Shown here piece by piece: positions 1 to 35,735 of a DNA stretch of 35,735 nt. The stretch is from a virus. Position numbers and translations under genes: made by a program. The notes under the pieces are model-generated. The model was not told the origin of the DNA. It searched no databases and was given only the letters and a program-made list of their open reading frames with translations. Where the stretch lies: the IMG/VR virus record IMGVR_UViG_3300009684_000007, positions 1 to 35,735 of that record; one strand, 5' to 3'. Position 1 is the first letter of the stretch. The number at the start of each line of letters is the position of its first letter.

Positions 1-123
1 CATGACCGGACTCGACCACCTCGCCCGACTTCAATCTGCGGAGGCCATCGCCCATGACAAGGCGATCGCCACCCTTTCACAGGAAACCCTCCTCGCCGCC
101 GCCCAAGACCTTGGCCGACGCCG
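1..123. repeat. Terminal direct repeat, left copy
   Basis: These 123 bases are identical to the last 123 bases of the window (35613-35735). The gene that starts at base 2 overlaps the stop codon of the gene ending at 35617 when the two ends are joined, so the sequence reads through as a circle of about 35,612 bp. The repeat may be an assembly overlap from a circular or circularly permuted molecule, or a genuine short terminal redundancy. The sequence alone cannot separate these. Confidence 0.95.
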
Positions 124-202
124 TGCCCACGACAGGAAGGATCCGGAACAACGCTGGGTCATGGCCCGCAAGGCCGCGCTCCTCCGCCGACTCTCCCGAT
201 AA
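2..202 (+). CDS. Small hypothetical early protein (66 aa)
   Basis: Function not recognised. The product is short, highly charged and predicted helical, rich in Ala, Arg and Leu, with no membrane segment or cysteine. Across the circle join its ATG overlaps the TGA of the preceding 87-residue gene (ATGA), so it is very likely translationally coupled to it and belongs to the early rightward operon that starts near 34.77 kb. Its first 122 bases are repeated at the right end of the window as a partial copy. There is no Shine-Dalgarno sequence; coupling supports the chosen start. Confidence 0.6.
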   Translation: MTGLDHLARLQSAEAIAHDKAIATLSQETLLAAAQDLGRRRAHDRKDPEQRWVMARKAALLRRLSR

Positions 203-248
203 TCGCCCACTGAATGAAACGCCACCAACACCACCCACTCTTCAAACC

Positions 249-650
249 ATGCCTTCCCGTAATTCTCCTTCTCTCTGCCATCCTCTTCCCCCTACTCCGC
301 AAACGCCGGCGGGACCTCCCCCGGCAACACGCCGGATCGACTTCCTTGCGGATTTTCTGGCCGCTCTCCGAAAGCAAAAGGCTCCGCGCCTGACGCTATA
401 CTCGATTCTCTGCACCGTGGCCCGCGCCCCTGCCGGGGGATGCTGGCAGGAGGAAATCGATGCCGTCCTGACCGACTCGGTCACCGGCACCTGCACACGG
501 ATGGGAGAACAAGGCTTGCTCCAGATCACCATGCGCCCGCGCAAGATCGGAAGCCGCCAGCTTCGCCGCTGGCTCTCCCTCACCAAGGAAGGCGAAACCC
601 TCGTCGCCTGTCTCCTCAACCCGAAACTCGGAAAGGGCCTGATTCCATGA
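249..650 (+). CDS. Winged-helix-like early protein (133 aa)
   Basis: The open frame extends further upstream, but that part overlaps the previous gene and is Pro/Ser/Thr-rich like a shadow frame, so I place the start at ATG 249. Residues 1-28 are Pro-rich and likely disordered. From about residue 29 the sequence alternates helix-like segments (DFLADFLAALRK, LTLYSILCTVAR) and ends in a segment 'RRWLSLTKEGETLVACLL' that resembles the wing and last helix of MarR-type winged-helix proteins ('LT.kG..l'). A DNA-binding role in early control or replication is plausible but inferred only. Its TGA overlaps the ATG of the next gene. Confidence 0.55.
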   Translation: MPSRNSPSLCHPLPPTPQTPAGPPPATRRIDFLADFLAALRKQKAPRLTLYSILCTVARAPAGGCWQEEIDAVLTDSVTGTCTRMGEQGLLQITMRPRKIGSRQLRRWLSLTKEGETLVACLLNPKLGKGLIP

Positions 651-877
651 GCCCGAGACTTCGCCAGATCACCGAGGACCGGGCACACGCAGCCTATTGG
701 AAGGCCATTGGTCTCCAAGTCCTCGCCATCCACCTCGGCTTTGCCTCCGTGGCCCTGATCCACGCCCGCAGCCTCTGGGCCATCCTGGTAGTCATAGTCA
801 CTGGGAAACTGGTGGCCGCCTCATGGCGGCAATTCCGCAAAGCCTCCGCGAACTTCCGCTCCCTAGACCTCCCATGA
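647..877 (+). CDS. Small membrane protein (76 aa)
   Basis: Function not recognised. Residues of about 23-41 (LQVLAIHLGFASVALIHA) and 44-58 (WAILVVIVTGKLVAA) look like two closely spaced membrane segments, flanked by a charged N-terminus (SPRLRQITEDRAH) and a basic C-terminus. The ATG at 647 overlaps the TGA of the upstream gene, and its own TGA (875-877) overlaps the ATG of the resolvase gene. It therefore sits in a tightly coupled early operon rather than in the lysis region, which argues against a holin role. It could be a host-takeover or exclusion peptide, but nothing in the sequence decides this. Confidence 0.55.
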   Translation: MSPRLRQITEDRAHAAYWKAIGLQVLAIHLGFASVALIHARSLWAILVVIVTGKLVAASWRQFRKASANFRSLDLP

Positions 878-1548
878 ACTTGGTGCTCCCTCTCCCAGGC
901 AAAAAGCTTTCTCCGAACTCCCGATGCCACCCCATCGCAAAGGCAAGCAGCACCCGCCGGCACCGAGAGGCCGCTTTCTTCGCCACCCTCAAAGCCCTAG
1001 GAGTCGCCAAGGTCCCCACCCGGATCCTCCGGAAAGACGCCAAAGCCCTTGGCATCACCAAGGCCGGACGAAACTCCGCCTTCTACCAGAGACTCAGCAG
1101 CCTCCTCCACCCGGACCCGCCACCCACCTTCACCCGCTACGCCCTCACCTTCCACTTCCCTACCGCCCGAGATAGGGATGACGACAACGCCGCCGCCACC
1201 TTCAAGGCCTACCGTGACGGAATCGCCGACGCCCTCCGGGTCAATGACAGCACGTTCATTCTCTTACACGCCCCCTCTCTTTACATCACTCCCGAGGCCC
1301 CCCGGTTAGAAGTTGAGTTGATCGTTCCGGCCACGGAATCCCCGTCTGATAACGCTGAGCAGCTTCAATGGATCGACGCCGGGAAATGGCTTCCCATGGG
1401 TCCTCACTGTGTCCTGGCCACCGACATGGAGACGCACTTCATCGCCGTCTGGGACGGCATCGAATGGAGCAACGCCTGGACGGACGAAGCCATCGATTCG
1501 TTCATCACCCACTGGATGGAACTCCCCGACCCACCCGCAGGTGAATGA
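874..1548 (+). CDS. rusA: RusA-like Holliday junction resolvase with DUF551-like C-terminal tail
   Basis: The N-terminus 'LPLPGKKLSPNSR' and the acidic cluster near residues 100-105 (D100, D102-D104, N105), followed by 'GIADALRVND' at about 115-125, match the RusA family (PF05866), metal-dependent endonucleases that cut Holliday junctions and branched DNA. In phages this role usually serves recombination or clearing DNA before packaging. The start at ATG 874 overlaps the preceding TGA and places the family's N-terminal motif at residue 4. Residues from about 163 to the end ('WIDAGKWLP...ITHWMELPDPP') resemble the DUF551 domain, usually a stand-alone small phage protein, so this looks like a fusion. 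Total length 224 aa is longer than typical RusA (about 120 aa). Its end overlaps the next ATG. Confidence 0.85.
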   Translation: MNLVLPLPGKKLSPNSRCHPIAKASSTRRHREAAFFATLKALGVAKVPTRILRKDAKALGITKAGRNSAFYQRLSSLLHPDPPPTFTRYALTFHFPTARDRDDDNAAATFKAYRDGIADALRVNDSTFILLHAPSLYITPEAPRLEVELIVPATESPSDNAEQLQWIDAGKWLPMGPHCVLATDMETHFIAVWDGIEWSNAWTDEAIDSFITHWMELPDPPAGE

Positions 1549-2225
1549 GCAAGGCCCCCTTTCCCAACCCTCTCGACATGGCCACCCTGGAGGCCTTCTG
1601 TCACCCGGTGCCAGGCAATGACCTCGCGGCGCCGGTCCGGATCGGTGCGGAGATCGTGGCGGCCAACGGTTTCCTCGCCCTCCGTGCCCATCGTGGCCGG
1701 TGGCTGGATTCAGATTTCCCGGAACCTTCCGCCGGTCAACTCCGGCGGATCGATGCACTGCCATGGGAATCCGCCGCCCACCTTCCGGAATTCTGGCAAC
1801 CGCTTGAGCTCATCAAAGCCCACCTCTTCCGTTTCGCTCCCATTGGTCCCTGGGCGATCGACAAGCACGGCCACCCCACCGGACGGTTATGTCCCACCCC
1901 CGTGTGGAAATGCGGAGACGCCCACCCGGTGCGGCTTTCCTTCCTTCAACTCATCTCCCGACTCCCCAGGGCGGAAGTGTTCGTCGGCCCACAAGGCAAT
2001 CGCCGACCGCTCTATTTCCGCTGCACCGGTGCCCGAGGGATCGTGGCTGCGGATGTTCGCCTCGAGACGTTTTCCTTTTCCGTTTTCCAACCCACCACCG
2101 ACCGCATGGACGGCTCCCTCGTCTATGCCGCCACACGGAAGCCCACCGATGCCGCTCCCCGGCCACGTATGGCCCTCCTACCAGAGCAGAAGCCCTGGCC
2201 CCCGGTGGACATGACTGACGCCTGA
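1545..2225 (+). CDS. Hypothetical early protein (226 aa)
   Basis: I do not recognise a family with confidence. The protein alternates hydrophobic strands and polar turns, with segments such as 'GFLALRAHRGRW', 'RAEVFVGPQGNRRPLYFRCTGARGIVAA' split over residues of about 140-170, and a Pro-rich C-terminus. The part around 'RPLYFRCTG' vaguely recalls the last domain of beta-clamp-like proteins found in some phages, but the match is too weak to call. It lies between the resolvase and the replication initiator, starts in an ATGA overlap with the resolvase stop, and ends 23 bp before the next gene. A role in DNA metabolism is a context inference only. Confidence 0.55.
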   Translation: MSKAPFPNPLDMATLEAFCHPVPGNDLAAPVRIGAEIVAANGFLALRAHRGRWLDSDFPEPSAGQLRRIDALPWESAAHLPEFWQPLELIKAHLFRFAPIGPWAIDKHGHPTGRLCPTPVWKCGDAHPVRLSFLQLISRLPRAEVFVGPQGNRRPLYFRCTGARGIVAADVRLETFSFSVFQPTTDRMDGSLVYAATRKPTDAAPRPRMALLPEQKPWPPVDMTDA

Positions 2226-2248
2226 CCCCTCTCCCTACACCTACACAC

Positions 2249-3037
2249 ATGAAACGATTCACCGACACCGACATCTGGCACCGGAAACCCTGGCACCGGA
2301 AACTCCCCTGCCGCCTCAAATGCCTCTGGCGCTTTCTCTGCGATACCTGCGATGCCGCCGGAGTCATCGCGCCCGACTGGGAACTCGCCTCGTTCAATAT
2401 CGGCGAACCGGTAGACGAGACGGACCTCGTGCACTTCGGAGCCAGAATCCGGCACCTTGAAAATGGCAAGCTTTGGCTCGTCAAATTCATCGATTTCCAG
2501 TATGGCGAACTCTCCTCAAAGTGCCGGCCTCACGACCGAGTCTTCTCCTCCATTCGGAAAAACGGCTTACCCTATCCAGCCAACCCCAATACCCTATCCG
2601 ATAACCTATCCCAAAGGGTAGGAACTACCCTTGTGGAAGAGGAAGAGGATAAAGAAGAGGAAGAGGACAGGAAAGGGGTGCAGGGGAAAACCAATTCCCG
2701 AACGCCGACCAGCCGTGACATCACCGCCGAGCAAATCGTCACCGCCTACCCCCGCCGCCAAGGCCAGACCGAGGCACTGCGGATCGTCACCCAGCACCTC
2801 CGCGCCGGCGACGACGCCGATGCCATGCTCGCCGGCACCCGCTCCATCGCCGCCGTGGTCGCCGAGCTACCAGGCGGAGCCAACAACGCCTTCGTCCCCG
2901 CCGCCGACAAGTTCTTCCACGGCAAGCGCTGGAAAGACGATCCAGCCACCTGGAAGCGCAGCAGCGGCCGGAATGGCGAAGTCCGCAAGCCCCCCGGCGG
3001 ACGCATCCCTGAAGCCCAAGAACTCCCGATAGCATGA
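2249..3037 (+). CDS. Replication initiator / replisome organiser (lambda O-like role)
   Basis: The N-terminus 'MKRFTDTDIWHRKPW' followed by 'LKCLWRFLCDTCDAAGVI' (residues about 24-41) is characteristic of phage replisome-organiser proteins that bind the origin and recruit a helicase loader. Residues of about 130-141 form an acidic linker (EEEEDKEEEED). The C-terminal part (about 155-235) carries the pattern 'AYPRR...FVPAADKFFHGKRWKDDPATW' shared by many phage initiators. It overlaps by 4 bp with a DnaC-like loader, the usual partner, which strongly supports the role. The gene contains repeats at 2568-2630 that look like iterons, as in lambda where the origin lies inside gene O. Length 262 aa is normal for the group. 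Confidence 0.8.
   Translation: MKRFTDTDIWHRKPWHRKLPCRLKCLWRFLCDTCDAAGVIAPDWELASFNIGEPVDETDLVHFGARIRHLENGKLWLVKFIDFQYGELSSKCRPHDRVFSSIRKNGLPYPANPNTLSDNLSQRVGTTLVEEEEDKEEEEDRKGVQGKTNSRTPTSRDITAEQIVTAYPRRQGQTEALRIVTQHLRAGDDADAMLAGTRSIAAVVAELPGGANNAFVPAADKFFHGKRWKDDPATWKRSSGRNGEVRKPPGGRIPEAQELPIA
2568..2690. other. Candidate replication origin: iterons plus purine-rich tract inside the initiator gene
   Basis: Three near-identical direct repeats occur here: TACCCTATCC at 2568-2577 and 2590-2599, and TAACCTATCC at 2602-2611. They are followed at once by a perfect inverted repeat, GGGTAG-GAA-CTACCC (2616-2630), whose GGGTA matches the repeat in reverse. Next comes a strand-biased purine tract (about 2635-2685) that encodes the acidic Glu/Asp linker. 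Iterons beside an easily melted tract within the initiator gene is the lambda-type origin arrangement. Assignment as origin is inference from this layout. Confidence 0.5.
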
Positions 3038-3786
3038 CCCCTACCCTTGCCACCACGGACTGCAAGACTTGCGGCGCACCCTACGACTATGAGCCCCTCA
3101 TGATCGCAGGTTGGGACCTTGGCCGCACCATCACCCCGGTTTGCGAGGGCTGCTACGCCCAGCAGATCGCCGCGGAAGAAGCCGCCGCTGCCGAGGCGGA
3201 GAAAGCCGCGCGCCGCGCCAAGGTCATCGCCACCATCGATCCCGAACTCCTCCCCAAGGAATTCGACGACGACGGCACCGACCTCTACCACCCGGAATTC
3301 CCCTTGGCCAAGTATCACCAGATTCGCGCCTGGAGGCCCGGGAACCGCGGTGACTGGCTTGCCCTCATCGGTCCCTCAGGATACTGCAAAACGCGCATCC
3401 TTGCCCTTGTCGCGGCCCGGATCATCCTCACGGGAGGGAACGTCACCTGGACCACCGCCACCCGGCTGAATACCGAGGCACGGAACACCAGGAGCCCGGA
3501 TCACCAAACCGCCGCCCTCGCCCGCCAACACCTGTCGGCGTGCAAGTTCGCCCCCTTCCTCATCATCGACGACATCGGGAAAAACGAATGGTCGCCCGCC
3601 TTCGAGACTCACTTTTTCGAAATCCTCGACCACCGGAAAACCCGCCGCCTCCCCATCGCCTACTCCGCCAACGCGCATCCCAAGGAATTCCACCTCTGCA
3701 TTTCCGCCCTGAATGCCGACCCCATCATCCGCCGCCTCCTTGAGCGCACCGCCCTGGTCGACTTTACCCCCTCCTCCCAACCATGA
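3034..3786 (+). CDS. DnaC-like helicase loader ATPase with N-terminal zinc finger
   Basis: This AAA+ ATPase is expected to load the host replicative helicase at the phage origin with the adjacent initiator. Cys10, Cys13, Cys37 and Cys40 (CKTC...CEGC) form a probable zinc ribbon. A Lys/Arg/Glu/Ala-rich helix follows at about 44-65. Walker A is at residues 113-120 (GPSGYCKT), a variant with Tyr-Cys before the catalytic Lys-Thr. Walker B is at about 175-182 (FLIIDDIG). 'IIRRLLERT' near the C-terminus fits the arginine-finger/sensor region of DnaC/IstB-type proteins. Length 250 aa is typical. The ATG overlaps the TGA of the initiator gene and its own TGA overlaps the next ATG, so the three are a coupled replication module. 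Confidence 0.85.
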   Translation: MTPTLATTDCKTCGAPYDYEPLMIAGWDLGRTITPVCEGCYAQQIAAEEAAAAEAEKAARRAKVIATIDPELLPKEFDDDGTDLYHPEFPLAKYHQIRAWRPGNRGDWLALIGPSGYCKTRILALVAARIILTGGNVTWTTATRLNTEARNTRSPDHQTAALARQHLSACKFAPFLIIDDIGKNEWSPAFETHFFEILDHRKTRRLPIAYSANAHPKEFHLCISALNADPIIRRLLERTALVDFTPSSQP

Positions 3787-3971
3787 ACGCCCGCGAAGTC
3801 CAGCACGACCTTGAACTCGCCGCGTGGCAGATGGCAGAGGCCACCACCTTGGAACGGAAAGCTGCCAAGCTCCGACTGGAAGCCACCAAGACCATTGCCT
3901 CCGCCGCCGCCCAACTCAAGCAGGCCATCGAGACGGCCACCAACCGTCAACCCTCACTCAAATCCGCATGA
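3783..3971 (+). CDS. Small coiled-coil protein (62 aa)
   Basis: Function not recognised. Nearly the whole chain is predicted helical, with heptad-like Leu/Ala spacing (LELAAWQMAEATTLERKAAK) and no membrane segment. It starts in an ATGA overlap with the helicase loader gene and its stop overlaps the next ATG, so it is part of the replication operon. Similar small helical proteins between helicase loader and terminase genes are common in temperate phages and usually uncharacterised. Confidence 0.55.
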   Translation: MNAREVQHDLELAAWQMAEATTLERKAAKLRLEATKTIASAAAQLKQAIETATNRQPSLKSA

Positions 3972-4357
3972 CCCAGCCCGAGCTATTCCCCGAACATGCC
4001 CTAGCACCGATGCGTGCCAAAGCCATCAGCAAGGCAAATGAGCGTGTTGCCGCCACCCTGCGCGCACTTTCCCGAGAAGACTTCACCCTTGCCCTCCAGA
4101 GCGCCCTCCAGAGCGAGGGCGTCAGCTTCTCCGCCTGGGCCATCATGATTGCTATCCAGCATGCTGAAAAGCCGGTGTCCATCGTCATCCTCTCCACCCG
4201 GATCGCCCTCGGCTACCACGCCATTTGTAACCAGGCGAACCGCACTCTCTGGTTCGATCGGGTTTATACCGGCAGCCTCGTCTGTCTCGACCTCACCACC
4301 GCTGCGCGCGAAAAGCTCCGCCGCGTAGCCCAACGCCTCGCCACCCACCATGTCTAA
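3968..4357 (+). CDS. Winged-helix-like regulator candidate (129 aa)
   Basis: The start at ATG 3968 overlaps the previous stop. The N-terminal part (about 15-40) is a helix. Residues of about 55-125 show a run compatible with a winged helix: 'SAWAIMIAIQHAEKPVSIVILSTRIALGY' is split over two helices, 'ICNQANRTLWFDRV' could be a recognition helix, and 'VCLDLTTAAREKLRRV' resembles the closing strand and helix ('LT..G...l') of MarR-like folds. It is the last gene before the terminase, where lambdoid-like phages often place a late regulator, so it is a candidate activator for the late genes. That role is inference; no family match is claimed. Confidence 0.5.
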   Translation: MTQPELFPEHALAPMRAKAISKANERVAATLRALSREDFTLALQSALQSEGVSFSAWAIMIAIQHAEKPVSIVILSTRIALGYHAICNQANRTLWFDRVYTGSLVCLDLTTAAREKLRRVAQRLATHHV

Positions 4358-4850
4358 GCATCCCATCCCAAAAGATCCACACCACCAGCGTTTCGCCGAC
4401 TTGGTGCTCGAGGGAAAATCCTTCACCGATGCCTACCTGGGCGCTGGCTACAAAGTCAACCGCGTCAACGCCGCCTCCGCCGGAAAACGCATGCGGAAGC
4501 GTCTCGACGTGGAGGCCTACATTCAAAGCATCCAGGCCCAAGCCGCCGACGACTCCGTCCTCACCCTCCTCGAGAAGCGACGCTTTCTCGCCCGCATCGT
4601 CCGCACCGGACTGGCCAGCATCGACCCCGCCGACCCGGACGACAAAAACGCCGACCTCGTCAAATCCTACGCCTCCAACGAATCGGAATCCTCCTCCTCC
4701 ACCCGCTTCGAAAAGCACGACCCACTCAAAGCCATCGAAATCGACAACAAACTCGACGCAGCCTCTCCCGAAAACGAATCAGCCCACGAACTCACCAATG
4801 CGATCCTCGCCCTAGCCGGGAAAAGTGTCCTGCCGGAGGACCGGATGTGA
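4350..4850 (+). CDS. terS: Terminase small subunit
   Basis: The protein recognises phage DNA and hands it to the large subunit for packaging. Residues of about 10-60 (from 'HQRFADLVLEGKSFTDAYLGAGY' in two pieces through 'SAGKRMRKRLDVEAYIQ') match the N-terminal helix-turn-helix region of the Terminase_2 family (PF03592). The 'DPLKAIEIDNKL' stretch near residue 128 is also usual for that family. The 166-aa length is normal. It overlaps the end of the preceding gene by 8 bp and overlaps the large subunit start, and the pair order (small then large) is standard. Confidence 0.85.
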   Translation: MSKHPIPKDPHHQRFADLVLEGKSFTDAYLGAGYKVNRVNAASAGKRMRKRLDVEAYIQSIQAQAADDSVLTLLEKRRFLARIVRTGLASIDPADPDDKNADLVKSYASNESESSSSTRFEKHDPLKAIEIDNKLDAASPENESAHELTNAILALAGKSVLPEDRM

Positions 4851-6441
4851 CAGTAACAAGCCATTGATCGACCTCCGCAATACCCCTGCGGCCTCCCGTG
4901 CCTGGCGAGTCTCGAATCTCTACACGATCCGGGATGCGGATGGGCGGCTCGTCTCATTCGATCCAAATCTCGCGCAGCGCCGGTTCTACAACCACCTCTG
5001 GTATTGCAACCACGTCCTCAAGGCCCGGAAACTGGGATTTTCCACTCTGATCGAGATCCTCAACCTCGACGACCTCCTCTTCACCACCACCGGCCTATCG
5101 GCAGGAATCATCGACTACACGATCGAGGATGCGGAATCGAAGCTCTCCATGATGGTCACCGCCTACGAGCACCTCGACGACGGAGACATTCACCCCCTCA
5201 CCTACAAGCTCGGAGCCCTCATCAAGAAAGCCATCAAGCTCGAATCCCGCGCCACCCGGAAACTCCAATTCTCCAATGGCTCCCGCGCTCAATGCTCCAC
5301 CTCGCTGCGCGGCTCTACCCCAAACCGCCTCCATGTTTCCGAACTCGGGAAAACCGCCGTTTGGGCTCCCATCAAGGCCCGGGAAATCGTGAACGGTGCC
5401 TTCAACTCCATGACGCCGGGGAACGTCCGGAACATCGAGAGCACCCACGAAGGTGGGAAGGTGGGGGAACACTACCGCCTCCTGCAGAACTGCATGCGCC
5501 AGGACCCCGCCACCCTTTCCCAGATCGATTCCCGCTTCCACTTCTTCCCCTGGTATGAGGATCCGCGCTACGTCCTCGACTACCACGGCCAGCCGATCCG
5601 ACCGGAGATTCTGAAATACGGAGAACGCCTCCACCGCGAAATCGGAGTCTCCCTCACCCTTCCGCAACTCTTCTGGTATGACCGCAAGCACATGGAACAA
5701 GGCCACGGCATGAAAAAGGAATTCCCCTCCACCCCCGGCGAAGCCTTCGAGGCGATGGCGGAGAATGCCATCTACGGAAAAGAAATGGCAGACCTCCGCG
5801 CCGCCGGTCGAATCTGCGACTTCGGCCAAGAACTCTCCGACCCGCTCTTCACCTTCTGGGACATCGGCCTCTCCGACTACTGCTCCAAGTGGCTCATCCA
5901 GCAGGTAGGCCGGCACTTCCTCGTTCTCGATTGGTTCGAGACCGACGGCGCCGGGGCTGGCGTCCACGTCGACCAAATCCGCCGATGGGAAGCCAAATGG
6001 GGCCGCCCCATCGCGGTGAACTTCCTCCCGCACGATGCCAACAAGCGCAGCCCAAACGACGGCAAGAGCTTCCTCCAGACCCTCATCGAAGCCGGACTCG
6101 CCAACTGCCGCGTGGTCCCGCGCACGCCGGACGTCTGGATCGGCATTGGCCACACCCGCGAAGTCCTCCCGCATTGCTGGTTCAACAAGACCCACTGCGA
6201 CACCGCCCGCATCAAGGACGGCGAGGAATTCCCCAGCGGCATCGCCTGCCTGGAGGGATACCAGAAGCACCTCAACCCCGCCGGCACCACCATCCGCGAG
6301 ATGCCCAAGCACGATCTTTTCTCACACTCCGCCGATGCCTTCCGCACCTTCGGAGAAGCCCGCCACCTCGGAATGCTGGAAGCCGCCCACAGCCCCCAGG
6401 TGAAACCAAGAACCATTGGCGGCCCCCGATCAAGACGATGA
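4825..6441 (+). CDS. terL: Terminase large subunit (packaging ATPase/nuclease)
   Basis: This is the motor that drives DNA into the procapsid through the portal and cuts it. The ATPase has the variant P-loop 'ARKLGFST' at about residues 67-74, a form frequent in Terminase_6-type proteins. The RNase H-like nuclease begins with 'WDIGLSD' near residue 345 (Asp346 a probable metal ligand), followed by 'PHDANK' near 403 and 'HSADAFR' near 501-507, whose Asp completes the site. The longest reading frame starts at GTG 4825 within the small-subunit gene. TTG 4864, just before 'IDLRNTP', is an alternative; neither has a ribosome binding site. The end overlaps the next ATG. Confidence 0.9.
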   Translation: MSCRRTGCDSNKPLIDLRNTPAASRAWRVSNLYTIRDADGRLVSFDPNLAQRRFYNHLWYCNHVLKARKLGFSTLIEILNLDDLLFTTTGLSAGIIDYTIEDAESKLSMMVTAYEHLDDGDIHPLTYKLGALIKKAIKLESRATRKLQFSNGSRAQCSTSLRGSTPNRLHVSELGKTAVWAPIKAREIVNGAFNSMTPGNVRNIESTHEGGKVGEHYRLLQNCMRQDPATLSQIDSRFHFFPWYEDPRYVLDYHGQPIRPEILKYGERLHREIGVSLTLPQLFWYDRKHMEQGHGMKKEFPSTPGEAFEAMAENAIYGKEMADLRAAGRICDFGQELSDPLFTFWDIGLSDYCSKWLIQQVGRHFLVLDWFETDGAGAGVHVDQIRRWEAKWGRPIAVNFLPHDANKRSPNDGKSFLQTLIEAGLANCRVVPRTPDVWIGIGHTREVLPHCWFNKTHCDTARIKDGEEFPSGIACLEGYQKHLNPAGTTIREMPKHDLFSHSADAFRTFGEARHLGMLEAAHSPQVKPRTIGGPRSRR

Positions 6442-6782
6442 CCCCCTACCTCCGCGCCTTCCAGGCCTACCACCGGGACGGGGAACCCCACATCCCCTGG
6501 ACGACCGCGCTGGATTTCCACCTCCAACATGGAACGGTGATTTCCTCTCCGGACGCTTTCGCCATGTTCCGGCCGGTCGACTGGGAAGCACCGGACGCAG
6601 AGCACCTTTCGCTCATCGCCTTCCCACCCTCCCATGCCGTGCACGTCTGGGCCGCTGCCGGTCCCCTCGCCGGAATTCTCTACCTCTCCCGCATCGAGAC
6701 TCACGCCAGCTTCCAGCGCCGAAACTCCCGCCTCCACCGCGTGGAACTTCGCCACCTGTTCAAACGACGGGCGCACCCGTAG
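6438..6782 (+). CDS. Hypothetical protein between terminase and portal (114 aa)
   Basis: Function not recognised. The chain is a compact mixture of helices and strands, with 'HAVHVWAAAGPLAGILYLSRIE' spread over about 75-95, a hydrophobic core stretch that could recall an acetyltransferase-like strand-helix, although the family motif is absent. Small proteins of this size lie between terminase and portal in many T7/BPP-1-like podoviruses. The ATG overlaps the terminase TGA. The last codons (Arg-His-Leu-Phe-Lys) contain the GCCACCTGTTCAA element that I treat as a control site for the following genes. Confidence 0.6.
   Translation: MTPYLRAFQAYHRDGEPHIPWTTALDFHLQHGTVISSPDAFAMFRPVDWEAPDAEHLSLIAFPPSHAVHVWAAAGPLAGILYLSRIETHASFQRRNSRLHRVELRHLFKRRAHP
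6751..6763 (+). promoter_or_regulatory. GCCACCTGTTCAA element, copy A
   Basis: This is the first of four exact copies of the 13-mer GCCACCTGTTCAA. It lies at the 3' end of the preceding gene, 37 nt before the ATG at 6801 that opens the portal block. A 7-bp stem (CCCGTAG / CTACGGG, 6776-6797) follows, ending 3 nt before the start codon. The conserved distance to the start in copies A, C and D suggests a promoter element, but no convincing shared -10 sequence is visible. Confidence 0.5.
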
Positions 6783-6800
6783 CCGGTAGCCTACGGGGAA

Positions 6801-6992
6801 ATGGGATCCTCCAAAGCACCCCCGCCTCCGCCGCCTCCGCCGCCTCCAGTCTCCGCCACCGGAGCCGATCAGGCACAGGCCGCCATCGATGCAAAGAAAA
6901 GGGAGAGAGGTCGCTATGACTTTTCCAAAACCCTCCTTGCGCCCGGAAGTCTCGCCTCCATGCCGGACGGCACCAAAACCACCCTCGGATGA
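6801..6992 (+). CDS. Polyproline small protein upstream of portal (63 aa)
   Basis: Residues of about 7-16 are a run of ten prolines, followed by an Ala/Gln helix and a basic stretch (KKRERGRYDFS). The ending 'LLAPGSL...' resembles the 'tilTG' endings of small proteins that commonly precede portal genes in podoviruses. Its function is unknown, but the conserved position suggests a virion or assembly role. It starts 37 nt after GCCACCTGTTCAA copy A, and its TGA overlaps the ATG of the portal gene. GGGGAA directly before the ATG is too close to act as a normal ribosome binding site. Confidence 0.7.
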   Translation: MGSSKAPPPPPPPPPPVSATGADQAQAAIDAKKRERGRYDFSKTLLAPGSLASMPDGTKTTLG

Positions 6993-8632
6993 AGGACTCC
7001 CGCGCCGAAAAGCTCCTCCAAATGGCTGGGAAACTGACCGCCGAGCGTGCCCCCTGGGACGCTCTTTGGCAGGAACTCGCCGACGTGGTGCACCCCCGGC
7101 GCGGCCTCATCAATACGATCAGCAACACGCCGGACCGCAGCAAGCTCGCCGAGCTCTTCGACGGAACGGCCATGCGTTCCAACCAAACGCTCGCCAATGG
7201 CCAGAGCGCCCGCGTGACGCCCATGGGTGCGCGTTGGTTTGTCCTCCGCCCACCGGCCACCCTTGCCGAGAAACCCGCCGCGGTCGCCTGGTATCATCGA
7301 TGCTCCGAAATCCTCGCCGGCCAGTTTGCCTCCTCGAATTTTTACGGCATCGCCCAGCAGCACTACCTGGACCGGGGAGCCTTCGGCATCGCCGCCACGG
7401 AAGTGACCAGCGGAAAAGGCGGGCAGGGTCTCCACTTCCGTTCCTTCCCAGTCGGCACCTACTCCGTCGCCGAAAACTCCCTGGGGGAAATCGACACGAT
7501 CGTCCGGGAATACTCATGGACCCCGCGCCAGATCATCGAGGCCTTCCCCGATGGCGTGCCTGAGGCCGTCACCAAACGCGCCGCCGATCCGGACACCGCC
7601 AACACCAAGGAGAAGCTCGTCCACTTCGTCATGCCCCGTCAGGACCGGGATCCGCGCAAGGACGACAGCAAAAACAAACCGATCGCCTCCTTTCACATTC
7701 TCCGGAATGAATCTGTGATCCTTCACGAATCCGGCTTCGATGAGATGCCGGTTCCTGTCTCCCGCTGGGCGCAGTGGGGAGAATCTCCCTATGGCTGGGC
7801 TCCGAGCTACGCCGCCCTCCCGGAAGCGACCCAGGCCAACGTCCTCGAGCAGATGATGGACGTGGCCACCGAGACCGCCCTCTTCCCGCGCATCCTCTAC
7901 GGGTCCAACATGAAGGGAGACATCGACTTCCGGGCGATGGGCCTCACCTGCTACGATAGCACCATGGGCGACCCGCCAAGGGAGTGGATGACCCAAGGCC
8001 GGATCGACCTCGCAGAAGCCCGCGCCGAGCGAAAGCGGAAGGCCATCGAGGATTCCTACTTTGTGCCACTCTTCAACGCGGTTTCCCAACTTCGCTCCGA
8101 CGCCACGGCCGAGCAAGTCCGCGCCATCCTTGGCGAAAGTAGGGAACTCTTCCACCCGATCTTTTCCCAGCTATGCCGGGAATTTCTCATTCCCATCCTC
8201 CGCCGCTCCTTCGCCCTCCTCCTCCGCCAGGGAGCTTTTCCACCCCCGCCGCCAGACGTAGTGCAGCGGGACGACCTCGGAAACTACATCGCGGATCCTG
8301 GTGTCGAATTTGTGTCCGCCATGGCCCTCGCCCTCGAGCAGAGCCACCTGGCCAACCTCAACGACATCCTCCAGACCGTCATGCCAATGGCGGCCAGTGA
8401 TCCGTCCATCCTCGATCCATTCGATTGGGACCAAATCATTCCCTACCTCATGCGGACCAAGGGACAGCCCGAAAGTTTCATCCGTCCACCGGAAGCGATT
8501 AACTCCATCCGCGAAGGCCGCGCCCAAGCGCAGCAGGCCCAGCAGGCACAGGCCGCTGCCGCCACCGTGAAAGACCTTGGCGGCATCGACGCCGTCCAGA
8601 ACGCAGCGGGTGCCCTTCCCGCTCAAAACTAA
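6989..8632 (+). CDS. Portal protein (head-to-tail connector)
   Basis: The 547-residue product matches the head-to-tail connecting protein family of T7-like and BPP-1-like podoviruses (PF12236). The N-terminal 'WQELADVVHPRRG', the 'GTAMRSNQTLANGQSARVTPMG' region (split over about 50-75), 'RPPATLAEKPAAVAWY', and the segment near residues 210-290 with 'PVSRWAQWGESPYGW' are typical. The C-terminal part is a Gln/Ala-rich helix (about 510-530) like the crown or barrel region of portals. Twelve copies would form the vertex through which the terminase packages DNA. Neighbours on both sides fit. The start overlaps the preceding stop (ATGA). Confidence 0.92.
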   Translation: MKDSRAEKLLQMAGKLTAERAPWDALWQELADVVHPRRGLINTISNTPDRSKLAELFDGTAMRSNQTLANGQSARVTPMGARWFVLRPPATLAEKPAAVAWYHRCSEILAGQFASSNFYGIAQQHYLDRGAFGIAATEVTSGKGGQGLHFRSFPVGTYSVAENSLGEIDTIVREYSWTPRQIIEAFPDGVPEAVTKRAADPDTANTKEKLVHFVMPRQDRDPRKDDSKNKPIASFHILRNESVILHESGFDEMPVPVSRWAQWGESPYGWAPSYAALPEATQANVLEQMMDVATETALFPRILYGSNMKGDIDFRAMGLTCYDSTMGDPPREWMTQGRIDLAEARAERKRKAIEDSYFVPLFNAVSQLRSDATAEQVRAILGESRELFHPIFSQLCREFLIPILRRSFALLLRQGAFPPPPPDVVQRDDLGNYIADPGVEFVSAMALALEQSHLANLNDILQTVMPMAASDPSILDPFDWDQIIPYLMRTKGQPESFIRPPEAINSIREGRAQAQQAQQAQAAAATVKDLGGIDAVQNAAGALPAQN

Positions 8633-8641
8633 CCCCTGACC

Positions 8642-8953
8642 ATGCCAACCAATGCCGAGAAAGAAAATCACGCGCGTAGTGTCGCCGCCACCGAGCAACG
8701 AACTCGAATCCTCGCCGACGTTCGTGCCACCTATTCCAGCGACCACGGAAAACGCACCCTCGACGTCCTTCGCCTCCGCTGCGGATACGATCGTCCCGCC
8801 TTCCTACCGACCGCCGGCAGCCCCCTCGATCCCCTCGCCGCCGCCTTCCGAGACGGACGACGGTCCATCTATCAGGAAATCCTCGACGACCTCGCCACCG
8901 CCGAAGACAAGCCCATCAAGCTCCCCGTCGCCATCCGCCCCACCGACCCCTGA
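8642..8953 (+). CDS. Bbp19-like phage protein
   Basis: Residues of about 39-86 ('DVLRLRCGYDRPAF...DPLAAAFRDGRRSIYQEILDDL', given here in pieces) match the Bbp19-like domain found just after portal genes in BPP-1-like podoviruses. The molecular role of that domain is not established. It starts 9 nt after the portal stop without a Shine-Dalgarno sequence. The frame ends at CCC-TGA (8948-8953). Reading on with a +1 shift adds 56 residues of codon-like sequence up to 9122 (see the next entry), so the 103-residue form may be only one of two products. Confidence 0.75.
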   Translation: MPTNAEKENHARSVAATEQRTRILADVRATYSSDHGKRTLDVLRLRCGYDRPAFLPTAGSPLDPLAAAFRDGRRSIYQEILDDLATAEDKPIKLPVAIRPTDP

Positions 8954-9122
8954 CCCGGTCAACGGCACCGCCTCCCTCGAGTATTGCACCTGGGCCGCGC
9001 GGAACCTGACCGACGAGAAATTCCTGGAACTCTACCAACACCGCGCCGAGCGGATGATCGGGGAGTTTTCGGATCTCTCAGACAGCGCCAGCGCCGTCGA
9101 ATGCCTCAAGGCCCTTCTCTAA
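8952..9122 (+). other. Orphan coding segment, probable +1 frameshift extension of the Bbp19-like gene
   Basis: This 56-codon stretch has the strong G/C third-base preference of its neighbours and a protein-like composition (EYCTWAARNLTDEKFLELY, RAERMIGEF). It has no ATG, GTG or TTG start before ATG 9054. The same frame is open upstream to ATG 8652, but that part is a Pro/Ser/Thr-rich shadow of the Bbp19-like gene. Entry by +1 slippage at CCC-TGA (8948-8953) would give a 159-residue fused product ending at TAA 9120-9122, 11 nt before the scaffold gene. A CTG start at 9006 or a sequencing error are the alternatives. Confidence 0.5.
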
Positions 9123-9133
9123 CCCCCTGAACC

Positions 9134-10033
9134 ATGTCAGACACCGCCACCATCGACGCCATCGATACCACCGCCACGGTGGACACCAGCACTCCGCAGA
9201 CCCCGGCCACGCCCGCCGCCGTGGTCGATACCACCCAGACCCCGCAGGCCACCGCCCCCGTCTATTTCAACGCCGACGGATCGCTTGGGAAAGACTGGCA
9301 CCTCGGACTCGGAGACGAGTTTGCACCGTACGCTTCGCAGCTCGCCACGTTCAAGGACGTGAAGGGCCTCGCCAAGTCCTACGTTCACCTCCGCGCCAGC
9401 GGTCCCGCCTATCCCACCGACGCCAGCACCCCGGAGGAAGTTTCCCGCTTCCGCCAGCTCGCCCAGGTCCCGGAGTCGCCGGACGGCTACGGACTCACCC
9501 CACCGGAAAACCTTCCCGAAGGAGTCGTCTGGGATGATGCCATGTCGAAAAGCTTCGCCGAGCTCGCCCACAAGCACCATGTCCCGGCCGGAGCCGTGAA
9601 AGCCATCGCCGACCTGCAAGTCCAGATCGAAACCGATCGCGCCCAGAAGCTGCAGGACACGATGAAGAACATCCGGCAGGAAGCGGAAAACGCACTGGTC
9701 GCCGAATGGCGCGGGAACTTCGAGCAGAACAAGAGCGTCGTCCGCCACCTCGCCGGACGCCTAGCGGAAAGCGCCGGCATCCCCGCCGACGATCCGATCT
9801 TCGCGGAAATCGTCAACGTGCCGGCCTTTGCCAAGATCATGCTCCAGGTCTCTAAGCTCACCGCCGAGGATGCCGTCCGCGTACCCGGCGGATTCGGCGA
9901 CCTCCGGAGCCCACAGCAACGCGCCAATGAAATCATGAACGGTGGCGATAAGGAATGGGGATCGAAGTATCAGGACGGCGACAAGCAGGCCATGGCCCTC
10001 GTTTCCGATCTACTCAAGCAAGCCGCAGGCTAA
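9134..10033 (+). CDS. Scaffolding (capsid assembly) protein
   Basis: The protein likely directs procapsid assembly and is lost before DNA packaging. Residues 1-50 are Thr/Ala/Pro-rich and disordered. Residues of about 55-135 hold the recurring phage scaffold pattern 'LATFKDVKGLAKSYVHL' and 'VPESPDGYGLTPPENLPEG'. About 150-200 is a long helix with a Gln/Glu/Lys-rich coiled-coil character ('LQVQIETDRAQKLQDTMKN'). The C-terminus 'PQQRANEIMNG...SKYQDGDKQAMALVSDLLKQA' is also typical of this group. Position directly before the capsid gene fits. No protease motif is seen. Intrinsic terminators follow the stop. Confidence 0.85.
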   Translation: MSDTATIDAIDTTATVDTSTPQTPATPAAVVDTTQTPQATAPVYFNADGSLGKDWHLGLGDEFAPYASQLATFKDVKGLAKSYVHLRASGPAYPTDASTPEEVSRFRQLAQVPESPDGYGLTPPENLPEGVVWDDAMSKSFAELAHKHHVPAGAVKAIADLQVQIETDRAQKLQDTMKNIRQEAENALVAEWRGNFEQNKSVVRHLAGRLAESAGIPADDPIFAEIVNVPAFAKIMLQVSKLTAEDAVRVPGGFGDLRSPQQRANEIMNGGDKEWGSKYQDGDKQAMALVSDLLKQAAG

Positions 10034-10035
10034 CC

Positions 10036-10060
10036 TTTCCGGCAACGGCATTGCCGGAAA
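10036..10060 (+). terminator. Hairpin downstream of the scaffold gene
   Basis: A perfect 10-bp stem, TTTCCGGCAA / TTGCCGGAAA, encloses a 5-nt CGGCA loop immediately after the scaffold stop codon. It is followed by AAGGGGG rather than a T-run, so on this strand it may be an RNA stability or attenuation hairpin rather than a terminator by itself. It stands 7 nt before a stronger terminator. Confidence 0.5.
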
Positions 10061-10067
10061 AAGGGGG

Positions 10068-10100
10068 ACCCCTGGAACACTCGATGTTCCAGGGGTTTTC
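10068..10100 (+). terminator. Intrinsic terminator before the capsid gene
   Basis: A 12-bp stem, ACCCCTGGAACA (10068-10079) pairing with TGTTCCAGGGGT (10085-10096), has a 5-nt loop and is followed by TTTTCT. This is a standard Rho-independent terminator on the rightward strand. It would stop transcription entering from the terminase-scaffold genes and so isolates the capsid unit downstream. Confidence 0.85.
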
Positions 10101-10106
10101 TATTTC

Positions 10107-10119
10107 GCCACCTGTTCAA
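10107..10119 (+). promoter_or_regulatory. GCCACCTGTTCAA element, copy B
   Basis: This exact copy lies 7 nt after the terminator that closes the scaffold transcript and 178 nt before the capsid start. Because that terminator should block read-through, a promoter for the capsid gene is needed in 10101-10297, and this element is the best candidate for part of it. Unlike the other copies it is far from the start codon, so a long leader would result. Confidence 0.5.
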
Positions 10120-10297
10120 TGGATGATTTTTGCGGATTCCCGGAAAGTGGCAGCGCAGTCGAATAACGGTCAATCCCTCACCGGACCCGTTGACACGACC
10201 CGCCGCCACCGGGGCGCTTCCCGCAGGCCACGACCCTCATCCGAGGACAATCAGACGCCGGACTCTCACCAACTCCGAACTCTTATTTCCTCTCGCC
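10120..10297. other. Capsid gene leader region
   Basis: These 178 bases between the GCCACCTGTTCAA element and the capsid ATG contain no convincing gene. The capsid frame is open upstream to 10130, but that extension is Pro/Arg/Thr-rich with no capsid-like features. A TTGACA lies at 10189-10194 (gTTGACAcg), but no good -10 sequence follows at the normal spacing. The stretch may be a 5' leader. No Shine-Dalgarno sequence precedes the ATG. Confidence 0.4.
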
Positions 10298-11248
10298 ATG
10301 AGCGCAGACCTCATCATTCCAAATCACTTCACGACCCAGTTCGACACGAACTGGCGCAATCTCGTTGGCCAAACCAACGAACGCCTCAAAGCCAAGGTCC
10401 AGGTTGAAACCGGTTGCACCGGCGAAGCCAAGACCTACAACCAAGTCGGAGACATCGCCTCCGAAGACGTCACCGGTGACCGCTACAAGAAAGTCGTTCT
10501 CCTCGACCTTCCCACCGCGAAACGCTGGGTCCGCCCACGCCAGCTCCAAGCTGTCACTGGCGAAAGCCGGTGGGACGAAAAGGGACTCCTCCCCACCATC
10601 GCGCCGCGCGGGAAGCACACGCTCGCCCACGCCCGTGCCTATGGTAAGGACGTGGATGACCGCATCATCGCCGCCCTTGGTGGCACCGCTTATTCCGGCA
10701 CGGAAGGCACCGATGCAAACGCCCTACCCTCCACCCAGAAAGTGGCGCGTGACTGGGTGCTCTCCGGTTCCGCCACCGACTCCGGACTCACGGTCGCCAA
10801 GGTCATCCAGTCCCTCCAGATCCTCGGCAACAACGAGGCCTGGAACGAGGACCAAATGCGGGCAGGAAACATGCTTCAGGGTGTCATGACTTCCAAGCTG
10901 GAAGCCGCGCTCCGCCACGAAGCCTCCTCCACCACGGGTTCCCGTTTGTTCAGCACTGACTTCATGCCGCCCACGCTCGATGAGCAAGGCCGCATCAAGC
11001 AGTTCATGGGCATCAACTGGACGATCTCCAATCGTACGGCGCTCCTCAACAGCTCCACGGTGCACTTCGCCTACGTGTGGGTGCAGGACACCATCCAGTT
11101 CAGCGTGTGGGAAGACCTCACGACCACCATCGATCGTCGTCCGGACCTCTCCAACGCCATCCAGTTCATGAGCCAATACTCCTTCGGAGCGGTTCGCCTG
11201 GAGGAAGAAAAGGTCGTCCAGATCGCAGGAGTTGTCCCAACCACCTGA
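10298..11248 (+). CDS. Major capsid protein
   Basis: The 316-residue product looks like the HK97-fold capsid proteins of podoviruses: an N-terminal helix and E-loop-like region ('FTTQFDTNWRNLVGQTNERLKAK' in parts, residues about 10-32), a central segment with 'DDRIIAALGGTAYSG' near 120, a domain with 'LNNEAWNEDQ'-like helices around 170-200, and a C-terminal beta region with 'RTALLNSSTVHFAYVWVQD' near 245-265 and 'YSFGAVRLEEEKVVQI' at the end. I chose ATG 10298 ('MSADLIIPNHF') because the upstream extension is not protein-like. It is flanked by scaffold and decoration genes and by terminators on both sides of the two-gene unit, consistent with strong separate expression. Confidence 0.88.
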   Translation: MSADLIIPNHFTTQFDTNWRNLVGQTNERLKAKVQVETGCTGEAKTYNQVGDIASEDVTGDRYKKVVLLDLPTAKRWVRPRQLQAVTGESRWDEKGLLPTIAPRGKHTLAHARAYGKDVDDRIIAALGGTAYSGTEGTDANALPSTQKVARDWVLSGSATDSGLTVAKVIQSLQILGNNEAWNEDQMRAGNMLQGVMTSKLEAALRHEASSTTGSRLFSTDFMPPTLDEQGRIKQFMGINWTISNRTALLNSSTVHFAYVWVQDTIQFSVWEDLTTTIDRRPDLSNAIQFMSQYSFGAVRLEEEKVVQIAGVVPTT

Positions 11249-11284
11249 TCCACCCCCACCACCAACTCCTAGAAAATTACCACC

Positions 11285-11755
11285 ATGGCTGACTTCAATT
11301 CCACCATCATCAACAAGGCCCTCGCGGTCGACTCTGGCCGGCAAGGTGCCGGTATTGTCGACGGAGACGACGTGACCGGCGTGGTCCTCCTGGCCACCAT
11401 CCGCTACACGCTGACCGGCAGTGAAGCCGCGAGCGATACCATCCAGCTCGTCGACCTCCCGCTCGGCGCAGTGGTTGTTCCACAGAACAGCTACTGCACG
11501 TGCGCCGACCCCGGAACGACCCTCACGCTCAACGTGGGGGATGCGTCCAGCGCCACACGCTACGCATCCGGGATCGTCATGAGCGCGGGCGGACAGGTTG
11601 GCTTTGCCAGCGGAACCCTCCCCGCCGCCGTGGCGACCCCTTACCGGATCGCCACCACTGCGAATCAGCGCCTTGTCTGCACCGTGGCTTCGGCCGCGAC
11701 GCTGACTGCCGCCGTGGTCGTCGTGTTCACCATCGCCTACCGCGTCAAAGGCTGA
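11285..11755 (+). CDS. Probable capsid decoration (cement) protein
   Basis: This 156-residue, beta-rich protein has almost no long helices. Its pattern 'TIQLVDLPLGAVVVPQNS', 'LTLNVGDASSATRYASG' and 'GGQVGFASG' is of the kind seen in proteins encoded just after major capsid genes. In the BPP-1 phage the gene at this position encodes the cement protein (Bbp16), which stabilises the shell at its surface. The assignment rests on position plus the strand-rich sequence, not on a firm family match. It is followed directly by a strong terminator, so capsid and decoration genes form their own transcription unit. Confidence 0.65.
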   Translation: MADFNSTIINKALAVDSGRQGAGIVDGDDVTGVVLLATIRYTLTGSEAASDTIQLVDLPLGAVVVPQNSYCTCADPGTTLTLNVGDASSATRYASGIVMSAGGQVGFASGTLPAAVATPYRIATTANQRLVCTVASAATLTAAVVVVFTIAYRVKG

Positions 11756-11791
11756 CCCCGTTTCTGTGTTGTAGTGTAACTGTATGGGTTG

Positions 11792-11841
11792 CCGCCCGCG
11801 CCCAGGTCCTTCGGGACCGAAAGCGCGGGCGGTTTTCTTTT
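11792..11841 (+). terminator. Intrinsic terminator with nested TTCG hairpin
   Basis: The outer stem CCGCCCGCGC (11792-11801) pairs with GCGCGGGCGG (11823-11832). Inside it is a second stem, GGTCC-TTCG-GGACC (11805-11818), capped by the very stable C(TTCG)G tetraloop. TTTTCTTTT follows. This is a strong Rho-independent terminator closing the capsid-decoration unit 11 nt before the tail tube A gene. Confidence 0.9.
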
Positions 11842-11852
11842 CTCCCTGACTC

Positions 11853-12488
11853 ATGGCTCTCCCCATCGTCACCACCGCCACCGACATCGCTAACCTGGCA
11901 CTCTCCGAACTCGGAGCCCGCCAGCTCACCGACATCGAGACGGACACCACCGAGGAGGCCAAGGCCTGCCGCCAGCACTTCACGCGCGTCCGGGATGGAT
12001 TGCTCCGGGAACACCAGTGGAACTTCGCCCTCACCCGCGCCGAGCTCTCCGCCACCACCGACCCGCCCACCGAATGGGGCACCGCCTGGACGCTTCCCGC
12101 AAACTGCGTCCGCTTCATCCGGATCGTGACCGAGGACCCGGTCAATCCCGTCCGGGACTTCGCCCTCGAAGGCCGTCTCCTCCTCGTCAATGGCGTGGAT
12201 AAGGTCACCGAGAAGATCAACATCGTCTACATCTCCAATGCGGTCGCCATCAGCGCATGGGATTCTCTCTTCATCGACGCCATGGTCTTCGCCCTCGCCG
12301 CGAAGATCGCCAACCGCGTGGCCCAGAATCCCGCCATGGCCACCGACATGGTTTCCAAATTCAAGAGCCTCGCCCTCCCGGCCGCCACCAATGCCGACGC
12401 TCGGGAAGTCGCCTCCGGGGAAAACTCGGGGGTGCATTGGCTCGTCTCTCAAAGCCAGCTCGTCAACGCCCGCCGCGCCACCCGCTGA
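11853..12488 (+). CDS. Tail tubular protein A (T7 gp11-like adaptor)
   Basis: The N-terminus 'TATDIANLALSELGARQL' followed by 'CRQHFTRVRDGLLREHQWNFALTRAEL' (in parts, residues about 8-65) and 'WGTAWTLPANCVRFIRI' near 72-90 is the signature of the T7 gp11-like tail tube protein family. In T7 it forms a twelve-subunit ring between the portal and the nozzle. Length 211 aa is usual. It begins only 11 nt after the strong terminator, so it depends on read-through, antitermination or a promoter inside the terminator region. No candidate promoter is evident. Confidence 0.9.
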   Translation: MALPIVTTATDIANLALSELGARQLTDIETDTTEEAKACRQHFTRVRDGLLREHQWNFALTRAELSATTDPPTEWGTAWTLPANCVRFIRIVTEDPVNPVRDFALEGRLLLVNGVDKVTEKINIVYISNAVAISAWDSLFIDAMVFALAAKIANRVAQNPAMATDMVSKFKSLALPAATNADAREVASGENSGVHWLVSQSQLVNARRATR

Positions 12489-12491
12489 CCC

Positions 12492-14981
12492 ATGCCAGGA
12501 CCCTCCCACCAGTCCTTTCTCTCGTTCAATGCTGGAGAGCTTTCTCCCTATCTGAACTACCGCACGGACTTTGCCAAACACGCCAGCGGAGTCTCCATCA
12601 TGGAAAACTTCCTGCCGATGCCCTTCGGCGGATTCCGCAAGCGCCCCGGCACGCTTTATCTCGCCACCCTTTCCGGCGCCTGCCGCATCCAGACCTTCTA
12701 TGTCTCAGGAGGGACCGCCTACACACCCGCTGCCGCCGTCAGCTCCTCCGGCCAGATCGCCGACGAATCCGAGGGGACGTCCTACATCCTCGCCTTCTCG
12801 ACTACCCAGATCAAAATCTATCAGACCGACGGCACCCTCAAGCAGACCCTTTCCCTCGCCACGGCCGATCCCTTCCGGCTCCAGATGGCCCAGGTGAACA
12901 ACGTCATGTTCATCGTCGGCCCGGACATCGTTCCGCAGTCGCTGACCTTCACCCTCTCCACCGTCACCTTCGCCCTGGACGAGACTCCCTTCAGCTACCC
13001 GCCACTCCTCGACGAAAACAGCACCGAGACCCTCACCATCGCCACCAGCTTCACCAACGTCCTCATCGGATCCACCTGGGTTACCGGCACCTCCTACAGC
13101 GTAGGCACCATCGTAAAGGTGGACGGCGTGGGCAGCTTCGAATGTATTACCGCCCACACCAGCTCCTCCGGTAACAAGCCGCCCGATACCTTCTGGAAAT
13201 CGGTGGAGGACAACAGCAGCACCATCGGTCAATCCGTTACCCTCACTGCCTCCTCCGCGCTCTTCAACGCCTCCCACGTCGGAGCCACGTTCAAAATCTC
13301 CAAGAAACGCCCAGCCGACCTTTTCGAAACCTCGATTGCCGCGACCGCCGCCAATAACGGCAAATGGTCAACTGCCATCCCCGTCCAAGGCGCTTGGGCC
13401 TTCAATACACTGGGAACTTGGGACGGCACATTCACCCTCCAAACGAGCACCGACCATGGCGTCTCCTGGACAGACTTGCGCCAATACGCAGGAGAGAAAA
13501 ACCGGAACATCGCCGACGAAGGCACGCAAGACGTCCGCGTCATGATGCGAGTAAAATGGAGCTTCGGAACCACCGGCACCTCTGCGCCAAAAGGAATCCT
13601 CTCCTCATCGGAACCCTACATTTCCGGCCTCGTCAAGATCACCGCTGTTTCCAGCAGCACCGTCGCCACCGCCACCACCGTCTCCCCGGTGGAATCCTGC
13701 ACCACAGAATTCTGGACCGAAGGAGCCTTCTCCGCCTACCAAGGCTTTCCCGCCGCCATCGGGATCCATGAGCGGCGCCTGGTCTATGGCGGCACCACCC
13801 TGAAGCCCTGCTCCATCTGGGCCTCTAAGACCGACGACCTTCTCAACTTCACGACCGGCACCGACGCGGATTCCTCCATCTTCGTCACGCTCGCCGGCAC
13901 CCGCATGGACCCCATCCGCTGGATTGCCAGCCAGCGCCGACTCTTCATCGGCACCGGCGGCGGAGAATGGGTCTTCGGATCGGAAACCACCGACTCACCC
14001 CTTTCCCCCTCCAACCTCCTCGCCCGGGAATACACCCGCTTCGGATCGACCACCCTCCCGGCCCTGGTCCACCACGATTCCATTTTCTTCGTGGAACGCC
14101 AAGGCCGCCGCCTCCGGGAAATGGCCTATCAACTCCAGAGCGAGAGCTACGACGCGGCCGATCTCTCCCGTCTCGCCGAGCACATCACCACCGGCGGCAT
14201 CACTCAACTTGCCTGGCAGCAAAACCGCGAGCCCTACCTCTGGGCCATCCGCGCCGACGGAACGCTCCTCTCGTTCAACTACGCGCGCGACGAACAGATC
14301 GCAGCCTGGTCACGCCATACCACCTACAACGGACTCTTCAAATCCCTGGCCGTCATTCGCAACCAAGCCAACGACGATTCGATCTTCTTCGTGGTAAAGC
14401 GGGGGACCTCCTACATCCTCGAAAAATTCGCCACCCGCCAGCAGGCCTACCAGGAAGGCGAAGGCGTCCTCCTCTCCTATCACGGAGTCGATTGCGGCAG
14501 CGTCGGAACTTTCTCCACTCTCGCCCTACCAGCCATCCACCGCGGCACCACCGTCACCATCACCCGAGGTCTCATCGCCGGCACTGCCACTTGCAATGGC
14601 AGCACCGGTCTCCTCACCACCACCACCGCCGCCGCTTCCCCCTACGACGTCTGCCACGCCGGCTACCCGATCACCGCCACCCTCACCACGCTTCCGCTCG
14701 ACGTCACCGCCGACACCGGCAGCACCCACTTCCGGCGGAAGCGGGCCAATGAGATCGTCCTTTCCGCCTACTCCTCAAACGGCGGAACCGTGACCTACAA
14801 CGGAGATTCTCAGCCGCTCGTCTATAACACGGCCAAGATCGCGGCTTGGGGCACTGGCATCCTCGAGACCACCCTCCCCGCCGGATTCGTGGACGACCTC
14901 ACCTTCACCCTCACCCACGCCGAGCCCTACCCCTTCCTCGTCCGCGCCATCATCCTCCGCTGGAGCCTCCACGAACCATGA
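12492..14981 (+). CDS. Tail tubular protein B (T7 gp12-like nozzle)
   Basis: The opening 'SFLSFNAGELSPYLNYRTDF' and 'FLPMPFGGFRKRPGTLY' (residues about 10-55) is the standard beginning of T7 gp12-like nozzle proteins, which form the tip of the short tail. The rest of the 829 residues is beta-rich, with recurrent segments such as 'LLNFTTGTDADSSIFVTLAG' and 'ERQGRRLREMAYQL' in the second half, also common to the family. The gene follows tail tube A after 3 nt, and its TGA overlaps the ATG of the next gene. The length is close to that of T7 gp12 (about 790 aa). Confidence 0.92.
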   Translation: MPGPSHQSFLSFNAGELSPYLNYRTDFAKHASGVSIMENFLPMPFGGFRKRPGTLYLATLSGACRIQTFYVSGGTAYTPAAAVSSSGQIADESEGTSYILAFSTTQIKIYQTDGTLKQTLSLATADPFRLQMAQVNNVMFIVGPDIVPQSLTFTLSTVTFALDETPFSYPPLLDENSTETLTIATSFTNVLIGSTWVTGTSYSVGTIVKVDGVGSFECITAHTSSSGNKPPDTFWKSVEDNSSTIGQSVTLTASSALFNASHVGATFKISKKRPADLFETSIAATAANNGKWSTAIPVQGAWAFNTLGTWDGTFTLQTSTDHGVSWTDLRQYAGEKNRNIADEGTQDVRVMMRVKWSFGTTGTSAPKGILSSSEPYISGLVKITAVSSSTVATATTVSPVESCTTEFWTEGAFSAYQGFPAAIGIHERRLVYGGTTLKPCSIWASKTDDLLNFTTGTDADSSIFVTLAGTRMDPIRWIASQRRLFIGTGGGEWVFGSETTDSPLSPSNLLAREYTRFGSTTLPALVHHDSIFFVERQGRRLREMAYQLQSESYDAADLSRLAEHITTGGITQLAWQQNREPYLWAIRADGTLLSFNYARDEQIAAWSRHTTYNGLFKSLAVIRNQANDDSIFFVVKRGTSYILEKFATRQQAYQEGEGVLLSYHGVDCGSVGTFSTLALPAIHRGTTVTITRGLIAGTATCNGSTGLLTTTTAAASPYDVCHAGYPITATLTTLPLDVTADTGSTHFRRKRANEIVLSAYSSNGGTVTYNGDSQPLVYNTAKIAAWGTGILETTLPAGFVDDLTFTLTHAEPYPFLVRAIILRWSLHEP

Positions 14982-15430
14982 ACTCCCTGCTTTCCATCAC
15001 CGAGGGACCGTCCATCGACCAGCTAGAGGCCGCCCTCTTCGCCAGCGGAGAGGAGCGCATCAACTTCCCCATCGTCCACCGCTTCACCCCTGGGCTCTAC
15101 ATCCGGGAAATCACCATGCCCGCCGGTGCTCTCCTCACCAGCATGGAACACCTCACCGAGCATCCCTTCATCATTTCCAAGGGAGCCGTCGAAGTGATCG
15201 ACACTCACGGCAACGCCGTCCTCCTCACCGCGCCACATACCGGCATCACCCTCCCCGGCACCCGCCGCGCCCTCCATTGCCTGGAAGAAACCATCTGGAC
15301 CACCTTCCACGTCACCGAGGAAACCGACGTGGAAAAGATCATCGAGTCCATCACCCGCCATCACAACCCACTCGCGCCCGGCATCCCTCAGGGTTGGCGC
15401 TTGTCCATCCCTGAAAATCTACCCCTATGA
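14978..15430 (+). CDS. Cupin-like protein in the tail module (150 aa)
   Basis: Residues of about 40-115 fit a small cupin beta-barrel: 'GLYIREITMPAGALLTSMEH', 'FIISKGAVEVIDTHGN', 'GITLPGTRRALHCLEET'. His60 and His64 (in 'MEHLTEHPF') could supply metal ligands, but the second cupin motif is poorly conserved, so catalysis is not implied. Similar cupin-like proteins occur beside tail and internal virion genes in other podoviruses, with no established role. The start overlaps the nozzle stop and its TGA overlaps the next ATG, so expression is coupled. Confidence 0.65.
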   Translation: MNSLLSITEGPSIDQLEAALFASGEERINFPIVHRFTPGLYIREITMPAGALLTSMEHLTEHPFIISKGAVEVIDTHGNAVLLTAPHTGITLPGTRRALHCLEETIWTTFHVTEETDVEKIIESITRHHNPLAPGIPQGWRLSIPENLPL

Positions 15431-15930
15431 GTGTCTGGGTCATCGGCATTACCACCGTCATTTCCACCGCTGCCACGGTATACGGCCAGCAGCAACAGGC
15501 CAAGGCCGCGACCAAAGCCGGCGAATACAACAACATCCTCGCCGATCAGGAGGCCAAGAACGTGGAACTCCAGAACATGGAGCAGCTCAAGCGCGAGCGC
15601 ATCAAGAACCGCCGTGCCATGGCGGACATCCGCAATCGCATGGCTCAGAATGGAGTCCTCAACACCGAGGGAACCCCGCTCGCCATCCTCGGAGAATCCT
15701 CCGCCAACTTCAACCTCGGCATCCAGGACGCCGCCCGCGCCTCCAACATGCAGGCCGCCTCCCTCCGAGCCCAAGGCCAGATGGGTCTCTGGGAAGCCGA
15801 CCAAGGCCAAGCCGCCGCCAACATCAACAGCGTGGCCACCGGCCTAAACGGTGCCAGCAAAGCCTATAGCACCTGGACAGACCGCCCCACTTCCACGCCG
15901 TCCAGCACCACCCGCACCAAACGCACATGA
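15427..15930 (+). CDS. Internal virion protein (T7 gp14-like)
   Basis: This 167-residue protein begins with a hydrophobic Ala/Thr/Ile-rich segment (residues about 3-20, 'VWVIGITTVISTAATVYG'). It then becomes a long Gln/Ala/Glu-rich helix through 'QQQQAKAATKAGEYNNILADQEAKN' (in parts), 'IRNRMAQNGVLNTEGTPLAIL' and 'QAASLRAQGQMGLWEA'. These are hallmarks of the T7 gp14-type internal virion proteins, which leave the capsid on infection and form a channel in the outer membrane. Its place just before two larger internal virion proteins matches the T7 order gp14-gp15-gp16. Both ends overlap neighbouring genes. Confidence 0.8.
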   Translation: MSVWVIGITTVISTAATVYGQQQQAKAATKAGEYNNILADQEAKNVELQNMEQLKRERIKNRRAMADIRNRMAQNGVLNTEGTPLAILGESSANFNLGIQDAARASNMQAASLRAQGQMGLWEADQGQAAANINSVATGLNGASKAYSTWTDRPTSTPSSTTRTKRT

Positions 15931-17978
15931 TCCGCCTCCCAGAAATCCCCGACCTCCAGCAGACCGCCATCCGCATGCCGGAAATGAGCGGGAAGTCCCC
16001 GCAGGCCACCGCCCTGGGAAACCTCGCCCAGTCCATCGGCAACGTCGGCGAAGCTTTCGCCAAGCATGCAGACACCATCGACAAGCAAGACCAGCTTTAT
16101 AAAAGCTCCGACTGGAGAAACAAATTGAGGGAGAATTACGCCAACTTCCAACTCGAAAACGCCAAGGAACCCGATCCGGTCAAAAGGCTCAAAAGTGAAA
16201 AGGACTGGCTCGTCACCTACAAGGGCAGCCTGGAAGACCAGGGATTCAACGATGAAACCAAGAACCGCGAATCACTCCACTACGACGACTTTGCGACATC
16301 CGCCCGCATCGGCTCCGCCCAAGATGCCGCCCGACAGAATACCCAGCGGGCCGCGCTGGCGTGGAGCAACGAGTATGAAGCGCTCAAAGAACGAGGAGAC
16401 CGGGAAGGCTATGCAGACCTCAGAAAACGCGGAATCGATGGAGGCATCCTCCTTCCTGAGCAACTCGACAAAATGGACAAAGACTTCGAAAAAGCCGTCA
16501 ATAACTACGACCGCGCCATCAAATTTCAGGACCTCCAACGCCAGATCGACCAGAACCCGCATGGTCTCCTCAACTCACTAGAAAAGCCGGACGCGCCGCA
16601 GGCTTACGGGCTGGATACGGAGGCAATCGACTCCCTACGCCGACAGGCTGCCCACAAGAAGAACCAACACGACGGAGAATTCTGGGATGGAGTCTTGAAC
16701 CAGACCCTCACCTCCGGCAGCCCGACGATTTCCAAAGAGGACCTTCAAAAGCTCGCCGAGGATGGCAGCATTTCCCCAAACCAACGCGCCAGCTACCTCA
16801 ATGCCTACTACGGCCCCACGGAACCCTCCTACGACGAGGGGATCTTCTCCAAGGTCCATGAAGCCATTGCCAGCTATGACCCGTCCAAGGACCCCACACA
16901 GTCCGCCCTAGCCAAAATGCGCGGAGACCTCGCCACCGTCCCGCTTCCCAAGGAGTCCCTCCGCGTTCTCAACGACCAGCTTTCCGGAAAACTAAAATCC
17001 CCGGACTCTCCCAAGAACCGACTGGAAAGCGACTTCAGCCGCCAGACCGCCAACCATTTCGACAGCGGACGCTTCGGATCGTGGTTCGCCCTGAAGGACA
17101 CCGACAACAACTCGTCGACCGCCCCGACCAAGGTCATCAACGCCGTAGACTACGGCAAGGCCCTAATCACCCGCCGCCATTTCCTCGATGCCTGGGACTC
17201 CTACCTCAAGGCCGCCCCAGCCGACCTCCCACCAGAGGAAGCCCAGAAAACCTACGACACGCTCTTCCAGAAGATCGTGGTCGACAAGGCACCGCTCCCC
17301 GACCTCTCCGTCCCCGGCAGCGCTCCCGCGCCGGACTTTGAAAAGGAACTCGACAAGCTCTTTCCCCAAAAGTCCAAGCCCACAGACAAATCCACCTCCT
17401 CCACCTTTGGAGGCCAGCCGATCCAGCCCGCCGGGCGTTACTACGAAAACGCCAGACCCACCGTGTTCGGCGGCACCAACGACCCAGCCGACAACGGGCT
17501 CAGCGCCTTCGGAGGCACCACCGGAGCCGGTGGACGGGAAGGCGTGGCCATTCCGCAGAGCATCCTCGCCGCCACTTTCCCAGGAAAGGACAAGAAATGG
17601 ATTGCGGATAACGTAAAGGTCCACGTGAAGACCGACGCCGGCACCGATGCCGTCCTCAACGTGGCCGACTACGGCACCGCTGAATCGATTTGGCAACGTG
17701 ACAAGCGCCCCGTGCTCGACCTGACAGAAGGAGCCATCGCCCAGCTTGGAGGCCGCGCCACCTACAACTCGCACGGGAAGCTTTCCGGAGTGGAGGGATT
17801 CAAGAACGTCAACTTTGCCCTCACCACCGGCAAGGCAGGAACCCTCCCCCCGGATTCCCCATGGGAAGACCTCTGGAAAGACTGGTTCGCCGACAAGCGC
17901 CCGACCCATCCCGACCAGATCCAGAGCGGACTCGCTGCCCTATGGGACTCTCACCTGATGGCAAAGGCCGGGGAATAA
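15927..17978 (+). CDS. Internal virion protein (T7 gp15-like position)
   Basis: The 683-residue product is largely helical and coiled-coil prone in its first 400 residues, rich in Asp, Lys, Asn and Gln ('YANFQLENAKEPDPVKRLKS', 'RAIKFQDLQRQIDQNPHG'), with no membrane segment or enzyme motif. The C-terminal third is more globular, with Gly-rich stretches ('FGGTTGAGGREG'). Its size and its position between the gp14-like protein and the giant protein are those of T7 gp15, which forms the periplasmic ejection tube with gp16. The assignment is by position and composition. No peptidoglycan-cutting domain is visible. Confidence 0.7.
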   Translation: MIRLPEIPDLQQTAIRMPEMSGKSPQATALGNLAQSIGNVGEAFAKHADTIDKQDQLYKSSDWRNKLRENYANFQLENAKEPDPVKRLKSEKDWLVTYKGSLEDQGFNDETKNRESLHYDDFATSARIGSAQDAARQNTQRAALAWSNEYEALKERGDREGYADLRKRGIDGGILLPEQLDKMDKDFEKAVNNYDRAIKFQDLQRQIDQNPHGLLNSLEKPDAPQAYGLDTEAIDSLRRQAAHKKNQHDGEFWDGVLNQTLTSGSPTISKEDLQKLAEDGSISPNQRASYLNAYYGPTEPSYDEGIFSKVHEAIASYDPSKDPTQSALAKMRGDLATVPLPKESLRVLNDQLSGKLKSPDSPKNRLESDFSRQTANHFDSGRFGSWFALKDTDNNSSTAPTKVINAVDYGKALITRRHFLDAWDSYLKAAPADLPPEEAQKTYDTLFQKIVVDKAPLPDLSVPGSAPAPDFEKELDKLFPQKSKPTDKSTSSTFGGQPIQPAGRYYENARPTVFGGTNDPADNGLSAFGGTTGAGGREGVAIPQSILAATFPGKDKKWIADNVKVHVKTDAGTDAVLNVADYGTAESIWQRDKRPVLDLTEGAIAQLGGRATYNSHGKLSGVEGFKNVNFALTTGKAGTLPPDSPWEDLWKDWFADKRPTHPDQIQSGLAALWDSHLMAKAGE

Positions 17979-17981
17979 CTC

Positions 17982-17994
17982 GCCACCTGTTCAA
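17982..17994 (+). promoter_or_regulatory. GCCACCTGTTCAA element, copy C
   Basis: This exact copy begins 3 nt after the stop of the preceding virion gene and ends 38 nt before the ATG of the 3,193-codon gene. The start codon itself sits in the right arm of a small hairpin, CCATGC-CCCCT-GCATGG (18020-18036). The spacing matches copies A and D. Candidate promoter element for the giant gene. Confidence 0.5.
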
Positions 17995-18032
17995 GCGACT
18001 CCCTCCCCACGCTATGGGACCATGCCCCCTGC

Positions 18033-21000
18033 ATGGCTGACATCTCGCTTCCTTCCCCGCCGGACTACCTTCCCGACTACTCTGGCCCCGCTGCCACCAT
18101 GCCGGTCTCTCAGGACCCGGCCACCGCAGCCAATGCCGCCATCCTTGGCGATGGCCATTCAGTCGCTCAAAAACCCGCCCGCACGGATCGCCAAAACCCG
18201 GCGGATTTCTTGAGTATCCCGCCACCGGCACCGGATGCCCCGCCGTCATCCATCGACATCGCCACCGGTAGGAAGACCACCATCCCCGAGGCCACCGCCT
18301 GGGGAGCCTTTCAGACCCTGAAGGCAAACCCCAAGGTCCTCGACGAACCGCAGCCGGACGGGACCACCCTCCGCGCCAGGCTGACCGATACCGTTTCGAG
18401 CTACTACGACGAGCGGAAAGCCAACAATCAAAAGCCGTTCCCGACTTACGCCGCAGAAGCTGTGGCTGCGCGAAATGCCCACCACGAAAAGCTTTTTTCC
18501 GGACTCGATAAACTCGACGCCGCCCTCACCCCGGAACAGAAAGCCGCCCTTGACGACCGGGCAAAGCTCGCCCCCGATCCGGACGCCTACCGCGCCCGCG
18601 CCATCAACTTCCAGTATCTCCGGGACCTTGACACACCGGTGACGCAGGAAAACTACCCCATCGCCCGCAGCGCCTACGCCGTGCAGCTAGGCCTTCCCGC
18701 CGAGGCCGACGACAAGGCACTCTACAACGCCATTGGCAACCGCCAGCGCGTGGCCACCGAGACCACCAAGACCCTTTCCAAGGCCATCCAGAAGGCCATG
18801 CAGACCGTCCTCATGGGCGACGGCCGCCCGGAGATCCGGGAGCAGCAGCTCAAGGACCTCCTCGCCGCCACGCCCGACGAGCACAAGAGCTTCGTCCGCC
18901 AGCAATTCACCAACTCCTGGAAAGACGCCCGCGACCTCGCCCGCCAGGCGAAGCCCGTGGTCGACCAGATCATGCCGCTACTCCTCGAAGGAGCCAACGC
19001 CAAGGAAGGCAGCCTCCAGGACACCTTCGGCAGCCACTTCGAAAAGGCCGGAGCCATGCTACCCGCCGATCAACCCGGCGGAAACCCGATGCGCGAGGCC
19101 GTGCTGGCCCAGCTTGAGGGGAAGATGAAGGCGATCAACCCCGAGGACTACGCCGGGTTCTCCCGCTTCTACGAGGCCCTTGCCCAAGGCACTGGAAACA
19201 TTGCACGCGGCACCTTTGACATGGGAGTCGCCCTTCGCCAGTGGAGTGACGAGACCGCCAAGAAAGCCGGCATGACCATTCCCGGCACTGACACCCGGGA
19301 GAATGCCGCCGCCGCTCATGACGATGCCCGGAAAATGCGGAACCTAACCGCCGCCACCGCAGGCAGTTTCCGCCGGAAAGACGATGGATTTATCCGCAAT
19401 GGTCTCCTCTCTGCCACCGAATCCGTTCCCTACACCCTTCTCGCCTTCGAGGGTCCGGCAGGCTTTGGCCTCATGACTTCCAGTATGGGAGGCCAATCCT
19501 TCCAAGACGCCCGACAGGCCAACCCAAACGCCTCACCCGCTCGCCAGGCAGAAGCCGCTCTTGTTTCCGGAGCCCTGCAAGCCGTCCTCGAAACCGTCTT
19601 CGACCATGCCGGCCTACGAATGGCCAAGATGAAGGTCCCCGGACTTTTCGCCGCCCTCAACAAGACCGGCGTGACCAATGCCACCGGACGCGCCGCCATC
19701 ACCGGCACCGCCGCCGCCCTTGGTATCCTTGGCACGGAATACACGGAAGAATTTGCACAGCAAGGAACCGACCGCGCCCTGCAGGACATGGCGCTTTCCC
19801 TCTCCGGCATCGATCCGACGACCAACTGGAAGGGTTTCTTCCACGACTGGAATCCGCTTTCCGGTAGCCAGGTTTCCATGGACACCCTCGGAGCAGTCCT
19901 CCCCTACGCCCTCATAGGCGGAGGAGTCGCCAGCTTCCAGAACTACCGCTTTGCCAATACCCTGCAACGCTCGACTCCCAGGCTCCGCTCCCTGGGTATC
20001 CCGGAGGAGCGCGTGCAGGCCATCGCCACCGCGCCCACGCTGGAAGACGCCACCACCGAACTACGCAGCGCGTGGAGGGATGGGCTGGACCTAGCCGCCG
20101 CCACCAAACAGCGGGAAAAGCTTTCCGCCATCGCCGAGGAAACCGTCGCCTTCTACGGCCAGAGCCCCATCCAAGTGATCCAACCGGAAAACAACGACTT
20201 CACCGGCGAAACTCAATTCCAGCTCAACCTCCCGGACGCGCCCCCCCGGGTGTTCCAGACTCTCGACGAAGCCTTCGATGCCCTCCGTGACTTCCACGCC
20301 AACCAACTGGGCGATGACCTCGACACCCTAAACGATGCCACCCGTCAGGACCTGATCGACTTCATGACCGGCGAATACTCCGCCGCCGCCAACATCCGCA
20401 TCACCGATCGAAGCAAGCTCGCCCTCACCCCAGACCAAGCCGTTAAGCAAGGGATCGCAACACAACAACAGATGACCGAGCGCCTCCGCATCCACGCCAT
20501 GCAGGAAGGCGTGGACGTCGCCGACCTCGATCTTTCAACCCTACGCATCCACGCCCGCCGCTTCTCCGAGCGCATGCGGGACGGCAGCCTCCGCCAGACG
20601 GTGGAGTATTTCCAAGGAGCCGACCCCATCAACGTGGCCGAGGACATCGCGGAAACCTACTGGACTAGCGCCCTCGACGAGGGACTTCTCAAACATGACG
20701 AGATCGTCGGCTGGATCCGCCAGGCCGAGCAGGTTACCGGCAACAGCTACCTCGACCCAAGCCACGACAGCACCAGCGACCGCGCCCAGCTTCAACTTAC
20801 CGAGGCCCTTTCCGCCTTCTCCCGCGAATACCTCGCCGGGAACGTCGCCGACGAGCGCCTGCCGGAAAAGTTTCGCCGCTGGCTCCACACCCTGATCGCT
20901 TACGCCGCCCATAAATTCCGCCACGCCGCCACCCTGCTCCGGTCAAAGCCGCTCATGGATGCCGTGAAGGCGGGAAAGATCGATTCCCGCTTCGTCGCCC

Positions 21001-24000
21001 ACATCGCCGACAGCGTGGGGCTGAATCAGGCCGAGACCGATCGCCGCTTCCAAAAGGACTACCAGGCCCAGCTCGCCGCAGAGGCCATGGGAGGCGTGGA
21101 GGAAATCTCCGAAGCAGCCCGTGGCATGCTCCCTCACCCGGAAACCGCCCGCCAGCGCCAGCACCCCCTCGCCGGTGAACTCCAGCGCCTGTATGATTCC
21201 CTGAAGACTCCCACCCGGCGCCGACGCAAGGACGGCAGCACGATCGACAGCACCCAGCGTGCAAACGCTTTCTTCCTCCCCATCGGCGAATGGGAGAGCC
21301 CGGACGACGTACGCCAGAGCCTGAATGAAAAGGGCTTCGCCTTCGACACCCCCGCCGCCCTCCTCTCCGCCCTCGATGATTCCCTCAACTACAACCTGAA
21401 GAGCTACGCCACCCAGGGAGGCATGCTCGACCAGTCGTTTTCTGTGGGATCCTTCCAGACAAACGAGCAGGCCCGGCAAGCATACGAAAAAGAAATCTCC
21501 GCCCGCCTCGCAGAAGCAGGAATCCAAACTGAGTTTACGCACATCGAAATTGAACCAGGCAAGGCCAATACCGTCATCAATTACTATCGGGATGGCCAAT
21601 ATTTAGGTGAATCGATCCGCTCTATTTCAGCAAAAGAGATGAAACTGTCCACAATTGGACTTAACGGCAAGACAGGAGCACTTCGGCCCATCTACGCCGC
21701 CGAGTCACAATTTTCAAAAGACCATCACCTCACAGTCCGGAGCAGACTTTCTAATCAGTTCACCAGAGCAAAATTCAACGAATTTTACCCCAACAGCACA
21801 GAGATAAAGGGCGGGAAAACTCTCATCTGGTCCCCACCCAATATCGCCACCCAGGGAGGCATGCTCGACCAGTCGTTTTCCGTGGGGCGCACGAACGTTT
21901 TCCCGACGGCAGGAACACGATCGATCCAGACCACCGACGGCCGTACGCTTGTCGGCCCAGCCACGTTCTCGATTTCCGCCTACCACGGCACCCCGCACAA
22001 GGTCGACCGCTTCAGCCTCGACAGGATCGGGACCGGGGAAGGCGCGCAGGCCTATGGGTGGGGCCTGTATTTTGCCGGAAATCCGAATGTCGCCAAGGCC
22101 TACGCTAGAGCTTATGCAAGAGGAGAAATTTCCACAGCCGAGGACGCCGCAAGACTGGCGCTTTCTTTAGAACAATCTCCAGCATCCGCCATCGAAGCAT
22201 TGAAGGCACTGGACATCCCGGGCCTGAAGGATTCCACGTTGGTAGACGATGCCGTTCGTCTTGTGGAATTAGGAGCCGTCTCAACTGGCAACCTCTACAC
22301 CGTCACCCTCGACGTGAACGATGAGGACCTGCTGGACTGGGACAAACCGTTTTCCGAGCAGCCCGAGTCTCTCCGAAAAGCATTTGCTGCCATGACCGAG
22401 ATTCGCGTGAGACCTTATGGACCTAATCCATACGGGGGAGAAGAATTTGCCGACGTGGAAATCAAATTGCCTGGCGGACAATGGTCTGCTGAGGGAGCTT
22501 ATCCACTGGAAAAAGCCAAGAAGCGCCTTGAGGATAAGCAATCGATCATTGACGATCTTCGATTCTCAGGGGAATCGATTTATGACATCATCATGCGGAC
22601 CAAACGGGACGCCGCCGAAGTTTCCCAATATCTCAACGATCTCGGCGTTCCAGGCATTCGCTACCTCGACGGCAATTCCCGCGCCCAAGGCCAAGGCTCG
22701 TCCAACTACGTCCTCTTCGACGAGTCCAAGATCCAGATCACCGAGGAGAATGGAAAGCCGGTCACCATGGCAGACCAGTCGTTTTCAATTGGCCCGGTGA
22801 TGCTCCCACCCACCACAAAAAAGAGCCGGACCCTTTCGGATCCGGCTCTTGCTCCCCACGTTGGTGGGGAAAGCGGCTTAATGAGCTTTGATACTCGGGC
22901 CATCCCCACGTTGGTGGGGAACGAGGAAGACGCTACATCCTTCTCCTTGGGTCGCGCAAGGGAAAATTTCTTCGCTGCTCAGAATCGTTTGCTCACCGCC
23001 AAGGAAGCACTGACAAAAGAGGAAAAAGACGCCTCCACGGCTCGTTACCAATGGGAAATTCAGCATGGGAAGCAAACCGTCGACCAGTATCCCCGATCAC
23101 CCAAGGGGCCGCTCTCCAACGTTTTGATCGCTGGAAACAAATACAACCGGCCTCGCACAAACTTTGGTGATCCTGATCTTGAGGCTTGGCGCAAGCACTT
23201 GAGCTTGCCAGAGGAATCAACACCGCAGGAAGTCGTCAACGCTGTAACCCAAAAAGTCGGACGCGAGATTTTTGGATTTGCCGGATCATCAGGAGATAGA
23301 CGGTCGATCCGACTGGTTTCTCAAAGCGGACAACTGATTGCCGAAATCCCCGGAACGTCCTACCAACCATTTCCGGAACCGGAGTCATTGATTGCCGCCC
23401 GCGAAGCATTGGCCCAAGCGGAGGCCGATCTTTACCTTGCTGAGGAAGAATTTGACCCGGAAACCGATGCGCGTTTAGCCATTGCCGACCGTCTGCGCGA
23501 AAAGGAACTGGCCAAGAAAGCCGCCATGTTCGCCGCGTTGCTGGATGCCCGGGATGATGAAACAAGAAACGCTGCCAGCTACTTTGTGGCAAAGGTCTGG
23601 GCGGCCTATGGCTCCCATGACAAGGTTTTCCAGTATGGAAAAACCGAATCGTCGGATGCCGACGACATCGCCGCTGCAGTCTCGACACCCGGCAAGCTCG
23701 TCACGGCTACCGAAAGCGGCGACAGCGTCCGCTTTTCAGGACCGTCTGGCCACTTGACGATCCACGACGCTGACACCGACCAACCTCACATCGAAGCCCT
23801 TGCCGCAGGTAGCAAAGGGAAAAAAGCTGGAGGTGGATCACAACTCTACGCCGCTGCCCTCGACTGGATCCACAACAACGGGAAGCGGATCAAGGATGAT
23901 CCGGGCGGACTGACCGCCATCAATCACGTTCGGCGCACTTCCAATTTCCTCGCCAGTGCCATCCGCTGGGGAACGACAAAGCACCTCATGCCGCACAAAT

Positions 24001-27000
24001 CCCAAGCCGTTGGGAAATGGACAAAGAACGACGTGCTTAACACCGCGCTGCTGGCAACCAAGGAACTGGACAACGTCCTCAAACTCATCCCCTCCGCGCG
24101 GGCCTTGCGTTTCGACTTTCAGTCTGGTAGCTTCTTCGCAGGTGAAAGACTCCTTACAGACGCCGACCTCGAAGGAGAAATCTCCAACCACAATGCCGGA
24201 GACCAAGGCGTCGGAATTTCAACGCTTCAAAGAGCGATCATCACGGCATCCGCGATACAAGAATTTCAGCGCGGAACAGCTTCGAGTGCTTTGGAATCGG
24301 CAGAATCCGGGCTCCCGGATTCCCTGACAGGTGTCAGTTACTCCCTCTCCGCCTCCGCCATCGGCGACTTGGAAAAACTCATTGCCCAGAAGCTGACCGA
24401 AGGCCCAGCCGAACGCGCCCAGATCCTCCAGACCCTCCGCAACCGCCTCGCCGGAGTCCTTCAGCGGCAGGAGGACATCACCAACGGAGTCCACCCACTC
24501 CTGAAGCGCGGCAGCATGGACCCGGTGCAGACCGACCGCCTCCGCCAGCGCGAGCTTTCCGCGCAGATCCACGCGATCATTTCCGCCTTCCCGCCGGAAG
24601 TCCGGGGAAAGGTCAACTTCGACAGCACCACCCTCCTCGATGCCGATGGCCCGCGCAGCGTGGTCAACGCGATGAAGAGCGTGATCAATCGCCTCGACGA
24701 AGCCCTCGAACCCTATCTGCAGGAGCAATACCTCGACGCCCTCGCCAAGCTGATCGACCTCGGCAGCCCGGTCCGCAAGGCCGGAGAGACCAGCAAGAGC
24801 AAGCTGACCCCGGAAACCCAGCGCACCTTTGACCTGGCCGTCGAAGCCACGCGCCTGACCCCGACCGAACTCTCCGCCCGCCTGATCGGCACCGAGGCCA
24901 CAATCGCCGAACTCTCCAACAATCCGGATGCCGACGGCAAGGAACTGGTCCGCCAGACGCTGACCCTGAACTTTCTCGAAACCTTCGGAGCCCTCCACAC
25001 CCGCAGCGCCGCGGAACTGGAACACGCGCACCAGCAGCTTCTCAGCATCTACTCCAGTGGCCGCATGACCCGCCGCATCCTCGACGATGCCCAGCGCGAG
25101 GAACGCGCCGCCTGGCGCAAGGAGATTCTGGAAAGCCTCGGCCTACCCTACGGAGCCAACGACCACCAGCACACCACCGGCACCTCCAAGAAAGGCCTGG
25201 CCGCCGCCGGGGAAATGCTCCAGTCCCTCCGCCTTGGCATGTCGTCCTTCCACCAGGTCATGGAGTGGATCCTGCCAAAAAGCACCACCGCCCGCATGAT
25301 GCAGGCCGAGGAACGGAAAGCCGCCACCGCCTCCACCCGCCTGAAGCTGGAAGCGCACGACCGCTTCAACGAGTTCTTTGCCACGCGCATGGGACTGAAG
25401 ACCCGCCGCCAGCGCAACGCCGTCCTCGCCCGCCTCTCCGAGCGCAAGGACACCGACATCCGCCTCCTCGAAGGCATCCGCAGCAAGTCGGAAAAGCTGA
25501 CCATCGAGCAGGCCCAGCGTGTCCTCCGCGGGCAGATGAACACCGGCTGGGAAAACGACCGCATCGCCATGGAATCGCTCCGCCAGGCCTACGCGGAGTA
25601 TCAGCTACTCCCGAAAAAGAACCGGGACGCCCGCGAATTCATCCGCTTCGACCGTGTCACGCAGCGCGGCAATGAGTCGCCACTCGTCGCCAGCCAACTC
25701 GAACTCCTCAACTACCACCTGACCGCCCAGCAGGCCGAATACCTCCCGGCCCTCGACAAGTGGGGATTCACCGAGGACGTGCTGGCCGCGATCAAGGACA
25801 AGCTCGAACCGGAAACCCTCGACCTCGCCGAATTCCTCGCCACCGAATACGCCGACGGCTACCACCGCCTCAATCCGGTTCACCGCGCCATCACCGGCAT
25901 GGACATGCCGCAAATCCGGAACTACTCGCCCGGTCGCTTCGAGAACGCCAAGGGCAGCGCCAACGACGCGCTCGACGCCTTCGGCTCCACCCTCGCCAGC
26001 CCGAACGCCCTCGCCGCTGGATTCACCAAGAACCGCAAGGCCCACATGGCACGGCCGCAGAAGGTTTCCGCCCTGGCCAGCTACTGGGGACACGTCGCCA
26101 CCACCTCCCACTTCATCGCCTACGCCGAGCTTTGCCGGGATATGGGAGCCGCGTTCAAGACTCCCGAGATCCGCCGCGCCATCGAGGCCCGCTTCGGAAA
26201 GAAGATCGCCGGCACCTTCTCCCAATGGCTCGACGCCATCGCCCTCGACGGACAGTTTCAAGCCACCGTCTCCCTCGCCTCCGCCGAGATCGGCCAGCGT
26301 GCCCTCGCAGGCCAAGCCGCCATCGGACTGGCCTACAACCTTGGCGTCCTCCTCAAGCAGGCCAGCGCAGGCCTTGGATTCCTCATGGAAATGCCCCTGA
26401 AGGATGCCGCCAAGGGTCTCATGCTGTCCCTGAGCAACCCGCAGGCCCTCACCAAACTCTGGAACACTGAGACCATTCGCCAACGCATCGACTCCGGATT
26501 CTCCCCGGAAGACCGACAGCTTCTCACCGTCGCCGATTCCAAGCCGTCCCTGATCCTCGACCTCCTCGCCGTCGGTCGACTACCGATTGCCTGGACCGAT
26601 GCCGCCATGACCACCATTTCCGGCAGCGTGGCCTACCAGTTCCACCGGAACCAAGCACTCAAGCAAGGACTCAACGAGCAGCAGGCCGAGGAGATAGGAC
26701 TCGCTGCCATGGACCGGGTCATTTTCCGCACCGCCCAGCCAAACCGCACCGCGGAGCGCAGCCTCGACGAGATCACGACCGCGCACCCGTTCATGCGGAC
26801 GCTGTTCCAGTTCAAGAGCGACCCGCGCCAGAAGTTCGCCCTGGCCACCGAGGCCATCGCCAAGGCCATCCGGGGAGACATCACCAAGGGGGAAGCCGCC
26901 AAGAAGTTCCTCGTCACCTGGGCGCTCTACGGACTCATGGCACAAGTCGCCGCCGACGTGTGGAAAGGCATCTCGCGCGACGATGACGACAACGACTATA

Positions 27001-27614
27001 AGAACTGGCAGCCCAAGGACTACCTCGCCGCCATGATTGCCGGCCCCATCGCCGGAGTCACCTACCTGGGCAGCGCCGCCGATTTCCTGATCCACAAGCT
27101 GATCACCGGGAAAGCCTTCACCAACTCCGCCACCCCCATCGAAGGAGCCCTCGCCGCCGGACTCGCCCAGATTTCCAAGGCATCCAGCCACCCGGAGAAA
27201 ATCGACTTCAACGACATCGTTTCCCTCACCCGTTCCCTGGGACTCCTCGCCACCACGATCGACCCCCGCGCCGCCATCGTCCCCGTCGCCCTGAAGGCAG
27301 CCCGAGACACCTACGGCATCGCCGAGAACGCCGGCGACGTCTTCTTCGGAGAATCCCCCGCCGAGCAGATGCACAGCATCATTCGTGAAGCCAAGGCCGC
27401 CGACAAGAAAGCCAAGGAAACCGCCCCGCCCAAGGCTCTGACCGATCGCCAGCTCGCCCGCAAGAAAGTCCTCGACGAACTCAACCCACAGGAGCGCAGC
27501 CTGAAAAAACTCCCGGAAGCCATCCGAAAGGATGCGATTGAAAAGATCCTTCAGACCCTCCCGGAAAACGAGCGGGAATCCTACAAGCTCCGCCTCCAGA
27601 ACGCCGGACTTTGA
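18033..27614 (+). CDS. Giant polyvalent internal virion protein (3,193 aa) with ADP-ribosyltransferase-like cargo
   Basis: The position and the membrane-prone, helical ends fit the large ejected core protein of podoviruses (T7 gp16 role). Residues of about 450-650 contain hydrophobic Ala/Gly-rich segments ('ALVSGALQAVLETVF', 'LPYALIGGGVASF'). About 2750-3020 has more ('LAYNLGVLLKQASAGLGFLM', 'FLVTWALYGLMAQVAADVW', 'AAMIAGPIAGVTYLG'). The C-terminus is charged. The middle is cargo. Residues about 1315-1570 match the ART-PolyVal ADP-ribosyltransferase type: 'AYHGTPHKVDRF' with H1318-G1319, 'GEGAQAYGWGLYF' around 1341-1347, 'GVPGIRYLDGNSR' and 'NYVLFDESKIQI'. About 1930-1990 ('GGGSQLYAAALDWIHNNGK', 'RRTSNFLASAIRWGTTKHL') resembles a domain that recurs in polyvalent proteins. 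Linkers DQSFSVG (twice), DQSFSIG, SFSLG and SYSLS separate modules. The cargo DNA is visibly less GC-rich. No lytic transglycosylase motif is seen. Confidence 0.85.
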   Translation: MADISLPSPPDYLPDYSGPAATMPVSQDPATAANAAILGDGHSVAQKPARTDRQNPADFLSIPPPAPDAPPSSIDIATGRKTTIPEATAWGAFQTLKANPKVLDEPQPDGTTLRARLTDTVSSYYDERKANNQKPFPTYAAEAVAARNAHHEKLFSGLDKLDAALTPEQKAALDDRAKLAPDPDAYRARAINFQYLRDLDTPVTQENYPIARSAYAVQLGLPAEADDKALYNAIGNRQRVATETTKTLSKAIQKAMQTVLMGDGRPEIREQQLKDLLAATPDEHKSFVRQQFTNSWKDARDLARQAKPVVDQIMPLLLEGANAKEGSLQDTFGSHFEKAGAMLPADQPGGNPMREAVLAQLEGKMKAINPEDYAGFSRFYEALAQGTGNIARGTFDMGVALRQWSDETAKKAGMTIPGTDTRENAAAAHDDARKMRNLTAATAGSFRRKDDGFIRNGLLSATESVPYTLLAFEGPAGFGLMTSSMGGQSFQDARQANPNASPARQAEAALVSGALQAVLETVFDHAGLRMAKMKVPGLFAALNKTGVTNATGRAAITGTAAALGILGTEYTEEFAQQGTDRALQDMALSLSGIDPTTNWKGFFHDWNPLSGSQVSMDTLGAVLPYALIGGGVASFQNYRFANTLQRSTPRLRSLGIPEERVQAIATAPTLEDATTELRSAWRDGLDLAAATKQREKLSAIAEETVAFYGQSPIQVIQPENNDFTGETQFQLNLPDAPPRVFQTLDEAFDALRDFHANQLGDDLDTLNDATRQDLIDFMTGEYSAAANIRITDRSKLALTPDQAVKQGIATQQQMTERLRIHAMQEGVDVADLDLSTLRIHARRFSERMRDGSLRQTVEYFQGADPINVAEDIAETYWTSALDEGLLKHDEIVGWIRQAEQVTGNSYLDPSHDSTSDRAQLQLTEALSAFSREYLAGNVADERLPEKFRRWLHTLIAYAAHKFRHAATLLRSKPLMDAVKAGKIDSRFVAHIADSVGLNQAETDRRFQKDYQAQLAAEAMGGVEEISEAARGMLPHPETARQRQHPLAGELQRLYDSLKTPTRRRRKDGSTIDSTQRANAFFLPIGEWESPDDVRQSLNEKGFAFDTPAALLSALDDSLNYNLKSYATQGGMLDQSFSVGSFQTNEQARQAYEKEISARLAEAGIQTEFTHIEIEPGKANTVINYYRDGQYLGESIRSISAKEMKLSTIGLNGKTGALRPIYAAESQFSKDHHLTVRSRLSNQFTRAKFNEFYPNSTEIKGGKTLIWSPPNIATQGGMLDQSFSVGRTNVFPTAGTRSIQTTDGRTLVGPATFSISAYHGTPHKVDRFSLDRIGTGEGAQAYGWGLYFAGNPNVAKAYARAYARGEISTAEDAARLALSLEQSPASAIEALKALDIPGLKDSTLVDDAVRLVELGAVSTGNLYTVTLDVNDEDLLDWDKPFSEQPESLRKAFAAMTEIRVRPYGPNPYGGEEFADVEIKLPGGQWSAEGAYPLEKAKKRLEDKQSIIDDLRFSGESIYDIIMRTKRDAAEVSQYLNDLGVPGIRYLDGNSRAQGQGSSNYVLFDESKIQITEENGKPVTMADQSFSIGPVMLPPTTKKSRTLSDPALAPHVGGESGLMSFDTRAIPTLVGNEEDATSFSLGRARENFFAAQNRLLTAKEALTKEEKDASTARYQWEIQHGKQTVDQYPRSPKGPLSNVLIAGNKYNRPRTNFGDPDLEAWRKHLSLPEESTPQEVVNAVTQKVGREIFGFAGSSGDRRSIRLVSQSGQLIAEIPGTSYQPFPEPESLIAAREALAQAEADLYLAEEEFDPETDARLAIADRLREKELAKKAAMFAALLDARDDETRNAASYFVAKVWAAYGSHDKVFQYGKTESSDADDIAAAVSTPGKLVTATESGDSVRFSGPSGHLTIHDADTDQPHIEALAAGSKGKKAGGGSQLYAAALDWIHNNGKRIKDDPGGLTAINHVRRTSNFLASAIRWGTTKHLMPHKSQAVGKWTKNDVLNTALLATKELDNVLKLIPSARALRFDFQSGSFFAGERLLTDADLEGEISNHNAGDQGVGISTLQRAIITASAIQEFQRGTASSALESAESGLPDSLTGVSYSLSASAIGDLEKLIAQKLTEGPAERAQILQTLRNRLAGVLQRQEDITNGVHPLLKRGSMDPVQTDRLRQRELSAQIHAIISAFPPEVRGKVNFDSTTLLDADGPRSVVNAMKSVINRLDEALEPYLQEQYLDALAKLIDLGSPVRKAGETSKSKLTPETQRTFDLAVEATRLTPTELSARLIGTEATIAELSNNPDADGKELVRQTLTLNFLETFGALHTRSAAELEHAHQQLLSIYSSGRMTRRILDDAQREERAAWRKEILESLGLPYGANDHQHTTGTSKKGLAAAGEMLQSLRLGMSSFHQVMEWILPKSTTARMMQAEERKAATASTRLKLEAHDRFNEFFATRMGLKTRRQRNAVLARLSERKDTDIRLLEGIRSKSEKLTIEQAQRVLRGQMNTGWENDRIAMESLRQAYAEYQLLPKKNRDAREFIRFDRVTQRGNESPLVASQLELLNYHLTAQQAEYLPALDKWGFTEDVLAAIKDKLEPETLDLAEFLATEYADGYHRLNPVHRAITGMDMPQIRNYSPGRFENAKGSANDALDAFGSTLASPNALAAGFTKNRKAHMARPQKVSALASYWGHVATTSHFIAYAELCRDMGAAFKTPEIRRAIEARFGKKIAGTFSQWLDAIALDGQFQATVSLASAEIGQRALAGQAAIGLAYNLGVLLKQASAGLGFLMEMPLKDAAKGLMLSLSNPQALTKLWNTETIRQRIDSGFSPEDRQLLTVADSKPSLILDLLAVGRLPIAWTDAAMTTISGSVAYQFHRNQALKQGLNEQQAEEIGLAAMDRVIFRTAQPNRTAERSLDEITTAHPFMRTLFQFKSDPRQKFALATEAIAKAIRGDITKGEAAKKFLVTWALYGLMAQVAADVWKGISRDDDDNDYKNWQPKDYLAAMIAGPIAGVTYLGSAADFLIHKLITGKAFTNSATPIEGALAAGLAQISKASSHPEKIDFNDIVSLTRSLGLLATTIDPRAAIVPVALKAARDTYGIAENAGDVFFGESPAEQMHSIIREAKAADKKAKETAPPKALTDRQLARKKVLDELNPQERSLKKLPEAIRKDAIEKILQTLPENERESYKLRLQNAGL
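21407..21448 (+). repeat. 42-nt in-frame direct repeat, copy 1
   Basis: This copy encodes residues of about 1126-1139 of the giant protein (ATQGGMLDQSFSVG) and matches 21845-21886 at 41 of 42 positions. The offset is 438 nt, exactly 146 codons, so recombination between copies would delete or duplicate the intervening module without a frameshift. Confidence 0.95.
21845..21886 (+). repeat. 42-nt in-frame direct repeat, copy 2
   Basis: This is the second copy, directly before the ADP-ribosyltransferase-like domain. A shorter third match, the 14-mer GACCAGTCGTTTTC, occurs at 22773-22786 just after that domain and encodes DQSFS, so the domain is bracketed by the same linker. Confidence 0.95.
22817..22850 (-). 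terminator. Intragenic leftward terminator-like hairpin
   Basis: AAGAGCCGGA (22821-22830) pairs perfectly with TCCGGCTCTT (22841-22850), and the run AAAAAA at 22817-22822 reads as TTTTTT after the hairpin on the minus strand. This is the form of a Rho-independent terminator for leftward transcription, yet it lies inside the giant rightward gene where no leftward gene is recognised. It probably marks a captured non-coding segment. Confidence 0.6.
22853..22921 (+). repeat. Pair of identical 19-nt palindromic repeats
   Basis: The 19-mer TCCCCACGTTGGTGGGGAA occurs at 22853-22871 and at 22903-22921. Each can form a 7-bp stem (TCCCCAC / GTGGGGA) with a GTTG loop. The 31 bp between them is unrelated. 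The repeats are read through in two different frames (HVGGE versus TLVGN), so their conservation is at DNA or RNA level, not protein level. Confidence 0.85.
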
Positions 27615-27626
27615 TCCACGTCCTTT

Positions 27627-27639
27627 GCCACCTGTTCAA
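27627..27639 (+). promoter_or_regulatory. GCCACCTGTTCAA element, copy D
   Basis: This exact copy lies 12 nt after the stop of the giant gene and 35 nt before the ATG at 27675 that opens the tail fibre block. The start codon lies in the right arm of a 6-bp hairpin, CATGCC / GGCATG (27658-27677). A TCTAAT at 27652-27657 could act as a -10 sequence, but it has no clear equivalent at the other copies. Confidence 0.5.
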
Positions 27640-27674
27640 TTTCCGGCCTTTTCTAATCATGCCACCCTCCCGGC

Positions 27675-27962
27675 ATGGCAGCGCTTCCGTCCACCAATCT
27701 CCTCACCGCCACCGGCGACTATGACGTCACCACCATCCCCGGGAAAGAATACCTGATCCGATTTTCCGGCACCGGCTACGCCATCACCCTGAAGACCTAC
27801 GACGCGCCCACCGGCACCTACGTCGCAGTCGACAACGGCACCTTCCCCGGCAGCTCCAGCGAAACCGAGGCCCGCCTCATCGCCCCGTCCAACAGCCTGC
27901 GAATCACCGTCGGCACCTGGGCCTCCAACATCGGTGTCACCCTCATCCCCCTCCTCCCATGA
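27675..27962 (+). CDS. Small beta-rich tail-associated protein (95 aa)
   Basis: Function not recognised. The chain is strand-rich and Thr/Gly/Ser-rich ('GKEYLIRFSGTGYAITLKTY', 'SNSLRITVGTWASNIGVTLI'), with no helix, cysteine or signal peptide. It resembles the short structural proteins often found just before tail fibre genes. It follows GCCACCTGTTCAA copy D, and its TGA overlaps the ATG of the fibre gene, so the two are coupled. It may be a fibre adaptor or chaperone, by context only. Confidence 0.6.
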   Translation: MAALPSTNLLTATGDYDVTTIPGKEYLIRFSGTGYAITLKTYDAPTGTYVAVDNGTFPGSSSETEARLIAPSNSLRITVGTWASNIGVTLIPLLP

Positions 27963-30463
27963 GCGGCATCATTCGAGGCGGAGGCATTATCCGCACAGAA
28001 AGCGGTGGCGGAGCCATCACTGGCACCGCGCCCTACACTCCGCTCTGGATGTTGGACGCGACCGTGGACTTCCCAACCGCCACGAATGGCGATGCCGTTT
28101 CCCAATGGACCGGCACGGGCATCACCTCAAGCACGCAGGGAACCAGCGGAGCGCGCCCGACGTTCTCCGGGAAAGCCGTCACCTTCGACGGCGGGGACTT
28201 CCTCAGCTTTCCCATGTGGACGGCAGGCATCGGCGCATCCTGGACGCTGGCCGCGCTGATCAAGTTCGACACCGGCCTGGCGAACTATCAAACCTTCTGG
28301 GGTGCCAGCACCCGCGCGCTCGAAACCTACTGGTTCAAGGATGGCCTGTCCGTCGTCACGGCCGCAGGCACCGAGGCCGCACTCATCGGTGACGGCGGAT
28401 CCCTAACCACGCCGAACAGCAACTGGCGGGCCATCGTGATCACCTGCACCGGCGGGAACGTCACCTGCCGGATCGACGGGATTTCCCAGACCCATGCCAC
28501 GGCCATGGGCATCGTGGCGGGTCTCACTGGATCATGGAGACTCGGGAAAGGCTACGATGCCGCCACCCCCGCAAAGTTCACCATCCGCTGGATGGCCTTC
28601 TATTCCGCCGTCCTCAGCGCGAACCAGATCACCCTCCTGCGCTGGTACCTCCGCGCCAAGAAGCGGAGCGAAAACCCCACCACGATTGTCCAGATCGGCG
28701 GAGGACAGAGCAATCATCAGTATTCCTCGGGCACCACGACCGTCATGCGGTCCGCCGTACTTTCCAATTCGTCATTCGCGATCGATGGCGGCACCGGCGG
28801 GACCCCGCTTTACTACTGGTGGAGGTTCAAAAACAACGATGCCCTCCAAGGGCAGGAACTGTGCCCCGTGTTCGATGTTTCCGCCGCGCCGAATGGCACC
28901 GTCGCCAAGGAAGCGACCGGGAAATTCCGGGGACAGGCTACGCTCGATTCCTGGGATGCTTGCTTGGAAGGCATCGCCGACAATCCCCGCACCTCCGTTT
29001 TCTTCTTCTGGATCGAGGGGGAGACCGCCACCGGGGACAGCCGCTATACCTGGCTTCCGAACAACACCGGGGCCTGGACCAGCGCGCCCACCGATCCCTA
29101 CTGGAATGCCGACAACTACGGCACCCTCGCCACCGGTTGGAATGCGTTCCTCCGCGATCGCTACGCGTCGACGGCCTATTTCATTTATCACTTCATTTCC
29201 TTCCCCGCCGCGCTCAATCCCGGCGCGATTCAGGAAGAAGGCATCGTCCGGCGGAACTGGAACGTCCGGCAGGCCATGGCCTCCGATACCCGCTGGCTGG
29301 CCAATGACATCACCGACTTCCCGCGCGAGGCCGACAACATCCACCTCTCCAATCCCGCCACCGCACCCGGCAGCGTGCCGAACACCGGCAGCGAATGCCT
29401 GGGCCGTGCCCAGATCCGCCTCGCGAACAAGGCCGCGAAGCTCGCCACTCTCGCCTGGTCTCCACGCATGCTCGCCATGCGGACTTTGGACGTCGGCTTT
29501 GAACTCAGTGATGGCCAGATCGATGCCTGCACTACTTTTGCCGCATCCACTGGCTTCTCGGACATTTATTCGCTGACCATCCCCGTCCTCACCGCCACCA
29601 GCGCCTTCGATCAAGCCCGCGCCCGCCGGTGCAATCTCATGGTCCACACCAAGGACCGCTATAATTCCAAGTTCGCCACCTCTGCACCCGCGAACACGAT
29701 CGTGCGTTGCAATTCCGGCGCGAACACTTCCGCGATTTCCACCGCTGTCACCGCGCTCCTCACCGCATGGGGACTCTCGAACACCGTCACCGTCACCGCT
29801 GACACGCCGCCGTTCTCCATGGCGACCTACTCGCCGATTCTGTCCGTGGACGCCAGCATTGCAGCCTCCAAGCTCGACGCCAGCGATGCGACCGCCGCCG
29901 ATGGCGCCGCGATCAAAACATGGGTGGATCAGTCGGGAAACAGTCGGAACCTCACCCAGTCGACCAGCGGAGCCCGCCCGGTCAACCGCGCCACCGATGG
30001 CACCCTGCGCTTCGATGGAGTCGACGACTTCCTTTCCGCCACTTTCCCGAACATGGGGAACCAGTTTGCCGTCGTCTTCGTCGGAACCAAGCTCAGCGGC
30101 ACCGCCTACAGTGAAGTCCTCGCCTTTGATACCAACATGCTTTGCGGCTGGTATGGCGGGAGTTCGTTCACGCTGCTGAACAACACCTATCAGGAGTTCG
30201 CCATTGCCACCCCCGGCACAAAGAAAGTCCACATTGCCCGCTTTGATCCCTCAGTCGGTGGACTGTGGATCAACACCACCCGCCACTTCACCGGCGGCAC
30301 CGGCAGCGTCACCAGAACCACGCCCACCGGGCAAATGGGCCGCCGCACCGATGGCCTCTTCGCCAACATGGATTTGAATGAATTCTACGTGATCAACCGC
30401 GCCCTCAGTGACGCGGAAGTTGCCGAAATATACACCGGCCTGATGGCAAAGCATGGACTATGA
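27959..30463 (+). CDS. Tail fibre / receptor-binding protein with SGNH esterase-like domain between two lectin-like domains
   Basis: Residues of about 22-225 look like a concanavalin/LamG-type beta-sandwich ('YTPLWMLDATVDF', 'KAVTFDGGDFLSFP', 'RWMAFYSAVLSANQITLL'). About 240-490 carries the blocks of SGNH/CE6-type carbohydrate acetylesterases: 'GGGQSN' with Ser251 as nucleophile, 'WIEGETATGD' at 351-360 and 'DNIHLSN' with Asp459 and His462. About 615-834 is a second LamG-like domain ('WVDQSGNSRNLTQ', 'LRFDGVDDFLSA', 'LNEFYVINRALSDAEVAEIY'). The N-terminus is Gly-rich. The fibre probably binds and deacetylates a surface polysaccharide. It overlaps the preceding gene and closes the virion block. 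Confidence 0.75.
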   Translation: MSGIIRGGGIIRTESGGGAITGTAPYTPLWMLDATVDFPTATNGDAVSQWTGTGITSSTQGTSGARPTFSGKAVTFDGGDFLSFPMWTAGIGASWTLAALIKFDTGLANYQTFWGASTRALETYWFKDGLSVVTAAGTEAALIGDGGSLTTPNSNWRAIVITCTGGNVTCRIDGISQTHATAMGIVAGLTGSWRLGKGYDAATPAKFTIRWMAFYSAVLSANQITLLRWYLRAKKRSENPTTIVQIGGGQSNHQYSSGTTTVMRSAVLSNSSFAIDGGTGGTPLYYWWRFKNNDALQGQELCPVFDVSAAPNGTVAKEATGKFRGQATLDSWDACLEGIADNPRTSVFFFWIEGETATGDSRYTWLPNNTGAWTSAPTDPYWNADNYGTLATGWNAFLRDRYASTAYFIYHFISFPAALNPGAIQEEGIVRRNWNVRQAMASDTRWLANDITDFPREADNIHLSNPATAPGSVPNTGSECLGRAQIRLANKAAKLATLAWSPRMLAMRTLDVGFELSDGQIDACTTFAASTGFSDIYSLTIPVLTATSAFDQARARRCNLMVHTKDRYNSKFATSAPANTIVRCNSGANTSAISTAVTALLTAWGLSNTVTVTADTPPFSMATYSPILSVDASIAASKLDASDATAADGAAIKTWVDQSGNSRNLTQSTSGARPVNRATDGTLRFDGVDDFLSATFPNMGNQFAVVFVGTKLSGTAYSEVLAFDTNMLCGWYGGSSFTLLNNTYQEFAIATPGTKKVHIARFDPSVGGLWINTTRHFTGGTGSVTRTTPTGQMGRRTDGLFANMDLNEFYVINRALSDAEVAEIYTGLMAKHGL

Positions 30464-30495
30464 GATCGATCGTCACCTTCTAACCAACCAACACC

Positions 30496-30696
30496 ATGAC
30501 TCAGAAAGGATCCAACGCCCGCCTTACCCTCTACGTCTCGATCGTCATGCTGAGCACCGCCTCAGCAGGACTCGCAACGGTCGATTTCACCCATCCCAAG
30601 CAAGTCGCAGGATTCGTTATTTCCGTCCTGGTATCTGGCTTGGTGACCGCCCGCAGCTACATCGACAACTCTGAATCCCAGATCGACCAACCATGA
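30496..30696 (+). CDS. Small two-pass membrane protein, holin candidate (66 aa)
   Basis: Residues of about 10-29 (LTLYVSIVMLSTASAGLATV) and 37-53 (VAGFVISVLVSGLVTARSYI) are probable membrane segments, with a basic N-terminus and a polar C-terminus. Its size, two-segment topology and position at the head of the lysis cassette fit a small holin, which would permeabilise the inner membrane to let the amidase out. A second membrane protein at 31523 is the competing candidate. Its TGA overlaps the ATG of the lipoprotein gene. Confidence 0.55.
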   Translation: MTQKGSNARLTLYVSIVMLSTASAGLATVDFTHPKQVAGFVISVLVSGLVTARSYIDNSESQIDQP

Positions 30697-30878
30697 AACT
30701 AATCCTCGCCATCATCACGTTCGCCCTAGCCGCATGCGCCCCCACCGTCACCGTCACCGAAACGCTCAGGGACGGGACTGTCCGAGTCACCAAGACCGAG
30801 GGAGGCATTGACCCCGCCACCGCTCCGCTTGTTGAAGTAGTCGCCGGCACCTACGCCATCATTCACCCAGACAAGTGA
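30693..30878 (+). CDS. Small lipoprotein, possible outer-membrane spanin (61 aa)
   Basis: The first 15 residues are a lipoprotein signal: Lys2, a hydrophobic core, then the lipobox LAAC with Cys15 as the lipidation site. The mature part is only 46 residues, Thr/Val-rich with no obvious membrane segment. A tiny lipoprotein in a lysis cassette is typical of an o-spanin, which would link to an inner-membrane partner to disrupt the outer membrane and implies a Gram-negative-type envelope. The partner could be the 97-residue protein at 31523, but the two are not adjacent, so this pairing is uncertain. Both ends overlap neighbouring genes. Confidence 0.6.
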   Translation: MKLILAIITFALAACAPTVTVTETLRDGTVRVTKTEGGIDPATAPLVEVVAGTYAIIHPDK

Positions 30879-30967
30879 AGACCATCCTCCAGTGGCTATG
30901 GATCTGCCTCTACCTGCTATGGGACCTGATCCACTGCCCTGAGCACGACGACCTTCCCCCACCATGA
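30875..30967 (+). CDS. Very short hydrophobic peptide gene (30 aa)
   Basis: A GTG at 30875 overlaps the TGA of the lipoprotein gene (GTGA), and the frame ends at TGA 30965-30967, overlapping the ATG of the amidase gene (ATGA). The 30-residue peptide starts MKT and has one Trp/Leu-rich membrane segment (about residues 4-20, ILQWLWICLYLLWDLI), then a short acidic, Pro-rich tail. It exactly fills the 85-bp gap with coupled starts on both sides, the main reason to believe it. The role is unknown; it could be a holin-associated or pinholin-like peptide. Confidence 0.45.
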   Translation: MKTILQWLWICLYLLWDLIHCPEHDDLPPP

Positions 30968-31518
30968 TCGCCATCTGCATCGGCCACTCCCGTTCCGGCG
31001 ACTCCGGAGCCGTCTCAGTCGGCCACGTCACCGAGCACACCTTCAACACCGACATCGGCCAGATCCTTGAATCACTTCTCGAAGACCTCCCAATCGAAGT
31101 CATCACCCGCTACGAAGGCAACGGCTACACCGCCGCTCAGAAATGGCTGGGAGCTTCCCTAAAGGCCAAGGGTGCCACCCTCGCCCTCGAGCTCCACTTC
31201 AACAGCGCCGACACCCCCAAGGCCCAAGGCTTCGAATACCTCCACCACGAAGACAGCCACCGCGGCGCCGCCCTCGCCGCCGCCATGCTCGCCGCCCACC
31301 GTGGCCGCTTCGCCGGCAACGTCTCCCGAGGAGTCTCGCCCATCGCCCCTGGTGGCCGTGGCTTCCAGTTTCTCAAAGAAACTCCCTGCCCCGCCGTGAT
31401 CTGCGAGCCCTTCTTCGGTTCCAACCCCGACGAGTGGGCACTCTACAACAGCGAAGCCGGACGCCAAGCCCTCGCCGAATCCTACGCCGCCGGAATCCGC
31501 TCCTTCCTTTCCCTCTGA
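30964..31518 (+). CDS. Endolysin: zinc-dependent N-acetylmuramoyl-L-alanine amidase (Amidase_3)
   Basis: The enzyme cuts the bond between N-acetylmuramic acid and L-alanine in peptidoglycan to lyse the host. The Amidase_3 zinc ligands are all visible: His8 in 'ICIGHSRSGD', Glu24 in 'VTEHTFN' and His78 in 'LELHFNSA', with Glu148 in 'VICEPFFGSN' as the catalytic acid. The whole 184-residue protein is the catalytic domain. There is no signal peptide or separate cell-wall-binding domain, so export depends on a holin. It lies among small membrane and lipoprotein genes, a typical lysis cassette. The start overlaps the preceding 30-codon gene. Confidence 0.88.
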   Translation: MIAICIGHSRSGDSGAVSVGHVTEHTFNTDIGQILESLLEDLPIEVITRYEGNGYTAAQKWLGASLKAKGATLALELHFNSADTPKAQGFEYLHHEDSHRGAALAAAMLAAHRGRFAGNVSRGVSPIAPGGRGFQFLKETPCPAVICEPFFGSNPDEWALYNSEAGRQALAESYAAGIRSFLSL

Positions 31519-31522
31519 TCCC

Positions 31523-31816
31523 ATGAGCAAAGACGAACTCCACTCCATCGCCGTCGCCGACACCCCATCGGAAATCGTGATCCCTAACACTTGGCAAGGC
31601 CTCATTGTCTGGGCCGTCGCCCGCTTCGGTGTCGGCCTCATCGTCGCCGCCGTCTTTTGTTATGGCATCATCACGATCTACGCCGACATGCGCACCGACC
31701 GAAGCCAGCTCATGGACGCCTACCGGGACAATACCCGGTGCATTGAATCGTTTGCCAACAAACTGACCGAACAGACCAAAGCCATCGAGGAAGCCCACCG
31801 CCGCGCCAATCCCTGA
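31523..31816 (+). CDS. Single-pass membrane protein with helical tail, i-spanin or holin candidate (97 aa)
   Basis: Residues of about 27-50 ('GLIVWAVARFGVGLIVAAVF') form one membrane segment, preceded by an acidic N-terminal stretch and followed by about 45 residues of charged helix ('DNTRCIESFANKLTEQTKAI'). One membrane span plus a periplasmic helix resembles an inner-membrane spanin subunit, which could pair with the small lipoprotein at 30693. An alternative is a single-span holin. It begins 4 nt after the amidase stop. Confidence 0.55.
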   Translation: MSKDELHSIAVADTPSEIVIPNTWQGLIVWAVARFGVGLIVAAVFCYGIITIYADMRTDRSQLMDAYRDNTRCIESFANKLTEQTKAIEEAHRRANP

Positions 31817-31818
31817 CC

Positions 31819-32415
31819 ATGCCTGACATCCTCGCCGACCTCCCGATCCTTATCCCTTGTCTGGTCCGAAAAGAGTTCACCCAGAACTTCCAAAGTGGAC
31901 AGGGGGAATTCCTCTCCGCCCACATCCTCGGCATCCGCTGCCAGGAAGGCCACTCCCTGCAATTCCAAGTCCGCTTCGAAGACGCCACCCACGGCGGAGC
32001 CATGTTCTGCCTACCCATCCAGGCCCTTTGCTGGAAACCCTGCGGCCAACCGCCCGCTGACCTCACCCAGCCCTGGGACACGTTCAGCGAACACTTTGCC
32101 ATTCACGCCTTCGCTCTCCTCAAAAACTCCCGCGCCTGGCTCCTCAATCACCATTCCACAGAATTCCCCAACCGTCTCGAAAGTCGATACCTCTTCACCG
32201 TCGACTTCTCAGGAAATGCCCTGGCCGATTGCTTCGAGCAACACAAGCAACTCCACGTCCTCCAAGTCGCCGCCGGATGGTTCGCCGCCGTACCCAACAA
32301 TCGAACACTTTCCGACGACAGCGCCTTCTCCAAACTCCCCACCGAGCTTCCCCGCTTCGAATCCCTCGCCGCCGACTTCTGCGGAGAATGCACCTTCCAC
32401 CTCCCCATTCCCTGA
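31819..32415 (+). CDS. Hypothetical protein after the lysis genes (198 aa)
   Basis: Function not recognised. The sequence is a mixed alpha/beta soluble protein with several Cys and His residues ('CLPIQALCWKPCG', 'LLNHHSTEF', 'FCGECTFHLPIP'), including a C-terminal CGEC pair, but these do not form an obvious zinc-finger pattern. No signal peptide or membrane segment is seen. It starts 2 nt after the preceding stop and is the last rightward gene before attP. This is a common place for lysogenic-conversion (moron) genes, but its base composition is like the late genes and there is no separate promoter in view. Confidence 0.5.
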   Translation: MPDILADLPILIPCLVRKEFTQNFQSGQGEFLSAHILGIRCQEGHSLQFQVRFEDATHGGAMFCLPIQALCWKPCGQPPADLTQPWDTFSEHFAIHAFALLKNSRAWLLNHHSTEFPNRLESRYLFTVDFSGNALADCFEQHKQLHVLQVAAGWFAAVPNNRTLSDDSAFSKLPTELPRFESLAADFCGECTFHLPIP

Positions 32416-32436
32416 ACCACTGGAGCAGGTACATTT

Positions 32437-32482
32437 CCGAACAGCCCCAAACCCTCAAATGATCGGAACAAATTCGGAACAA
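32437..32482. repeat. Short direct repeats beside attP (possible integrase arm sites)
   Basis: TCGGAACAA occurs at 32463-32471 and TCGGAACAA again at 32474-32482, spaced 11 bp, about one helical turn. A related CCGAACA is at 32437-32443. They lie on one side of the tRNA-like core of attP, between it and the last late gene, where arm-type integrase or host-factor sites are expected. That role is inference. Confidence 0.35.
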
Positions 32483-32505
32483 CAACCCCGAATCATTGAT
32501 TCCAA

Positions 32506-32533
32506 TGGTGCGCGCTGCAGGGTTCGAATCTGC
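32506..32533 (-). other. Probable attP core: 3' end of a tRNA gene
   Basis: Read on the minus strand, this stretch has exact tRNA 3'-end geometry: T-stem GCAGA, 7-nt loop TTCGAAC, T-stem CCTGC, a 7-nt acceptor strand AGCGCGC, discriminator A, then CCA. Four of five T-stem pairs form; the pair next to the loop is A-C where tRNAs have G-C. No anticodon arm or 5' half is present. It lies 86 bp from the integrase stop. Many tyrosine integrases use a tRNA 3' end and carry a copy in attP so that the gene is restored on integration. Confidence 0.6.
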
Positions 32534-32618
32534 AAATGTTCGTTTGAACTTGTCCGCTTGAACGCTAGTTAGTGGACATTGCCCTTCATTCTACAAGGAT
32601 CCGTCTTGATGAAGCTTC
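32534..32618. other. Spacer between attP core and integrase
   Basis: These 85 bases contain no gene. A small inverted repeat, GTTC-GTTT-GAAC (32539-32550), lies just beside the tRNA-like core and could be part of the integrase core-binding region. No clear terminator for the leftward integrase gene is visible here. Confidence 0.35.
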
Positions 32619-33851
32619 TTAGTTTCCTTTACCGAAACTCCCTTTCATCGGATCATTTCGGATCATGGAGGGACAAAGGCTAAACCATTCTTTGCCCAAC
32701 TCCTCCGGGCGGGGATTGTGATAGTGACGGTTCAGCATGGCGACCGAGGTTCCCATTTCCTCCGCCACCTGGGGAAGGTTCCGCAGCACCGCATTCCGGA
32801 AAGACCCGTAGGAGTGCCGCAAAACGTCTTGCGGCCACTTCCCATCAAAGAGCACCCGGCCAAGTCTCGCCGTTTCTTCCCACCGCGTTGGATTCCTCGG
32901 GCACACTGGGCCGATCGTGTCTTCCGTGATTCCGGCCCAGCGGAGCCATTCCATACAGGCCTCCGACATCGGGACATGACGCGGCAGGCCGACCTTCGAG
33001 ACTTCCGACGGGACATTGATCGTCTTGAATTTCCAATCGATTTCCTGAGCATGAAGACCCCGCTTGCCTTTCTTCTTGCTGGTGGGCATCGGCGCAATCT
33101 CCTCCGGGCGGAGACCCGCAAAGGCACCCAACACGACCCAAGGGCGCCACTCGATGCCGACCTCGCGCAGGATCGCCAGCAACTCAGTAGATTCCAGCAC
33201 GCGCCGCTCGCCGTGACTTGTCGCCACCAGAGGCAAGCGTTCCGCCACCGTGACCGGATCGTAACCGACCAAGCCCTCGCGCTGCAGCCAGTTCCAGATC
33301 GTCACCAGCACCGAGCGCAAGCTTTGCCGAGTCTTCGGCGACTTGTCGCCGACATCCGCATCCCACCACGCCCGGAGGTCGTCCAGGTGGACGTCCACCA
33401 CCGCCTGCCCTTTGAAATGGGAACCGACCCGCTTGGCGATGGCCTTCACCTGGCGCACCCATGGAGTCACCTCCCCGGCGGTCGACTCCTGCCACTCGCA
33501 AAAACGATCCAGTGCGCCGCTGATTTCCCCGCTCTTCGACCGAGCTTCCAGAAACGCCAACAGCGCGGCCTCCTCGACCTCTGGGCATTTCCGGTGGACT
33601 TCCTCCAGAAACCGCCGCCGCGCAGGCCGCAGGGTGCTCCAGACCAATCCTTCCGCCTGTTCGTTGAGAATGTCCTGGGCGGCCACGTCGGCCGCGTCCT
33701 TGGTCTTCCGGGTGACGTACCGCCACCGCTCGCCATCCAGCCAGGCAAAACGCCAGCAATTCCGACCCGTCGCCGGGTGCTTCCAACGATACACCGTCAA
33801 CGAGGAAGTTCCTCGACTGACCCGAAAACTTGATTTAGTAGACTTTTTCAC
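32619..33851 (-). CDS. int: Tyrosine recombinase integrase
   Basis: The integrase catalyses site-specific insertion and excision at attP/attB. The N-terminal part (about 1-60) looks like an arm-binding fold, and about 100-210 is a SAM-like core-binding domain. The catalytic domain shows Arg248 in 'FAGLRPEEI', Lys286 in 'EVSKVGLPRH', Arg345-His346 in 'DVLRHSYGS', and the nucleophile Tyr377 in 'LNRHYHNP'. The usual His of the HxxR box is Asp342 here, and the following H/W position is Thr or Ser in 'MGTS', a variant I associate with Verrucomicrobiota/Planctomycetota integrases. The start is GTG 33851. It faces away from the neighbouring rightward gene, with 24 bp between starts, and attP lies just beyond its 3' end. 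Confidence 0.92.
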   Translation of the reverse strand: MKKSTKSSFRVSRGTSSLTVYRWKHPATGRNCWRFAWLDGERWRYVTRKTKDAADVAAQDILNEQAEGLVWSTLRPARRRFLEEVHRKCPEVEEAALLAFLEARSKSGEISGALDRFCEWQESTAGEVTPWVRQVKAIAKRVGSHFKGQAVVDVHLDDLRAWWDADVGDKSPKTRQSLRSVLVTIWNWLQREGLVGYDPVTVAERLPLVATSHGERRVLESTELLAILREVGIEWRPWVVLGAFAGLRPEEIAPMPTSKKKGKRGLHAQEIDWKFKTINVPSEVSKVGLPRHVPMSEACMEWLRWAGITEDTIGPVCPRNPTRWEETARLGRVLFDGKWPQDVLRHSYGSFRNAVLRNLPQVAEEMGTSVAMLNRHYHNPRPEELGKEWFSLCPSMIRNDPMKGSFGKGN

Positions 33852-33875
33852 GGGAATAGCTATCGATCGGCAATC

Positions 33876-34181
33876 ATGAAAACTTGGCTAGGCATTGGAT
33901 TTTCTTGGATCTATTCATTAGCTCTCGCCGCTCTTCTTAACGCCTATGCCAAGGAAAACGACATCATCCTCGTCTTCCGGGTTCCAATTTACATCATAGG
34001 ATTTGCAGTCGGATTCGTCCCAATTCTAAGAGCAATTTGCTTGCTGGTCCTGTTTTGCTGTATCGCAGGAATACTCAAGGGTCTAATCTTCGGACTCGGC
34101 CTCATCGTAGCCCTCAACTTCTTCGAAGGACTCGGGATGATGATGATGCGATCCATAAAAAATAATGAACCAAAGCATTAA
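33876..34181 (+). CDS. Multi-pass membrane protein between integrase and repressor (101 aa)
   Basis: Three hydrophobic segments are visible (about 4-24, 31-50 and 53-84). The last is long (LLVLFCCIAGILKGLIFGLG) and could be one or two spans. The C-terminus is Met-rich, then basic. The gene is less GC-rich than its neighbours and uses A/T-ending codons more often. It sits between two lysogeny genes, starting 24 bp from the divergent integrase start. That placement and composition suggest a gene expressed in the lysogen, such as a superinfection-exclusion or conversion protein, but no family is recognised. Confidence 0.6.
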   Translation: MKTWLGIGFSWIYSLALAALLNAYAKENDIILVFRVPIYIIGFAVGFVPILRAICLLVLFCCIAGILKGLIFGLGLIVALNFFEGLGMMMMRSIKNNEPKH

Positions 34182-34186
34182 TTTTT

Positions 34187-34215
34187 TTCTGTTAGGGATC
34201 TTCCGCTTCTGTTAG
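34187..34215. repeat. TTCTGTTAG direct repeat
   Basis: TTCTGTTAG occurs at 34187-34195 and 34207-34215, 20 bp apart, in the AT-rich gap between the convergent ends of the membrane protein and repressor genes. No stem-loop terminator is evident here. Function unknown. Confidence 0.5.
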
Positions 34216-34233
34216 ATGCTCATCCTCCCGAGC

Positions 34234-34674
34234 TTATGCTTGGCCAGAACGGAACGACTTTCCTAGTGCCGGTTCCTCTACTACCTTCAAGGGAGACAGA
34301 CCATCAAGAGGGTCACGGTTGAAATTCACGATTTCATTCGCGCGGAACTCGATGGCTTCCTTGCAGAAGTCAATCAGGCTGGGGGATCCGATGATCCTGC
34401 TGGCCATGTCCGCCCGACTGATTTGCGCGTCGGTCATAAATAGGCGCTGGAATCCGTCCGCCAGGGGCTGTTCCGCCATGGCCTGAGCAGCTTCCTCGCG
34501 CTCGATCGCTTGGGTTAGGGCTTTTTGAATGAGCGCGGAACGCTTTGCCGTTGGCGCATTGGGCGCGAGAGCCGCACGGATGGATTGTCCGGATCTTCCG
34601 GATGCTTCCGCCAGCCATCCCCGTGTTTTTCCGAGGCGCTCCAAGCATTTGTCGATTTCCTCAAACGGGATCAT
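34234..34674 (-). CDS. Repressor-like helix-turn-helix protein (146 aa)
   Basis: The gene is leftward and divergent from the early operon, as a prophage repressor would be. Residues of about 4-45 ('IDKCLERLGKTRGWLAEASG' followed by 'SGQSIRAAL') fit an HTH_3/Cro-CI-like fold: a helix ending 'R.WLAE', then 'SGRSGQSIRAAL' as the recognition helix. The rest is helical, without a recognisable S24 peptidase (no Ser/Lys self-cleavage motif), so induction would not follow the LexA/CI autoproteolysis route. The start ATG (complement 34672-34674) borders the 102-bp operator region. There is no Shine-Dalgarno sequence. Confidence 0.65.
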   Translation of the reverse strand: MIPFEEIDKCLERLGKTRGWLAEASGRSGQSIRAALAPNAPTAKRSALIQKALTQAIEREEAAQAMAEQPLADGFQRLFMTDAQISRADMASRIIGSPSLIDFCKEAIEFRANEIVNFNRDPLDGLSPLKVVEEPALGKSFRSGQA

Positions 34675-34695
34675 GAGCTGACGCTGACATGGGTT

Positions 34696-34762
34696 GTGTC
34701 AAACTTCCATCTTTTTTATCCCAAAGTGTCAGTTTTCCATTGACGGAGTGTCAGGCTTCCAC
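34696..34762 (+). promoter_or_regulatory. Three operator-like repeats
   Basis: The 15-nt motif GTGTCA-N3-TTCCA(T/C) occurs at 34696-34710, 34726-34740 and 34748-34762, all in the same direction. The first is also the right half of an inverted TGACA-N7-TGTCA (34685-34701). The second touches the -35 box and the third fills the spacer of the early promoter, so bound protein would block it. These are the likely binding sites for the divergent repressor or for the small downstream regulator. Confidence 0.7.
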
Positions 34763-34768
34763 AATAGT
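34740..34768 (+). promoter_or_regulatory. Early rightward promoter
   Basis: TTGACG (34740-34745) and AATAGT (34763-34768) are separated by exactly 17 bp and lie 8 bp upstream of the first early gene. The boxes are a fair match to a vegetative sigma-70-type promoter. With the usual 6-8 nt to the start site, the transcript would begin almost at the ATG at 34777, giving a leaderless or nearly leaderless mRNA. Confidence 0.6.
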
Positions 34769-34776
34769 CCTCGCAC

Positions 34777-34986
34777 ATGCCAAGCGAACGCATCCCCTAC
34801 GACCGGCTTTCGGCCGTCGATCTCCGAGACCTCTCTGAAGAGCACATGACCGGCCTGCGCCGTGAGGCGATGCGGCGGGGAGTCAGCATGTCGGGCCTTC
34901 TTGGCCAGCTCGTTGATGAGATGGCCAAGCGGATCATCAACGCCGAGGGGGCCAAGCAAGACAACACCCTCTCCTCTGTCTCCTGA
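34777..34986 (+). CDS. Small early regulator, ribbon-helix-helix-like (69 aa)
   Basis: This is the first gene of the rightward early operon, facing the repressor across the operator region, the place of a Cro-type regulator. Residues of about 20-52 ('EHMTGLRREAMRRGVSMSGL' continuing 'LGQLVDEMAKRI') match the two-helix pattern of ribbon-helix-helix proteins, in which a helix, 'rGvS.S.ll', and a second helix follow a short DNA-contacting strand. The preceding strand is not obvious, so the fold is tentative. If correct, it may bind the GTGTCA repeats and oppose the repressor. Confidence 0.55.
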   Translation: MPSERIPYDRLSAVDLRDLSEEHMTGLRREAMRRGVSMSGLLGQLVDEMAKRIINAEGAKQDNTLSSVS

Positions 34987-35010
34987 ACTCTATCTCCACA
35001 CACAACCACT

Positions 35011-35349
35011 ATGCACGCAATCCACGACCCCGAGCTCCCCATGCCCGGCCTTCCAACCTCCGCCGCTGAAGACTTCCGCCTTTCCGGCGGTAGCAATCCG
35101 CTGACCGAGACCTTCCTCGACCTCCGCCACCGGATCGCCGGCCAGCCAGACGTTTTTCGGGTCATGGACCTCAAGCCACACCCGACCACTCCAGGCCAGT
35201 TCCTTTACCTGATTCAAACTCGATTCCAGTTCCCGAAATACGTCATCGGGCAAACCGACGCCCTCAATCAGTCGCCCAAGGTCCTGATCACTTGCGGCAT
35301 GGAATGGTCCGCCTGCGACTACTGGACAAACGGAATCGAACTCCTCTGA
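35011..35349 (+). CDS. Hypothetical early protein (112 aa)
   Basis: Function not recognised. The N-terminal 30 residues are Pro-rich and probably disordered. The rest is mixed ('ETFLDLRHRIAGQPDVFRVM', 'QFLYLIQTRFQFPKYVIGQ', 'VLITCGMEWSACDYWTNG'), with no membrane segment or known motif. It is the second gene of the early operon, with 24 bp from the previous stop and 4 bp to the next start, so it is certainly cotranscribed with them. Confidence 0.55.
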   Translation: MHAIHDPELPMPGLPTSAAEDFRLSGGSNPLTETFLDLRHRIAGQPDVFRVMDLKPHPTTPGQFLYLIQTRFQFPKYVIGQTDALNQSPKVLITCGMEWSACDYWTNGIELL

Positions 35350-35353
35350 CGCC

Positions 35354-35617
35354 ATGCAGCTTTCTCCAGAAGATCGAGACGCCGTCCGCCAGCTTGCCGC
35401 CGAGCGGATCGTCTCCGAGCTCCGCGCCGAACTGGGCGGATGCTTTGCCGGCCTGATCGTCCTGCCGCTCAACGTCGTGGGCCCGATGATTGGACTCTCC
35501 GGGAAGCAGGCCGGTCGCCGCCTCCCCATCACTTCGATGGGTCCCCGTTCCAATGGCGTGACCCTCCAGAACCTCCAGACGCACCTCGCCAACAACACCG
35601 CACGGAAAACTGCATGA
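35354..35617 (+). CDS. Excisionase-like / MerR-type HTH protein candidate (87 aa)
   Basis: After an N-terminal helix (about 5-28), residues of about 42-80 ('MIGLSGKQAGRRLPITSMGP' and 'VTLQNLQTHLANNT') show the layout of excisionase-type winged helix proteins: a helix-turn-helix, a Leu-Pro-rich turn, a short basic wing, and a final helix ('dLe.hLa'). A small protein of this type early in a temperate phage operon could be the directionality factor for the integrase, although it is not next to int. Its TGA overlaps the ATG at the circle join (35614 = 2). Confidence 0.45.
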   Translation: MQLSPEDRDAVRQLAAERIVSELRAELGGCFAGLIVLPLNVVGPMIGLSGKQAGRRLPITSMGPRSNGVTLQNLQTHLANNTARKTA

Positions 35618-35735
35618 CCGGACTCGACCACCTCGCCCGACTTCAATCTGCGGAGGCCATCGCCCATGACAAGGCGATCGCCACCCTTTCACAGGAAACC
35701 CTCCTCGCCGCCGCCCAAGACCTTGGCCGACGCCG
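35613..35735. repeat. Terminal direct repeat, right copy
   Basis: This is identical to bases 1-123. It contains the first 122 bases of the 66-residue gene that is complete at 2-202 and so runs off the end of the window here. It should be counted once when the circle is closed. Confidence 0.95.

Follow-up and report, generated by a model that had tools for sequence, protein, structure and literature searches.

The window, that is, the whole 35,735-bp stretch of the virus record analysed here, carries the sequence TGGTGCGCGCTGCAGGGTTCGAATCTGC at 32506-32533 of its plus strand, as read directly. On the minus strand (32533-32506) this is the 3' third of a tRNA in exact spacing, made up of the T-stem strand GCAGA (32533-32529), the T-loop TTCGAAC (32528-32522), the T-stem strand CCTGC (32521-32517), the acceptor strand AGCGCGC (32516-32510), the discriminator A (32509) and CCA (32508-32506), in agreement with the first-pass annotation of this DNA, which had described the same T-arm, acceptor strand, discriminator and CCA on that strand. 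The T-stem holds one mismatch, four of its five pairs being formed and A53-C61 being the mismatched pair. No complete tRNA was found in the window (0 genes in ARAGORN, 0 matches in Rfam), and a search of viral_contigs with the exact 25-mer of the site, phage base A53 included, gave 0 matches. Two imperfect 13-bp direct repeats, TGTTCGTTTGAAC and TGTCCGCTTGAAC, with starts 14 bp apart, lie at 32537-32563, in the interval separating the tRNA end from the integrase gene, and are possibly further protein sites.

A tyrosine-type integrase of 410 aa (32619-33851, minus strand; PHROG phrog_1 integrase, E 3.9e-15) is encoded next to this element and reads toward it, its ORF stopping 85 bp from the tRNA 3' end, where 86 bp had been given earlier. 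The integrase gave no match in Pfam at E 1e-3 and none in PDB at E 1. In an alignment of six integrases, R248, K286, R345 and Y377 are invariant, which we take by motif assignment to be the catalytic R, K, R and Y of tyrosine recombinases; D342 and T368, also invariant in all six aligned integrases of the clade, stand at positions that tyrosine recombinases usually fill with His. Among phage records, the integrase matched those of two Akkermansia phages at about 25% identity. A single integrase query retrieved no relative from viral_contigs, and the alignment of six as query retrieved 23 viral loci with relatives (L206 and L208 from one contig). The integrase relatives of the window share 40-69% identity with it.

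On the other side of the site lie an amidase gene (30964-31518) and a gene for a PHROG phrog_3704 protein (31819-32415). The record begins with a direct terminal repeat of 123 bp (1-123, plus strand), of which an exact copy stands at 35613-35735, and it is read as a circular or terminally redundant phage form. Given this exact repeat and the phage genes on both sides, the site is taken to be an attP, not a chromosomal junction. An open frame of 3193 codons (18033-27614, plus strand) occupies more than a quarter of the genome.

tRNA tails and tandem motifs beside related integrases

A 20-nt tRNA tail with at most 3 mismatches was detected in 26 of 31 integrase-downstream stretches, 16 of them exact and the window's among these, whereas the control set, 1670 stretches of 460 bp sampled from the window and the viral loci, yielded a single one; four of the exact tails (L142, L147, L148 and L149) are intact tRNAs that are themselves in the tail library. 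The five misses comprise L199 and L210, which carry the T-arm of a tRNA absent from the library, as well as L215, L150 and L151. For relatives of at least 40% identity over at least 130 residues with downstream DNA, a tRNA 3' end was present in 18/18, 16 of them by library match and the other two (L199 and L210) by T-arm pattern with 5/5 stem pairs. Shorter matches at 40% or more gave a tail in one of three (L164); the two without it, L161 and L133, are N-terminal matches of 42-46% identity. In the whole cellular set, distant relatives included, a tail was found in 17 of 44 loci, which divide into 7 of the 8 that reach 40% identity across 130 residues or more (the remaining one, L146, ends at the contig end) and 10/36 others; 12 of these 44 loci are included in the 31-locus count. 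The counts leave out L201, L205, L206 and L213, which have no DNA downstream of the integrase gene, and L217 was dropped as a 29-residue match; L152 has 52 bp left before its contig ends, and L207/L209 and L211/L212 are identical integrases, each pair counted twice. A tRNA tail is thus the rule in the close clade but does not accompany all distant integrases.

Tandem WTCCGA motifs were also found around the core. Two ATCCGA copies 10 bp apart (32663-32658 and 32653-32648, minus strand) lie within the 3' end of the integrase gene as a probable P-arm, and two TTCCGA copies 11 bp apart (32479-32474 and 32468-32463, minus strand) lie beyond the tRNA end as a probable P'-arm. The integrase-side pair, exactly 10 bp apart, is present in 10 of 16 att loci (the window, L195, L196, L197, L198, L199, L202, L203, L210 and L122) and the far-side pair, exactly 11 bp apart, in 7 of 16 (the window, L196, L197, L199, L202, L203 and L204), the background of WTCCGA being 0.65 per 600 bp in the att loci and the motif having been picked after seeing the sequences. 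On the far side, L195, L198, L200 and L210 have a single close motif, the pair of L122 is 8 bp apart, and L207 and L208 have no WTCCGA motif. No tandem pair occurs at the attR of L039, and L006 has three motifs 11 bp apart. Measured from T54, the first base of the T-loop, the far pair stands at +49/+60 in the window, at +49/+60 in the attL of the prophage G098 and at +48/+59 in that of the prophage G103, both described below. Arm-type repeats flank the core on both sides, as in a bivalent (lambda-type) attP, and the WTCCGA pairs are probably the arm sites of the integrase. The integrases of HE-PICI elements (PMC10111431) are similar in having a doubled tandem motif, with two copies positioned precisely about the crossover, and many targets within one clade, but they are directed to prophage late genes with another motif, whereas the clade of the window keeps to tRNA T-arms.

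That the window represents a prophage in its integrated state, with the element as attR next to host flank, is extremely improbable. The attR of relatives do look alike, with an integrase, about 80-140 bp and an A53 fragment; against this, phage genes lie on both sides of the element (the amidase at 30964-31518 and the integrase), a P'-type motif pair, which is an attL feature, directly follows the fragment, and the record carries the exact terminal repeat.

The host tRNA gene

A search of bacterial and archaeal genomes, one per species, with the tail pattern TTCGAANCCTGCAGCGCGCA returned at least 118 loci. Of the 121 occurrences listed in 118 genome loci, 97 fall within intact genes, of which 95 are labelled Verrucomicrobiota and two have no phylum label; when all loci except the window's own are taken, two viral contigs included, 98 of 123 listed occurrences are in intact genes. 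The other 25 of the 123 listed (for example L021, L036 and L039) are not intact genes, and some of these are truncated at a contig edge or are probably chance hits in other phyla. ARAGORN, run on 34 loci, assigned tRNA-Val(CAC) in 27 and no tRNA in 7, and the 5' acceptor strand of the host tRNA-Val genes is GCGCGCT or GCGTGCT. By sequence match, the captured tail (32506-32533, minus strand) is the 3' end of a Verrucomicrobiota tRNA-Val(CAC). The first-pass annotation had predicted a host tRNA gene with the 5' acceptor strand GCGCGCT and proposed a genome search with the 3' end, and it is this tRNA-Val(CAC), with either 5' strand, that the search recovered. Judged by eye, one of the two loci without a phylum label (L046) appears to have another valine anticodon. 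A viral contig (L002, 9416-9490) carries a tRNA-Val fragment extending back to the anticodon stem.

Base 60 divides the 98 intact genes listed into 59 with C, 37 with A and 2 with T, and the phage has C. The C60 genome loci listed belong to Verrucomicrobiales (36), Chthoniobacterales/Spartobacteria/Terrimicrobiales (7) and unplaced Verrucomicrobiia (1), with 14 lacking a finer label; those with A60 belong to Limisphaerales/Pedosphaerales (21), Verrucomicrobiales (6) and unplaced Verrucomicrobiia (2), with 8 lacking a finer label. As identity in the exchanged stretch normally matters, the C60 of the phage makes a host in the C60 group (Verrucomicrobiales/Chthoniobacterales) more likely than one in Pedosphaerales/Limisphaerales. 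We infer a host in the phylum Verrucomicrobiota, probably of the order Verrucomicrobiales or one nearby, with the reservation that the labels of metagenome bins are sometimes wrong. The direct handle on the host expected in the first-pass annotation therefore extends to the phylum, with base 60 leaning to Verrucomicrobiales/Chthoniobacterales, and names no species. The integration site links an uncultivated virus to a host phylum and provides att sequences and an integrase for Verrucomicrobiota, which can be tested. Judged by the listed tail occurrences outside intact genes, the tRNA-Val(CAC) gene looks like an integration hotspot in Verrucomicrobiota.

Integrated relatives and the crossover point

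The first-pass annotation had also suggested a search for prophages bounded by the site. Neither this phage nor any relative close to it at whole-genome level was found in integrated form among the sequences searched, and the junction evidence comes from the relatives L039, G098 and G103. L039 has an intact tRNA-Val and, about 3.3 kb away, a remnant; the two enclose an integrase that is 45% identical to the window's and whose reading frame is interrupted by one internal stop, for which reason the element may be dead. L028 was considered as the empty site of L039 and rejected, the match being limited to the tRNA and about 70 bp. The integrase fragment of L006, truncated where its contig stops, shares 55% identity with that of the window, and comparison of L006 with an empty site in a sister genome (L110) gave 76/80 identical positions after the core and 21/100 before it. 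Among relatives, prophages bounded by the sequence are therefore represented by L039 and L006. L085/L122 was rejected as an attR, since its fragment stands head-on to the integrase gene, the contig has no intact tRNA and two further window genes were matched; it would rather be the attP of an unintegrated phage contig.

Complete intervals were seen at other tRNA genes. In G098, the distance from tRNA-Leu(TAG) to its fragment is 42,727 bp, T54 to T54, and that from tRNA-Asn to its fragment in G103 is 40,878 bp, T54 to T54. Comparison of ten large frames from each interval with PHROGs identified a terminase large subunit and tail proteins in G098, and a terminase large subunit, portal, tape measure, tail fibre and replicative helicase in G103; by this gene content, both intervals are prophages, and they belong to the integrase clade of the window. 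The G103 interval also holds a complete tRNA-Met gene (L312, 13031-13105). Two Leu(AAG) tails are separated by 58,449 bp in G096, and ARAGORN called no tRNA gene in the stretches examined, the last of which ends near the second tail.

Relatives of the window's virion connector protein (6989-8632, plus strand) were found in 71 of the 260 genomes searched, which represent one family. The genomes with the nearest connectors (56-59%; G158, G133, G145 and G108) fall outside the group of 25 (of 260) in which the integrase was matched at E 1e-20, and in parts of the connector regions of G158, G133 and G145 and in the short G108 contig no match to the window integrase and no tRNA was found.

These data also bear on whether the tRNA fragment could be a passive scar of imprecise excision or transduction, with the true attP elsewhere. 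The element is a fragment rather than a gene, and tRNA fragments do persist in genomes, as such a scar would require. Against it, the core is flanked by tandem motifs also present in relatives, the tail matches exactly from T54 onward, the arrangement is the same as at the attL and attR of relatives, and a tRNA end accompanies all 18 close relatives with downstream DNA, which makes a scar very improbable. The preferred reading is that the feature is the attP core of a temperate phage and that the neighbouring integrase carries out recombination between this core and the T-arm of the host tRNA-Val(CAC) gene, to which we assign a probability of roughly 0.94. It is based on the sequence match, the tandem motifs and the attL, attR and attB structure of relatives.

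The intact genes listed have G at position 53 in 98 of 98 cases, and the phage has A (32529), which forms the integrase-side edge of host identity, just where the A-C mismatch had been proposed to mark it. A53 was also observed in the tRNA-Val remnants beside the related integrases of L006 and L039, and in the prophage of G103 the fragment of tRNA-Asn carries T53, versus G53 in the intact tRNA. G53 is present in 22 of 26 tails beside integrases, so that A53 is not a rule in the family. Unbroken identity to the host gene upstream of T54 amounts to 0 bases, with GCAG shared beyond the mismatch, and the identity of attP to the host gene begins at the T-arm, not at the anticodon loop. Since base 53 is phage-specific in the cases of the window, L006, L039 and G103, the crossover in these cases lies 3' of position 53, and comparison of attL and attR in L039 and G103 places it between position 53 and the CCA end.

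Within this interval the T-loop is most likely the place of crossover. A T-stem dyad, AGG/CCT, is centred on the T-loop, and CCT at positions 61-63 is found in 16 of 17 T-loop-type attP (the 18 relatives and the window, minus L204 and L145; the exception is L196), compared with 11 of 43 isoacceptors in the tail library. Counted by target, CCT is enriched in 5/6 versus these 11/43 (hypergeometric P 0.0025, in a test chosen after seeing the data), which suggests that the palindromic AGG/CCT half-sites may be what the integrase reads. A crossover in the T/acceptor junction or the acceptor region would fit the attL/attR comparison, which narrows it only to position 53 through the CCA end, but is unlikely in view of the dyad centre, the CCT frequencies and the mutations in mycobacteriophage Ms6, which favour the T-loop (PMC1762012).

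Integration at tRNA T-loops is a known kind of site, to which the phage of the window adds a member. In Ms6, the attP core is identical to the 3' end of a tRNA-Ala, and strands are likely exchanged in its 7-bp T-loop; the two phages are alike in the tRNA-3'-end core and T-loop exchange and differ in tRNA and host (PMC1762012). Ms6 reportedly needs identity over a 26-base core (PMC1762012), while in the window the identity to the host gene is interrupted at position 53, immediately before the T-loop. By analogy with Ms6 (PMC1762012), the overlap would be the exact 7 bp of the T-loop (32522-32528), the phage sequence from T54 to CCA being that of the host gene. Crossovers at Islander tRNA islands are placed in the anticodon loop, the T-loop or the T/acceptor junction, and in the T-loop/junction class an intact tRNA and a displaced 3' fragment likewise mark the element (PMC4383910).

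We propose that the integrase would bind the tandem WTCCGA arm sites flanking the core and the AGG/CCT half-sites of the T-stem, with strand exchange in or just after the T-loop. The host would retain the 5' two thirds of its tRNA with G53, and with it the G53-C61 pair, and the phage would provide T54 to CCA, giving an intact tRNA gene at attL, and the displaced host 3' end would be left behind the integrase as attR with the phage base A53. For this phage, we infer both the activity and the roles of the WTCCGA and AGG/CCT motifs. To carry a tRNA 3' end, so that the host gene stays whole after insertion, is a well-known strategy of phages.

Target and direction in the integrase clade

The targets of the clade include Val(CAC), Leu(TAG), Asn, Arg(CCG), Met(CAT) and Ser(GGA), with Leu(AAG) in the pair L204/L145, and the tail is on the integrase strand in some relatives and head-on in others. 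On the integrase tree, at least 6 direction changes and at least 14 tRNA changes were counted (raw counts, the former including the distant rows L211, L212, L214 and L216, whose tails have 2-3 mismatches), with several of the deeper forks weak and some rows long or partial. Three sister pairs differ in direction, namely window/L195 (support 100/100), L200/L210 (100/99) and L142/L144 (99/96). Both members of L142/L144 are at tRNA-Leu(TAG) in opposite directions, the direction of L142 being taken from an intact tRNA whose 3' end the integrase faces, with the far end of the element off the contig. L195 is the nearest relative of the window, with 69% identity in the integrase and 73% in the connector; its tail is head-on and Leu(TAG)-like with 2 mismatches, and thus differs from the window's in both target and direction. 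In steps of 40 bp, identity between the window and L195 is close to 0.5 between -120 and +40 relative to the core and mostly 0.5-0.9 beyond these limits, one 40-bp stretch (+80 to +120) being non-aligning.

The opposite directions of sister integrases in window/L195, L200/L210 and L142/L144 support the proposal, held here at even odds, that the clade is polarity-agnostic: the near-palindromic T-arm (AGG-TTCGA..-CCT) would let a fixed arm array take the core either way, so that phages could swap tRNA target and prophage direction by exchanging no more than the roughly 160-bp cassette that the arms enclose. The switching of target and polarity among close relatives is notable and unusually free; a limited search of the open-access literature found no report of direction switching within one tRNA-integrase clade. 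Compared with the Islander islands (PMC4383910), the clade is set apart by sister integrases that vary in target tRNA and polarity. Close integrases whose tandem motifs are conserved and whose tRNA cores vary in identity and direction make the clade a set of natural experiments, which bears on how integrases change target and what sets integration polarity.

Archaeal suicidal integrase genes are split on integration, unlike the integrase gene of the window, which stays whole beside attP. The suicidal integrases of Thermococcales are alike in that one family switches among many tRNA genes (PMC8371274).

The more distant L204/L145 extend Leu(AAG) identity at least 20 bases upstream of T54, and the attP of L207 shows, by eye, Tyr identity back beyond the T-arm; these three resemble sites of the anticodon-loop sublocation.
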